Below are positions 1 to 54,158 of a stretch of DNA of 54,158 nt, one piece after another. The translations under genes were made by a program, and so were the position numbers. The stretch spans positions 1 through 54,158 of the forward strand of contig MWCD01000024.1 of NCBI GenBank assembly GCA_002069885.1, read 5' to 3'. The notes under the pieces are model-generated. The model searched no databases and was not told where the DNA came from. It worked only from the letters and a program-made list of their open reading frames with translations. Within the stretch, counting starts at the first letter, position 1, and every line of letters begins with the position of its first letter. Source of the DNA: a bacterium ADurb.Bin236 (GTDB taxonomy: Bacteria > UBP15 > UBA6099).

Positions 1-1711
1 AGGCGAAACAATCTCCGCTTCAAACATGGAATATACCTCCCCTATAACGGGAAAATCGAAAAGGACGTCCGGGGTTTATCATCCTTACCGCAACTCCAAA
101 GGCGAAATTGTCGGAGTCATCGGCATAGTAAGGGACATAACCGAACTGTGGCTCTCCGAACAGGCCCTGCGCGCCAGCGAGGAAAGGTTCCGGCGATTAT
201 CGGAAAATCTGCCTGACATCATTGTGCGCTGGATTCCCGGTTACGGACTGGACTACGTGAATCCGGCGTTAGAGAAAATCCTCGGCATAAAAAAAGAAGA
301 TGTCATCGGCAAATGGGGAATACTGATGTCGATGGTTCATCCGGAGGACGCGCATTCCATAAAAACCGATCTTTTGAATTTAGGAAAAAGAAAAGAAGAA
401 ATCGTAAGAATGGAATGCCGGATGATAGCCAAATCAGGAGCTATCGTCTGGATTGATGTCCTGTGGAAGGCTATATGGAATGAGAATGGCAACTTGGTTG
501 CTCTGGAAGCTATAGCTAGGGATGTGACGGAAAGGAAGAATTCGGAGATAGAGAACAGCCGTCTTCAGCAGCAGTTGCTTCATTCGCAGAAATTGGAAGC
601 CATCGGCGCGCTCGCCGGAGGAATGGCGCACGATTTCAACAACATCTTGGCGATTATCAGCGGCACGACCGAGTTCCTGATGGGCAAAATGCCTTCGGAT
701 TCGCCCCACCTGTCCCAACTGGCAAGAATAAAAAGGTCCACCCGCAAGGCCAGAGACCTTTCCATGAAACTTCTCACCTTCGCCAGAAAAGAGAAATTGA
801 GCGTCCGCGCGGCTTGCGCCAACAGCTTGGTCCTAGATGTCATCGACATGCTTAAAGGCAGCATATCGAAGAAAATCGTTATAAAAACGCGACTCGCAGA
901 TGATTTGAAAAAGATATGCGTCGACACGAATCAGATTTCGCAGGCAGTTCTGAACATCTGCATAAACGCCTGCGACGCCATGCCGGACGGCGGGGAACTG
1001 ACAATAGAGACAGCGATGAACGAAATCTGCAACGTCTCGCCGGGCGCCGCCTCCGGCGTTCCCGGCCTTTACTGCGCGATATCCATCGCGGACACCGGCG
1101 CCGGCATCGATCCGCAGGTGAAAGAAAAAATGTTCGAGCCGTTTTTCACAACCAAAGACATGGGGAAAGGCTCAGGCCTCGGCCTTTCGATAAGTCACGG
1201 GATAATCGAGAAACACAACGGGTTCATAACAGTCGAAAGCGAGCTTGGAAAAGGCTCCGTCTTCAGGATATTCATTCCCGCCTGCGAAGTGGAAGAAGCG
1301 GAAACAGCCGAGGAATCGCGGGAGGAAACGCGCGGCGTCGCCAAAGGTTCCGTGTTTGTAATCGACGACGACAGGGATTTCGTTCAAACTATGCGCGACG
1401 TCCTAGAGAGCGAAGGCTTCAGCGTGTTCTTCTCCTATTCAGGGCGGGAGGCCGTCAAAAGATACGACGAGTTGAAAAACTCCATTGACGCCGTTTTGCT
1501 TGACATCATGATGCCTGAGATGGACGGAGCGGAGACTTTCTCCGCGCTCAAGAAAATAAATCCTTCGGCTAAAATCGCTCTTTGCTCAGGCTTCAGCGAA
1601 GAGGGCAAAGCGTCAGACCTGATGAACTCTGGAGCGGACGCTTTTGTCCAAAAACCTTTTATCATCAAAGAAATCATAGATGTTCTTTCAAAGCTTATAC
1701 GAAAGGGCTGA
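1..1711 (+). CDS. Hybrid sensor histidine kinase (PAS-PAS-HisKA-HATPase-REC), 5' partial
   Basis: The reading frame is open to the window edge, so the N-terminus is missing; the first internal ATG is at 26. Counting from that ATG, the end of one PAS/PAC domain (to about 45) is followed by a second PAS domain (about 52-172). The HisKA helix carries the phospho-acceptor His202 in MAHDFNN. A HATPase domain follows, with an N-box around 305-325 and the G-boxes DTGAGI and GSGLGLS. A C-terminal receiver domain (about 440-560) has the acid pair IDDD, the phospho-site in LLDIMMP and the QKPF lysine. No membrane segment is visible in this part, so input is probably cytosolic or lies upstream. His to Asp transfer within the protein is expected; no HPt domain is seen. 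The single-domain regulator at 2979 is a possible phosphate sink or partner (inference). Confidence 0.93.
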
Positions 1712-1901
1712 ATAACCCACAGCTGAGCAACGCGCGCAGGCGACAGCCATAAAACTGAGTGATTTCCAAATTACACTAATATTCCGCCGCTCGCGCACAA
1801 TATATGCGCCTAGATAAAGCATTTTTTCATAAACCGAAAAGCTGTCCTCTACGGCAGGAAACCCGGATTAGCCGCCCGGAACATTTTTTTATTTATTTTG
1901 T

Positions 1902-1931
1902 TTGAATATCCTAAAAACGGGTACTTATATA
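1902..1931 (+). promoter_or_regulatory. Candidate sigma70-type promoter for ldh
   Basis: TTGAAT (1902-1907) and TATATA (1926-1931) are separated by 18 bp. They lie 22 bp before the TTG start of the dehydrogenase, in a locally AT-rich stretch. The rest of the gap from 1712 shows no gene. Confidence 0.45.
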
Positions 1932-1952
1932 TAGAAATTCGAGGGTGAATAA

Positions 1953-2873
1953 TTGGGCAAAGTATCGATAGTCGGAGCTGGTTTCGTCGGTTCGACCGCC
2001 GCGTATGCGTTGCTCCTCAGGGGCGTGGCGACCGAGATTACGCTTATCGACTCTCACGGGGAGAAGGCTGAGGGCGAAGCGATGGACCTCGGCCACGGGC
2101 TGCAGTTTGCCACCGGTTCCCGCATCGACTTCTGCAAAAGCGTGGAGGAGTGCGGAAAAGCGGATGTGGTGGTGGTGACCGCCGGCGCGGCTCAAAAGCC
2201 CGGAGAGACCCGGCTCGACCTCGCTCGGGGCAACGCGAACCTGTTCGCCGATATGATACCAAAAATCGCCGCCGCCGCGCCGGACGCCGTCCTGCTAATC
2301 GTCGCCAACCCGGTGGACGTAATGACCATGATCGCGATCGAGCGCTCCGGATTCCCGGTCTCGCGCGTCGTAGGCTCCGGCACGTCGCTAGACACCGCCC
2401 GGTTCAGATACATGCTGGGCAAACATTTCGATGTCAGCCCGACAAGCGTTCACGCCCACATCATCGGCGAGCACGGCGACTCAGAGTTCCCGGTATGGAG
2501 CGGAGCGGATATCGGCGGAGTCCCCCTCGACAAGCTGCCGGACTACTCGAAACCGGAGATGGAGCGGATTTTCGCCCGCGTACGTGACGCCGCGTACGAG
2601 ATTATCTCCCGAAAGGGCGCCACTTACTACGCCATCGGACTGGTCATTGCCCAGCTCTGCTCTTCCATCCTGAAGAACAAGAACGAGGTATATCCTCTGT
2701 CGGTGAAGATAGACGATTATTATGGAGAGTCGGACGTCTGTTTCAGCGTTCCGGCCGCGCTGGGAGCAGGAGGCGTCTCCCGCGTCCTCCTGCCCGAACT
2801 TGACGAACGGGAACAGGGATGGCTTCACAACACGGCCTCAACGCTGAGAGGGATACGGCGGGATATCGGATAG
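1953..2873 (+). CDS. ldh: L-lactate dehydrogenase
   Basis: NAD-dependent interconversion of pyruvate and L-lactate in the cytosol. The 306-residue protein has the Rossmann motif GAGFVGS near the N-terminus and an acidic residue at the end of strand 2 (Asp33), which favours NAD. The loop GAAQKPGETR carries Gln81, the residue that separates lactate from malate dehydrogenases (Arg in the latter). The catalytic His lies in IGEHGDSE. Length matches the family (about 310). The start is TTG at 1953, preceded by GAGGGTG at 1941-1947. It stands alone between the kinase and a new transcription unit. A divergent malate dehydrogenase is the main alternative, disfavoured by Gln81. Confidence 0.93.
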   Translation: MGKVSIVGAGFVGSTAAYALLLRGVATEITLIDSHGEKAEGEAMDLGHGLQFATGSRIDFCKSVEECGKADVVVVTAGAAQKPGETRLDLARGNANLFADMIPKIAAAAPDAVLLIVANPVDVMTMIAIERSGFPVSRVVGSGTSLDTARFRYMLGKHFDVSPTSVHAHIIGEHGDSEFPVWSGADIGGVPLDKLPDYSKPEMERIFARVRDAAYEIISRKGATYYAIGLVIAQLCSSILKNKNEVYPLSVKIDDYYGESDVCFSVPAALGAGGVSRVLLPELDEREQGWLHNTASTLRGIRRDIG

Positions 2874-2931
2874 CGGCGCGTTGCGGAACAGTTATTTATC
2901 GCGCATGCCTTTCCATGAGCGGCGGCGCGGG

Positions 2932-2937
2932 TATAAT
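2932..2937 (+). promoter_or_regulatory. Candidate -10 box for the 2979-7008 operon
   Basis: TATAAT sits 41 bp before the ATG of the response regulator. No good -35 hexamer is visible 16-18 bp upstream, so an activator or another sigma factor may be involved. Confidence 0.35.
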
Positions 2938-2978
2938 TGATATCGGCGGGCGGCGGACATTCCGCTCCGGGGTGAAAC

Positions 2979-3371
2979 ATGAATAACGAGCCTGCTTCGG
3001 CGGTGCGCATTCTAGTGGTCGAGGACCAGCCCGACATAATGGAGCTGTTCGGCGCGCTGCTTGAGATGGACGGAGCCGTGGTTCACAAGGCATCCAGCTA
3101 CAACGAAGCCCTTGAAATTGCTGACAACAACGTAATCGACATAGTCCTGACGGACTACAAGATGCCCGGAATGCACGGCCTGTACCTGTTGGACATGATA
3201 AAACACAAGAATCCGAACATGCCTGTGATACTGATGTCGGCCTATCTCGACGATGATGTCGCGGTGAAAGCGCGGCGGCTCGGCGTTGACTACATCCTCG
3301 AAAAACCCTTCGAATACGAAGAATTGTTTAAAGCGATAAGAAAGCTGCTGAGGAAAAAATGGCGCGAGTAA
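2979..3371 (+). CDS. Single-domain response regulator (CheY/Spo0F-like)
   Basis: A receiver domain of 130 residues with no output domain. The acidic pocket is in VVEDQPD, the phosphorylated Asp is in LTDYKMPG, the switch Ser is in LMSAY, and the conserved Lys is in LEKPF. GGGGTGA lies just before the ATG. The stop overlaps the next start by 13 bp, so this gene and the DNA-binding-like protein are translationally coupled. Its likely phosphate source is a kinase such as the one at 1-1711 (inference). The output is probably through a protein partner, and the coupled downstream gene is the obvious candidate. Confidence 0.92.
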   Translation: MNNEPASAVRILVVEDQPDIMELFGALLEMDGAVVHKASSYNEALEIADNNVIDIVLTDYKMPGMHGLYLLDMIKHKNPNMPVILMSAYLDDDVAVKARRLGVDYILEKPFEYEELFKAIRKLLRKKWRE

Positions 3372-3967
3372 AATGGACTAAGGAAAAGATAGTCAAGCGG
3401 ATACTGTCGCTCCACAAGCTGGGCGAGGACTTGTCCAATAGCAACGTAAAAAGGATAGACGGCGCGCTTGTGGGAGCGGCCACGGCGTATTTCGGCAACT
3501 GGAGCGCAGCCCTAGAGGCCGCCGGACTGGACAGCTCGGAGGTGAAAAAAGCGTCTCAGCGCCGCCGCAACGAAAAAATCAAAAAATGGACTTCCGAGAA
3601 AGTGCTGGAGGAAATACGCCAGAAAGCCGACGCGGAAAAGGATTTGAGCTATGCTTATATGAAGGAAAAGCATCCGGCTCTCGTGGCGGCGGCGGGCAAA
3701 TACGTCACAAGCTGGAAGAAAGCCGTCGAAGCCGCCGGATTCGACTACAAGGAAGTTCAGGAAAAAGGCAAGCTGCACAGGCAGGAGTTGAACAAAATCT
3801 GGCGCGGGGATTTGCTGCTCGAACGGTTGGATAAGTTCGGGGAATCCCCGGACGAGCGCGATGTTTCTAACAAAGCTCCGGCTTTTCACAAGTTGCTGAT
3901 CAAACATTTCGGAAGCTGGCGCTCGGTTGTGTCGGCGCTGAAGAAACGGCGAAAGGAAAGGGTGTAA
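3359..3967 (+). CDS. Protein of three homing-endonuclease-associated (HNH_repeat-like) repeats
   Basis: A basic 202-residue protein made of three copies of a roughly 55-residue unit (about 4-57, 73-126, 143-197). Each unit starts with a Trp-containing 'W(T/R)xE/D' helix and ends in a 'W..A(V/A).AAG'-type helix (GNWSAALEAAG, TSWKKAVEAAG, GSWRSVVSAL). This pattern matches the 'homing endonuclease associated repeat' family, which in homing nucleases contacts DNA. No HNH, GIY-YIG or LAGLIDADG nuclease motif is present, so it is not an endonuclease itself. It overlaps the response regulator by 13 bp and is 5 bp from the YhaM-like gene. A role as DNA-binding output of the receiver is inference. Confidence 0.8.
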   Translation: MARVKWTKEKIVKRILSLHKLGEDLSNSNVKRIDGALVGAATAYFGNWSAALEAAGLDSSEVKKASQRRRNEKIKKWTSEKVLEEIRQKADAEKDLSYAYMKEKHPALVAAAGKYVTSWKKAVEAAGFDYKEVQEKGKLHRQELNKIWRGDLLLERLDKFGESPDERDVSNKAPAFHKLLIKHFGSWRSVVSALKKRRKERV

Positions 3968-3972
3968 AACAG

Positions 3973-4944
3973 TTGGCTAAACAGATGGCGGCGGATTTGA
4001 AGGCGGGCGATCACATCGCGACCTTCCTTCAAATCGACGAGGCGAGCGTTTTCAATTTTCAGAAGAAACCCGGCAAATACGCCGTGTTCACTTTCAAAGA
4101 CAGGTCAGGCTCCGTGAAAGGCGTCTGCTGGGACAGAGGCGAGGAATATTTTTCGTCTTTCGGCGACGGCCAAGTGGTGTTCGTCGAGGGAAGGGTCGAG
4201 TCGTACAGGGGCAGCATTCAAATCGTCGTGGACGCGATAATCGACAAGCCGGACGGCTCGTTCGACCCGGACGACTTTCTGGTCAAAACTACCCTAGACG
4301 TAGAAGCCCTCTGCGCCTACATCTCCGAAACGATTGGAAAAATCAAAAACAGGCACATCCGCCAACTGCTGGAATTGTTTTACGAAGATCCGGAGTTTGC
4401 GGACAAGTTCCGCCGCTCCCCCGCCGCGAAGTCCATCCACCATTCATACCTCGGCGGGCTGGCCGAACACACCGCCAACTGCCTGCGCCTCGCAGAGACC
4501 CTGTGCGATGTCTATCCCCAGCTTGACCGCGACCTGCTCTATGCGGGCGTGCTCCTGCACGACTCCGGAAAAACGGTCGAACTTAGCTGCGAACACAGCG
4601 TGGACTACACAGACCAAGGCCGCCTTCTCGGCCACATAGTGATAGGCTACACCATGGTTCTGGACAAGATAAGACAGATAGAAGGGTTCCCGGACTCAAA
4701 GAAAGACGAGTTGCTGCACCTTATAATCAGCCACCACGGAGAAAACGCCACCGGCTCGCCGAAACGACCCAAGATGGCCGAGGCCTGCGCCCTGCACTTC
4801 CTCGAAAACCTCGACGCCCAGACCAAACGCTTTCTGCAAATCGTCGAGGAAAGCGGCCCCGGCGCCCGCGAAGCAAAGTGGACCGCCTACAACCGAATGC
4901 TGGAAAGATATATCTACCGCAAACCGGTGGACGAAGACCAATGA
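3973..4944 (+). CDS. 3'-to-5' exonuclease of the YhaM type (OB-fold + HD domain)
   Basis: An N-terminal OB-fold (about 10-105) is followed by an HD phosphohydrolase domain with HHSYLGG, GLAEHT and LLHDSGK, then the later metal His pair in ISHHGE. Length (323) and order match YhaM, a metal-dependent exonuclease acting on RNA and DNA 3' ends. The start used is TTG at 3973, 5 bp after the previous stop and preceded by purine-rich GAAAGG; ATG at 3985 is the alternative. It is the third gene of the regulator operon, which suggests a link between signalling and nucleic-acid turnover, but substrate preference cannot be read from sequence. Confidence 0.88.
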   Translation: MAKQMAADLKAGDHIATFLQIDEASVFNFQKKPGKYAVFTFKDRSGSVKGVCWDRGEEYFSSFGDGQVVFVEGRVESYRGSIQIVVDAIIDKPDGSFDPDDFLVKTTLDVEALCAYISETIGKIKNRHIRQLLELFYEDPEFADKFRRSPAAKSIHHSYLGGLAEHTANCLRLAETLCDVYPQLDRDLLYAGVLLHDSGKTVELSCEHSVDYTDQGRLLGHIVIGYTMVLDKIRQIEGFPDSKKDELLHLIISHHGENATGSPKRPKMAEACALHFLENLDAQTKRFLQIVEESGPGAREAKWTAYNRMLERYIYRKPVDEDQ

Positions 4945-4996
4945 CCGGAACGCCTCCGCCCGCCGCGCGGGACAGAATCTCGCTAATTTGAAGCTC

Positions 4997-6022
4997 ATGT
5001 CTGACAAACCTGAATCTAAAATCCCCGCCCCGGAACGCCTGCTCAACCTCAGCGTGTACCTTCTCGAAAGAAAAAGACCCGCTTCGCTCCGGGAGATATT
5101 CTCGGAGGTCGAAGGCTACGATCAGTCGAAAGACCACGACTCCAACCGGAGGATGTTCATACGGGACAGAGTGACGCTGCGCGGCCTCGACATCGACACG
5201 CTGATGGAGAAAACAACGGACCCTGCGACTGGCGCGGAAACGGAGGGCTACAGGATAGACCCGGCGGATTTCTACATGGAGCGGGTGACATTCAGCGACG
5301 CGGAAGTGGAGGCTCTGTCGCGTCTGGGGAATAGGCTGGGAAAAACGGGAGCCGCCCCGCTACGAGAGCTTGAATGGGCGGTCGCCAAAGCGATATCCTC
5401 CGGCGGCAGGAGATCCGCGGCGGGCGCTCCTTTCGAAACCGTCCTGCTCAACTTCGAGCCGGGCGAGGACTCGGCAAAAGTCGAGGCCGTCCAAACCGCC
5501 ATCTCCGAACGGCGCGGGCTGGAGATAAAATACCGCGCCTCCGGAACGCAAAAAAGCTCTTCGCGCAGAGTGGATCCCTACGGGCTTTTCCTCCGGCGCG
5601 GCCAGTGGTACGTCGTGGGCAAATGCCACCTCAGGGGCGGAGCGAGGATGTTCCGCCTCGACAGGCTCGAAATAGAGGACGGAGCGCGCTCGACGGCCCG
5701 CCGCTTCGACATCCCCGCCGACTTCTCTCTGGAAGAATATGTTAAACGCCGCGCGCCGTGGGAGTTCGGCGACGAGCGTCCGGCGGATGTCTCTATCCGA
5801 TTCCACCCCGACTTCTTCTGGCAGACGCGCAACGCTTGGGGCGACCTTGATTCGGTGTCTTTCGACGAAAACTCGCGAACCATGCGACTCAGAAGCGTCA
5901 ACGAACAGGCCCTCTTCGGCTGGCTGCTCGGATTCGCCGACGGCGCGGAACTGCTCTCTCCTCGCCCTGCCAGAGAACGGTTCGCCGCCGTCCTGAAAAA
6001 AATTATCGAGAACGCGGGTTGA
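4997..6022 (+). CDS. WYL-domain transcriptional regulator (first of a pair)
   Basis: An N-terminal winged-helix-like region (about 10-75) precedes a WYL domain (about 160-245) with RVDPYGL, QWYVVGKCH and FRLDRL, the family's ligand-sensing core, and a C-terminal WCX-like extension. The arrangement matches PafB/PafC-type regulators, usually encoded in tandem. ATG at 4997 is used; TTG at 4988 would add three residues. The last four bases overlap a possible TTG start of the next gene (6019). WYL proteins often respond to nucleic acid or nucleotide ligands and to DNA damage; that would fit a neighbouring nuclease, but is inference. Confidence 0.87.
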   Translation: MSDKPESKIPAPERLLNLSVYLLERKRPASLREIFSEVEGYDQSKDHDSNRRMFIRDRVTLRGLDIDTLMEKTTDPATGAETEGYRIDPADFYMERVTFSDAEVEALSRLGNRLGKTGAAPLRELEWAVAKAISSGGRRSAAGAPFETVLLNFEPGEDSAKVEAVQTAISERRGLEIKYRASGTQKSSSRRVDPYGLFLRRGQWYVVGKCHLRGGARMFRLDRLEIEDGARSTARRFDIPADFSLEEYVKRRAPWEFGDERPADVSIRFHPDFFWQTRNAWGDLDSVSFDENSRTMRLRSVNEQALFGWLLGFADGAELLSPRPARERFAAVLKKIIENAG

Positions 6023-6030
6023 AACCGCAC

Positions 6031-7008
6031 ATGAGAAAAAAGAAAACAACATCCGCGGACAAGACAAAAAAAGCCCTCGAACTTGCGGGCAAGCTGCCCG
6101 CGCTCAGCGGCGAGGAACTGCCGGATGTGGCGCGCAGGCTCGGCGTGACCGAAAAAGAACTTATCCGGCTGGCTGAAACGCTTTCCATGTGCGGCCTGCC
6201 TCCATACACTCCCGACGCGCTTTTTGACGTTTACATTGACGAGAACAACAGGATACACGCGCGAAGCCCGGTCGGATTGCTGGAAAGGCCGGTGCAGTTG
6301 AGCGGAACGGAAGGCCTCGCCTTGCTTCTGGCAGGCAGAGCTTCGGCGGGCGCGCGCACCCCCGCCCTATCCTCTGCCCTCGAAAAAATCCGCGCCGCCA
6401 TGAACCCCGCAAAACTAGACGCGGCCGACCGCGCCGCGAAATCCCTCGACATCGCCCCTGAAACAGGCGGCCTAGACCCGCTGCTAGACACAATCTCCGC
6501 CGCCGCCGCCGATTCGGTCAAACTGGAAATGGAATACTTCACGCCTTCGCGCGGAAAGGTGTCCGCGCGCGTAGTGCGTCCGTATGGCCTTATCTACAAT
6601 GTCGACCGCTGGCTAATCGTCGGATGGTGCGAAATGAGAGGCGAAACGCGGGTGTTCAGAGCGGACCGCGTGAAATCCGCGCGCGCCACAGTCGAAATAT
6701 TCGAGCGGCCTCCCGGATTCGACCTCGAAACATTCAGGCGCGACGAGATGTTCAAACACATTGAAAGAACTATTCCCGTCAGGCTAAGGTTCAGCGGCGG
6801 CGCGGCGGGATGGGCCTGCAGACGATGGCCCGAACGCGCCCGCTCCGACGCCGACGGCTCCGCCTCCGTCGAGTTCCGCGCCGACCGCCTTGAAAACATC
6901 GTCGGCATGATGCTCAGCCTAGGCCCCGAAGCTCAGGTCGTCTCGCCTCCCGAACTCAAAACCCTCGTCGCCTCCGCCGCTTCCGCCGCGCTCTCCCTCT
7001 ACGTATAA
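6031..7008 (+). CDS. WYL-domain transcriptional regulator (second of a pair)
   Basis: Paralogue of the preceding protein, with a Lys-rich N-terminus and weaker helix-turn-helix region (about 35-60). The WYL core has VRPYGLIY, RWLIVGWCE and FRADRV, then a C-terminal extension. Tandem WYL genes typically act as a heteromeric pair. ATG at 6031 is chosen, 8 bp beyond the previous stop; TTG at 6019 overlaps that stop (TTGA) and would give 329 residues. It closes the five-gene run that begins at 2979. The repeat block 7136-7232 follows. Confidence 0.85.
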   Translation: MRKKKTTSADKTKKALELAGKLPALSGEELPDVARRLGVTEKELIRLAETLSMCGLPPYTPDALFDVYIDENNRIHARSPVGLLERPVQLSGTEGLALLLAGRASAGARTPALSSALEKIRAAMNPAKLDAADRAAKSLDIAPETGGLDPLLDTISAAAADSVKLEMEYFTPSRGKVSARVVRPYGLIYNVDRWLIVGWCEMRGETRVFRADRVKSARATVEIFERPPGFDLETFRRDEMFKHIERTIPVRLRFSGGAAGWACRRWPERARSDADGSASVEFRADRLENIVGMMLSLGPEAQVVSPPELKTLVASAASAALSLYV

Positions 7009-7135
7009 ATCGCCGAAAAACCGCGTAAAACCCAAAACCAATAGTAAAGGTTTTCGCCTTCTTCGATTGGGAAAAAACCATTGTTGAAACGGAATGTCGC
7101 TTATGGATATCTATTAATAATCGGATTTACAGGGG

Positions 7136-7232
7136 CGTCGGGAACAGAAACGCGACAGCGGCTCTCTTCCCGACGTTCATTGAAAAGTTTTGAAGAGATT
7201 CAAAGAGAAACTTTTTCAAAAGTTTCTCTTTG
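7136..7232 (-). repeat. Hairpin module copy 1 (stem + third arm + CGTCGGGAA hairpin)
   Basis: Lies between two convergent genes. CAAAGAGAAACTTTT (7201-7215) and its exact complement (7218-7232) form a 15-bp stem with a 2-nt loop. A third arm, GAAGAGATT (7192-7200), sits next to it. CGTCGGGAA (7136-7144) pairs with TTCCCGACG (7167-7175). Read on the minus strand the order is stem, third arm, CGTCGGGAA hairpin, the same as at 48061-48156. Likely a bidirectional terminator. Apart from this, the 7009-7306 gap holds no convincing gene. Confidence 0.75.
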
Positions 7233-7306
7233 GCTTTTCTTTCTTTCTTCTATTTTTTCCTTCCCATTTTTCTTTGTTTCCGTCTTTCGCTGACGCGCGC
7301 CGCGCG

Positions 7307-8110
7307 TCAACGCGCGCGGTGAATGAGCGCCTGCTCTATCACGTTGAATTCGTAGAAGAATGAGGCGATGCCGGAAACGATTTTCGCAGGAGGTTCGAAG
7401 CGGCACACCGCCCTCGCGATTTCAGGAGAAATCTTCCCCTTCATCGCCTGTGTCACCGGAAACGTCACAAGATGGCCGAGATGTCCGGGGCACACGATGT
7501 CCGCTCCGAGTCCGAGAAGTTTCTCCGTCGTTTCCATGAGTTTTTCATAGTCGTAGCCGACGCGTTCGCAGCTTGGCACATAACAATCGCCGGTGAAGAC
7601 GGTTTTTTTGCCTCTCACGACAGTCGAGACCGCGACGCTGCCGGCGGTGTGGCCGGGCGCGTGAATTATCTCGAACTCCAACCCAGCCGCCCGCAGAATC
7701 TCTCCGTCTCCAAGCAGGATGTCAGCCTCGAACGCGGGAAACTCGTCTCGGAACATCCATCCCGCGCACGTCAGATCAGAATCGCCGCTCTCGCACGCCG
7801 TGGCGTCAAGCTCGTGGAGGGCGATCTTTACCGCCGGGTTCCTGCGCTTCAACTCCGCCCCGCCGCCCACGTGGTCGTAATGGCAATGCGTCCCTATCAT
7901 CAACTCGATATCCGTAATCTCCACGCCGAGACCGCGCAGGTTTTTCTCCCTGCGCTCAAAGCCGTACGGGGAGCCGCAGTCTATCAGAACCGCGCCGTCC
8001 GGCCCGATGACGACGTACACCGCGCTGTCCCTCGGATGACTCCTTCGGACGCCTCCCACGGCATACACGTTTTCGCATACCTTGTACGGCTTCAAAGTCG
8101 GGTATTCCAT
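7307..8110 (-). CDS. MBL-fold metallo-hydrolase
   Basis: A 267-residue metallo-beta-lactamase-fold protein with the metal site HCHYDH, the later metal ligands in HAPGHTAGS and TGDCYVP, and a final His in VCPGHLGH. AGGAGGT precedes the ATG by 9 bp on the minus strand. No signal peptide is seen, so it is cytosolic. The family covers glyoxalase-II-like thioesterases, lactonases and others; substrate is not readable here. It is transcribed away from the phosphoesterase at 8436 and ends facing the WYL operon. Confidence 0.88.
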   Translation of the reverse strand: MEYPTLKPYKVCENVYAVGGVRRSHPRDSAVYVVIGPDGAVLIDCGSPYGFERREKNLRGLGVEITDIELMIGTHCHYDHVGGGAELKRRNPAVKIALHELDATACESGDSDLTCAGWMFRDEFPAFEADILLGDGEILRAAGLEFEIIHAPGHTAGSVAVSTVVRGKKTVFTGDCYVPSCERVGYDYEKLMETTEKLLGLGADIVCPGHLGHLVTFPVTQAMKGKISPEIARAVCRFEPPAKIVSGIASFFYEFNVIEQALIHRAR

Positions 8111-8435
8111 GTCTGCAAACCTCCTCTGCGCGACCTCTCGTTTATATGGAAAAGCCGGGGCGTTTCACGCGCGGCGGGAGCAGTTTCAACCACTCGCATC
8201 CTTCCCGCCCGCCATCAATATTTCCTATAATTTCATTCTAGTCCATCCCGCCGCATTCTTCTATTTCTCTCAGTTTTTATCTCAAGAAAGCGAATGCTCA
8301 CCCTTCGCCGCCCGGACGGCGATGATGCGCATGCCGCGAAACTCCTCTATCGACATTCTTCTTTGAGGTTATAATAACCATAGGGCCTGCGCTACTTCGT
8401 TATTCAACGCGGCGGCCCCGCCGAACGGAGACGCT
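8111..8435. other. Divergent intergenic region with a candidate -10 box
   Basis: No gene is seen between the divergent MBL-fold and phosphoesterase genes. TATAAT at 8370-8375 could serve the phosphoesterase, 60 bp upstream of its ATG; TCGACA at 8350 is too close for a standard -35. A second TATAAT at 8226-8231 is not clearly linked to either gene. Confidence 0.4.
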
Positions 8436-9302
8436 ATGAAATCATTAAATAAGATATTGGCGGTCGCGCTGTCCTTTCTCACATTCGCAACCGCTCGCGC
8501 GGCGGCGGAAACAGGCGCTGCGGACGCCCTGAAACACTTCAACAGCGACGAAGCCCTCAAGCTGGATGCTTCCGACTGCTCGGCGGGATTCTCATTCGCC
8601 GTCATGGCGGACACTCACCAGAGCGAGAGCGTGTTTCCCCGTTTCGTCCGCATGGTCGCGGACGCCAAACCCGCTTTCGCCGTGACGGTCGGCGACTTCA
8701 CAAATAACGGGCTAGCCGAAGAGTACTCCCGCTATGTCGAGACTATCTCCGGCGCGGGAGTCCCGTGGTTCTCTGTTCCCGGCAACCACGAATACCGCAC
8801 TCCGGCGGGCCGAACGTCACACGACGGTAAAAAAAGGTTCGAGAAAATATTCGGCCCCGCTGATTTCGCCTTCGAGCATTGCGGCTGGCGATTCGCCCTT
8901 CTGGACGTCGTCGCTTACGACCTGCTGTCGCCTTCGCAGTTGAAGAAACTCGACCGCGCGCTTTCAGGTTCGGGAGGCCGGGCGGCGATGTTCGCGCATT
9001 ACCCCCCCGCCATCATCGACAAATGGGCTGAAGGCATCTGGGTGTCCGGCGCTCAGGACGCCATGCGCTTGTTCAAAGAACGCGAAACCCGCTATTTCTT
9101 CGGCGGTCATATCCACGTTCACGATAGCTATGTCGCCGGGCCTACCACTTACATCGTCACTGGCGGTGGCGGTGGCGGACTTGACTCGGACTACTCCCCG
9201 CAAGACCTGTGGTCGCCTTCCGCAGGCCCCTTTCACCACTTCATCATGGTGAACGTAAAAGACAGCGAATCGTCCTTCCGAATCGTGAAGCTCGAAGAGT
9301 GA
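8436..9302 (+). CDS. Secreted calcineurin-like metallophosphoesterase
   Basis: An N-terminal signal peptide (basic MKSLNK, hydrophobic stretch, AxA-type site near residue 22) is followed by the two-metal phosphoesterase signature: MADTH, VGDF, PGNHE, a later His in FAHYPP, and GGHIHVH. Length 288. It therefore acts outside the cytoplasmic membrane on a phosphate ester that cannot be named from sequence. It stands alone and is followed by a long repeat block, so it is probably monocistronic. Confidence 0.88.
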   Translation: MKSLNKILAVALSFLTFATARAAAETGAADALKHFNSDEALKLDASDCSAGFSFAVMADTHQSESVFPRFVRMVADAKPAFAVTVGDFTNNGLAEEYSRYVETISGAGVPWFSVPGNHEYRTPAGRTSHDGKKRFEKIFGPADFAFEHCGWRFALLDVVAYDLLSPSQLKKLDRALSGSGGRAAMFAHYPPAIIDKWAEGIWVSGAQDAMRLFKERETRYFFGGHIHVHDSYVAGPTTYIVTGGGGGGLDSDYSPQDLWSPSAGPFHHFIMVNVKDSESSFRIVKLEE

Positions 9303-9345
9303 ACCACAAGCGACGAAATGAAGAGAAAGATCAAGGAACAAAAAC

Positions 9346-9376
9346 CAAAGAGAAACTTTTAACAAGTTTCTCTTTG
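9346..9376 (+). repeat. Hairpin module copy 2 (stem), interrupted by the 179-bp element
   Basis: CAAAGAGAAACTT (9346-9358) pairs exactly with AAGTTTCTCTTTG (9364-9376). The third arm that normally follows at once (AATCTCTTC) is found only after the 179-bp element, at 9561-9569. The module also continues there with a degenerate CGTCGGGAG hairpin (9587-9625). Confidence 0.75.
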
Positions 9377-9378
9377 AA

Positions 9379-9557
9379 CCCGAATCCGCTATTAGGATTC
9401 GGGAGCGATTGTTCAGAGCGGATGAAACGCGAGGCGCAAGGCGAGTTTTTGCAGTGAATAGAACTTATGGTTCATGAACAAAAAAACGCGGCGGCAACAA
9501 AGCGGTTCGCCGCTATGAAAATCGCCCCGGTTCGTCAGTTCTATCGACGAATCCGGG
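9379..9557 (+). mobile_element. 179-bp non-coding inverted-end element, copy A
   Basis: The ends are inverted (CCCGAATCC at 9379 and GAATCCGGG ending at 9557, one mismatch plus one shift) and flanked by TTGAA on both sides (9374-9378, 9558-9562). Inside are a hairpin CCCGAATCC/GGATTCGGG at the left end, the perfect palindrome GTTCATGAAC, and a right-end hairpin CCCGG-TTCGTC/GACGAA-TCCGGG. Copies B (16150-16328) and C (54055-end) share most bases. Its size, inverted ends, flanking repeat and absence of transposase fit a MITE. The insertion splits hairpin module copy 2. Confidence 0.75.
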
Positions 9558-9631
9558 TTGAATCTCTTCAAAACATCTCAATGGTCGTCGGGAGTTAATC
9601 GCTGAATCGCTTCCCTCCCGCCGCCCTATGT

Positions 9632-9790
9632 AAAAATCATTTATGAACTAGATTTTTCTAAAAACCCTTTTCCAACATCTTCTCTCATGACACGCGCCTA
9701 AGGCGGAAGCGAAGCTCTGCATTCGGCGCTAGCATGAAAGATTTTGAAAGGGATTTTAAGGGAAAACTTTTTCAAAAGTTTTCCCTTAAA
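9632..9790 (-). repeat. Hairpin module copy 3 (A/T stem variant with long linker)
   Basis: TTTAAGGGAAAACTTTT (9755-9771) pairs perfectly with 9774-9790 around a 2-nt loop. The third arm GAAAGGGATT is at 9746-9755. Upstream are a degenerate GC-rich hairpin (9691-9729) and a linker starting AAAAATCATTTATGAAC. The whole stretch is homologous to 48243-48403. It lies between convergent genes (9302 and 9884) and is a likely bidirectional terminator. Confidence 0.7.
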
Positions 9791-9883
9791 TCATTTTTGA
9801 AAATTATTTTAAAATAAAAAGCGGGGGCAATTTTCGTTCGCCCCCGCAATCCAATCAAAACAAACGCATCGATGAATCAGGTT

Positions 9884-12800
9884 TTAATTAGGTTGGCCCA
9901 TCGCTTCGCCCACGCACTGGCCGGCAGAGGGCGTCCAACCGCAGGTCGTCCACTGCGTGCAACTAGATTCATTGTAATACATCTGACATTCGCTGCCGAT
10001 CTCCTCGACACAGGAATTCCCGAATTCATCCCATGCGCAACTCATGTCCATGTCGCAAGGGTATGCGCTTACGTACGCGCACTGTTCGCCGTCGAAGTAG
10101 CAGCCTGTGGCCGCATTGCATGCCGACTCGTTGAATTCATAAGACAGACAATCTTCTGCGGTCGTGGGATATTGCGAGTCGCACCATGCCCCGCCCATGC
10201 TTCCGCAGCTCCCCATTTCCCATGAGCACCCCGGAACCATGCCACAATCAAAATCGTTCAGGTATGTTTCGCAAGCTGGGGGCGTCATGTCCAGCATGCA
10301 AAAGTAGCCATCCCACAAACAGGTCGGGTCGGCCTCGCATGCCATCTCGTCGTTAAACTTATTGCAGCCGGCGGTTCCGAACTCCGCGCAGTACTCTTCT
10401 CCAAAGTACCATTCGCAGTAAGTCGGGTGAACGTTGCAGGACATCGAGTCTTGGAACGCCCAACAATCCGTGGACGAAGTAATCTCGTAGCAAGCTCCTT
10501 CCATCCATGCGCACAACGGATTCATGTTGCATTCCGACATGTATTCGTGCGCGCCGCAGAGCGCCGTGCCTAGCTCGACGCATGAATACGTCGTGTAGTT
10601 CCATTCGCAACCCGTGGTCTCTCCGCATGTGTAGCCGTCGAACGAGAAGGAACAGTCCGCCTGCGTGTTTTCGCAGGTGTAATTATATCCGTCCCAGAAA
10701 CAACTGTTCATTTCACAATCTTCTTTATAACCCCATGCTCCGCAGAGCGCCGTCCCGTCTTCCACACATGTGTCTGTCGTGTAGTTCCATTCGCAGTTCG
10801 TGGTTTCGCCGCACGCGTATGTGTCGTAAACGCCATCGCAATAGACCGGGTAGTCCATGCAGTCGGTAGAATATCCGTCCCAGTAGCAACTATTGGTTTC
10901 GCATGTCGCCTTATCGTCCCACGCTCCGCAGAGCGCCGTCCCGTCTTCCACGCACATGTCCGACGTGTAGTTCCATTCGCAGTTCGTGGTTTCGCCGCAC
11001 GCGTATGTGTCGTAAACGCCATCGCAATAGACCGGGTAGTCCATGCAGTCGGTAGAATATCCGTCCCAGTAGCAACTATTGGTTTCGCATGTCGCCTTAT
11101 CGTCCCACGCTCCGCAGAGCGCCGTCCCGTCTTCCACGCACATGTCCGACGTGTAGTTCCATTCGCAGTTCGTGGTGTCGCCACAAGCGGCTGTGTCGTA
11201 AATGCCATCGCAATAGACCGGCGAGTTGAGACAATGATTCGCGCCTCCGTCCCAGTAGCAACTGTTGGATTCGCAGTCGCCCTTTGCCGCCCACGCTCCG
11301 CAAAGCGCTGTTCCTTCCGCCACGCATTCCCAATTCGTATAGTTCCATTCGCAGTTCGTGGTGTCTCCACAGGCGAGCGGTTCGGGTTGGCTATAGCAAT
11401 CGACAGGAGTGTCAAGACAGAGACTGCTTGCTCCGTTCCAATAACAACTGTTTGATTCGCAGACAGATTTGCCCGTCCATTCGTCGCAGCCCAAATTCAA
11501 GCAGGCCGCAGCGAGAGTTCCGGGATTCTCGCACACATCGACCGTCATCGGGTTGACATCGTCGCAGTCATAATCGGAAGCGCAGGCGATTGGAGTGTTC
11601 AGACACGCGGCGGTCAGCTCTCCTCCATTCATACATTCGTCATAAGTAAGCATGTCGATGTCGTCGCAGTCGGCGGCGGTCGCGCATTCAATCGGCGTGT
11701 TCACGCACGCGGAACCGACTTCTCCGGGGAACTCGCAGAGGTCATACGTTAAAGCGTAGCTGTCGTCGCAGTCCAAGTTATAAACACAGGCGATCGCGAT
11801 ATTCGCGCAAGCCGCGCTCAACAGGCCGGGGTCATTGCAGATATCCAACGTCAACGCGACGCTGTCGTCGCAGTCCAAGTCCGAATCGCATTCTATCGGC
11901 GTGTTCACACAGACCGCGTTCAACAGGCCGGGGTTTTCGCACTCGTCGAAGGTAAGCGCGTTTTCATCGTTACAGTCCGAAGCCGAAGCGCACTCAATCG
12001 GTGTGTTTGCGCATGCCGCGCTCAGCAGGCCGGGATTGGAACATTCATCAAATGTCAGCGCATTTGTGTCGTCACAGTCGGCGGCGATTGCGCATTCAAC
12101 CGGAGTGTTCACACAGTCCGCGCTAAGCTGTCCGGGGTTGGAACATGTGTCGTATGTAATCGCGACGCTGTCATTGCAATCCGCGTCCGCCGCGCAGGCG
12201 ATGGCTGTATTCACGCACGCCGCGCTCAGCAGGCCGGGGTCGGAACATTCATCAAATGTCAGCGCATTTGTGTCGTCGCAGTCGGCGGCGATTGCGCATT
12301 CAACCGGAGTGTTCACACAGTCCGCGCTAAGCTGTCCGGGGTTGGAACATGTGTCGTATGTAATCGCGACGCTGTCATTGCAATCCGCGTCCGCCGCGCA
12401 GGCGATGGCGGTATTCACGCACGCCGCGCTCAGCAGGCCGGGGGCGGAACATTCATCATAAGTCAGCGCGTTTGTGTCGTCGCAATCGGCGGCGGTCGCG
12501 CATTCTATCGGAGTGTTCACGCATTCCGAGCTAAGCTGTCCGGGGTTCGAGCATGTGTCGTATGTAATCGCGACGCTGTCATTGCAATCCGCGTCCGCCG
12601 CGCAAGCGATGGCGGTATTCACGCACGCCGCGCTCAGCAGGCCGGGGTCGGAACATTCATCATAAGTCAACGCGTTTGCGTCGTCGCAGTCTGCGGCGAA
12701 AGCGCATTCTATCGGAGTATTCACACAGGCCGCGTTCAATAATCCGGGATTATCGCACTGGTCGTATGTCAAAGGATATAGGTCGTTGCAATCCTCGTTG

Positions 12801-15367
12801 GAAGCGCATTGAACAAACGTGTTCACGCAATCGGCGCTCAGCAGGCCGGGATTGGAGCATTCATCAAAAGTCAGCGCGTTTGTGTCGTCGCAGTCGGCGG
12901 CAGTCGCGCATTCGACCGAAGTGTTCACACATGTCGCGTTAAGCTGTCCGGGGTTCGAGCATGTGTCGAATGTAATCGCGATGCTGTCATTGCAGTCCGC
13001 GTCCGCCGCGCAGGCGATGGCGGTATTTATGCACGCCGCGCTCAGCAGGCCGGGATTGGAGCATTCATCAAAAGTCAAAGCGTTTTCATCGTCGCAGTCG
13101 GCGGCAGTCGCGCATTCAACCGGAGTGTTCACACATGTCGCGCTCAACAAGCCGGGATTGGAACATGTGTCGAATGTAATCGCGATGCTGTCATTGCAAT
13201 CCGCGTCTGCCGCGCAAACGATGGCAGTATTCACACATGCCGCGTTCAGCAGTCCAGGGTTCGAGCATTCATCAAAAGTCAATGTATTTGCGTCGTCGCA
13301 GTCCGCTTTCGAAGCGCATTCAACCGTTGTGTTCACACAAGCAGCGTTTAGCAATCCGGGATTGGAACACGTGTCGAATGTGAGCGCGTTGTTGTCATTG
13401 CAGTTGGATGCCGCCGCGCAAGCGATGGCAGTGTTCACGCAAGCAGCCGCGCATGTGCCGGGCGCTGAGCAAACGTCGAAAGTCAACGGATTGCTGTCGT
13501 TGCAAGCGGCATTCTGAGAACAAGCGACGTTGCAAGGGGTATTCACGCAGACCGCGCTAAGCGTTCCGGGATTGGCGCACGTGTCGATGGTGAGCGGATT
13601 GCGGTCGTCGCAGTCAGAGGGGGATGAGCAAGCTATTGGGGTGAGAACAATGGAGGAGCGAGAAACCTTGTTCTCAATGGAGGCTTCGACTACGAACGGA
13701 TTGGCCGGGCCGCTCGTCAGGGTCATGACCGCTTGAGCGTAATAAGCGCCCGGAACCGTTCCGGGGGTATATTCCGCTCTTGCTGCCGGGCTGTTGATAA
13801 GCGTTAGGACCCTGTTGCCGAGGGACGCGCCGGCGCCGTCTTTGAATGTTACCATCAACGCTCCGGAAAGAGGAGTCGACGCGGTCACAAGCGCCACCGC
13901 CTGAACGGATGTCGCATTATTCTGCCATATCCCGCTGGGAATCAGGCTCAATTCTATATTTTCGATCACCACGCCCAATCGCGTCGGGTTCAACGTCGCG
14001 CCAGAGTTGACAACCAGTCTGGTCGTCTGGCTGAACTGGTCTGAAGCTGTGAACTCAATGGACTTGGAGCAATCTGCCAGATAGTAATTATCAAGGGAGA
14101 AAGAGCCGTCCGCGCCGATGGTTGCGCGCCCGGCGCTCGCAATGGGAACTCCATTGACATATACGGTAACGCCCGGATTCGTCATGCCTGAAATCGCGAC
14201 GTTTGGGCACTGCACGAAGCCTTCGGCGGGTTGCGACACAGTCAGGGCCGGCGGCCCGACGACTTCAATTTCAGCCTTGGCTTCGGCAGAGCAAGCCCCG
14301 TCCGGGCTGGAGCAAACCACTTCCAGCGTCTTGTCTCCGGCGTCGCCAAAAGAATATTCAGAAGTGAACGCGCCGTTTGCTCCCGCCGTCGCCGTCAGTC
14401 CGCCCACTGAGCAACTCGCTCCGGGGAGTGTCGTTCCGGACACCGTTATCGAGCCGCCGGAGAGCGGAAAAACGCCGCCGTCCACAGGCTTGATCAACTC
14501 GACGAAACACGTTGCCGCCCTTCCCGCCTCTGTTTCTTCTTCTTTCTCTTCCGTTTCAGGTTCGGGTTTCGGCTGGGCGGCGGTCTCTGCGGCAACGGCG
14601 CAAACGCCTTCCGCGCAGACCTTTCCGCAACATTCGCCGTCAGTTTCGCACGCGGCGCTCGTCGCTTTGCAGCCTCCGCCGCTCATCGACTCGCTCTCGC
14701 CCACGCACTGGCCGTCAACGCAATGGTGAGACATGCAGTCTTCATCCACTTCGCACGCGTTCATTTCCTCTTCTGTCACCGGAACCGGGGGAGCTGGCGG
14801 CTGATTAGGCTCTACAACGACCTGCGTTCCTCCGACCGCCATTACCGATTGGCCCTGCGACGTCACTTCCACCGCGCCTGTCCTTGTTGTTACGCTTGTG
14901 GTGTTCTCAGGAGTGTTTTCCATGTCGAACTCGGTTCCGCGCACGCCTGCCACCGCAGTCGGCGTGCTGATGGAGAACTCCGAACTCGGACTGTGCAGCT
15001 TCTCGGCCTTCGCTTTTATCTTGCCTGTCTGCAAGTCGAGGCTGGACGTCACCGTCTTCGTCCTCGGATCGACATCGATATCCTTGATGGTAAAGTTGGT
15101 GAACGGGTTGATTTTCAGCGTGTTCGAGGCGCTCCACTTGATCACCGCCGACGACTTGGCCCCCGTCGCTATCCGGGTCCCGCTCGGCAGGGCCATGTTG
15201 ACCGTCCCCTGCGTTGTCGTTCCGTCCGGCAGCGTCACCCGCACATCGCCTGTCACGCTCGACAGCGACGCCGTCACCGGTATCGCCCTCAGTTCAGCGG
15301 AATACACCGCCGCAATCACAATAAGCAAAGCTGCGACCGGCGCAAATTTAAGGATTCTTTTTAACAT
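9884..15367 (-). CDS. Giant secreted FecR-domain protein with Cys-rich tandem repeats
   Basis: An 1827-residue exported protein. A signal peptide (about 1-28) is followed by a FecR-like domain (about 30-190; SVTGDVRV, TPTAVAGVRGTEF) and Cys pairs of the kind 'DEDCMSHHCVDGQCVG'. An acidic/Pro linker and two or three Ig-like segments (about 290-590) follow. Then come 21 units of 34 residues, each with four Cys and a DCDDxN-type acidic loop, resembling the Dictyostelium CTDC repeat. About eight Cys/Trp-rich units of about 62 residues (CGAW, CYWDG, CEWNY) end the protein. It is probably disulphide-stapled and calcium-binding, on the cell surface. ATG at 15367 has AGGGGGCG before it. FecR here may bind peptidoglycan or sense envelope state; function is unknown. 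Confidence 0.9.
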   Translation of the reverse strand: MLKRILKFAPVAALLIVIAAVYSAELRAIPVTASLSSVTGDVRVTLPDGTTTQGTVNMALPSGTRIATGAKSSAVIKWSASNTLKINPFTNFTIKDIDVDPRTKTVTSSLDLQTGKIKAKAEKLHSPSSEFSISTPTAVAGVRGTEFDMENTPENTTSVTTRTGAVEVTSQGQSVMAVGGTQVVVEPNQPPAPPVPVTEEEMNACEVDEDCMSHHCVDGQCVGESESMSGGGCKATSAACETDGECCGKVCAEGVCAVAAETAAQPKPEPETEEKEEETEAGRAATCFVELIKPVDGGVFPLSGGSITVSGTTLPGASCSVGGLTATAGANGAFTSEYSFGDAGDKTLEVVCSSPDGACSAEAKAEIEVVGPPALTVSQPAEGFVQCPNVAISGMTNPGVTVYVNGVPIASAGRATIGADGSFSLDNYYLADCSKSIEFTASDQFSQTTRLVVNSGATLNPTRLGVVIENIELSLIPSGIWQNNATSVQAVALVTASTPLSGALMVTFKDGAGASLGNRVLTLINSPAARAEYTPGTVPGAYYAQAVMTLTSGPANPFVVEASIENKVSRSSIVLTPIACSSPSDCDDRNPLTIDTCANPGTLSAVCVNTPCNVACSQNAACNDSNPLTFDVCSAPGTCAAACVNTAIACAAASNCNDNNALTFDTCSNPGLLNAACVNTTVECASKADCDDANTLTFDECSNPGLLNAACVNTAIVCAADADCNDSIAITFDTCSNPGLLSATCVNTPVECATAADCDDENALTFDECSNPGLLSAACINTAIACAADADCNDSIAITFDTCSNPGQLNATCVNTSVECATAADCDDTNALTFDECSNPGLLSADCVNTFVQCASNEDCNDLYPLTYDQCDNPGLLNAACVNTPIECAFAADCDDANALTYDECSDPGLLSAACVNTAIACAADADCNDSVAITYDTCSNPGQLSSECVNTPIECATAADCDDTNALTYDECSAPGLLSAACVNTAIACAADADCNDSVAITYDTCSNPGQLSADCVNTPVECAIAADCDDTNALTFDECSDPGLLSAACVNTAIACAADADCNDSVAITYDTCSNPGQLSADCVNTPVECAIAADCDDTNALTFDECSNPGLLSAACANTPIECASASDCNDENALTFDECENPGLLNAVCVNTPIECDSDLDCDDSVALTLDICNDPGLLSAACANIAIACVYNLDCDDSYALTYDLCEFPGEVGSACVNTPIECATAADCDDIDMLTYDECMNGGELTAACLNTPIACASDYDCDDVNPMTVDVCENPGTLAAACLNLGCDEWTGKSVCESNSCYWNGASSLCLDTPVDCYSQPEPLACGDTTNCEWNYTNWECVAEGTALCGAWAAKGDCESNSCYWDGGANHCLNSPVYCDGIYDTAACGDTTNCEWNYTSDMCVEDGTALCGAWDDKATCETNSCYWDGYSTDCMDYPVYCDGVYDTYACGETTNCEWNYTSDMCVEDGTALCGAWDDKATCETNSCYWDGYSTDCMDYPVYCDGVYDTYACGETTNCEWNYTTDTCVEDGTALCGAWGYKEDCEMNSCFWDGYNYTCENTQADCSFSFDGYTCGETTGCEWNYTTYSCVELGTALCGAHEYMSECNMNPLCAWMEGACYEITSSTDCWAFQDSMSCNVHPTYCEWYFGEEYCAEFGTAGCNKFNDEMACEADPTCLWDGYFCMLDMTPPACETYLNDFDCGMVPGCSWEMGSCGSMGGAWCDSQYPTTAEDCLSYEFNESACNAATGCYFDGEQCAYVSAYPCDMDMSCAWDEFGNSCVEEIGSECQMYYNESSCTQWTTCGWTPSAGQCVGEAMGQPN
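9887..11488 (-). repeat. Tandem repeat, ~186-bp units (62-residue Cys/Trp-rich)
   Basis: About eight units encode the C-terminus of the FecR protein. The most recent duplication is visible in DNA: sequence from about 10793 recurs 186 bp later with almost no change. Units become more divergent and irregular toward the C-terminus (toward 9887). Confidence 0.85.
11489..13636 (-). repeat. Tandem repeat, 21 units of 102 bp (one of 108 bp)
   Basis: The span is exactly 2148 bp: 20 units of 34 codons and one of 36. Units alternate between a 'CAADADCNDS' type and a 'CATAADCDDT' type, so the higher-order period is 204 bp. The 204-bp period is nearly exact between about 12076 and 12480, indicating recent expansion by dimers. 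Confidence 0.9.
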
Positions 15368-15675
15368 GGGACGCCCCCTAATTTTGTTAGGATTAGATAA
15401 AGGATATGTTGAAATAAAATGATGATGGATAGTTATAAATTGTTAAACATATTAAATTAATATTCATAACTAAAGCTATTGTACCATACTTTATTAATAA
15501 AAGACACCTATTTTGTCAATTTCCTGCAATTGATATCCGTCACATTTTTCGCGCCTTTCCCCCCAGAACCGAAAAAAGCAGACAGATGCTTTAACAACAA
15601 TGAATTCAGCAGCCATAAGCATAAGCCGACTGGTTCGAATTTGTCCAAATATCATCTATTTAACAGGAAAATTAT
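15368..15675 (-). promoter_or_regulatory. AT-rich leader and promoter region of the FecR gene
   Basis: No gene is seen. On the minus strand an extended -10 TGGTACAAT lies at 15486-15478, about 110 bp before the ATG. A TTGACA (15519-15514) lies too far from it, but 17 bp from a TAATAA. The region is much more AT-rich than the genes on either side. No riboswitch fold was recognised. Confidence 0.45.
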
Positions 15676-16032
15676 TCAGAGCGGATGAACTATGGCCACT
15701 GCGGCAGCCACATCTCCGGTGTGGGATATGCTTATCGAAACAGCATGATTTTCCGGAAGAACACTTTTGCGCCTGAGCGTCACAAACGGCCTGCCGTCCG
15801 GGTCTTTGGAAATTTCGATGTCTTTGGGAAAAATCCGCTTCGGGCCGAGAGCCTTCATTACAGCCTCTTTCGCGGCGAATCTGGCGGCAAAACCGTCCGC
15901 CGCGTCCGCCCTGCTCGCGCAACTCTCGATCTCCCCGGCGGTAAAAATCCGCTCATGAAACCTCTTTGCCGCAGCGTAAGGCTTTTCCCTGAACGGCTTG
16001 ATGTCCTGAACGTCTATCCCGACCGAATACAT
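15676..16032 (-). CDS. acpS: Holo-[acyl-carrier-protein] synthase
   Basis: Transfers 4'-phosphopantetheine from CoA to a Ser of acyl carrier protein. The 118-residue length is typical of trimeric AcpS. Motifs are GIDVQDI (metal Asp), FTAGEIESC, FAAKEAVMKAL (metal Glu and catalytic Lys) and SISHTGDVAAAVAI. GGGAGG precedes the ATG. It is upstream of the FecR gene on the same strand but 308 bp away, so co-transcription is doubtful. The last codons contain a 15-nt string identical to the interior of the 179-bp element. Confidence 0.95.
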   Translation of the reverse strand: MYSVGIDVQDIKPFREKPYAAAKRFHERIFTAGEIESCASRADAADGFAARFAAKEAVMKALGPKRIFPKDIEISKDPDGRPFVTLRRKSVLPENHAVSISISHTGDVAAAVAIVHPL

Positions 16033-16095
16033 ATCGGCCTCCCGCGCCGGCGGCCCCGACGATATGATTATACCGCATGCCGCGCTGAAAAGCTT

Positions 16096-16124
16096 TTCGC
16101 GCGCGACGGGTTCCGCGCTATAAT
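16096..16124 (+). promoter_or_regulatory. Candidate promoter of the ADP-ribosylglycohydrolase gene
   Basis: TTCGCG (16096-16101), 17 bp, TATAAT (16119-16124). If used, the transcript would begin near 16131 and carry the whole 179-bp element in its leader. The -35 match is modest. Confidence 0.35.
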
Positions 16125-16149
16125 TCCAACATGGGACACTACCGTTGAA

Positions 16150-16328
16150 CCCGAATCCGTCATTAGTATTAGGGAGCGATTGTTCAGAGCGGATGAAATG
16201 CGAGGCGCAAGACGCATTTTTGCAGTGAATAGAACATAGGGTTCATGAACAAAAAAATGTGGCGGCAACGAAGCAGTTCGCCACTATGAAAATCGCCCCG
16301 GTTCGTCGGCTCTATCGACGAATCCGGG
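16150..16328 (+). mobile_element. 179-bp non-coding inverted-end element, copy B
   Basis: Same length and ends as copy A (CCCGAATCC ... GAATCCGGG), flanked by TTGAA at 16145-16149 and 16329-16333. The left-end hairpin is weakened (GAATCC/TATTAGG), while the GTTCATGAAC palindrome and right-end hairpin are kept. It ends 15 bp before the ATG of the downstream gene, placing it in that gene's leader. Confidence 0.75.
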
Positions 16329-16343
16329 TTGAATGGAGCGAGA

Positions 16344-17648
16344 ATGGCCGCCGACATCATAGACGCAAAGACCGGAACCGTAATGGGGCTGGCGGCGGGA
16401 GACGCGCTTGGCGCTCCCGTCGAAGGCGCAAAACCGGGCGCGATAAAAAGCGCATTCCGCCGCGTCTGCGACTTCGTCGATCCGGCGGACATGCTCGCCG
16501 GCGAGAAAATCTATAAATGGCGAAAACCGGGTCTTTACACGGACGAGACGCAACAGGCGCTGGCGCTGCTTGATTCGCTGCTTCTGGACAAAGGGCTTAA
16601 CCCCGAAAAAGCCGCCGCGCGGCTGGCCGACCTGTCTCGCGGCGCGGAATTCAGGCACGGCGTATACCGTGGCGCAAGCGGCGCTCTGATGAAATCCGCC
16701 ACCTCTCTCCGGCAGGGCGCGGTCTGGTCATTGTCCGGCCTCGACACCGACAGCAATGGGGCCGCCGCCCGCGTCGCTCCCGTCGCAGTCTACTTTCACG
16801 CCAACCCCGGAGCCGTTGCCGACAACGCCGCCAAATCCGCCCTCTTCACTCACCGCAACTTCGTAGGCGTCGCGGCGGCGGCGGCGGTCGCGCGCGCGGT
16901 CTATCTCCTGCTCGACATGGACGAGCTTGAGCCGCGAGACCGCCCGGCCTTCGTCTCGCAACTGGCAGCCATCTGCGCCGAAGACGAGGAAATGATAGCG
17001 GACAGATACGGCGCGCATCTGTTCGACTTCGACGCGGAAGCCCGCACATTTATCAGCTCGACCCTATGCGGCCTTGCCGAACGAGTCGACGGCCCGCCCG
17101 CAGAGACCGCCGATTGGATCGCCTCAAACGCTTCCCGCCGCTCGCGTGTCAGCATCTCCCGCCCATCCGCGCCCGCCGCCGCCGCTTCCGTCGTCTTCTC
17201 CGTATTCCTCGCCGTCCGCCACAGCGCCTCGTTCGAGGACGCTCTGGTGGAAGCCGTGAACGCGGGAGGCGACTCGGACGCCGTAGGCGCAATGACAGGC
17301 GCGATGTCCGGCGCTCTCCACGGCTTCTCCTCCATCCCGGAAAGATGGCTCAAAGGCCTTGCCAACCGTAAACAGTTGACGGCGCGCGCGCAAGCGCTTG
17401 CTTCCGGCAAATGGATGAAATCCAAACTCGAAGACCTGTACGAGCTTGAATACGGTCTAACCCGCCGCGAACACGAGGAACGGCTTGCCCGCATGAGAAA
17501 AGCCGGCGTCGAATTCCCTGATAATAAATCCGCTCCCGCCGCTTTTTCAGAACCGACCCCGGCGGATGAAAAATTCGACCGCAAAAAGTTCCGGCGCGAA
17601 CAAAGCCGCCTCAAAAGATGGGCTGCCTTCTCGCCGGCCGATGAATAA
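16344..17648 (+). CDS. ADP-ribosylglycohydrolase family protein
   Basis: A 434-residue protein with the family's metal-binding signatures: GLAAGDALGAPVEG near the N-terminus, YTDETQQAL, and GGDSDAVGAMTGAMSGA toward the C-terminus (usually GGDTDT; here Thr to Ser and Thr to Ala). These are two-Mg enzymes that remove ADP-ribose from proteins or small molecules, such as DraG. ATG at 16344 is chosen because GGAG lies 5 bp before it; a TTG at 16329 falls in the repeat's flank. A charged C-terminal tail (about 370-434) is extra. No ADP-ribosyltransferase is nearby. Confidence 0.88.
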   Translation: MAADIIDAKTGTVMGLAAGDALGAPVEGAKPGAIKSAFRRVCDFVDPADMLAGEKIYKWRKPGLYTDETQQALALLDSLLLDKGLNPEKAAARLADLSRGAEFRHGVYRGASGALMKSATSLRQGAVWSLSGLDTDSNGAAARVAPVAVYFHANPGAVADNAAKSALFTHRNFVGVAAAAAVARAVYLLLDMDELEPRDRPAFVSQLAAICAEDEEMIADRYGAHLFDFDAEARTFISSTLCGLAERVDGPPAETADWIASNASRRSRVSISRPSAPAAAASVVFSVFLAVRHSASFEDALVEAVNAGGDSDAVGAMTGAMSGALHGFSSIPERWLKGLANRKQLTARAQALASGKWMKSKLEDLYELEYGLTRREHEERLARMRKAGVEFPDNKSAPAAFSEPTPADEKFDRKKFRREQSRLKRWAAFSPADE

Positions 17649-17683
17649 GACAATCGGAAAATTGAATAGATATAATCTCGCAA

Positions 17684-17713
17684 GGCGTAAAAACTCTTGA
17701 AGAGTTCCGACGC
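17684..17713. terminator. Probable bidirectional terminator between convergent genes
   Basis: GGCGT ... ACTCTTGAAGAGT ... ACGCC forms nested complementary arms, centred on the palindrome AACTCTTGAAGAGTT (17692-17706). T-rich sequence follows at 17717-17770. It lies between the ends of the hydrolase gene and acr3. Confidence 0.5.
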
Positions 17714-17778
17714 CGTATCTTTCTCGAAAGTCTCTCTTTGACTAGTTCTTCTATCTTTTTTCGTTTTTCTTTTCCGCT

Positions 17779-18828
17779 CTACGCGCGGGAAGGAGCGTCG
17801 AAGAATTTCCTTTTGAGCGCTAGAGAAACGTTGACGAGGCCGATCAGGACGGGGACTTCGACCAGCGGGCCGATCACCGCCGCGAACGCGGCTCCATGGT
17901 CGATGCCGAACACCGCCACCGCCACCGCTATGGCAAGTTCAAAGTTGTTGCTGGCGGCGGTGAACGACAGCGTGGCGGTCTGTTTGTATGGAGCCCCTAT
18001 CTTGCGGCTCATGAAGAACGTGACCGCAAACATCGCCGCGAAATATATAAGGAGCGGGACCGCCACCCTGACGACGTCTAGCGGTATCTTCACTATGTAT
18101 TCGCCTTTCAGCGAAAACATAGCCACTATCGTGAACAGCAGCGCCACGAGCGTGATGGGCGATATCTTCGGAATGAAGGTTTTGTGGTACCATTCTTTGT
18201 CCTTGATGTTGATCAGCGCGAACCTCGTCGCCACGCCTGCGATGAAAGGGACTCCCAGATAGATGAACACGCTTTTGGCGATTTCGCCGATGGTGATGTC
18301 AACCTCCGCGCCTTTGACCCCGAACCATCCGGGCAGCACGGTGATGAACACATAAGCGTACGCGGAGAAGAATAGAACTTGAAACACAGAGTTGAAAGCC
18401 ACAAGCCCGGCGCAGTATTCCGTGTCGCCGTCCGCCAAGTCGTTCCAAACTATGACCATCGCGATGCAGCGCGCCAGCCCGATCATCATCACCCCGACCA
18501 TGTATTCGGGATAGTCACGCAAAAAGATTATCGCCAGCGCGAACATGAGGACGGGGCCGATTATCCAGTTCTGAACCAGAGAAAGAACCAGAATCCTGAC
18601 GTTGCGGAACACATGGCCGAGTTCCTCATACTTAACTTTCGCAAGCGGGGGATACATCATCAGGATTAAGCCCGCCGCGATAGGAATGTTGGTCGTCCCT
18701 TTTTGAAACGCGGGCTGAGTGATGAACGCGACCCATCCGTCGCTGAAATATCCTGCGGCCACTCCTGCGGCCATTGCCATGAATATCCATAGAGTCAGAT
18801 ACCTGTCAAGAAAAGATAATTTTTTCAT
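17779..18828 (-). CDS. acr3: Arsenite efflux transporter, ACR3 family
   Basis: A 349-residue membrane protein with about ten hydrophobic helices. The ACR3 signature [19 protein letters not shown] lies in the middle and includes the Cys used in transport. It exports As(III) made by ArsC. It is the last gene of arsC-arsR-arsM-acr3, 69 bp after arsM. AGAGGGCGAG precedes the ATG. Confidence 0.95.
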
Positions 18829-18897
18829 GTCTCGCCCTCTTGATTGCGCAATAGCGATATTTTAACAATCTGCGACGACCGCTCCGCTTATCCGCCG

Positions 18898-19761
18898 TCA
18901 ACCGCAACAGCGCCCGCAGTCGCATGCCGCGCGCGGCTTGACCGCCGCCACCTTTATCGAAGCGACGAAACCGTCGAACGAGCCGCCGGGAGCCGCCGCC
19001 CTTATCCTGTCGCTCCCCGGCCCCGGCGCGGACATCAGCGCCGCCCCGAAATCGTCGCAGCTTTCAACCGTCACCTCGCCCAGCCCGGCTCGCCACATCT
19101 TTTCCAGATAGTCCTCTTTCATCAGAGCGCCCGAAACGCACGCCGACAACGCGTCAGCGTCGTTTTCAATCTCTGGCGGCAGTTCGCGCAGCTTCACTAT
19201 GTCCGACACCGCCGCGCGTCCGCCGGGCTTCAAAACTCTGTAAATTTCCGCGAACGCCTTCGCCTTGTCCGGAACAAGATTCAACACGCAGTTGCTGATC
19301 GCCACATCTATCGAGCCGCTCTCGACCGGCAGATTTTCGATTTCGCCCAACCTGAATTCAATATTCTTCTCGCCCGACTCCGCCAGATTCGCGTTGGCTT
19401 TCTCAATCATTTCAGGAGTCATGTCAACGCCGATGACCTTGCCGCGCGGGCCTACCGCGCGGGCCGCGATGAAACAGTCGAAACCCGCGCCGCTGCCGAG
19501 GTCAAGAACCGTTTCGCCCTCCCGCAACCCCGCTATCGCCGTCGGGTTGCCGCATCCGAATCCCAGATTCGCGCCTTCGGGAGCCATCGCCAGTTCCTCG
19601 TCTGAATACCCCATCGCGCGGGAAGCCTCGGCCGCGGCAACCGTCCCCGGCGCGCTCGAACAACAACCGACTCCGCAGCCACAGCCGCCCGATACCGCCG
19701 CGCCGTACGACCTGCGCACATCTTCCTTTATCTTCTCTCCGTCCCGCTCTTTTCCGCTCAT
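18898..19761 (-). CDS. arsM: Arsenite S-adenosylmethionine methyltransferase
   Basis: A class I SAM methyltransferase (LDLGSGAGFD, about 86-95; GVDMTPEM, 111-118) that converts As(III) to methylated arsenicals. Three conserved As-binding Cys are in place: Cys70 (GFGCGNP), Cys158 (ISNCVLN) and Cys208 (ACVSG). Extra Cys clusters lie at both ends (CGCGVGCC near 27-34 and CDCGRCC at the C-terminus), which may bind arsenite or another metal. Its start overlaps the arsR stop by 4 bp. Confidence 0.95.
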   Translation of the reverse strand: MSGKERDGEKIKEDVRRSYGAAVSGGCGCGVGCCSSAPGTVAAAEASRAMGYSDEELAMAPEGANLGFGCGNPTAIAGLREGETVLDLGSGAGFDCFIAARAVGPRGKVIGVDMTPEMIEKANANLAESGEKNIEFRLGEIENLPVESGSIDVAISNCVLNLVPDKAKAFAEIYRVLKPGGRAAVSDIVKLRELPPEIENDADALSACVSGALMKEDYLEKMWRAGLGEVTVESCDDFGAALMSAPGPGSDRIRAAAPGGSFDGFVASIKVAAVKPRAACDCGRCCG

Positions 19762-20132
19762 TTATTCTCCCTCTTTATCTTGTTTTCCGTCCCGGCGAAG
19801 TAGCCCTCAAGCGCCTCAAGCGCCTCCCGCCGCGCCCGGTAATACTGCCACTGCCCGCATTTCGTCGCTTCCACCAGCCCCGCGTTCCGCAACTCTTTCA
19901 GGTGATGCGAAACTGTCGGCGGCGAAACATTCAGCGCTTCCGACAGTATTTCGCACACGCAAACCGAGTCCGACGGAGCCTCTGCGGGCCTTGCGTCGCC
20001 CGCACAGCCGCGCTTCCCGCCCGGCCCTTTCCTGATTATCTCGAACACCCTCAGCCGCGTCGGGCTGGACAGCGCCTTGCACGCCTCCGCCACCGCCTCG
20101 CATTCAGGCTTCTTTTTTCGCTCTGATCTCAT
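19758..20132 (-). CDS. arsR: ArsR family arsenic-responsive repressor
   Basis: A winged-helix repressor of 124 residues. The sensor motif is SVCVCEIL with Cys58 and Cys60 (the ELCVCDL type). The recognition helix is in SPPTVSHHLKELRNAGLV. A roughly 20-residue Gly/Ala/Pro insertion with an extra Cys (about 36-54) lies just before the sensor helix and is unusual. The start lies 29 bp inside arsC, so the two are coupled. It probably binds the inverted repeat at 20578-20595 and releases on As(III). Confidence 0.94.
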   Translation of the reverse strand: MRSERKKKPECEAVAEACKALSSPTRLRVFEIIRKGPGGKRGCAGDARPAEAPSDSVCVCEILSEALNVSPPTVSHHLKELRNAGLVEATKCGQWQYYRARREALEALEGYFAGTENKIKRENK

Positions 20133-20550
20133 CCACTATTTTCTCCAGTTCTGACATCTTTCTTCTTATGATATGCGCGGTCTCCCTGAATGACTCTTTG
20201 ACCTCCGCCGCGCATCCGGGAACCGCCCCGGGATCCGCCAGTTCCCAGTGCAGAACCACCGGCGCTCCCGGAAAAACCGGACACGTCTTTTTCGCGTTGT
20301 CGCACACCGTTATCACCACGTCTATGTCCTTGTCCATAAACTGCTCTAAACTTTTCGGTTTGTGTCCGGAAATATCAATCCTAAGCTCCTTCATCACTTC
20401 CACGGCATAGGGATGCACCCTGTCTGCGGGCGAAACGCCGGCGCTGTGCGCGTCCACTTTATCGCCCAACTCCGCGCGTATCAGCCCCTCCGCCATCTGG
20501 CTCCGCCTCGAATTCCCCGTGCATATCACCAGAACGCTGACTTTATCCAT
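20104..20550 (-). CDS. arsC: Arsenate reductase, thioredoxin-coupled type
   Basis: A low-molecular-weight phosphatase-fold enzyme of 148 residues that reduces As(V) to As(III). The P-loop CTGNSRRS carries the nucleophile Cys10. The relay pair Cys83 and Cys90 (TVCDNAKKTC) keeps the seven-residue spacing of the Staphylococcus type, which delivers electrons from thioredoxin. First gene of the operon; the only nearby SD-like sequence is GGGGG, about 9 bp before the ATG. Confidence 0.94.
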   Translation of the reverse strand: MDKVSVLVICTGNSRRSQMAEGLIRAELGDKVDAHSAGVSPADRVHPYAVEVMKELRIDISGHKPKSLEQFMDKDIDVVITVCDNAKKTCPVFPGAPVVLHWELADPGAVPGCAAEVKESFRETAHIIRRKMSELEKIVDEIRAKKEA

Positions 20551-20577
20551 AAGCGCGGCCCCCGCTTTTATTAGATA

Positions 20578-20595
20578 GTTAGATAATCATCTAAC
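20578..20595. promoter_or_regulatory. ArsR operator (perfect inverted repeat)
   Basis: GTTAGAT (20578-20584), AATC, ATCTAAC (20589-20595): perfect 7-bp arms. It lies just downstream of the -10 box and before arsC, where a bound repressor would block transcription start. Confidence 0.8.
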
Positions 20596-20604
20596 TTTGT
20601 TCCC

Positions 20605-20634
20605 ATTATATCGCCCCTCGTCCCGTCGCGTCAA
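20605..20634 (-). promoter_or_regulatory. ars operon promoter
   Basis: On the minus strand TTGACG (20634-20629), 18 bp, TATAAT (20610-20605). Both hexamers are near consensus, and the start site would fall inside or next to the operator. Confidence 0.75.
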
Positions 20635-20639
20635 CCTCA

Positions 20640-20930
20640 GGATTAAAACAATGATTAAAAAAAGAAACCTGAGTCCCCCTGAAACTCAGATATTTATTGC
20701 GGCGAACGGGACTTCGGAGCGCAGCGCTCCAAATTTAATGCGCCTCAAGAAGATATTTATTAAGTGAAACGGTGTATTTTTAGGTTTTACCACTATATGA
20801 GTTTTAGGGGGACTCAGAAAACGTTTTGAAAGGGGTTTTAAGGAAAATCTCTTTCAAAAGTTTCCCCTTTAATTTTTCCTAAACCGGATAGTGTATAATC
20901 TTTGCGGGACACAAGAGCGCGGAACATGCG
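20640..20930. other. Intergenic region with degenerate hairpin module copy
   Basis: No gene. Positions 20825-20875 resemble the hairpin modules (GAAAGGGGTT third arm, then an imperfect stem ending TTTCCCCTTT). A repeated CCCCTGAAACTCAG/ TTTTAGGGGGACTCAG pair flanks 20673-20817 and is partly complementary. TATAAT at 20894-20899 may serve the glycosyltransferase; its -35 is weak. Confidence 0.45.
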
Positions 20931-22046
20931 ATGCGGGCAAAGATAAAAGTATTAAGGTTGCAGCACAGTCTTGTCGAGCCGACGAACCACAGGATACTCG
21001 ACGAGCTTGGCGCGTTTCCCGAACTTGAGATAAAAGCCCTATGTCCGACATGGGGAATCGAAAGCGGCAGCAGGCGGGACCTGAAGCAATCGCCCCGCGC
21101 GGACCTACAAGCAGCCCGCACAGCCCTCACCTTCCACTATTCCACAACTTTCTATCTCGAAAAGCTCGGCGCGGCCATGCGGAACTTCAAACCCGACATA
21201 ATCCACATCCACGACGAGCCGTGGTCTCTGACCACCGGGCAGACCCTCGCCCTCAGGCGGATATACGCCCCGCGCGCAAAAATCGTCTTCAGTTCCGCGC
21301 AAAACATCCATAAGAACTACCCGTTTCCGTTCGGCCGCATCGAGCGCTGGAACCACGCCGTCGCCTCCGCCGGACACGGATGCTGCGAGGGAGTGCGCGA
21401 TGTGGTTCGCGCTAAAGGATTCAAAGGCCCGTTCGAGATTTCCCCGCTAGGGATAGACCCCGAACTTTTCGACTACAGGCCGCACGGCGGAACGATAGCC
21501 CCCGGCGGAGCGGTAATCGGATACGTCGGGCAAATAGTGGAAGAAAAAGGCGTGTTTACGCTGCTGCGGGCGATGTCTGAACTGGGACGCGGCGCCAGAG
21601 CCGTATTCGTAGGCCCCGGCCCGGACACCGACCGCGCCCGGGACCTATCCTCTCAGCTTTCGCTTTCCGGCAACGTCGAATTCATCGGCGGAGTCCCGCA
21701 CTCCGAGGTGGCCCGCGCCATGAGCGGTTTCGACATTCTGGCCGTCCCTTCCCTGACGACATCGAAGTGGAAAGAACAGTTCGGGCGCGTGATAGTCGAG
21801 GCAATGAGCAGAGGCGTTCCCGTAGTGGGGTCCAGTTCCGGCTCTATACCCGAAGTGGCGGGCGACGCCGGGGCGATATTCCCCGAAGGCGATTCGCAGG
21901 CGCTCGCCGCAGCCCTCGCCCGCCTGATAGACAACCCGAAACAGCTCGCCGAAATGTCCGCCGCAGGCAGAGACCGCGTCCTGCGCCTGTTCACATGGCG
22001 CCGCGCCGCCCAAATCCATAGAGACATCTATCTTCAAATAATGTGA
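20931..22046 (+). CDS. Glycosyltransferase family 4
   Basis: A GT-B fold enzyme of 371 residues. The N-terminal acceptor half contains DIIHIHDEPWS. The C-terminal half has GYVGQIVEEKG (phosphate-binding loop) and the nucleotide-sugar motif EAMSRGVPVVGSSSGSIPE with the conserved Glu residues. It transfers a sugar to a glycolipid or polysaccharide precursor at the cytosolic face. No other glycan genes are adjacent, so acceptor and sugar are unknown. Confidence 0.9.
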   Translation: MRAKIKVLRLQHSLVEPTNHRILDELGAFPELEIKALCPTWGIESGSRRDLKQSPRADLQAARTALTFHYSTTFYLEKLGAAMRNFKPDIIHIHDEPWSLTTGQTLALRRIYAPRAKIVFSSAQNIHKNYPFPFGRIERWNHAVASAGHGCCEGVRDVVRAKGFKGPFEISPLGIDPELFDYRPHGGTIAPGGAVIGYVGQIVEEKGVFTLLRAMSELGRGARAVFVGPGPDTDRARDLSSQLSLSGNVEFIGGVPHSEVARAMSGFDILAVPSLTTSKWKEQFGRVIVEAMSRGVPVVGSSSGSIPEVAGDAGAIFPEGDSQALAAALARLIDNPKQLAEMSAAGRDRVLRLFTWRRAAQIHRDIYLQIM

Positions 22047-22084
22047 TTTTTTTTCAGATGAAACGCGGCAAGTCGCGTTCCCAG

Positions 22085-23449
22085 TCAGCCCTTGGCTTCC
22101 GCTCCCGGCCGGTCGCTCAGCGGGTACTTCAGGAACACCAAGAAACCGAGGAACCCGAAGAAACCGGCGACGGGGCCGAGCAAGTTTATCCCAAGAGTGT
22201 TCCCGGCCGAGTAGCCGAAGTAGCCGAACAGCAATGCCTGTATCCCCTGAGACATCGCGGTGGCCGCCTTCTGCAGGAAGCCCTGCATCCCGAAATACAT
22301 CGCCTCCCGCCTGTGCCCGGTCAGCTTCTCGTCGTAGTCCGCCACATCCGCCAGTATCGCCATCGGCAGCACCATGTTCCCCGCTATCGGGAAACTCAGA
22401 ATGGCGATAAGGATAAGCCCCGCGTTCGTGGGCGACACCGGAAGGTCCACCCTGCCGATGAGAAACAGCGCCGGAAGCACGCACGCCAGCATCAGCATGC
22501 AGTACTTGTACAACGTCACCTTCCCCAGTTTCTTCGTCAGGATGTTGATTATGAAAAACGAAATCACGAATCCGGGGATGCTCACCGCGTACACCACTCC
22601 CACGAAACTCTCCGTCTTCCCCATCAGCCGCGTCACTATGTACGGTATGCTCGCCGTGAGAGAAGCGAAACCGAGGTACTGCATCACCGAGGAGAATATG
22701 TACACCACGAAAGCCTTGTTTTTAAATGTCCACGCGAACGCCTGAAACATCGAATATTTCTCTTCCGGGGCCTCCGTCTTCGCGGGCGCGACGTATTTCT
22801 CCCGCACCCCCAGCCCGGTGACGTACAGAAAGACAATAGACAGCGCGCCCGATATCAGCGCCATGTTGAAATAGCCTAAGTTCCATCCATGGGCGTCCAC
22901 CATCCGCGCGGCGATGAATCCCTGATACGCGTTGGCGATGAGAAACGCCACCGCCATGTACGTCGTCATCCCCACCCGTTGCTTGGACGTCTCCGCCAGC
23001 TCCGGCATGAGCGAAAGGTACGGCCCCATGACGGCTGTGAAAAAGAACCAGAACAGCCCCATGATGACGATGGTCGAGACCACCAGAGCCGCGCTCCCGG
23101 CGGGGAACATCGGACGGAAAAGCAATATGAACGAGCCGACCATCAGAGGCGCGCCGATAAGGATGAACGGCCTGCGGCGGCCTATGCGCGTGTGCGTCTT
23201 GTCGCTCCAGAACCCTATCAGCGGGTCCGCCAGCGCGTCCACTATCCGCCCGCAGATTAGCGCCGCACCCATGATATACATCGATATCAGCGGCTGCGCC
23301 CGACCCTCGTCGTTCGTGTAGAAATACAACACCCACCCGCTGAATATCAGGTTTGGCAGGTTGCCTCCGAACTGGCCGCTCACATACACCAGACTCTTCA
23401 GCGCGCTTGAACCGCCCGCTTCCTTCTTGCCAGAATCAGTCGCCGTCAT
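22085..23449 (-). CDS. GPH-family (MelB-like) MFS symporter
   Basis: A membrane protein of 454 residues with about 12 helices. The family loop between helices 2 and 3, DALADPLIGFWSDKTHTR followed by GRRRPF, is diagnostic of glycoside-pentoside-hexuronide cation symporters. The substrate is not predictable. GGAGG precedes the ATG. A TATAAT on the minus strand (23478-23473) with a weak -35 lies about 25 bp upstream. Convergent with the glycosyltransferase at the other end. Confidence 0.9.
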   Translation of the reverse strand: MTATDSGKKEAGGSSALKSLVYVSGQFGGNLPNLIFSGWVLYFYTNDEGRAQPLISMYIMGAALICGRIVDALADPLIGFWSDKTHTRIGRRRPFILIGAPLMVGSFILLFRPMFPAGSAALVVSTIVIMGLFWFFFTAVMGPYLSLMPELAETSKQRVGMTTYMAVAFLIANAYQGFIAARMVDAHGWNLGYFNMALISGALSIVFLYVTGLGVREKYVAPAKTEAPEEKYSMFQAFAWTFKNKAFVVYIFSSVMQYLGFASLTASIPYIVTRLMGKTESFVGVVYAVSIPGFVISFFIINILTKKLGKVTLYKYCMLMLACVLPALFLIGRVDLPVSPTNAGLILIAILSFPIAGNMVLPMAILADVADYDEKLTGHRREAMYFGMQGFLQKAATAMSQGIQALLFGYFGYSAGNTLGINLLGPVAGFFGFLGFLVFLKYPLSDRPGAEAKG

Positions 23450-23628
23450 CTTCAGCCTCCATCAAGTGTCCAATTATATATCATGCGGGAGCGCTTGTTG
23501 AACCGGAAATTAAATGATGTCCCCGGAACCATCCGGCGGCGCGCTCGCGCTTGCTGGCATTTCGCCGCGCGATATTACATAATGACCATACATCGGCGCG
23601 GGCGCGCCGATTGAAAGCTGGTAGCTGA

Positions 23629-24423
23629 GTGAGTGAAGTCCCGAACGACATCATCAAAATAATAACTAAGGCGACGGATGCCGCGTGCGCGACGGCCATG
23701 AAGCATTACGGGATTGCCCGCGCGTCCATCAAACCGGACATGACATACGTGACGGCGGCGGACAGGGAAATCGAGCGCGCGTTGCGAGAAAAACTGTCGC
23801 GCGCGCTCCCCGGCGCGGCGGTCATCGGCGAGGAAGACGGTTGCGGCGCGGCGGGCGTACGGGGCGCGGCCGCTAAAGGCTGGGCGTGGGTAATCGACCC
23901 CATAGACGGCACATCCGCGTTCATCGACGGGCTTCCGACATTCTGTGTGAGCGTCGCGCTGTTTGAGGACGGCCGCCCTGTCGCCGGCGTCCTCCGACTC
24001 CCCGCCACCGGGGACATCTACACCGCGCGGCGCGGCGGCGGCGCGTTCTACAACGGAGCGCCCATCCGCCCCGGAGGCCCTCTGTCCAGACACGACCTGC
24101 CCATCTGCGTCCCCTCCAAAGTCCACCTCAGGTACAAAATCGCGTATCAGGGAAAGACCCGGAACATGGGAAGCACGGCGCTGCATTTTGCGCTTGTGGC
24201 GAGAGGGGCCGCCATCGCGGCGGTCGCCACCGCAAAGATTTGGGACATCGCCGCAGCCGCCCTCATTCTCACAGAGGCCGGAGGCCGTGTCGCATCCCTC
24301 GACGGCGCTTCCATCAACTGGCGCTCCATGCTCAAAGACCCCGAACTCCCCGCCCCGCCCCTCCTTGCCGCTTCCCGCTCCCGTTGGAAAACCATCTCCG
24401 CCCTCATCTCGCCCTTGAAATGA
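23629..24423 (+). CDS. Inositol monophosphatase family protein
   Basis: A Mg-dependent sugar-phosphatase fold of 264 residues with the metal motifs VIGEEDG, WVIDPIDGT and WDIAAAALI (Asp near 205). The family includes inositol-1-phosphatase, histidinol-phosphatase HisN and CysQ; nothing here separates them. The start is GTG at 23629 with a weak ribosome site. It is divergent from the MFS gene, across a short gap holding a GGCGCGCC palindrome. Confidence 0.88.
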   Translation: MSEVPNDIIKIITKATDAACATAMKHYGIARASIKPDMTYVTAADREIERALREKLSRALPGAAVIGEEDGCGAAGVRGAAAKGWAWVIDPIDGTSAFIDGLPTFCVSVALFEDGRPVAGVLRLPATGDIYTARRGGGAFYNGAPIRPGGPLSRHDLPICVPSKVHLRYKIAYQGKTRNMGSTALHFALVARGAAIAAVATAKIWDIAAAALILTEAGGRVASLDGASINWRSMLKDPELPAPPLLAASRSRWKTISALISPLK

Positions 24424-24452
24424 CACCGCCAAACTCGATTTAGATTTAATTT

Positions 24453-24481
24453 TTGCGGCGCGCGGGCGCGGGACATATAAT
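24453..24481 (+). promoter_or_regulatory. Promoter of the C45 hydrolase gene
   Basis: TTGCGG (24453-24458), 17 bp, TATAAT (24476-24481), 29 bp before the ATG. Confidence 0.55.
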
Positions 24482-24510
24482 ACACGCAGCATAACAACGG
24501 GAGAGGCGAA

Positions 24511-25665
24511 ATGAAAATACTGGATCTCAAAGGAAGCGCTTACGAGCGCGGCGTCAAACAGGGCAAGGAAATGCGGGAAGACTACATCAATATGCTCAAC
24601 GAGTTCTTTTCATCCGAGATGTGGAAAGAGAACAAACCCGGCGGGCTGCCGGACTCGGTGATAAAGCTGGCGATGAGGATTCTGGGGGTGTCGATGACGA
24701 AGAAATCCGTCAAGACCGCCACCCCGGCCCAGCTCGCACGCGTCGAAGGGCTGGCCGCAGGACTCGGCATCAGCCGCGCGTTCTGTTGGGGACTTCAGTT
24801 CATGGAGATACTCTTTTGCGAGGCGGGAAAGAGCTTGGCAGCGCCTGAGATGGGCTGCACGCAACTTCACGCCACCCCCGCCTCCACCGCGGACGGCAAA
24901 CCGCTTCTGGCCCGCAACTACGACTTCCCCAACATGCTCAAACCCTACCAGTTGGTCCGCCGGGACACCCCCTCGGAAGCGGGCAGGCTGGCGACTATTT
25001 CTCTCACTCAGGCACCTCTGGCCGGCACACATCAGGGCATGAACGAGGCAGGGCTGGCTATCGCAGCCAACAACGCGCGCCTTTGGAAAGGCCCCGACTT
25101 CAGGTATAAGGGCGTCCCCTACATGCTCATCATGATGGAACTGCTCGAAACCTGCCGCACCGTCGCCGAGGCGGCGGATAAAATGGCAAACTTCCCCGCG
25201 CGCGCCAACACGGGCTTCTTCGGAATGATGGATGAAAGCGGCGACTGCTGCGTCGTCGAGTTCACTTCCTCCCGCGCGGCAGTGCGACGCCCCGACGAAC
25301 GCGGCGTCATCGCCCAGACCAACCACTACCTCAATATGAAAGACGCGAACCTTCCCGACGGCACATACTGGACGGTCAAGGGGATGGAAGGCCTCGAATA
25401 CGCCGAATCCACACTGAAAAGATATGAAGCCGCATACAGGTTGATGAGCGAAAACGCAGGCAAAATCACTGTCGATACCCTCAAAAGCATCCTGAGAGAC
25501 CACAGCGCCGGAAACGGCTCCGGAACCGACTGCACCGTCTGCTGCCACGGGCTTACCGGGGGCACACTCGCCAGCACGATTTTCGATATCAAGGAAAGAA
25601 CCGCTTGGGTGGCGGACGGACATCCTTGCGAGTCCGAATATGTGAAAATCCCGTTCAAAGGCTGA
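24511..25665 (+). CDS. C45-family autoproteolytic acyltransferase/hydrolase
   Basis: A 384-residue Ntn-hydrolase related to penicillin acyl-CoA:6-APA acyltransferase. The predicted self-cleavage and nucleophile site is the Cys of MGCTQ (about residue 112), followed by the typical LARNYDF. A later GTHQGMNEAGLAIAANN and TNHY are family hallmarks. Processing would give an alpha chain of about 110 and a beta chain of about 270 residues. No signal peptide, so it is cytosolic. Natural substrate is unknown. GGGAGAGG precedes the ATG. Confidence 0.87.
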   Translation: MKILDLKGSAYERGVKQGKEMREDYINMLNEFFSSEMWKENKPGGLPDSVIKLAMRILGVSMTKKSVKTATPAQLARVEGLAAGLGISRAFCWGLQFMEILFCEAGKSLAAPEMGCTQLHATPASTADGKPLLARNYDFPNMLKPYQLVRRDTPSEAGRLATISLTQAPLAGTHQGMNEAGLAIAANNARLWKGPDFRYKGVPYMLIMMELLETCRTVAEAADKMANFPARANTGFFGMMDESGDCCVVEFTSSRAAVRRPDERGVIAQTNHYLNMKDANLPDGTYWTVKGMEGLEYAESTLKRYEAAYRLMSENAGKITVDTLKSILRDHSAGNGSGTDCTVCCHGLTGGTLASTIFDIKERTAWVADGHPCESEYVKIPFKG

Positions 25666-25752
25666 AGCCCGGCGGGAACGCCTCCGGGAAGCGGTTCTCC
25701 AGTTCCGGCGCGGGAATCCGGGAACGAAAAAACAGAGGTTTCAAAATAACGC

Positions 25753-25781
25753 TTGACAAGGCGGCGCGGGCATATTACCAT
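25753..25781 (+). promoter_or_regulatory. Promoter of the Rrf2 regulator
   Basis: TTGACA (25753-25758), 17 bp, TACCAT (25776-25781). A second TTGACA (25796-25801) follows as part of the leader. The two TTGACAAGG copies (25753, 25796) form a 43-bp-spaced direct repeat that could also be operator halves. Confidence 0.5.
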
Positions 25782-25811
25782 GTCAATAGATTTGGTTGAC
25801 AAGGAGCCGCG

Positions 25812-26267
25812 ATGATTGTTTCCAAAAAAAGCAAATATGCGATGCGCGCAGTGTTCTCGCTGGCAAAACGATTCGGCGAAGGCCCTGTCAAAATCGCGGA
25901 TATCGCCGAGGAACAGTCCATCCCTCCCCGCTTCCTCGAAGTAATACTCAGCCAACTCAAACAGGGCGGTTTCGTTGATTCCCGCCGGGGCAGCGAAGGC
26001 GGCTATTTCATGGTGACGCCTCCCGACCAGCTTTCAGTGGGGAAAATCCTCCGTTTCTTCGACGCCCTCAAGGAGCCTGTGGAGTGCATGGGCGACAACC
26101 CGAAGGAGAAGTGCGACCTGAAGGCGAATTGTGTCTTCATGCCCCTCTGGGAGGATTTAAGCGCCGCCATTTCGGGAGTTTTCGACTCGACCACTTTTCA
26201 GGATTTGATATTAAAAGAGAAAGAAAAAAAGGATTGCGGCGCAAAGTCGCTGTCTTATGTGATTTGA
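25812..26267 (+). CDS. Rrf2-family transcriptional regulator with three-Cys cluster motif
   Basis: A 151-residue winged-helix Rrf2 protein (ISC/NsrR/CymR group). The recognition helix is in IPPRFLEVILSQLK and the wing in SRRGSEGGY. Cys92, Cys101 and Cys107 (C-x8-C-x5-C) fall where IscR and NsrR hold an Fe-S cluster; CymR-type cysteine regulators lack this. Downstream genes make methionine and cysteine precursors, so it may control sulfur assimilation in response to Fe-S, NO or redox state (inference). Confidence 0.9.
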   Translation: MIVSKKSKYAMRAVFSLAKRFGEGPVKIADIAEEQSIPPRFLEVILSQLKQGGFVDSRRGSEGGYFMVTPPDQLSVGKILRFFDALKEPVECMGDNPKEKCDLKANCVFMPLWEDLSAAISGVFDSTTFQDLILKEKEKKDCGAKSLSYVI

Positions 26268-26350
26268 CAGGATTCGGCGCGGGCGCGCGCTTGCCGCAAC
26301 GGAAGTTTTCCGGGCCGGAACCGCAAAAGGCCGACCCAAAGGACGCTCGG

Positions 26351-27385
26351 ATGATTAAGTTCTCCAAACCGCTCGGCGGCATAGTCGACTTCAAAAAGAG
26401 CCTGCATGAGGATGACGCCCTCAGGCTGGAAGAACTTATCAGGGTTTCTGAAGTTTATCTGAGTCAGCCTGAGAGAAAACTGTGCAAGAACTGCGCGAAC
26501 AAGTTGGCCGGCGCAAAGGATTCCTTTGTTAAGATGGGCGTAAAATACGTTTTTTGCGACAGGTGCGGCCATCTGAACGGCTCCCGCGAGGACACAAGGG
26601 AATTCTGCGAGTTTCTTTACACAAAGGACGACGGAAAGGACTACGCCTCTCATTATAAAGAAGAAGACAGGGAAAGGTTTATCGACAGAATGGCGCGGAT
26701 ATACTCGCCCAAGGCGGAGTTCCTGAAACAGGCGCTTGAGGAGCGGCAAGTCGCTCCGGAAGACATGACTCTTTCCGACTTCGGCGCGGGGGCCGGGTAC
26801 TTCCTCGGCGCGGCTCGCGAGCAGGGGTTCCTGTCCGTAAAAGGCTTCGAGCCGTCTCAGTTCATGGTCGATTTCGGCAACGAATGCATGAAGGACAACC
26901 TTCTGGAGCTTTGCGGGATGGGTGAAACGGCGACGGCGGTCAGAGCTTCGCGGTCGAACATCGCTTCTTTCATCGGCGCTCTCGAACACTTTAACAACCC
27001 AAGAGAAGTGTTGTCCGCAATAAGGGACAACACAAATATCAACTACGTGTTCATTCTGATTCCGATGTTTTCCCCCAGCGTGGTCGTGGAATCTGTTTTC
27101 GAGGGCGTGGCGCCGAGGCTGCTCGTGGGCGCTCACACCCATCTCTACACTCTCCGCTCCATATCCCACATGTGCGGCGAGTTCGGTTTCAAAATCATTT
27201 CGGAATGGTGGTTCGGGCAAGACGCGGCCGATCTCTACAGAAGTATTCTAGCGTCTCTCATGAAAAAAGGAGCCGATGCCGCGTTTCTAGCCGACTACTG
27301 GCGAGACGAATTTAAACCGTTGCTGGATGACTTTCAAAGTTTGATTGATAGAAAAAAATGTGCAGCGAGGCTCATCTCGTGCTGA
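26351..27385 (+). CDS. Zinc-ribbon class I SAM-dependent methyltransferase
   Basis: 344 residues from ATG 26351, preceded by AAAGGA at 7 bp; the frame stays open upstream into the Rrf2 gene, but that part is a shadow. An N-terminal C-x2-C ... C-x2-C pair (CKNC, CDRC; about 45-80) suggests a zinc site. The SAM fold follows with SDFGAGAGYF and GFEPSQ, then a GALEHFNNP segment typical of small-molecule methyltransferases. It resembles sugar C- or O-methyltransferases with zinc ribbons; the substrate is unknown. A link to the sulfur genes on either side is possible through SAM. Confidence 0.8.
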   Translation: MIKFSKPLGGIVDFKKSLHEDDALRLEELIRVSEVYLSQPERKLCKNCANKLAGAKDSFVKMGVKYVFCDRCGHLNGSREDTREFCEFLYTKDDGKDYASHYKEEDRERFIDRMARIYSPKAEFLKQALEERQVAPEDMTLSDFGAGAGYFLGAAREQGFLSVKGFEPSQFMVDFGNECMKDNLLELCGMGETATAVRASRSNIASFIGALEHFNNPREVLSAIRDNTNINYVFILIPMFSPSVVVESVFEGVAPRLLVGAHTHLYTLRSISHMCGEFGFKIISEWWFGQDAADLYRSILASLMKKGADAAFLADYWRDEFKPLLDDFQSLIDRKKCAARLISC

Positions 27386-27495
27386 AAGTCGACAGGGCGC
27401 TTAGCAACTGATTTATAAAAACGTATGTATAACGCTTGATTTTTTTTGCCACAATACTCGACCAACTCGATAGAGATGGTCGCAAGGAGAAAACA

Positions 27496-28809
27496 ATGAA
27501 TAATCAGGACTTTTCAATCGAAACCCTCGCCCTTCACGCAGGGCACACCCCGGACAAAGAAACCAACTCCCGCGCCGTGCCTATCTATCAGACTTCCAGC
27601 TATGTGTTCAACGACACCGACCACGCCGCAGACCTATTTGCGCTGCGCGCATTCGGCAATATTTACACACGCCTGATGAATCCGACGACGGACGCTCTTG
27701 AGAAGCGGCTGGCGGCTATTCACGGCGCGGCCGGCGCGGTGGCGGTCGCCTCAGGTCAGGCCGCCATCTTCTACACAATCGCCAACATCGCCTCCGCAGG
27801 GCAGAACTTTGTCACTGGCAACAAGCTGTACGGCGGAACTCACACGCTGTTCAACTCGACCCTCCGCCGGTTCGGCATCGACGCCCGGTTCGTCGATTCC
27901 TCCGTCGCCTCCAACTTCGAAGAGCGCATCGATGAAAACACCCGCCTGCTCTATACCGAGTCCATAGGCAACCCGAAGGGGAACGTGGACGACTTCGAGG
28001 CTATCGCCGAAGTGGCCCGCAAGCACAAGATTCCGTTCGTGGTGGATAATACGGTGTCGCCCCCGCCCCTGTTTAATCCGTTCGAACACGGGGCCGACAT
28101 CGCGGTTTACTCGCTGACAAAGATGATTGGCGGACACGGCAACTCCATCGGCGGCGCGGTGGTGGAAAAAGGCGATTTCGACTGGAAGGGCGCGGACAAG
28201 TTCCCCGAAATCACCGAGCCGGACAAGACGTATCACGGAGTGAACTTCTGGGACGCGTTCGGCGGGCATCCGGGGGCGGTCGCTCCGGGGCTGGCCTTCG
28301 TTCTGAAAATCCGCACCGGGCTGCTCAGGGACATAGGCGCTGCGCTTTCGCCCTTCAACTCCTTCCTGTTCATTCAGGGCATCGAGACTCTTCCCATCCG
28401 CGCCCGCGCTCACGTGGAGAACGCGGCAAAGGTCGCAAACTTCCTCAACAACCATCCGGCGGTCGCATGGGTCGAGTACCCCGGCCTGCCCTCTCATCCC
28501 GACCACGCGCGCGCCCGCAAATACTTCCCTCTCGGCCCCGGCGCCGTCTTCGGCTTCGGCGTCAAGGGCGGATACGAGGCAGGCAGAAAATTCATCAACT
28601 CCGTTAAACTCGCCTCCCATCTGGCCAACATCCTTGACGCAAAAACGCTCGTCATACACCCTGCAAGCACCACTCACCAACAGTTGACACGGGAGCAACA
28701 GGCGGAGGCGGGCGTCTCTCCTGACTTTGTGCGCATATCCGTCGGCATAGAAAACATCGAAGACATCATCAGGGACATTGATCAAGCGCTCAAGGCATCT
28801 CAAAGCTGA
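27496..28809 (+). CDS. metY: O-acetylhomoserine sulfhydrylase (aminocarboxypropyltransferase)
   Basis: A PLP enzyme of the Cys/Met metabolism family that makes homocysteine from O-acetylhomoserine and sulfide. Motifs are YTRLMNPTTDALE, the PLP-stacking region and the Schiff-base Lys209 in YSLTKMIGG. The C-terminal HPASTTHQQL is typical of MetY. The 437-residue length fits. ATG 27496 has AAGGAG at 8 bp. A hairpin CGACCA/TGGTCG (27459-27464, 27477-27482) lies just before the ribosome site. Its substrate is made by the next gene. Confidence 0.94.
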   Translation: MNNQDFSIETLALHAGHTPDKETNSRAVPIYQTSSYVFNDTDHAADLFALRAFGNIYTRLMNPTTDALEKRLAAIHGAAGAVAVASGQAAIFYTIANIASAGQNFVTGNKLYGGTHTLFNSTLRRFGIDARFVDSSVASNFEERIDENTRLLYTESIGNPKGNVDDFEAIAEVARKHKIPFVVDNTVSPPPLFNPFEHGADIAVYSLTKMIGGHGNSIGGAVVEKGDFDWKGADKFPEITEPDKTYHGVNFWDAFGGHPGAVAPGLAFVLKIRTGLLRDIGAALSPFNSFLFIQGIETLPIRARAHVENAAKVANFLNNHPAVAWVEYPGLPSHPDHARARKYFPLGPGAVFGFGVKGGYEAGRKFINSVKLASHLANILDAKTLVIHPASTTHQQLTREQQAEAGVSPDFVRISVGIENIEDIIRDIDQALKASQS

Positions 28810-28842
28810 ACGCGACTTAATAAACGACAGGCGGAAATATAA

Positions 28843-30801
28843 ATGAGCGGCGCGGGACACACATCAAATCAGGGACAAGCTCCGGCAGGCGCGTGGCATC
28901 CGGCCAACGCCCCGGACTGTGTCGGCTGGACATCGGCTAAGACCGTCCGTATAGCGACCGCCGCCCGCCCTTTCAGGACAGAACTCGGCGGCAGCGTCGG
29001 CCCGGTAGACGTCGAATATGAAACCTACGGCGAGCTTTCCGCCGCGCGCGATAACGTCGTGCTCATCGCCCACGCGCTTTCCGGCGACGCCCATGTTGCC
29101 GGATGGGATGCGGACGCCAAGCGGACGGGCCGCCTGTGGAGAATGAAAAAGCCCGGCTGGTGGGATGCCGTCGTCGGCCCCGGCAAAGCCATCGACACCC
29201 GCAAATACTTCGTCGTGTGCGCGAACGTGCTGGGCGGGTGCTGCGGCGCCACCGGCCCTTCTTCGCCCAACCCCTTCACCGGAAAACCGTACTCGCTGCA
29301 GTTCCCGATGGTGACGGTGGGCGACTGGGTCAAGCAACAGGCGGCGCTTCTGGATGAACTCGGCATCGAGCGGCTCCACGCGGTGGTCGGCGGCTCTCTC
29401 GGCGGACAGCAGGCCATCGAGTGGGCGATGTCCCGCCCCGACCGGGTTGACCGCTGCATAGTCCTTGCCGCCACCCCCAGACTGTCCACTCAGGGGCTGG
29501 CCTTCAACGCCATCGGCAGGCGCAGCATAATCAACGACCCCGACTTCAAAAATGGGGAATACTACGGGTCGGCCCCGCCGTCGTCCGGGCTGGCCGCCGC
29601 CCGCATGCTCGCCCACATCACATACCTGTCTGAAGCCGGGATGCGCGAAAAATTCGGTCGCCGTGCCAAAGACGACGTCTGCCCCGGCTGCGGCTTCGGC
29701 ATCGAGTTCGAGGTCGAAAGCTACCTCGACCGTCAGGGCCGCTCCTTCGTCGAGCGCTTCGACGCCAACAGCTACCTGTACATCACCCGCGCGATGGACT
29801 ACTACGACGCCGCCGAAAAATGGGGCGGCGGCAGCCTCGAAGAAGCCGCCTCCCGCGTCTCTTCCCGCGTCATGGCCGTCTCTTTCGACTCCGACTGGCT
29901 CTACCCTCCCGAAGGCATGAAAGAGTTCGCTCAAGCCCTCGCCCGCAACGGTAAACCTGTCACCTACATCAACGTCCCCTCCCGCTACGGACACGACGCG
30001 TTCTTGGTGGAAACGGAGACAGTGAGCCGCCTGTTGCGCGACTTCCTGTCCGCGGAGAACGGTGGAGCGTCCATCTGGGGCGTTCGCCCGGTCCGGCGCG
30101 AAACCGCGCCCGCCCCGCAACCCCAACCGTCCCCCGCCGCAGTAGCCCGCGAGGACGACCCGCCCGCTTTCACTTCAAACGGATTCCTACGCTGGCAAGA
30201 CAAAGTGATAATCGACGAAATCCCCGAAGGCGCGTCCGTGCTCGACCTCGGTTGCGGCGACGGCAAACTGCTGTCGGCCATATCCGCGTCCAAAGGCGCG
30301 CGCGGACAGGGCGTCGAGATCGACATCCGCGCCGCCCTCGACTGCGTCGGCAGAAACGCCCCAGTCTTCCACGGCGACATCGAGAACGGCCTCGCCGGTT
30401 TCCCGGACGACAGCTTCGACTATGTCGTGCTCGAAGAGACCCTACAGACCCTGCGGCGGCCCGACGAAGCCCTGCGGCAGATGCTCCGCATCGGAAGGCG
30501 CGGCATCGTCTCATTCCCGAACTTCGCCAACTACCGGGTGGTGCACGACCTGATGACATCCGGGCGAATGCCCGTCGGCGGCGCCCTGCCCTATCAATGG
30601 CACGAGACCCCCAACATACATCTTTTCACCCTGAACGACTTCAGGGACTGGGCCGCCCGCTCTAACGTCCGCATCGTCAAAGGATACGCCCTCGTCGCAG
30701 ATGGCGTCGTCAGAAAGCTGTCGCCGAGCGACAACATGTACGCCGAAGAAATACTCGTGGTGGTCGAGAAAACAGGCCCCGCGCCGGAATACTTGATATA
30801 G
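28843..30801 (+). CDS. metXW: MetX-MetW fusion: homoserine O-acetyltransferase + MetW
   Basis: One 652-residue frame. The first part (about 30-405) is an alpha/beta-hydrolase acyltransferase of the MetX type with nucleophile Ser185 (GGSLGG), Asp351 (SDWLYP) and His384 (YGHDAF). It acetylates homoserine to feed MetY. A Pro/Ala linker (about 405-447) leads to a MetW methyltransferase-like domain (448-652; LDLGCGDG at 467-474, SFPNFANY, GALPYQWHETPN). MetX and MetW are usually separate neighbours; MetW stimulates MetX in some bacteria. The fusion would fix their ratio. It is 33 bp after metY. Confidence 0.93.
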   Translation: MSGAGHTSNQGQAPAGAWHPANAPDCVGWTSAKTVRIATAARPFRTELGGSVGPVDVEYETYGELSAARDNVVLIAHALSGDAHVAGWDADAKRTGRLWRMKKPGWWDAVVGPGKAIDTRKYFVVCANVLGGCCGATGPSSPNPFTGKPYSLQFPMVTVGDWVKQQAALLDELGIERLHAVVGGSLGGQQAIEWAMSRPDRVDRCIVLAATPRLSTQGLAFNAIGRRSIINDPDFKNGEYYGSAPPSSGLAAARMLAHITYLSEAGMREKFGRRAKDDVCPGCGFGIEFEVESYLDRQGRSFVERFDANSYLYITRAMDYYDAAEKWGGGSLEEAASRVSSRVMAVSFDSDWLYPPEGMKEFAQALARNGKPVTYINVPSRYGHDAFLVETETVSRLLRDFLSAENGGASIWGVRPVRRETAPAPQPQPSPAAVAREDDPPAFTSNGFLRWQDKVIIDEIPEGASVLDLGCGDGKLLSAISASKGARGQGVEIDIRAALDCVGRNAPVFHGDIENGLAGFPDDSFDYVVLEETLQTLRRPDEALRQMLRIGRRGIVSFPNFANYRVVHDLMTSGRMPVGGALPYQWHETPNIHLFTLNDFRDWAARSNVRIVKGYALVADGVVRKLSPSDNMYAEEILVVVEKTGPAPEYLI

Positions 30802-30863
30802 AAGCCCGGAGCGCCGCTCCGAAGGAGTAAACAAACACAACAATCATCCAGCTTCAACAAACC

Positions 30864-30935
30864 GGCCGTGTACCCAAGTGGCTAAGGGGGAGGTCTGCAA
30901 AACCTTCATCATCGGTTCGATTCCGATCACGGCCT
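30864..30935 (+). tRNA. tRNA-Cys (anticodon GCA)
   Basis: A full cloverleaf can be drawn: acceptor GGCCGTG/CACGGCC, anticodon loop CTGCAAA with GCA at 30897-30899, T-stem ATCGG/CCGAT with TTCGATT loop, and discriminator T, as expected for tRNA-Cys. The CCA end is not encoded. It follows the MetX-MetW gene by 62 bp and marks the left edge of the AT-rich island. Confidence 0.95.
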
Positions 30936-31005
30936 TGAAAATAGCCTCATACTGATATTCAATTTCTCAACACAAGTGAAGTCAGCCACGATTTGAACAC
31001 AACTG

Positions 31006-31494
31006 CTAAACAATCGCAGACACAATTATCAGCACTACGTATGCGATTCCGACAACTGCCCAATTTCTTTGAGCCTTTAAGAACTTCTGGACGTTGTCCC
31101 GGGGACGAGCTTTCCATGCTTTTTCGTTGCCGGTGATTCCTAAGTATATCGAAAACGCAATCAGCGCAATAAACAATGTAATGTTTATCGCAATGTAAGC
31201 CATAATATCGATCTTGTCGCGTTCTAGCGCTATTCGAAGCAAATTCGGAAAAACAACAAACACAAATAAATACATAAGTCCTAACGCCCACAGTCTATGG
31301 GCAAGCGCCCATATCCAGCCGAGCAAGAAAGCTCCGGGGTTGAAAAACCTTATTTCTTGAGGAACCGGATTTGCCTTTTGAGCATATTTGTCTATTCCCG
31401 ATTTTTTTCGCCACTCAGCCGCAAATGCGCATTGCTCGCATATATTCATTCCATCGATAGTTTTTACGCCGCATTTTTCGCAGTACATCTTCAC
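31006..31494 (-). CDS. Zinc-ribbon membrane protein (DUF2628-like)
   Basis: 162 residues. An N-terminal zinc ribbon (CEKC at 5-8, CEQC at 19-22) is followed by a soluble spacer and three hydrophobic segments (about 50-80, 95-120, 145-162). The stretch NPGAFLLGWIWALAHRLW recalls DUF2628 membrane proteins. It is in the AT-rich island, and its codon use is AT-biased compared with genes outside. Function unknown. Confidence 0.75.
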   Translation of the reverse strand: MKMYCEKCGVKTIDGMNICEQCAFAAEWRKKSGIDKYAQKANPVPQEIRFFNPGAFLLGWIWALAHRLWALGLMYLFVFVVFPNLLRIALERDKIDIMAYIAINITLFIALIAFSIYLGITGNEKAWKARPRDNVQKFLKAQRNWAVVGIAYVVLIIVSAIV

Positions 31495-31874
31495 CCTCTC
31501 GCACTCGCGGTATCAATTAACAAACATTTCTCGCGTATGCGCTGTTGCTGATAATTCATGAATCTGTTTCTCTCATGTTACCACAAAAAACAACCTTAAT
31601 AAACAATTATTATCATAGTTATCATTATTCCCATTTTGAGCAAAAACATAAAACGGCAACTTCCGCATTCACATTCATGCTGATGCTCTTTCGCCGCCCT
31701 CATAAACTCTTTCCAAAGCAATCGGGGAGAAAAACATTTTTAACGCGGAGAGCGCTCATCGTTGCTAAGTGGACTACTCATCGTTGCCAAGGTCTCCTTG
31801 GCAACGATGTATTGTTGTGACAAACTGTTATCGTGTTGCTTTTTCAGCCTTTTTTTGCGTTTTTTACTGCAGTA
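31495..31874. other. AT-rich gap with a perfect 14-bp hairpin
   Basis: No supported gene; the plus-strand open frames here have no ribosome site or recognisable product. CATCGTTGCCAAGG (31779-31792) pairs exactly with 31796-31809 around TCT. A near copy of the left arm (CATCGTTGCTAAG) precedes it at 31757-31769. It lies about 65 bp beyond the stop of the 31875 gene, so it may be a terminator. Confidence 0.6.
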
Positions 31875-32363
31875 TTATGCTCGGTCATTCCAAAATTCAC
31901 TATCAGTTCCGAAAGTCGCCAAGAGAATACGACTCTGTTCTTCAGCTTCGCTTGAATTCCAAGGAAGCGGTTTTTTCGTAAACCCCTGAATGTTTTTAAA
32001 TACTTGTATTGGCACAGTTACTAATCCGGGAATGCCCCATAATCCAAACGCTATTGAATAGAATGTACTACCAATTTGTGAACGTATCGCACATTTCTTG
32101 CAAGAAATCTGGGGTATGCTTACACAATTCCAATGATGATGGATTGTCCAGACTCTATAGTGCATATATACATTTACCGGGCCGGGCCCTTTGCATACTG
32201 AACAACGACCGGCTCTAATTTTATGTCGATATTCATTTACAACTTTTTGAGGAATAATCTTTGCAGAATATTTAACCTGACAGGTTCTTTTACAGAACTT
32301 GTTATCATTAATCTTTAGTCCACCGAAAACGATTATCTCGCCGCATTGATCGCATCTTGTCAT
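31875..32363 (-). CDS. Zinc-ribbon protein with hydrophobic segment, unknown
   Basis: 162 residues from the ATG at 32363, preceded by AGGTGGG; a TTG farther up (32426) would add 21 residues with no support. Cys pairs CDQC (4-7), CKRTC, CSVC (about 55) and CKKC (about 89) suggest two zinc ribbons. One hydrophobic stretch (about 97-122) follows. I do not recognise the family. Lies in the AT-rich island on the same strand as its neighbours. Confidence 0.65.
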   Translation of the reverse strand: MTRCDQCGEIIVFGGLKINDNKFCKRTCQVKYSAKIIPQKVVNEYRHKIRAGRCSVCKGPGPVNVYMHYRVWTIHHHWNCVSIPQISCKKCAIRSQIGSTFYSIAFGLWGIPGLVTVPIQVFKNIQGFTKKPLPWNSSEAEEQSRILLATFGTDSEFWNDRA

Positions 32364-32465
32364 ATATTCCCACCTAAAATCGGCTTTTGCAGTAATAATG
32401 AATACACGCTTCATGCCGCTTGTCAATGAACTATCACGGACTGAAGTCCGAGGTTTTCCCTTCGA

Positions 32466-34304
32466 TTAAATGAACAACTTCTTAATTGTCCCCTTCACCT
32501 TCTCGAAAGTAGACACGTTGTATTCGCGGATGTGATAATCAACCATGTAATATAATAGCGACGCTTTTCCCAGCAGACTGCTTTCATTGAGCCATGCCAC
32601 CATGCCTACATTTCCATGAATAAAAACAAAATCGCTATAGAACAGCGACAAATCATTGTGTGCCTCAACAACCATGTAGCCGTTTCCCCCTGCTCTGAAA
32701 TAGTAGTATTCCGTTTTTGTTTCATCCGGGTCGTCGAATCCGAAATAGAAGTCCATCACAACATCGGACTCCCCGGAAGAGTCGTATTCTGTGAGCATCG
32801 TGTTGCGCGAACGCCCTTCATCGTATTCGATAAGCGCATATAATCTTCCGTCTGAATAGTCGATGTTCAATATGTCGTATTCGCGATTGTTTTCTAGATC
32901 ATATATCAGGTTCCCGCTGGAATCTATTTTTTGAATTATTCCTTCTGAATATGCCGCGTAATAATCGTCATTTTCATCAACCGCGATGGCTAACATATTG
33001 AAATCATCTTTGTCTGAACACTCTTTTCGCGACTCTTTCAGCCGTCTGCACGGCTCGGCAACAAACTCCGACACTTTCTTACCCTTTCTCGAATACCTAT
33101 AGATTCCACAGTCGTTGCATCCGAATATGAAGTCGCCGTTCTCCGCAAATGTGAAGTTGTTTCCAACGAGATTGATTTTTAGGCGACATCCAAGCTCTTT
33201 GGTGTTTATCACAAACAAAGGTTTTTCAGGAGCGTCATATTTATAAACATCTATTGTTTCGAGTCCGGGTTCCACAAAAAACAATTCGCCTTGTTTGTCC
33301 GCCACAATTTTGCTGAATCTTTTATCAAATCGTTTCAGAGATGTTCTTTTTCCAGTCTGCATATTATAGGCAAAGACCTTGGCTCCATTATCGTTGTTTT
33401 TCAAAAAGTACGCCGTTTCGCCAAATGCGCAATAGTCGTTTGCGACAATATACGGATTTGACCTCAGCTTCTTATAGTAAGAACCGGCGGTCGAGTGAGC
33501 AATGTTAGCCACAAGCGCAATTGACGCTATCCCAACGGCAAGAAACCTTATAGAGCGAGTATGTGTAAATCCGACAATTAGAGAAGAAATGAACAAGACG
33601 AGCGTTAACCCTAGCTGGACTTGCGCTGAAAACAATCCGCTAGTCGATGAGCCACGAAACAACTCGTTTGGATAAAAAGCCATCGTATAATACCAGCTTA
33701 TGACGCCTAACGCCGGCGCTAACAGCAACGCGAAAGAATAAAATGACAAGGCTCTGAAATAGCCGACGCCGTTGCATCCAGCTATTGCGCATGGAACAAT
33801 GAAATACCAGATAATGATTGCAGGCCCGATAAGATAATATTGGTTTTCCGGCGTTATCAGTGTCGTGTTAAAAAAGTAAGGAAATAAGAATGCGTATGAC
33901 ACGCAGATAATATTAGCTTTTAAACCCGCGCTGTTGCGAAACAAAGCCGCGATTGCATAGACCATTAGCGCAGTCACAAAAACACGCACAATTATCTCTG
34001 CGCATCCAAAGCCGAAATATAAAACGATCATCGCCGGCTTTAAATTGATTTTAGAAAAATACTGCGCAAACTGTGCGCACTGAACAACGCAAAGAAATGA
34101 TAGCGGTATTAAAGCCCAAGTAAGATTAGCTTTTTGTTTCAGCTCCATGCCAGTCTTGCGGGGACTGGATATCATATAAATAGCGGTTTTAATCTGATAT
34201 ATTACACCCTCTACAATTCCGCCGTTTTTGCCGAGATTATCTTTCTTTGTATTCAGCGGCTCTTTATCATTCTGTTCATCGCGCAATTCGGGATAGTAAT
34301 CCAT
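32466..34304 (-). CDS. Yip1-like membrane protein with C-terminal propeller-like domain
   Basis: 612 residues. After a charged N-terminus (1-60), about eight hydrophobic helices occupy 62-285, in a Yip1-like arrangement. The remainder (about 290-600) is soluble and shows repeated short strands with 'YxxxGxxxxSxxxGK..' character, consistent with a beta-propeller (NHL/WD-like), though the fold is inferred. The layout parallels the 510-residue protein at 40256, with no obvious sequence identity. First gene of the minus-strand AT-rich group. Confidence 0.7.
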   Translation of the reverse strand: MDYYPELRDEQNDKEPLNTKKDNLGKNGGIVEGVIYQIKTAIYMISSPRKTGMELKQKANLTWALIPLSFLCVVQCAQFAQYFSKINLKPAMIVLYFGFGCAEIIVRVFVTALMVYAIAALFRNSAGLKANIICVSYAFLFPYFFNTTLITPENQYYLIGPAIIIWYFIVPCAIAGCNGVGYFRALSFYSFALLLAPALGVISWYYTMAFYPNELFRGSSTSGLFSAQVQLGLTLVLFISSLIVGFTHTRSIRFLAVGIASIALVANIAHSTAGSYYKKLRSNPYIVANDYCAFGETAYFLKNNDNGAKVFAYNMQTGKRTSLKRFDKRFSKIVADKQGELFFVEPGLETIDVYKYDAPEKPLFVINTKELGCRLKINLVGNNFTFAENGDFIFGCNDCGIYRYSRKGKKVSEFVAEPCRRLKESRKECSDKDDFNMLAIAVDENDDYYAAYSEGIIQKIDSSGNLIYDLENNREYDILNIDYSDGRLYALIEYDEGRSRNTMLTEYDSSGESDVVMDFYFGFDDPDETKTEYYYFRAGGNGYMVVEAHNDLSLFYSDFVFIHGNVGMVAWLNESSLLGKASLLYYMVDYHIREYNVSTFEKVKGTIKKLFI

Positions 34305-34681
34305 TCAATAGCTCCTTACATCGCCTGATATCTCGCGGCCATTGCCCCATGCCCGCTTAAACGGAACTGCGTTGCTCTTTTGATTCTTTTTATTGTTGCT
34401 ATTTTATCAGAATACCATGTTCTTTTGTCAACTATGAATAATTGCAACGTTATAAACCAGTTCTGTTTATTTTCTTGCCTATGAATTTGAAACTGGAAGC
34501 ACAAAGATCGCTGGAGGCGTTTGTGATCCGCGCCGGGGGGGTAGATTGGAGGGATATTTTTCAAATGAGGCGTGGGAGTCTATAATGAGCGCTGCCGGGC
34601 GGGTAGACGAGCCGGGTTGTCGCGCGCGGGTTTAAGCGCTGCCGCGAGGGCGGCGCGGTACAAGCGTCGGCGGTCGGCTCT
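34305..34681. promoter_or_regulatory. Composition boundary and candidate promoter of the DUF445 gene
   Basis: The AT-rich island ends near 34450, where base composition returns to GC-rich. TTTTCA (34558-34563), 17 bp, TATAAT (34581-34586) could drive the DUF445 gene with a leader of about 95 bp. No gene is seen in the gap. Confidence 0.4.
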
Positions 34682-36274
34682 ATGGGAGTTGCCGTGTCTT
34701 ATCAAATCGTTTTCTTTTTTGTTGTGCCGATTCTCTTCGGGGGGCTTCTCGGCTGGTTCACAAACTGGGTAGCCATCAAGATGCTGTTCTGGCCTGTGCG
34801 CCCGGTCAAGTTCCTCTTCAACCTTCAGGGCGTCATCCCTCGCAATAAATCCAATCTCGCGGAAAAAATTTCGGAAGAGATAGTGGGCAAGCTGCTAACT
34901 CCGGATTCCATCAGGGAAAAGTTGTCCGGGGACGAATTCAGGACCTCGATAGCTGAGTTGACGGGGAAATATTTCGCGGATGTCAGGAGGTTGCGCATCC
35001 GCGAGTTCCACACGTTTCTGCCGGGAATGGACGGCGTAAGATGGAACGAAAACATCGGCGGAGTGAAATCGTGGCTGAAAGATTGGGTGAGGAACTATCT
35101 TGACGACGAGGGGTTCGAGTCGGGAGTCAGGGGCGTCATCGCGGACAACGTGGGCGCGCTGTCTGAAAAAAAGGTTTCGGAACTTATCAGGGAAGAAAAC
35201 ATAGCGAGCCTCAAGGGATATCTGTCTGAGCGGATAGATTTTTTTCTGGGTCAAGACCGGGTGGCCGCGTTCATAAGGAAAGTCATCGACGCGCGGGTTG
35301 CCGCCCTCTCGGAGTCAGACAGGAAGTTGAAAAACATTGTCAGTTCGGTGGACCTCAACGAGATGTTGTACGCGCTGTACGAGCGGGAGATGCCGGGACT
35401 TATCGAGAACCTGAACCGGCTGCTGGAAGACACGGAAATCGTAGGAATGGCCAAGAGCAGGCTTATCGCCGCGATAGAGCAGTACCTAAAGGAAAAGAAA
35501 ATCTGGGGAACCGTCATCAGGGTATTCTTCTACAACGAGAACAAGGTGAACGAGATACTGGAAGAGAATATCAACCGTGGCATAGAGGAGTTGAAACGGA
35601 CGCTGAAGCGGGAAGAGACGGTGTCCAAGCTGAAGGATTTCGTGTTCGAGCACATCGACAGGTTTCTGGACAAGAGGATAAGCGAAGCGATGTCTTATGT
35701 GCCGAGGGAGCAGGTGGATAGTTTTGCGGTTGGTTTTGCGGAGCGGGCGTCGGCGCTCATCTCAGACGAAGAGACGCGCGGCTACCTGAAAGGCGAGTTG
35801 GACGGCTTTATCGACGGGCTTGCGGACGAAAAGCTCAAGGATGTCGCCGCGAACTACTTCGGCTCAAGCAGCGAGGCGTTGGCGGACTTCGCTTCCGATC
35901 AGATAATCGGGGTGGCGCGAGGCGAGAACTCGCGTAGCGTAATCGACAGGGCCATCGATATTCAGGTGGACGCCGTGGCGGACATGACGCTCGGAGAAAT
36001 CCTGCCTGCGGACACTGAGAAAAGCCTTCTGAACTACCTCGCCGGAGAGGGAATGAACGCGATTGTCGAACAGGTTCCGCGCGCGCTGGAGCTAATCGAC
36101 GTGAAAGAGATAACCAAGAGGAGCATAGAGAATTTCCCCGCCGAAGACATCAACAACATGTTGCACAACGTGATGAAGTCGGAACTGCGGTTCATAATTG
36201 TCCTTGGGCTGGTTCTCGGCTTGTTGATAGGACTGAGCCAAGGGCTGCTGCTGTTTTTCACGCAGGGGCTTTGA
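34682..36274 (+). CDS. DUF445 family membrane protein
   Basis: 530 residues. An N-terminal helix (about 6-26) is followed by the family motif GWFTNWVAIKMLFWP. A long helical, charged middle, likely coiled-coil (about 60-500), leads to a final membrane helix (about 503-525). The two ends in the membrane with a long loop between match the DUF445 (YheB-like) family. Function unknown. The ribosome site at ATG 34682 is weak. Confidence 0.87.
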   Translation: MGVAVSYQIVFFFVVPILFGGLLGWFTNWVAIKMLFWPVRPVKFLFNLQGVIPRNKSNLAEKISEEIVGKLLTPDSIREKLSGDEFRTSIAELTGKYFADVRRLRIREFHTFLPGMDGVRWNENIGGVKSWLKDWVRNYLDDEGFESGVRGVIADNVGALSEKKVSELIREENIASLKGYLSERIDFFLGQDRVAAFIRKVIDARVAALSESDRKLKNIVSSVDLNEMLYALYEREMPGLIENLNRLLEDTEIVGMAKSRLIAAIEQYLKEKKIWGTVIRVFFYNENKVNEILEENINRGIEELKRTLKREETVSKLKDFVFEHIDRFLDKRISEAMSYVPREQVDSFAVGFAERASALISDEETRGYLKGELDGFIDGLADEKLKDVAANYFGSSSEALADFASDQIIGVARGENSRSVIDRAIDIQVDAVADMTLGEILPADTEKSLLNYLAGEGMNAIVEQVPRALELIDVKEITKRSIENFPAEDINNMLHNVMKSELRFIIVLGLVLGLLIGLSQGLLLFFTQGL

Positions 36275-36403
36275 CATCCTCAAGTGCGACAAATTAAATC
36301 CTCAGACATATTATCAATCTGGAGATAGGATATTATCATTAAACCTTAATTTGGCGCGGGGAATCCGGCGCGGCGGCTCGGATGGAATGAAACGCGAGGC
36401 GGT

Positions 36404-36880
36404 ATGGGACTTATAAAACTACAGGTGAAATCCAAGGCTCCGGCGGACTTGGTGTACGAGATAGCGCACCAGACGCCCGAATTCGTGCGCGCGCTGCCGA
36501 ACATCAAAAGAATCAGGAAGCTTGAAGAGAATGAACAGCGGACATACTCGAAAACGGAATGGGTTCTGGATGTGCCGCTGCCGAAGATACTCGGCGAAGT
36601 GTCGTGGATAAAGGACGCGCTGTGGGACGACACGCGCCGCAAGTGCGACATCCGGCTGAACCGGGACTCCAAAGGCATCGTCAAACGCGTAAAGGGACTA
36701 TGGATGTTCTCGCCATGTCAGGACGGTTGCGTGATGAGCATGGATATGGATTTGACGGTTCAGCATTTCCTCATCGGCCCGGCCACCACCGCGATGATAG
36801 ACAAGCTTTTTAGGAAGAATATGGAAAGCCTCATGCTGGCCATCGGCGCCGAGGCGGAAAAACGTTTCATCAGGACATAA
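36404..36880 (+). CDS. SRPBCC-fold (polyketide cyclase/START-like) protein
   Basis: 158 residues with the helix-grip pattern: an N-terminal strand 'KSKAPADLVYEIAHQTPEF', an anti-parallel sheet and a long C-terminal helix. Binds a hydrophobic ligand in typical members. GAGGCGG lies right before the ATG. It is 22 bp upstream of a second SRPBCC gene, and a third lies at 45185. No catalytic residues are identifiable. Confidence 0.72.
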   Translation: MGLIKLQVKSKAPADLVYEIAHQTPEFVRALPNIKRIRKLEENEQRTYSKTEWVLDVPLPKILGEVSWIKDALWDDTRRKCDIRLNRDSKGIVKRVKGLWMFSPCQDGCVMSMDMDLTVQHFLIGPATTAMIDKLFRKNMESLMLAIGAEAEKRFIRT

Positions 36881-36902
36881 ACAACAGCGAGGTTCGCATC
36901 AG

Positions 36903-37415
36903 ATGCAGAAAGTAGCCAACAGCTTGAAACTGAACTACCCGCTCGATCTTGTGCTGCAGGTGACGCACTTCGATCTCATGCGCAATATGCCAAGTTTCAC
37001 GAAACTGCTGGGCATGGAAGAGATTAAACTTATCCGGTTCGACGAGCACGAGGACGGCAGCCACGATGTGGAATTCACGCTGAAGTCCAAAGATCGAGTG
37101 CCTGCGTTTGCCCGGACGGTCATCAAACCGGAAATGCTCGTTTGGCGGCAGATCGGGAAGTGGGACCCGGAAACGCTCACCATAGATTTCAAAATCGTGC
37201 CTCATTTCTTCCAGAGGGTAATCGACATCCGGGGGCGCAAAAGATACGTGGAGGGAGCGGGCTGCGTCACGATGGAAATCACTTCTTCCATCAGCGTCGG
37301 CATCCCCGGCATAGGCAGGCTGATGGAACAGGTAATAGTGAGCGAAGTGAAAAAGGAACAGATCAAGCTGCTGGGTAAAATCGAACAGGAAGTAGAAAAA
37401 CGTTCGAAATGCTAG
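36903..37415 (+). CDS. SRPBCC-fold protein (DUF2505-like)
   Basis: 170 residues with the pattern NYPLDLVLQV near the N-terminus, a central 'IKPEMLVW..IGKWD' strand pair and a C-terminal helix ending EQEVEKR. The same order (NYPVDDAVRV, ISPKMLTWF) occurs in the protein at 45185, so the two are paralogues. This resembles DUF2505. Probably co-transcribed with the gene before it. Confidence 0.75.
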   Translation: MQKVANSLKLNYPLDLVLQVTHFDLMRNMPSFTKLLGMEEIKLIRFDEHEDGSHDVEFTLKSKDRVPAFARTVIKPEMLVWRQIGKWDPETLTIDFKIVPHFFQRVIDIRGRKRYVEGAGCVTMEITSSISVGIPGIGRLMEQVIVSEVKKEQIKLLGKIEQEVEKRSKC

Positions 37416-37457
37416 GCGGCGCGCGCGGGGCGCGGCGCTTTTAATTCTTTAATGCGC

Positions 37458-37558
37458 TTAAGGGAAAACTTTTGAAAAAGTTCTCCCTTAAAATCCCTTT
37501 CAAAACGTTTCAATGCGCGCGGCGGAGCGGGCGCGTTCGCGCCTCCGCTCCGCCGCGC
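37458..37558 (+). repeat. Hairpin module copy 4 with GC-rich hairpin
   Basis: TTAAGGGAAAACTTTT (37458-37473) pairs with 37476-37491 with one mismatch. The third arm AATCCCTTT follows (37492-37501). Then a GC-rich hairpin: GCGCGGCGGAGCGG (37517-37530) with its exact complement (37545-37558). It is the reverse-orientation counterpart of 48307-48403, and lies between convergent genes. Confidence 0.75.
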
Positions 37559-37637
37559 TAATGTGAAAAGTTATTGGAAAAGGGTTTTCATGAGAATGCC
37601 TGTGCTCCGAATACCACTGAGAATCGAAAATATCTTC

Positions 37638-37707
37638 GTAGGGGCTACCCGTCGGGTAGCCCGGTTGACAGGGCGGTCAAAAGGGCGATTCAGCGAATCG
37701 CCCCTAC
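37638..37707. repeat. 70-bp double-hairpin element with GTAGGGGC ends
   Basis: Inverted ends GTAGGGGC (37638-37645) and GCCCCTAC (37700-37707) enclose two perfect hairpins: GGGCTACCC-GTC-GGGTAGCCC (37643-37663) and GGGCGATTC-AGC-GAATCGCCC (37683-37703). A related half-element, GGGCGACCC-AAC-GGGTCTCCC-CTAC, is at 48205-48229. Small non-autonomous repeat, origin unknown. Confidence 0.7.
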
Positions 37708-37773
37708 AATTCGAACGCGCTGTGAATCCAGACGATTTTGCGCGGAATCTTATTCATAAATGATTTACATGGG

Positions 37774-37861
37774 GCGTCGGGAAGGGACGCGGCCGCGTCC
37801 CTTCCCGACGCGCAAGGAAAAGTTTGAAGGATTTTCAAGGAAACTTTTCAAAGTTTCCTTG
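37774..37861 (-). repeat. Hairpin module copy 5
   Basis: GCGTCGGGAAGGGACGC (37774-37790) pairs exactly with 37795-37811 (17 bp). Then a third arm GAAGGATT (37826-37833) and a stem CAAGGAAACTTT (37836-37847) with its complement (37850-37861). It ends 10 bp from the thiolase stop, so it should terminate that gene's transcript. Confidence 0.75.
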
Positions 37862-37870
37862 AACCGCCGG

Positions 37871-39058
37871 TTACATTGAAACTGTGAGGGCGATGCCCAT
37901 GCCGCCGCCGATGCAGAGGGTTGCGAGACCTCTGCGGGCGCCGCGTTTCTTCATCGCGTACAGGAGGGTAACGAGTATTCTCGCGCCGGACGCGCCGATG
38001 GGGTGTCCGATGGCGATGGCTCCGCCGTTCACGTTTATGCAGTCCATGCGGTTTTCGATGCCGAGGTCACGGATTACGCCGAGGGCTTGAGCGGCGAAGG
38101 CTTCATTGAACTCCATTAGTTCTATATCGTCAAAAGACCAACCTGCTTTTTTGACAGCAGCGCGGGACGCCGGGGCGGGACCCATGCCCATGTATGCCGG
38201 ATCTACGCCTGCGGAAGCCCATGATTCAATTTTCGCCAGCGGCGTCAGGCCGAGTTCCTTAACCTTATCGCCGGAAGCCACGACGAACGCCGCGGCGCTG
38301 TCGTTGATGCCGGACGCGTTGCCGGCGGTGACGGAGCCGTCTTTTTTGAAGGCGGGTTTGAGTTTGGCGAGGCTTTCGAGGGTGGTGTCCGCGCGCGCGT
38401 GCTCGTCAAGCGTGAACTGTACGGGGTCGCCTTTTCTCTGCGGAATCGGAACGGGGACAATCTCGTCCACGAACGCGCCTGACTCGATGGCGGCGGCCGC
38501 GCGCATCTGGCTGTTGTAAGCCAATGTGTCCTGATCTTCGCGGCTGATTCCGTATTTTGCGGCTATGTTTTCTGCGGTCATGCCCATATGGTAGTTGTTG
38601 AATCGTTCCCACAGGCCGTCGTATATCATCGAGTCCACAATCTCGTCGTTGCCCATTCGGTATCCGCCGCGCGCCTTGCGGAGCAGATAAGGGGCGGCGC
38701 TCATATTTTCGGTTCCGCCCGCGATGACAAGTTCCGCGTCGCCCGCGCGGATGGACTGAGCGGCCAGAGCAACGGCCTTCAAACCGGAGCCGCACACCTT
38801 ATTGATTGTCATGGCCGGCACTTCGATTGGAAGCCCCGCGTTTATCGAGCATTGACGCGCCACGTTCTGCCCCAGCCCCGCGCCGAGCACATTGCCCATT
38901 ATCACTTCGCCGAACCCGGCGTCGGGGGCCAGCCCCGCCCTGCTCAATGCTCCGGCTATAGCTATCCTGCCAAGCTCCGCTGCCGGGACATCTTTCAACG
39001 TGCCGCTAAATTTTCCAACAGCCGTCCTTGCCGCGCTTGCGATGTATACGTCTTTCAT
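37871..39058 (-). CDS. atoB: Acetyl-CoA C-acetyltransferase (thiolase)
   Basis: Catalyses reversible condensation or cleavage of acetoacetyl-CoA. The 395-residue length and all active-site motifs fit: nucleophile Cys89 in [27 protein letters not shown] (His) and the second Cys near 382 in LCIGGGMG. No other beta-oxidation or butanoate genes are adjacent, so pathway direction is open. The gene symbol is by family; fadA-type or phbA is possible. Confidence 0.92.
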
Positions 39059-39459
39059 GATTCAGGCTCCTTTTATATGCGGGCGCAGGAGGCGCTTTCC
39101 GCGTCCCGCATCCGTGTCGTCAGGCTTCCTTTTCGGCTGATTCTATCCTAAATCTGGCGAGCGGGCAACATGTTTCGCCGCCTCCTGTTCCAGCGCAGAC
39201 GCCGACAAAGACCTTGACAACAGTGTTTCCATAATAATATGTCTTACTGTTTTATGTTGATAAACGCCGCGCGCTCATTCATAATTGAATCGCATAACAA
39301 CTAAGCGTGAAACGCGAGCCATATTTGAATAGATAGGAATTTATTCATAGGAAGTTTCGCATAGATGTCGGCTGAATCCCGGCATGGCAACTTGATTGAT
39401 TTTCGCTACGGCAAGCGAGTTGTAATACTCGAATGCGAGGCGTTCAAACGAACGATTTT
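39059..39459. other. Divergent intergenic region, no feature recognised
   Basis: Between the divergent thiolase and GT2 genes. Moderately AT-rich around 39220-39360. No clear promoter pair, hairpin module or small gene was found. An ATG at 39433, in frame with the GT2 gene, could extend that gene by nine residues. Confidence 0.4.
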
Positions 39460-40188
39460 ATGAGCCGACCTTATTTGTCCATAATCGCGCCTTGCTACAA
39501 CGAAAACAATCATCTCTTCGCTGGAGCGCAAGAGATATTGAGAAGTCTTGCCGAGGCGGGATACGACGATTACGAGATGATATTCGTGGACGACGGCAGC
39601 GAGGACGGCACGCGGGATGTCATCGAGGAGATAACTCGCGGGAATAACCGGGCAAGATATATATTTCACGACAGGAACAGAGGACGCGGGGCGGCGGTGA
39701 AAACAGGAATGGCCGCCGCCGGCGGCGAAATCGCAGGGTTTTTGGATGTCGACCTCGAAGTGCACAGCCGTTTCATACGCCCGCTTGTTGAAGCGGTAGC
39801 GGGCGGCGCGGACATGGCGGTGGGAGTGAGGTCTTTCAAATCGCCATTCGGCTTGGACGCTCTTTTCAGGCGGCTTTTAAGCGAGGGCTACAAGCTCGCT
39901 TCGAAAATCATGTTGAACATGGACGCGAAGGATTCGGAGGCGGGTTTTAAATTTTTCAACCTCGCCCGAATGAGCGACGTAATACAGAGCGCGGAATCCG
40001 ACGGCTGGTTCTGGGACACCGAAGTGATGTTGCGAGCGAGCCGGGGCGGATTCAAAATAGCGGAGCTGCCCATTGAGTACATCAGGCGCAACGATAAGAA
40101 ATCGAGTGTGAAACCGTTGCGCGACACCGCTGAATATATCAAATCGCTGTTCATATACAGAAAGAGAATTAGCAGAGGGGAAATCTGA
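39460..40188 (+). CDS. Glycosyltransferase family 2 (dolichyl-phosphate-mannose-synthase-like)
   Basis: A GT-A fold of 242 residues. The N-terminal strand is SIIAPCYNE, then the nucleotide-binding FVDDGSEDGT, RGRGAAVKTGM and the metal motif FLDVDLE (DxD variant). A WFWDTEVMLRA segment with the catalytic acid region follows. There is no membrane helix, so it is a soluble or peripheral enzyme that probably makes a polyprenyl-phosphate sugar. It is followed 67 bp later by a membrane propeller protein. Confidence 0.87.
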   Translation: MSRPYLSIIAPCYNENNHLFAGAQEILRSLAEAGYDDYEMIFVDDGSEDGTRDVIEEITRGNNRARYIFHDRNRGRGAAVKTGMAAAGGEIAGFLDVDLEVHSRFIRPLVEAVAGGADMAVGVRSFKSPFGLDALFRRLLSEGYKLASKIMLNMDAKDSEAGFKFFNLARMSDVIQSAESDGWFWDTEVMLRASRGGFKIAELPIEYIRRNDKKSSVKPLRDTAEYIKSLFIYRKRISRGEI

Positions 40189-40255
40189 GACGCGCCGGGC
40201 GGCGTCTCCGAAGCGTGGATATTAAGCGGCGTAAAACGCGCTTCCAACGGAGATT

Positions 40256-41788
40256 ATGGGGTTCATAAAATATTTTCTTTTGTCGTTGTTTCCGTTCGCA
40301 TTGCTACTTCAAAACGCGGGGCCGGTGACGCCGATCCTGCCGCCGGTTTTGGTCTTCAGCGCGGCGAACGCCACAAGTCTGGCAAAAAAAGCGACCGGAA
40401 AACCGGCCGGCAGGGTTCTGAAAGCGGCGGTCTATTGCTATTACGCGACCTTGGCTCTCGCCGCAGCGGCGCTGTTTCTTCTATTTGTTCCATACTATCC
40501 GAGATTTTTCATTTTCGCCGTCGCTTCGGTCGTTATCCTGTCTATTCTGAGCGCGAGCCGAGCCTCGAAGCCGCTGATGGTCGCCATAGGCGTCGCCGTC
40601 GCATTCGCCTGCTTTGTGTGGTGCTCCGTCATAACCCGCGTAGACGTCGGCGCGGTAGCCGCCGCGCTTGTTCTTGCGGCCGTTTTGTTCAAACCCCGCG
40701 TCGAGCTTACATCCGGGATACTGCTAAACATAATCACTATAGTGACATTCTTTTTTTTCAACGCGCCCCGGCAGACTCCTGAAAAAATCATCGAACTGTC
40801 GATGGAAAAATACGCTAAGCCGGTTTACCTTTTCAGCGACGGCATGGGGCGGGACGACGGTCGCCTCTACAACGGCCTGCTCAGGATAACCACCACCTCG
40901 GACGGCAGGTTCGCTTATTTCACGGCAAAAGAAGCGCGGGAGACTCAAGACCCGGATTACTTCAGCCTATACAAGGTGGAAATCGACAAGCCGTCAAATG
41001 TCCTCAAATGGTCTAACGACCGGATGTCCGACGTGGCGCTGGTGGACGAAGAAACGAAACTGCTCGCCACGGATTACTCTGACGAAAAATTGTGGCTGCT
41101 GGACGCGGCCACGCTGGAGCCGTTGGCGAGCGAGGACACGCAGGAGCGGCCGCAATGGATTATCTACGACGAGAAAAGGGGCCGCGCTACGGTCACTCAT
41201 GAAGGCCTTTCATCGTACATAAGTTATTCGATACCGGACTTGAAACAATTAAACCGGATATACAATTCCACGTGCCCGGAATGGGTGGCGGTCGACTACG
41301 GCAAAGACCGTATATACTCGGCTAACCTCTGCTCGACATTTCACATGTTGAGCGAGATTGACATGAAAACGATGAAGACGACGCGCGAGCGGCTTCCGGC
41401 GAACTTCTTTTCGCTGGGCGCGGGCGTGGACGGAGACAGAGACAGGGTGTATGTCACCGGATTCATCACCGGAGCCGTTCACGCGTTTGACCAGAACACA
41501 TTAAGGCGGGTGGCGACGTTCCACACTAAGCCCGGCGTCCGCTCTGTGGCGCCCGACGACAAGCGGGACCTTGTTTACGTCTGCAACATGATAGACCCGC
41601 ATACGTTTGTATATGACATTTCCGGCAAACAGGTGGCTAAAGTGTTCACCGGCGGCTCGTGCCGCGTCATTCATGTCTCTCCGTCTTCAGGCAGGGTCTT
41701 CGTCGGCAGCATGTACGGTCTGATAGAGTTGCGGATAGACGACCTTATGAGCGACCGTCGGAAATCCGCAGAAGCCGCTGGACGATGA
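40256..41788 (+). CDS. Membrane protein with C-terminal beta-propeller-like domain
   Basis: 510 residues. Six or so hydrophobic helices lie in the first 175 residues (FFLLSLFPFALLLQ onward). The rest (about 190-500) is a soluble domain with repeated strands of the type 'VYVTGFITGAVHAFD' and 'VYVCNMIDPHTFVYDISG', consistent with a seven-bladed propeller. ATG at 40256 with CGGAG before it. It may act with the GT2 upstream; function unknown. Confidence 0.72.
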   Translation: MGFIKYFLLSLFPFALLLQNAGPVTPILPPVLVFSAANATSLAKKATGKPAGRVLKAAVYCYYATLALAAAALFLLFVPYYPRFFIFAVASVVILSILSASRASKPLMVAIGVAVAFACFVWCSVITRVDVGAVAAALVLAAVLFKPRVELTSGILLNIITIVTFFFFNAPRQTPEKIIELSMEKYAKPVYLFSDGMGRDDGRLYNGLLRITTTSDGRFAYFTAKEARETQDPDYFSLYKVEIDKPSNVLKWSNDRMSDVALVDEETKLLATDYSDEKLWLLDAATLEPLASEDTQERPQWIIYDEKRGRATVTHEGLSSYISYSIPDLKQLNRIYNSTCPEWVAVDYGKDRIYSANLCSTFHMLSEIDMKTMKTTRERLPANFFSLGAGVDGDRDRVYVTGFITGAVHAFDQNTLRRVATFHTKPGVRSVAPDDKRDLVYVCNMIDPHTFVYDISGKQVAKVFTGGSCRVIHVSPSSGRVFVGSMYGLIELRIDDLMSDRRKSAEAAGR

Positions 41789-41884
41789 GACAACCCCCGC
41801 GCGTTCGCGGCTCCATGAAACCGCAGGTTTGAACCTGAAGCGTCATTCGGCTAGAATGTTTCCCCGTGAAAGGACAACGAGAGG

Positions 41885-42763
41885 ATGAAGGCGAGACTAG
41901 AGTGTTTTCCGTGTTATTTCAGGCAGGCGTTGCAGGCGTCTGAAATCGCGGGCGCAACGGACGACAGTAAATGGGAGGCGGCGCGCGCGGTGGCGGCGTT
42001 GCTCACAAAGGTGTCTCCGGACGACGAATCGATGCTTGTCGCCGAGGAGATTCACAAGGCGATAAAAGAAGCGCTCGGCAATCCCGACCCGTACTTCAAC
42101 GTGAAAGAGGAATACACGGGAATAGCGGAAGGGCTGTTGCCGCGCATCGAGGAGATGGCGCGCGCGGGAGCCGACCCACTGCTATCCGCCGCCAAGCTCG
42201 CAATCGCCGGAAACATAATAGATTTCGGAGCGGGGACGAACTTCAACGTAGAAGCGGCTGTCATAGGGGCGCTCGAAGCGCCTTTCGCGATCGACCACCT
42301 CGAAAAGCTCAGGCAGGCGCTCGCCTCCGCCCGCTCCGTCCTTTACCTCGGCGACAACACTGGAGAGATTTACTTCGACAGGCCGATGTTGCGTCTCATA
42401 AAGTCCGGCGGGGCGGACATTACGTTCGTCACGCGCGGCGCGCCCATCCTCAACGACGCCACAATCGAGTACGCCCGACGCGCCGGAATCGACGAGTTCG
42501 CAACCCTAGCCGACACCGGCGCGATGTCTCCCGGTTTCCCGCCGGGCCGCGTCAGGCCGGAAGTCTTCTCTCTTTTCGAGACGGCGGACGTGGTGGTGTC
42601 AAAGGGGCAGGCGAACTTTGAAACCCTCTGCCATATAAAGCGGCCGGGGCTGTTCTTCCTGCTGAAAATAAAATGCGAGATCGTCGCCCGGATGATAGGC
42701 GGCGGCAAACTTGGGGACGTGCTTCTGATGGAGGCGGGTCGGTTCCCGCTGCTTGAAGTCTGA
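41885..42763 (+). CDS. DUF89 family protein (damage-control phosphatase-like)
   Basis: 292 residues with the DUF89 signatures: N-terminal CFPCYFRQA, GNIIDFG, YLGDNTGEI with the metal-binding Asp-Asn, and VSKGQANFE. Family members are metal-dependent phosphatases on damaged metabolites or sugar phosphates. GAGAGG precedes the ATG. It is followed at 19 bp by a MoaB-like gene and the pair is probably co-transcribed. Confidence 0.9.
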   Translation: MKARLECFPCYFRQALQASEIAGATDDSKWEAARAVAALLTKVSPDDESMLVAEEIHKAIKEALGNPDPYFNVKEEYTGIAEGLLPRIEEMARAGADPLLSAAKLAIAGNIIDFGAGTNFNVEAAVIGALEAPFAIDHLEKLRQALASARSVLYLGDNTGEIYFDRPMLRLIKSGGADITFVTRGAPILNDATIEYARRAGIDEFATLADTGAMSPGFPPGRVRPEVFSLFETADVVVSKGQANFETLCHIKRPGLFFLLKIKCEIVARMIGGGKLGDVLLMEAGRFPLLEV

Positions 42764-42782
42764 CGCCGCAAACGGAGGCGGA

Positions 42783-43283
42783 ATGGGACACAAGGATCAC
42801 AAGGAGAAAGCGCGAGGCCCGGTAGGCGTGTTGGTGATGACAGTAAGCGACACGCGGACGGAGGAAACCGACGAGAGCGGCGCGCTGATAAAGGCGCTGC
42901 TGGCTGAAGCCGGGCATGAGGTCGCCGGATACGAGATAATGCCGGACGAGCCGTCGCTGGTGGCGAAGGCGCTGGCGGCTCCGCCCGCCGGGGTGTCAGC
43001 CGCGATCATCAACGGCGGAACCGGTATTTCAAAGAGAGATTCTACGTTCGACGCCGTCCGCTCGGCTCTGTCAAAAGAGCTGCCGGGCTTCGGCGAGCTG
43101 TTCAGGATGTTGAGCTACGAGCAAATAGGCGCGGCGGCGATTATGAGCAGGGCGACCGCTGGAATCACCACCTCCGGGCTTGCCGTGTTTTCCATCCCCG
43201 GCTCGATCCACGCTGTCAGGCTAGCTATGGAAAAAATTATCCTTCCCGAGCTTTCACACATCGTCTGGGAAGCTGGCAGATAA
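42783..43283 (+). CDS. MoaB/MogA-type molybdopterin adenylyltransferase family protein
   Basis: 166 residues. The molybdopterin-binding fold is shown by VSDTR, INGGTGISKRD and the MoaB-like segment LSYEQIGAAAIMSRATAG, ending SIPGS. It would adenylylate or bind molybdopterin. ATG 42783 is chosen for GGAGG at 42774-42778; a TTG at 42753 overlaps the DUF89 stop. No molybdoenzyme is in the window. Confidence 0.9.
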   Translation: MGHKDHKEKARGPVGVLVMTVSDTRTEETDESGALIKALLAEAGHEVAGYEIMPDEPSLVAKALAAPPAGVSAAIINGGTGISKRDSTFDAVRSALSKELPGFGELFRMLSYEQIGAAAIMSRATAGITTSGLAVFSIPGSIHAVRLAMEKIILPELSHIVWEAGR

Positions 43284-43305
43284 CAATCATAAAAGGAGCG
43301 CGCAG

Positions 43306-43518
43306 ATGGCAAAAATATCCGGATGCGTCACTTTCACCGCCAAGACGGAGGCCAACATTTCGGCTGACATTCTGGGCGGCAAAATCACCGAATGGGTGAA
43401 GTCCAACCCGTTCGCCGTGCTGGAAGAAAAATTTGTCGCCCAGAGCGACAACTATGTGAGCGTGCTGTTGTTCTACTCCGGTCAGGCCGGAAGCGTGAAC
43501 CCGCTGGACAAGATGTGA
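43306..43518 (+). CDS. Small conserved-looking protein, unknown
   Basis: 70 residues, preceded by a strong AAAGGAG. The start 'MAKISGCVTFTAKTE' and the strands 'NYVSVLLFYSG' suggest a small mixed sheet. It is coupled to its neighbours, 22 bp after the MoaB-like gene and 2 bp before the PHP phosphatase, so it is a real gene in an operon. No family recognised. Confidence 0.7.
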   Translation: MAKISGCVTFTAKTEANISADILGGKITEWVKSNPFAVLEEKFVAQSDNYVSVLLFYSGQAGSVNPLDKM

Positions 43519-43520
43519 GC

Positions 43521-44348
43521 ATGTCGCGCCCGACGGACTATCATCTGCATTCGAACACGACGGAAGACTCGGTGGCGACCGTCGAGGAGCTTGCGCGGGC
43601 GGCCGCCGCGCGCGGATTCGCCGAGATAGCCGTCACCGACCATTTTATCCTCGGCTACGACAACTATCGTGTCACCGTTGAGCAACTCGAAGCGCACCGC
43701 GCGCTTGCGAAAGAACTCGGCGGCAAGCTCGGCATTAAGATACTCCTCGGCGCTGAAGTGGACTACTTTGAGGACAGATTGCCGGAGATTCGCGCGTTTC
43801 TGGACTCGTTTGATTTCGACATAGTGATAGGGGCGGCGCACTTCGTGGACGGACGCGGAATAGCGGCGGAGCCGGGCGCTAAGGCGCTTGTGCGGGACAT
43901 CGGCAGGACGGAGGCGTTCAGGCGCTCGCTGCGGGCTGTCGAGCGCGCGGCGCGCTCCGGCATGTTCGACGTGATGGCCCATCTAGACGTGATACGAAAA
44001 TTCTCCGAGACGCCGGAAGACAGGGAGCCTTTCGAGAACTACGCTGAGGAAGCTGGGCGCGTTGCGGACGCGCTCGCCGAATCAGGCGTCGGGTTCGAGG
44101 TCAACTGCCGGGGCTTTTCTCATTCCACAGGCGGACAGTATCCCGGCGGCGAGTTCCTGTCGCTGCTGAAATCGCGGGGCGTCGGGCCTGTGACAGTCGG
44201 CTCGGACGCGCACACGGCGCGGGATGCCGGAGCGGACATCGACAGAGGCATAGACGCGCTGCGCGCTGCCGGGTTTGACAGCCTAGCGCGTTTCGAGCGC
44301 CGCCGCGCGACGCTTGCTCCGCTGGAAGAATTCGAATTTAAGCGCTGA
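43521..44348 (+). CDS. PHP-domain phosphatase (histidinol-phosphatase-like)
   Basis: 275 residues from ATG 43521; the frame is open upstream but that part overlaps the 70-residue gene. Metal motifs of the PHP fold are DYHLHSN, VTDHF, GAEVDY, GAAHF, MAHLDVI and GSDAHT. The order matches HisK-type histidinol-phosphate phosphatases. No other his genes are nearby, so a general phosphoesterase is possible. Confidence 0.88.
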   Translation: MSRPTDYHLHSNTTEDSVATVEELARAAAARGFAEIAVTDHFILGYDNYRVTVEQLEAHRALAKELGGKLGIKILLGAEVDYFEDRLPEIRAFLDSFDFDIVIGAAHFVDGRGIAAEPGAKALVRDIGRTEAFRRSLRAVERAARSGMFDVMAHLDVIRKFSETPEDREPFENYAEEAGRVADALAESGVGFEVNCRGFSHSTGGQYPGGEFLSLLKSRGVGPVTVGSDAHTARDAGADIDRGIDALRAAGFDSLARFERRRATLAPLEEFEFKR

Positions 44349-44398
44349 CGCTCGCACGCCGCGCCCTGCAAAGGTCGGCAGCGCGACAAGGACACATT

Positions 44399-45070
44399 TT
44401 GACTGATGAAACTAGAACCACAATTGAAGTTCTGTTCGGCAAGAAGTGGGAGGCGCGGCTGCTGTCGCACCTCGACGTCATGCGAGCGCTTTCCCGCGCG
44501 CTGCGCCGCTCTGGACTTCCAATCTATTTCACCGAAGGCTTCAATCCGAAACCCAAAGTGTCGTACCTGACACAGCCTTTGGCATTAGGGCACACATCGG
44601 AATGCGAGAGGTTCCGTTTCATGCTCGAAGAGAAAAAGAGCGTGGAAGAAACGCTCCGCGCGCTCGCCGCTAAAATGCCTCCGGGACTAGAGCCTTCCGC
44701 CGCGCGAATCGCGCTAGAAGGCGAAAAGCCGGCTGTCGCTAAGGGCATGGCATACATCTTTTTTCTCAGGAAGGGAGCGCGCGGGAACGCCCCGCAACCT
44801 CCGTTCTCGATGCCTGAAGAATTCGGCTGGATGTCGCCCCGCGAAGCGACACCATCAGAAATCGCCGCCGCGCGGCTGTTCGATTCGCGGGAGACGACCG
44901 CCCCGCGCGGCCCGGTCGAGGATTTTATAAGCGGAAGTTTTGAATCAGCTTTTGTTATCAAAACCGCCGCAGGCTCAGAATTCCGGCGGCCGGACAAGAT
45001 AATGATTCCCGCGCCTCCGGTCGTAAAAGAGGACTTCTTTTTCCATCGGCTCAGGGAAACGGCGGAATAA
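44399..45070 (+). CDS. DUF2344 / TIGR03936 family protein (radical-SAM partner)
   Basis: 223 residues. The family signature RLLSHLDVMRALSRALRRSG then LPIYFTEGFNPKPKVSY is clear. In many bacteria this domain is paired with a B12/radical SAM protein, often next to the RNase G gene and ribosomal genes; none of these is here, so the gene is separated from its usual partner. The start is TTG at 44399 with AAGGA 7 bp before. Confidence 0.88.
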   Translation: MTDETRTTIEVLFGKKWEARLLSHLDVMRALSRALRRSGLPIYFTEGFNPKPKVSYLTQPLALGHTSECERFRFMLEEKKSVEETLRALAAKMPPGLEPSAARIALEGEKPAVAKGMAYIFFLRKGARGNAPQPPFSMPEEFGWMSPREATPSEIAAARLFDSRETTAPRGPVEDFISGSFESAFVIKTAAGSEFRRPDKIMIPAPPVVKEDFFFHRLRETAE

Positions 45071-45184
45071 GCGAAAGTTTTTGCGTGCGGCGGGAACAAA
45101 CAGCCGCATCTCATTTGATAATATAAGAAGAGACAACGGCGCGGAGCGGTGTCAGGCCCGCCCCGCGACCACGGGGAGGCCTTT

Positions 45185-45697
45185 ATGGCGCGCTACAGGT
45201 CCGAACGCAAATTCAACTATCCGGTGGACGATGCCGTGAGAGTTTTCTTGGACGGCGGCGAAGACGCGTATGACATGCACGAACTGGAGAACGTCACCGC
45301 ATGGAAAGTGGTGAAAGAAGAGGACGACGGAGTGCGCAGGGTCGGAACAAAAGAGTGGTGCGCCCACGGCCAGATACCCCGCGCCGCCCAGCACATTATC
45401 AGCCCCAAAATGCTCACTTGGTTCGAGCATTCGGTGTGGGACAGACAGAAGAAAATCTATTCTTTCGAGATAGAGCCGAGATATCTGCGGAAACAGATTT
45501 CCTGCAAAGGGCAGACCGCATACATGGCCGACGGCCCGGACAAGATGAAACGGATATTTGAAATAACGCTGAAAATCGACATACCGTTGTTCGGCCCTAT
45601 TCTGGAAGCCGCCATAATGGAGCTTCTGAAAAAGAACGAAGAGCAGGACTTTAAGTGCTGCGCGCAAAGCTTGGAAAAAAAGTTTGGCAAGAAGTAG
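45185..45697 (+). CDS. SRPBCC-fold protein (DUF2505-like), third paralogue
   Basis: 170 residues from ATG 45185, preceded by GGGGAGGCC. FNYPVDDAVRVF, ISPKMLTWFEHSVWD and the C-terminal helix with KKNEEQDFKCC align by pattern with the protein at 36903. Two adjacent Cys near the end are a difference. Transcribed toward the convergent serine hydrolase gene with only 18 bp between ends. Confidence 0.75.
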   Translation: MARYRSERKFNYPVDDAVRVFLDGGEDAYDMHELENVTAWKVVKEEDDGVRRVGTKEWCAHGQIPRAAQHIISPKMLTWFEHSVWDRQKKIYSFEIEPRYLRKQISCKGQTAYMADGPDKMKRIFEITLKIDIPLFGPILEAAIMELLKKNEEQDFKCCAQSLEKKFGKK

Positions 45698-45715
45698 CGC
45701 TCGCGTACGTCGCGC

Positions 45716-46876
45716 TTATTGCCCGCCGGACGGTTCCCTGATTTCCAGTTTCTTTATCTGTACGCCGTCGGACCATTCGCCGACGCGCGTCACTTTGTCT
45801 GAATCGCCGAGCGCGCCGTCGCAGTTCTTTCCATAGAAAGCGCAATCTGTCAGCGAATCGAACAGCCGCCAGAGGGCGAAGTCGTGAACGTTCGCCGCGT
45901 AAACGTCGCGCTCTTCCGGCTCCTGTTCGCCGTCGCGCGCCATGCGTTCCAGTCTGTCTCGGATGATACCCGCCACCGGTTCGGCGGCTAGCCGCCTCTC
46001 GGGGATATCGAAACTCTGGTCTGTGGCTATCGGAAGCATGTGATCCGCCGCAAGCGCGGGGTCTCCGTGCCTGTCGCTGTGAAACACGATGTAGTTCTTA
46101 TGCTCGGCGGGCAGAGATGTCGCCGCGCGGTATATTTCCGCTGCCGTCCGCTCCGCGACGATGCCGTCATCAGCTCCGACGACCACTGCGAAAAGAGTTC
46201 CCGGATGTATGTCCGCGTAATCCGCCATGATGGATTCCAGCGGTTTGTGGTGAACCATTTTTGCGATGTGCGCGTATTTGGGGTCTCCCGGTTCGACAGG
46301 CATGGCGGCGCGCACCCTCGGCATGGCCAGCTTGCTCCAATTGGCCGTCAGGTTGGAAGCCAGAACGCCGCCGAAAGAATGACCGACCGCCGCGAAACGC
46401 TCCAAATCGGGTTTTACGCGACCGGGCTTTTGAAGTTCCACCAGCGCGGCCGCCACAGCGTCCATCGCCGCCTTGTGCATCACGGGCGGCATCACGTTCA
46501 CGTTCTCCTGATACTTCGGGAATATCACAATCGAGCCGCGGCGCGCGAGATGGCTTATCCAGCCGCCGTACATCTTGGGGTGCATCGCGCTCCAGCCATG
46601 GAAAAAGGCTATCACTGGCGCTGACTCCGGAGCCGGGTCGGCAGGCTCGAATATCCAGAACATGTCGTTGCCCGAGCCGTGTTGAGACATTTTGATATCC
46701 GCGTGGGGATAGACCGCGCCGCCGGGGCCTGACGCGGGCTGCGATGGTTGCGCGGCGGACGTCTCTCCCTTGAGGTCCACCACTATCGCGCGGCACGCGC
46801 GCGGGGCCGCCGCGACGACCACCGCGCTAACCGCCAGCGCAGTCAATATCATCCTTGCTCTTTTCATCGTATTCAT
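45716..46876 (-). CDS. Secreted alpha/beta-hydrolase (dienelactone/acetylxylan-type)
   Basis: 386 residues from the ATG at 46876, which has AAGGAG 8 bp before it. A signal peptide (MKRARMILTAL... AxA near 30) directs export. The nucleophile Ser is in GHSFGG, with the acid likely in VVGADDG and the His in SDRHGD or AADH. An oxyanion region FFHGWSA is present. Substrate unknown. It follows the peptidase gene by 28 bp, so the pair may be an operon. Confidence 0.85.
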   Translation of the reverse strand: MNTMKRARMILTALAVSAVVVAAAPRACRAIVVDLKGETSAAQPSQPASGPGGAVYPHADIKMSQHGSGNDMFWIFEPADPAPESAPVIAFFHGWSAMHPKMYGGWISHLARRGSIVIFPKYQENVNVMPPVMHKAAMDAVAAALVELQKPGRVKPDLERFAAVGHSFGGVLASNLTANWSKLAMPRVRAAMPVEPGDPKYAHIAKMVHHKPLESIMADYADIHPGTLFAVVVGADDGIVAERTAAEIYRAATSLPAEHKNYIVFHSDRHGDPALAADHMLPIATDQSFDIPERRLAAEPVAGIIRDRLERMARDGEQEPEERDVYAANVHDFALWRLFDSLTDCAFYGKNCDGALGDSDKVTRVGEWSDGVQIKKLEIREPSGGQ

Positions 46877-46904
46877 TTCGCGACTCCTTCCGCCGGGGCG
46901 CTTC

Positions 46905-47945
46905 TCAGTTGTCGCGCCTGCCCGGTCTCCACGGACGGTGTCCATAATCGTCTATGTCCCATTCCTCGTCCAGTTCGTCCCAGTCGTCCTCCGGGTCGTA
47001 GCCGGAGCCTCCGCCGGGATAGACGAGCTTGAATTTTCTCTTGCGCCTGAATCCCAGAAAGACTTTCATTCCCGCGACTATAACCAGCAACGCCATGCCC
47101 GTCCAGATGTAAGTGTCGAACGCCGCGAAGAACTGCATCGCCCACACAATGGGAGCCGGTTTGGCGGCTTGGGCCAGCCAGTCGGCGGACAGTCCTTCAA
47201 GTCCGTCGCCGTAAACCCGCTTCAGGGCGACATCCACCGAATCGCCGTCCGCAAGTCCGTCGAGCAGATGCCTTATGCCCGCCTCGCCTTTGCGCTTGAT
47301 CAGCCATGAGACAAAATCGTGGCTCTGAGCGTACGCCAACTCAGCAATGAACTTCCCCGAAGGGAAGCCGTAGTGCAGGTCGTTGAAATCGAGGGCCGCG
47401 CCCTTGCGCGCCGCGTTATAGAGATCCGCCCGACGCTTGTGCCACGATTCCGGGGATTCCCATGCGTCCGACAGATGCACGGCCAGCCCCTCGTTGAGCC
47501 AGCGCGGAAGCGCCCCCGGCCTTGCGCGGAACTTGTGCCCGAGCGCGGCGTGGAACAACTCGTGCTCCAGCACGCTTGAAAAATATCCCGCGTCGCCCGC
47601 GAAACTTTCCGCCCTCATCACAACCGCGCGCCTGTCGTGAACGTACACCGCTATCGCCCAAGAGGGAGCCATTCCGCCCGTGTATTCCTCGAACTCCGCG
47701 TCGTCCGCCGCGATATACACCACAAAAGGCCCGGTCGGCTCGTGTCCGATGAATTTCGCCGCCTTCGCAAGAGCCCTCTCGCCGTCCCGCCTGACCGCTT
47801 CCTCAAGCCCGCGCGAGCCACCGGAAGATTTAACCTCAATCCTAAACGCGCGGGACTCCGACGCGCCCGCGAACCCCGCTGCCGCCAAAAGCGCAAACAG
47901 AGCCGCCGCCAACCCCGCCGCATATCTCATTCTAGTCATAATCAT
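46905..47945 (-). CDS. Secreted HExxH metallopeptidase (peptidase MA-like) with C-terminal helix
   Basis: 346 residues. A signal peptide (1-28) precedes a gluzincin domain with HELFHAALGH and the downstream Glu in WLNEGLAVHL, the expected third zinc ligand. A single membrane helix (about 275-300) and an acidic C-terminal tail (DPEDDWDELDEEWD) follow, so the protease domain faces the periplasm and the tail the cytosol. Role unknown; probably co-expressed with the hydrolase downstream. Confidence 0.87.
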   Translation of the reverse strand: MIMTRMRYAAGLAAALFALLAAAGFAGASESRAFRIEVKSSGGSRGLEEAVRRDGERALAKAAKFIGHEPTGPFVVYIAADDAEFEEYTGGMAPSWAIAVYVHDRRAVVMRAESFAGDAGYFSSVLEHELFHAALGHKFRARPGALPRWLNEGLAVHLSDAWESPESWHKRRADLYNAARKGAALDFNDLHYGFPSGKFIAELAYAQSHDFVSWLIKRKGEAGIRHLLDGLADGDSVDVALKRVYGDGLEGLSADWLAQAAKPAPIVWAMQFFAAFDTYIWTGMALLVIVAGMKVFLGFRRKRKFKLVYPGGGSGYDPEDDWDELDEEWDIDDYGHRPWRPGRRDN

Positions 47946-48060
47946 TAAGTATGATTATAAACCTATTCCCAGCCCGGAAACCCCGTCCGCCCAATTATGC
48001 GCAACAGCCGGAAAATAAGAAGATCAGCGGTGCTGTCGCTAATAAAGCGCCTCCGGCGGC

Positions 48061-48156
48061 CAAAGAGAAACTTTTGAAAAAGTTTCTCTTTGGAATCTCT
48101 TCAAAACGTTTCAATGGCCGTCGGGAAGAGACGAGAAAGCGCGTCTATTCCCGACG
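48061..48156 (+). repeat. Hairpin module copy 6 (intact; 'empty site' reference)
   Basis: CAAAGAGAAACTTTT (48061-48075) with its complement (48078-48092), then the third arm GAATCTCTTC (48093-48102). CGTCGGGAA (48119-48127) pairs with TTCCCGACG (48148-48156). Base for base this is the uninterrupted form of the module split by the 179-bp element at 9346-9625. Confidence 0.8.
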
Positions 48157-48204
48157 CCCTGTGTGAAATCATTTAGAAACAGATTCCAATGAGACATCCT
48201 ATCC

Positions 48205-48229
48205 GGGCGACCCAACGGGTCTCCCCTAC
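48205..48229 (+). repeat. Half copy of the GTAGGGGC-type element
   Basis: GGGCGACCC-AAC-GGGTCTCCC-CTAC, an imperfect hairpin ending like the right half of the 37638-37707 element. Confidence 0.5.
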
Positions 48230-48242
48230 GATTCTTTTCTCG

Positions 48243-48403
48243 TTAAAAATCATTTATGAACAGGATTCCTCTGAAAACCCTTTCCCAAGATCTTTTCACA
48301 AGATACGCGCCGAAGGCGGAAGCGAAGCCTCCGCCTTCGGCGCTAGCATGAAATGTTTTGAAAGGGATTTTAAGGGAAAACTTTTTCAAAAGTTTTCCCT
48401 TAA
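48243..48403 (-). repeat. Hairpin module copy 7 with GC-rich hairpin
   Basis: GCGCCGAAGGCGGA (48307-48320) pairs exactly with 48330-48343. The third arm GAAAGGGATT (48360-48369) and the stem TTAAGGGAAAACTTTT (48370-48385) with its complement (48388-48403) follow. It ends 5 bp before the carB stop, so it is probably the carB terminator. The rest of the 47946-48408 gap is repeats only. Confidence 0.75.
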
Positions 48404-48408
48404 TAATT

Positions 48409-51400
48409 TCACTTTTTTTTCGCGGCAGTCTTTTTTGCGGGCGCTTTATGGGCAGCGGACTTGCGGGCATTGGACGCAGCTAGGTTTTTTTTATGATATT
48501 CCTGAAGCGGGGCGACTGTGAAGCCGCGTTCCCGGAAAGCTTCCATGCCCTGAACGGTGGCCTGAGCGCCTGAGATGGTGGTGACAAGAGGGATGTCGCG
48601 GGCTATGGCGGCGCTTCTAATTTTCGCTTCGTCAACTTTAGTGTCTTTGCCCGCCGGGGTATTTATCAGCATGACGACTTCTTTGTTTTTGACGACGTCG
48701 AGGACATTCGGGCGGCCTTGGTCTAGTTTGTGAACTGAGCGCGCCTCTATGCCGTTGCGCCGCAGAGTGCTGGCCGTTCCTTCGGTGGCCACTATCTCGA
48801 ACCCCATGTCGATCAGTTTCCGGGCTATAGGGACAATGGCGCGTTTATCGCTGTTTTTGACGCTGACGAAGACGGCCCCTTTGTCCGGCAGTTTCTGTCC
48901 GGCGGCGATTTGCGATTTGAGGAACGCCATTCCGAAATCGCGGTCGATGCCCATGACTTCGCCTGTGGAAAGCATTTCCGGGCCGAGCGTGGCGTCAACG
49001 CCGGGGAACCGGGAGAACGGGAACACTGCTTCCTTCACGCTCATGTGTTCCGGGACGGAATCTTCGGCGACGCCCTGTTTTTCTAGCGATTCGCCGAGCA
49101 TCACGCGGGTGGCGACTTTCGCCCACGGGGTCCCGGTTGCTTTGGAAACAAACGGGACGGTGCGTGAAGCGCGCGGATTGACTTCGAGAACGTAGATGAC
49201 GTCGTTTTTGACGGCGAATTGGACATTCATAAGCCCGACGACGCCAAGCTCGCGGGCCATCGCGCGAGTGGCCCCTTTTATTTCCTCGACAATGGCTTCG
49301 TTGAGGGTGTACGGTGGCAGACAGCAGGCGCTGTCTCCGCTGTGGACTCCGGCCTGCTCGATGTGTTCCATGACGCCGCACACCAAGCACCTTTCGCCGT
49401 CCGCCACCGCGTCAACGTCGACCTCTATGGCGTCGTCCAAGAACCTGTCGAGCAGAACGGGTTTATCCGGGGAAGCGGATACGGCCTTTGCCATGTATTC
49501 CCGCAGGTCGGCTTCCTCATAGACGACGCGCATCGCGCGCCCGCCGAGGACGTATGACGGCCTGACGAGTAGCGGATAGCCTATCTGCCTCGCCTTGCGG
49601 ACGGCCTCTTCGACCGTGCCGGCGGTGTCGTTGTCCGGTTGCGTTAGGTTGAGTTTGTCGAGCGTTTCCTTGAACCGTTTTCTATCTTCCGCGCGGTCAA
49701 TGTTGTCCGGGGAAGTGCCGAGGATGGGAGCGCCCGCGCGCAGCAGCTTTGTGGCCAGATTCAAAGGAGTCTGTCCGCCTAGCTGCACTATGACGCCGTG
49801 CGGCTTCTCCCGGTCGATTATGTTCATGACATCCTCGAACGTGAGCGGCTCGAAATAGAGCCTGTCGGAGGTGTCGAAGTCGGTCGAAACTGTTTCTGGG
49901 TTGGAGTTGATGAGGATTGCGGTGTAGCCAGCCTCTTTGATAGCGTAAGCGGCGTGGACGCAGCAGTAGTCGAACTCAATGCCCTGACCGATGCGGTTGG
50001 GACCGCCGCCGAGGATGATGATTTTTTTGCCTCTGTCGCCTTTGGGAGCGGCGTCCGTCGATTCAAACGCGGCGTACCGGGCGCGCGCGGTTCCGCTCGC
50101 GTCCATTGCGCCGGCTCCGGCGGTGGTTCCCTGTTTTTTTCTCAGTCTCCGCAATTCGGTCTCCTCCGTTTCAAGCAGGCGCGCGATGTCCTCGTCGCCA
50201 AGCCCCGCCAGCTTCGCCTGCTTCAGCAGGGAGGCCGGCGCCGTCTCGATTCTATACTTTCCCGCGCGCGCCGAGATTTCAGCTATCTCGGCGAACTGCG
50301 AGACGAACCATCCGTCGATCAATGTCAGGCCGCGGATTTCTTCCACACGCATCCCGGCGGCCAACGCGTCGAATATGTGAAACAGCCTCGCCGGGTTCGG
50401 GCGGGACAACAGGCCCCGCAATGTTTCCCTGCCAGCTTCGGTTGAAGCGTCCGGCGGTTTGGGACGGCTCGTTTCGAGCGCGCGCATGGCTTTCAGGAGC
50501 GACTCTTTGAAAGTCCTCCCCGTCCCCATCGCTCCGCCGGTGGATTTCATGGCGGTGTCCAACGTGTCGTCGGCGCCGGGGAATTTTTCAAAATCGAATC
50601 TCGGCAGCCGGGTGACGCAATAGTCCGGTTCAGGCTCTCGGAACGCGTTCCCGCTCCCGAACTCCGGCTCGGTTATTTCGTCCAGAGTCAGGCCGCAGAC
50701 GAGTTTTGCCGCGACCCTCGCGACCGGATACCCCGTCGCCCTAGCCGCGAACGCCGACGATCTCGTGTAGCGCGGCACAGCGTAGATGAGCTTGATGTCG
50801 CCCGAAGCCGGTTCGAGAGCGAACCTGACATTTACGACGCCAACCGCGTCGAGCGCTCGCGCTACCGCTTCCGCGCTCTTCTTCAACCGGCGCGTAGCGC
50901 CCAGAGTCAGCGCTTGAGCCGGGATGACCGCCGCGCTGTCTCCCGAATGTATCCCCGCCGGGTCTATGTTCTCTATCATTGCGACCGTCGCGGCGTTTCC
51001 GTTGGCGTCCCGCATCAGGACTATCTCTATTTCTTTCCATCCGCGAAGAAGCTTCTCGACGAGAATGGTTCCGGCGGCGCTGGATTTGAGCGCGGATGCC
51101 GCCTGCCCTTCGAGGTCTTCCATGTTGTAAGCGGTCGAGTTGCCGGCGCCGCCTTCCGACATCAGAGGACGAAGAGCGGCCGGGAACCCGATTTCAAGCG
51201 CGGCGGCTTCCGCCTCTTCGATGGAAGAAACAACCGCGCCCGGCGGAACTTCCACCCCGGCTATTTTCATTAGCTTAAGGAACTTGCGCCTGTCCACGGA
51301 CGCAGCGCGGGATGTTTCCGACACGCCCATCAGAGAGGCGCCCATTTTCTTCATCGCCTTGAGAGTCGCAGGAGCGGTCGCGGCATTCACCGCCGCTCCG

Positions 51401-51669
51401 CCGCCGAACACAGGCAGCAGGGCAGTTGCCTTCTCTCTTTCTATAGCCGCCGCCAAGTTTTCCGGGGAGACAGCTTCAAAATACACCGGGCCGGGAGCGT
51501 CGATGTCGGTGGACGCCGCCGTCGGATTTGCTGAGATGAGAGCGACCTCGAAACTGAGGTCGCGAAGAGCCTTCATCGCTTCAGCGCACGCGTGATCGAA
51601 CTCCGCTCCGGCGCTCGATGCCGACGACACCGCCCCCAAGAGAACTATTTTTTTCTTTTTAGCAGTCAT
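48409..51669 (-). CDS. carB: CarB-like carbamoyl-phosphate synthase large chain with degenerate first half
   Basis: 1086 residues, with two ATP-grasp halves and an MGS-like regulatory domain (about 930-1050), plus an extra Lys/Ala-rich tail. The second half (about 548-930) is intact: LGGGPNRIGQGIEFDY, RPSYVLGGRAM, and the metal ligands Gln817, Glu829, Asn831 in NVQFA and LEVNPR. The first half is altered. The GPIVIGQ loop is SSASSAG, the Gly loop is SEGGAGNS, and the metal ligands equivalent to E. coli Gln285, Glu299 and Asn301 are Arg282, Tyr296 and Val298. Bicarbonate activation in that half should therefore fail. Start overlaps the carA stop by 4 bp. The call as a functional CarB is uncertain. 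Confidence 0.88.
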   Translation of the reverse strand: MTAKKKKIVLLGAVSSASSAGAEFDHACAEAMKALRDLSFEVALISANPTAASTDIDAPGPVYFEAVSPENLAAAIEREKATALLPVFGGGAAVNAATAPATLKAMKKMGASLMGVSETSRAASVDRRKFLKLMKIAGVEVPPGAVVSSIEEAEAAALEIGFPAALRPLMSEGGAGNSTAYNMEDLEGQAASALKSSAAGTILVEKLLRGWKEIEIVLMRDANGNAATVAMIENIDPAGIHSGDSAAVIPAQALTLGATRRLKKSAEAVARALDAVGVVNVRFALEPASGDIKLIYAVPRYTRSSAFAARATGYPVARVAAKLVCGLTLDEITEPEFGSGNAFREPEPDYCVTRLPRFDFEKFPGADDTLDTAMKSTGGAMGTGRTFKESLLKAMRALETSRPKPPDASTEAGRETLRGLLSRPNPARLFHIFDALAAGMRVEEIRGLTLIDGWFVSQFAEIAEISARAGKYRIETAPASLLKQAKLAGLGDEDIARLLETEETELRRLRKKQGTTAGAGAMDASGTARARYAAFESTDAAPKGDRGKKIIILGGGPNRIGQGIEFDYCCVHAAYAIKEAGYTAILINSNPETVSTDFDTSDRLYFEPLTFEDVMNIIDREKPHGVIVQLGGQTPLNLATKLLRAGAPILGTSPDNIDRAEDRKRFKETLDKLNLTQPDNDTAGTVEEAVRKARQIGYPLLVRPSYVLGGRAMRVVYEEADLREYMAKAVSASPDKPVLLDRFLDDAIEVDVDAVADGERCLVCGVMEHIEQAGVHSGDSACCLPPYTLNEAIVEEIKGATRAMARELGVVGLMNVQFAVKNDVIYVLEVNPRASRTVPFVSKATGTPWAKVATRVMLGESLEKQGVAEDSVPEHMSVKEAVFPFSRFPGVDATLGPEMLSTGEVMGIDRDFGMAFLKSQIAAGQKLPDKGAVFVSVKNSDKRAIVPIARKLIDMGFEIVATEGTASTLRRNGIEARSVHKLDQGRPNVLDVVKNKEVVMLINTPAGKDTKVDEAKIRSAAIARDIPLVTTISGAQATVQGMEAFRERGFTVAPLQEYHKKNLAASNARKSAAHKAPAKKTAAKKK

Positions 51670-52727
51670 AGCGGCAACCCGCCTGTCAGTTCCTGAAGCG
51701 TTTCCAGCCCGTCCGGCTCGAAAAACGCGCCGGCGGCCATCTTCCGACTGTGAACGAAGCCCTCGACCGATCCGTCGATTGTGTTGACATAAAGCGTCTC
51801 GCCGCCGCGCCGCCTGAGGTCTTCAGCCCTAAGCGCAACGGAGTGGTTCTGCTCGGTTATACGGAGCGCGCCCGTCGCCGCGTTCGCCACCGGGATGTTC
51901 ACGCCGTGATGGCCGCTCTTCATGCCGGACAAAGGGACGCCAAGCGCGGACGCGACAAGCGCCGCCCCAAGCCCTATCCCCGCCACCGGAACCCGGCCCA
52001 GCAGCGACTTTATCGTGGCCACCGTCCCCGGCAACGAGTCCGCCGGATACGCCCCGTTCGAGACCAGCGCCGCGTCCGGGCGGATCGACAGTATCTCTTC
52101 GGCGGACATCCGAGGCCCGAACGCCCGCCAGAATATGTTGTGCCTTTTCAGCAACCTATAGAACGAGGCCCCAGCGCCGATGTCCAGAACCACCGCGGTG
52201 GCCCCGCCTCCTGCCGGCCTCCATGACGCCAGAAGCGCCTCGCCGCTCACGCGGTACTTGTCCGGGTTCGCGCTCGTCTGCGTTTTTAAAAGCGCCAGCC
52301 TCGCAAGGTGCGACTTCAGCGAGGACTCCTCGGTGGTCAGCAGCGCCCACTGCTCGCCGCGCGAACGGATGTGAGCGGCGATCTCCCGCGTCGGCGCTCC
52401 TTCGAGGCCTAGCAACTGCCTCGACTCGCAGAAACGCCCGAACGACATCGGCCCTCCGCCGTCCGAAACCGACTTCGACAGTTCCCGGCAGACCAAGCCC
52501 TCGGCGCACACCCTGTCCGACTCGTTCCATGCCTCGTCCGCTCCGCACGCGCCGACCGTCGGCCTCTCGAAAACCAGTATCCTGCCGAGGTAGGACGGCG
52601 TAGTGGCGGCTTCCTGAAAACCCGCCCCGCCCGCGAACGCGACGGCCACTCCGGCGCGGTCTCCGTGAGACCCGAACGCCTCGGCCTCGAACGCCGTTCC
52701 GTCTTCGAATATCAGCGAACCTTTCAT
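51666..52727 (-). CDS. carA: CarA-like glutaminase subunit lacking the catalytic triad
   Basis: 353 residues from the ATG at 52727, with GGGAG upstream; an upstream ATG (52814) adds 29 residues without homology. The N-terminal CarA domain and the class I amidotransferase fold are recognisable (SNGAYPADSLPG, KSGHHGVNIPV, ITEQNH, VEGFVHS). The catalytic GICLGHQ is GIGLGAA, so Cys is Gly252 and the glutamine-binding Gln is Ala256. The His and Glu of GHPEA are Glu337 and Asp339. It cannot hydrolyse glutamine by the known mechanism. It probably has a structural role for the CarB-like partner, or a new role. Confidence 0.88.
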   Translation of the reverse strand: MKGSLIFEDGTAFEAEAFGSHGDRAGVAVAFAGGAGFQEAATTPSYLGRILVFERPTVGACGADEAWNESDRVCAEGLVCRELSKSVSDGGGPMSFGRFCESRQLLGLEGAPTREIAAHIRSRGEQWALLTTEESSLKSHLARLALLKTQTSANPDKYRVSGEALLASWRPAGGGATAVVLDIGAGASFYRLLKRHNIFWRAFGPRMSAEEILSIRPDAALVSNGAYPADSLPGTVATIKSLLGRVPVAGIGLGAALVASALGVPLSGMKSGHHGVNIPVANAATGALRITEQNHSVALRAEDLRRRGGETLYVNTIDGSVEGFVHSRKMAAGAFFEPDGLETLQELTGGLPL

Positions 52728-52867
52728 ATCTTGCGCGCCTTGCTCCCAGCGGGTCGCCCGTTCATTCCCCGCGCGCCGCCTCAGTCTGTTTCCATCATCC
52801 AACAAATTGTACACATTTTAACGTTTTCATCCATACAAAACCCGATATTCGTCAAGCGCGCTATTTA

Positions 52868-52896
52868 TTGATATCTCAATGCGCGTATAATATAAT
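52868..52896 (+). promoter_or_regulatory. Promoter of the Gfo/Idh/MocA oxidoreductase gene
   Basis: TTGATA (52868-52873), 17 bp, TATAAT (52891-52896), 38 bp before the ATG. One of the best sigma70-like matches in the window. The carA gene on the other strand has a possible TACAAT (52811-52806) with no clear -35. Confidence 0.65.
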
Positions 52897-52934
52897 CGGT
52901 TGCGCTTAAGCTTCTCGCGAAAGGATATGAGCAA

Positions 52935-54071
52935 ATGCCGAAAAAAACAGTCAAGTTTCTGGTTCTAGGCTGCGGGCGGCAGGCATGGCTCGCGTTTTTT
53001 CCGTGGATAAAGGCGAACCCGAACGCGCGGCTCGAAGCGGTGGCCGACATCAATGAGGATCAAGCGCGGCGCGCGGCAAAAGAGTTCGGCGCGCGCAAAG
53101 TGTTCACCGACATCGAAAAGGCCATCGAACAGAGCGAGGCAGACGCGGCGATTGTCGTCACCCCCCCATGGGCGCACGCGGAACCGGTGGCGCTCGCGGC
53201 GCGGCGCGGCATGAGCGTGCTGTGCGAAAAGCCGATGGCCGTCAATTCCGCCGAATGCCGACGCATGATCGAGGAGTGCGAGAAAAACAACGTCCTCCTT
53301 CGCATCGGATTCTCTCTCCGCTTCGACCCCGGTTATGAAAAAGTCAAGACAATGATAAAAACCGGCGACATAGGCCGGGTTTTCCAGTTGAGAGCCGAAT
53401 ACGACCTATGGGCTCCCGACCTGACTAAATCGCCGATGCGCGAGATAATACAAGTCGGAGGACGTCTCAGGCTGTCGCACTCGCCGGATATGGGGGCATG
53501 GCGCGTGAACGACGCCCGCGCGGGCGGCGGCGTGTTCTTTGACCACGGCATTCATTACGTGGACCTATTCCGTTTCTTCATGGACGAGGATTGCGACGTT
53601 CTGGGCGGAACCGCGCATAAAGTCGTTCCGACGCGCTCTTTCGAGGACCACGCGTCCTGCATGCTGAGGTTCGAGTCCGGGGCCGCCGCCCACATTCAGA
53701 CCAGCCTAAGCCGCTGGAGCGCGCGCGACGAAATCGAACAAGGCATGATTAACGGCTCCGGGGGGTGTATCCGCTTTAAATTCGATCCGAGTTGGTTTCT
53801 GCGAGGCTACCCGCATCTTTATCACACTCACGCGCGCGTCTGGAAGTACGGCGTTCCTTCTCTCATCTTGGGCCGCTGGCTGCCCGAACATGTCCCACAC
53901 GGCCCCGCACACGTGATGTTCAAACGGCAAATCGACGACTTCGTCTCCCGCGTCAACGGCTCCTTCGAGCCGCATCCTGTTTTCGGGGAAATCTGGGGAG
54001 CGACCGGACACGACGGCCTTCGCGCCATCGAGATCGCCGAGCAGGTCGTTTCATCCCGGATTCGTCGATAG
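52935..54071 (+). CDS. Gfo/Idh/MocA family oxidoreductase
   Basis: 378 residues. An N-terminal Rossmann domain (LVLGCGRQAW) with an acidic strand-2 end (VADINE) favours NAD(H). The family motif CEKPMA holds the catalytic-region Lys, and GGGVFFDHGIHYVDL carries the conserved Asp and His. It acts on a sugar or cyclitol. AAAGGA lies 10 bp before the ATG. The last four codons (RIRR) and the stop lie inside the 179-bp element copy C, so the native C-terminus was probably replaced by the insertion. Confidence 0.9.
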   Translation: MPKKTVKFLVLGCGRQAWLAFFPWIKANPNARLEAVADINEDQARRAAKEFGARKVFTDIEKAIEQSEADAAIVVTPPWAHAEPVALAARRGMSVLCEKPMAVNSAECRRMIEECEKNNVLLRIGFSLRFDPGYEKVKTMIKTGDIGRVFQLRAEYDLWAPDLTKSPMREIIQVGGRLRLSHSPDMGAWRVNDARAGGGVFFDHGIHYVDLFRFFMDEDCDVLGGTAHKVVPTRSFEDHASCMLRFESGAAAHIQTSLSRWSARDEIEQGMINGSGGCIRFKFDPSWFLRGYPHLYHTHARVWKYGVPSLILGRWLPEHVPHGPAHVMFKRQIDDFVSRVNGSFEPHPVFGEIWGATGHDGLRAIEIAEQVVSSRIRR

Positions 54072-54158
54072 AGCCGACGAACCGGGGCGATTTTCATAGC
54101 GGCGAACTGCTTCGTTGCCGCCACATTTTTTTGTTCACGAACCCTATGTTCTATTCAC
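54055..54158 (-). mobile_element. 179-bp non-coding inverted-end element, copy C (cut by window end)
   Basis: Reverse orientation: CCCGGATTC starts at 54055 and matches the right end of copies A and B. The interior follows to the window edge, including the GTTC(A/G)TGAAC palindrome region. The outer flank reads ATGAA on the element's strand, against TTGAA at copies A and B. It overlaps the 3' end of the oxidoreductase gene. Confidence 0.75.

What the first reader, a model, noticed from the sequence alone, without database searches (positions are those of the whole stretch)
48409..52727. carA-carB pair with dead glutaminase and dead first ATP-grasp half
Seen: CarA has Gly, Glu and Asp where the Cys-His-Glu triad should be, and Ala for the glutamine-binding Gln. 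CarB keeps all metal ligands in the second half (Gln817, Glu829, Asn831) but has Arg282, Tyr296 and Val298 in the first, plus a lost GPIVIGQ loop. Known: CPS I in animals lost only the Cys and uses ammonia; isolated CPS halves can, as homodimers, run the whole reaction from ammonia. Inference: this enzyme may make carbamoyl phosphate from free ammonia or carbamate using only the second half, or both chains may serve a new ATP-grasp reaction. Both genes remain long, open and overlapping by 4 bp, which argues against simple decay. I know of no described CPS with both sites lost.
Basis: partly seen in the sequence, partly recalled or inferred. Interest (0 to 1): 0.85.

Follow-up and report, generated by a model that had tools for sequence, protein, structure and literature searches.

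The report
Half-dead enzyme operon with surviving partner
In a little-known bacterial phylum, one copy of the genes for an essential enzyme has lost two of its three active sites, while a second copy elsewhere in the genome keeps exactly those two and lacks the third, so the working enzyme is probably put together from two complementary broken operons.

Summary
Confirmed: window carA* (353 aa) lacks the Cys-His-Glu triad, and carB* (1086 aa) has a dead first ATP-grasp half (Gln/Glu/Asn ligands now Arg282/Tyr296/Val298; carbamate-tunnel loop replaced) but a perfect second half. This is not a dying gene. In four species of candidate phylum UBP15 both genes stay open and under purifying selection (dN/dS 0.09-0.17 for CarA*, 0.09-0.12 for the dead half, 0.006-0.02 for the live half).

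Another operon holds an intact CarA plus a stand-alone CarB first half that stops at the inter-half linker, runs into purF, and has every N-half catalytic residue. Thus the two operons are complementary, and a related family (G006) carries the same second half as a free protein beside the same CarA-CarB1. Best explanation: a split carbamoyl-phosphate synthetase reassembled from two operons. CarA-CarB1 makes carbamate, the CarB* C-half phosphorylates it, and CarA* plus the dead half persist as scaffold or regulator. Split CPS is known (Aquifex); a split partner still carrying its dead glutaminase and dead first half seems new. Uncertain: a third, orphan complete CarB exists, and the pairing is inferred.

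The parts
51666..52727 (-). carA*: catalytically dead glutaminase subunit, 353 aa
   Evidence: TIGR01368 204.8 bits, below its 307.35 cut-off; C269G, Q273A, H353E, E355D; model pLDDT 88, TM 0.88 to E. coli CarA 1a9x_B
51972..51974 (-). codon of Gly252, in place of the nucleophile Cys269
   Evidence: alignment to E. coli CarA
48409..51669 (-). carB*: large subunit, 1086 aa, overlapping carA* by 4 bp
   Evidence: TIGR01369 1117.7 bits, cut-off 1027; model pLDDT 83, TM 0.93 to 1bxr_A
50047..51669 (-). dead first half plus oligomerisation domain (residues 1-541)
   Evidence: retains 21/51, 64/89 and 10/16 invariant columns; pooled dN/dS 0.177, 0.084, 0.052 by domain
51604..51636 (-). replaced carbamate-tunnel loop (GPIVIGQ -> VSSASSA region, residues 12-22)
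   Evidence: residues 16-19 have pLDDT < 50 in the model
50776..50826 (-). lost first-half metal ligands Arg282, Tyr296, Val298
   Evidence: also lost, by partly different substitutions, in G004 (R, S, N; R303T)
48898..50037 (-). intact second (carbamate-phosphorylating) half, residues 545-924
   Evidence: 52/53 and 77/77 invariant columns kept; pooled dN/dS 0.000 and 0.026
49177..49221 (-). intact second-half metal ligands Gln817, Glu829, Asn831
   Evidence: Glu829 is Lys in one of four species, G002
48490..48897 (-). MGS-like allosteric domain, residues 925-1060
   Evidence: Pfam MGS 5.6e-22; 19/19 invariant columns kept

Best explanation
The window operon is one of two complementary remnants of a duplicated or twice-acquired carAB. 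The other remnant (G000 contig C51) makes an intact glutaminase CarA and a free, intact first half, CarB1. Glutamine-derived ammonia is turned into carbamate on CarA-CarB1 and handed to the intact second half of CarB*, which phosphorylates it to carbamoyl phosphate under control of its MGS domain. CarA* and the dead first half do no chemistry. They are kept as a folded structural or regulatory platform, mainly through the CarA N-domain and the CarB oligomerisation domain. Shown: which residues are dead or alive, the complementarity, purifying selection, compatible folds, and a free second-half orthologue in a sister family. Inferred: the physical complex, the direction of carbamate transfer and the scaffold role.
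For: (1) Complementarity. CarB1 keeps 49/51, 89/89 and 18/18 invariant N-half columns and has no C-half; CarB* keeps 21/51, 64/89, 10/16 in N but 52/53, 77/77, 19/19 in C. C51 CarA has C/H/E intact. (2) CarB1 truly ends there: its stop overlaps the start of purF, and G004 has the same CarB1-purF order. (3) In G006 the orthologous second half (72% identity; clade 100/100 with CarB*) is a free ~600-aa protein, and CarA-CarB1 is present. (4) In the sampled genomes every free first half found comes with another C-half source: free CarB2 (G006, G010, G059, G085), CarB* (G000-G004), or a full CarB not beside an intact CarA (G073, G044) (G098 is incomplete). (5) Selection: C-half dN/dS 0.006-0.021; dead half 0.09-0.12; CarA* 0.09-0.17. 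By domain: CarA* N-domain 0.063 vs glutaminase domain 0.208; oligomerisation domain 0.052 vs preATP-N 0.177. (6) The C-half side of the tunnel interface (R571, G575, E577 equivalents) is conserved though its own N-half loop is destroyed, as expected if another N-half docks. [quoted passage not shown]
Against: A third locus (C1) encodes a complete orphan CarB with both sites intact; it could use the C51 CarA, leaving CarB1 and CarB* for something else. The dead first half is still attached and predicted to fold where CarB1 would have to sit, so docking needs a rearrangement or a higher-order complex. In G002 the second-half ligand Glu829 is Lys by a single base change, possibly an error. C-half and N-half trees do not resolve a shared sister group. 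No expression or interaction data exist.
Confidence: 0.6

Rival explanations
1. CarA*-CarB* is a self-sufficient, glutamine-independent enzyme: its live half makes carbamoyl phosphate from ammonia and bicarbonate as a homodimer, or from free carbamate, while CarA + orphan CarB supply the glutamine-dependent activity.
For: Isolated Aquifex CPS.A and CPS.B each catalyse both partial reactions (PMC6022934). Other bacteria found here (G099-G102) have only a glutaminase-dead CarA, so ammonia-type bacterial CPS is plausible. An orphan complete CarB exists.
Against: Leaves the conserved CarA-CarB1 operon without a C-half partner. G006 keeps the same C-half as a free subunit together with CarB1. The dead half and CarA* would be dead weight, yet are under purifying selection.
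Confidence: 0.17
2. CarA*-CarB* has taken on a new ATP-grasp reaction on another substrate, with the remodelled first half as a new binding site.
For: First half very divergent (branch 6-7 changes per site) yet constrained. A CPS-like ATP-grasp protein of M. smithii has been reassigned to another pathway (PMC11915815).
Against: C-half and MGS keep all but one of 149 invariant CPS columns, so the carbamate site is unchanged. The window neighbours (hydrolase, peptidase, GFO/IDH oxidoreductase) suggest no pathway.
Confidence: 0.08
3. A decaying paralogue caught before loss, with CPS activity carried by CarA + orphan CarB.
For: Two active sites lost; G006 lacks CarA* and the dead half; G002 carries E829K.
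Against: dN/dS far below 1 in all parts, no frameshift in four species, and loss of function already shared by two genera; C-half nearly invariant.
Confidence: 0.1

Closest known systems
Split CPS of Aquifex aeolicus (CPS.A, CPS.B, GLN from separate genes; Ahuja et al. 2001, cited in PMC6022934)
   Same: Glutaminase, first half and second half come from separate genes and would have to assemble in trans; G006 looks like exactly this arrangement.
   Different: In the window lineage the second half is still fused to a dead first half and co-encoded with a dead CarA, both under selection; a separate orphan CarB also exists.
E. coli CarAB (glutamine-dependent CPS)
   Same: Same operon order, domain order and folds (TM 0.88 and 0.93); second half and MGS domain intact.
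   Different: Glutaminase and carboxy-phosphate sites both lost; tunnel loop of the first half replaced.
Animal CPS I (ammonia-dependent)
   Same: Glutaminase domain kept without its catalytic Cys.
   Different: CPS I keeps both ATP sites (established knowledge); here the first is dead. The closer bacterial parallel is the CarA-dead/CarB-intact clade in G046, G073, G099-G102.

Membership tests
CarB, CPS large subunit (TIGR01369) | Score above the curated cut-off over the full length | tested here: met
   1117.7 bits vs 1027, residues 4-1040
CarB, CPS large subunit (TIGR01369) | First-half metal ligands Gln285/Glu299/Asn301 | tested here: not met
   R282/Y296/V298
CarB, CPS large subunit (TIGR01369) | Second-half metal ligands Gln829/Glu841/Asn843 | tested here: met
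   Q817/E829/N831; E829K in G002 only
CarA, glutamine-hydrolysing CPS small subunit (TIGR01368) | Score above the curated cut-off | tested here: not met
   204.8 vs 307.35; PRK12838 197.4 vs 221
CarA, glutamine-hydrolysing CPS small subunit (TIGR01368) | Cys-His-Glu catalytic triad | tested here: not met
   C269G, H353E, E355D
Split CPS (Aquifex type) | Separate intact first-half subunit encoded in the genome with an intact CarA | tested here: met
   C51 CarA + CarB1, all catalytic residues present, no C-half
Split CPS (Aquifex type) | Second half as a separate polypeptide | tested here: not met
   Fused to a dead first half in G000-G004; met in G006
Split CPS (Aquifex type) | Subunits assemble into a glutamine-dependent complex | not testable with these tools
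   Needs biochemistry
Ammonia-dependent CPS (CPS I type) | Dead glutaminase with both ATP sites intact | tested here: not met
   First ATP site lost

The most novel reading that the evidence does not exclude
A carbamoyl-phosphate synthetase reconstituted in trans from two paralogous operons that degenerated in exactly complementary ways, in which the dead glutaminase and dead first ATP-grasp half survive as a selected pseudo-enzyme platform; UBP15 species show the intermediate (dead parts kept) and the end state (dead parts shed) of CPS splitting.
Probability: 0.55. Interest if true: 0.75.

Novelty: new variant of a known kind. Interest (0 to 1): 0.6.

Why it matters
CPS is the textbook channelling enzyme: three active sites linked by a 96-angstrom tunnel that protects unstable intermediates. 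If the enzyme is rebuilt from two degenerate operons, carbamate must pass between chains from different loci past a resident dead half. That gives a natural test of whether channelling needs covalent linkage, a clean prokaryotic example of complementary loss after duplication, and a plausible route by which split CPSs such as that of Aquifex arose.

Tried and rejected
Simple pseudogene: rejected by dN/dS, open frames and sharing across two genera. Assembly artefact: rejected, since the operon recurs in four further MAGs and the carA*/GFO-IDH neighbourhood is kept in G001-G003. Viral origin: a viral-contig scan found no relative. Regulatory RNA: none at Rfam gathering thresholds in 44000-54158. 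Descent of CarB* from the CarA-dead/CarB-intact clade of G046/G073/G099: the C-half tree does not show it, but the AU test does not reject it (p = 0.198). One search was a mistyped ticket and a rejected form. Literature: no described CPS with this pattern found in the held library; most subscription papers are not in it.

Full report
The observation. The window's carB* (48409-51669, minus, 1086 aa) and carA* (51666-52727, minus, 353 aa) are real and overlap by 4 bp. Pfam finds the full CarB domain set and both CarA domains. CarB* passes the curated CPS cut-off while CarA* does not. The CarA triad reads G, E, D and Gln273 is Ala. Other first-half nucleotide-binding residues (R129, R169, GG175-176, E215, H243, R306) are still present, so the loss is specific to the metal/phosphate site and the tunnel loop.

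Who has it. A genome-contig scan with a five-member CarA* alignment found relatives above 36% only in MAGs that match candidate phylum UBP15 (UBA6099 and three others). One search placed the same loci in three same-genus genomes (93-97% identity) and one same-family genome (49%). The next best relatives are ordinary CarAs and CarA-dead paralogues at about 30-36%. The small held phylum has seven genomes. The dead residues are shared in the genus; G004 has lost the same sites by partly different substitutions. The phylum name is inferred from the record title of L064, which matches G003 in contig length and position.

Not decay. Nei-Gojobori estimates among the four same-genus species give dN/dS 0.09-0.17 for CarA*, 0.09-0.12 for the dead half, 0.006-0.021 for the live half and 0-0.024 for the MGS domain. 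For comparison C51 CarA is 0.034-0.062 and CarB1 0.033-0.045. By domain the constraint on the dead parts sits where contacts would be: CarA* N-domain 0.063 against 0.208 for its glutaminase domain; oligomerisation domain 0.052 against 0.177 for the first-half pre-ATP domain. Both chains are predicted to fold like E. coli CarA and CarB (pLDDT 88 and 83; TM 0.88 and 0.93). The homologues in the alignment favour that result, so it shows compatibility rather than proof.

The rest of the genome. One search found three more CarB-type stretches (two loci) and a second CarA. On C51 an intact CarA is followed by a CarB that ends at the linker between the halves, its stop codon overlapping the start of purF. 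All its first-half residues are intact and there is no second half. G004 has the same CarA-CarB1-purF order, and G073, outside the phylum, has CarA-CarB1 followed by genes that read as glmS and purF. On C1 a complete CarB with both sites intact stands beside ileS without a carA; it belongs to a separate, well-supported clade.

Complementarity. Over columns that are at least 90% invariant in 50 canonical CarBs, CarB1 keeps 49/51, 89/89 and 18/18 in the first half. CarB* keeps 21/51, 64/89 and 10/16 there, but 52/53, 77/77 and 19/19 in the second half. The first half of CarB* sits on a branch of 6-7 changes per site; its second half on one of about 0.3. In G006, a sister family, the orthologous second half is a free ~600-aa protein with no carA* or dead half in front, and CarA-CarB1 is present; the second halves group at 100/100 and the CarB1s at 100/97. 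G005, a third family, has an ordinary carAB. So the split pair was present in the common ancestor of the two families, and the dead parts were either shed in G006 or, for carA*, missed in its 78%-complete assembly.

Mechanism. The best account is a glutamine-dependent CPS working in trans: CarA-CarB1 makes carbamate, the live half of CarB* phosphorylates it, and CarA* plus the dead half remain as a scaffold or regulator. [quoted passage not shown] That the C-half tunnel loop is strictly conserved although its own first-half counterpart is destroyed fits docking of another first half, but it would also fit a homodimer. Weak points: the orphan CarB could be the real housekeeping enzyme; the dead half blocks the obvious docking site; one species has E829K. 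UBP15 genomes contain aspartate carbamoyltransferase above the curated cut-off in six of seven, and a second, weaker match, probably ornithine carbamoyltransferase, in six of seven, so carbamoyl phosphate is consumed.

An ammonia- or carbamate-only enzyme remains possible, since isolated Aquifex halves can run both partial reactions. It would leave CarB1 without a partner and the retained dead parts unexplained. A new ATP-grasp reaction is less likely still, because the second half and MGS domain keep all but one of the 149 invariant columns.

Novelty. Split CPS, Cys-less glutaminase and duplicated CPS operons are each known. A CPS second half still attached to a dead first half and a dead CarA, with the two missing activities encoded intact at another locus, was not found described in the papers searched. 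I file it as a new variant of a known kind.

Noticed in passing
L197, L198, L199, L200 (G099-G102); L171 (G073); L173 (G046): A clade of bacterial carAB operons with a glutaminase-dead CarA (C269S, H353Y) and a CarB intact at both ATP sites. In G099-G102 it is the only CarA found, which suggests a bacterial ammonia-dependent CPS.
   Followed up: partly
L089-L118, e.g. L089:7968-10825: Streptococcus parasanguinis group: a gene that reads as pyrB, followed by a dead CarA (Cys->Gly, His->Gln, Glu->Asp) and a lone, degenerate CarB first half of about 583 aa, open in ten genomes.
   Followed up: partly
L085, L102, L103, L110, L117, L120: Bhargavaea and Edaphobacillus CarA with Asn in place of the catalytic Cys and a changed triad.
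   Followed up: no
L036:6208-9408 (G000 C1) and loci L202, L203, L204, L205, L172: A distinct clade of complete CarB genes fetched without an adjacent carA, present in UBP15 and several unrelated genomes as a second CarB.
   Followed up: partly
L169:1362-4592 (G044): A full CarB whose first half falls in the orphan CarB clade while its second half groups with ordinary CarBs; it looks like a hybrid, in a genome that also has a free CarB1.
   Followed up: no
L039:535-3792 (G002): CarB* second-half metal ligand Glu829 is Lys by a single base change (GAA->AAA); real change or MAG error unknown.
   Followed up: no
window 9884-15367: An 1827-aa ORF on the minus strand with only an N-terminal FecR domain recognised.
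   Followed up: no
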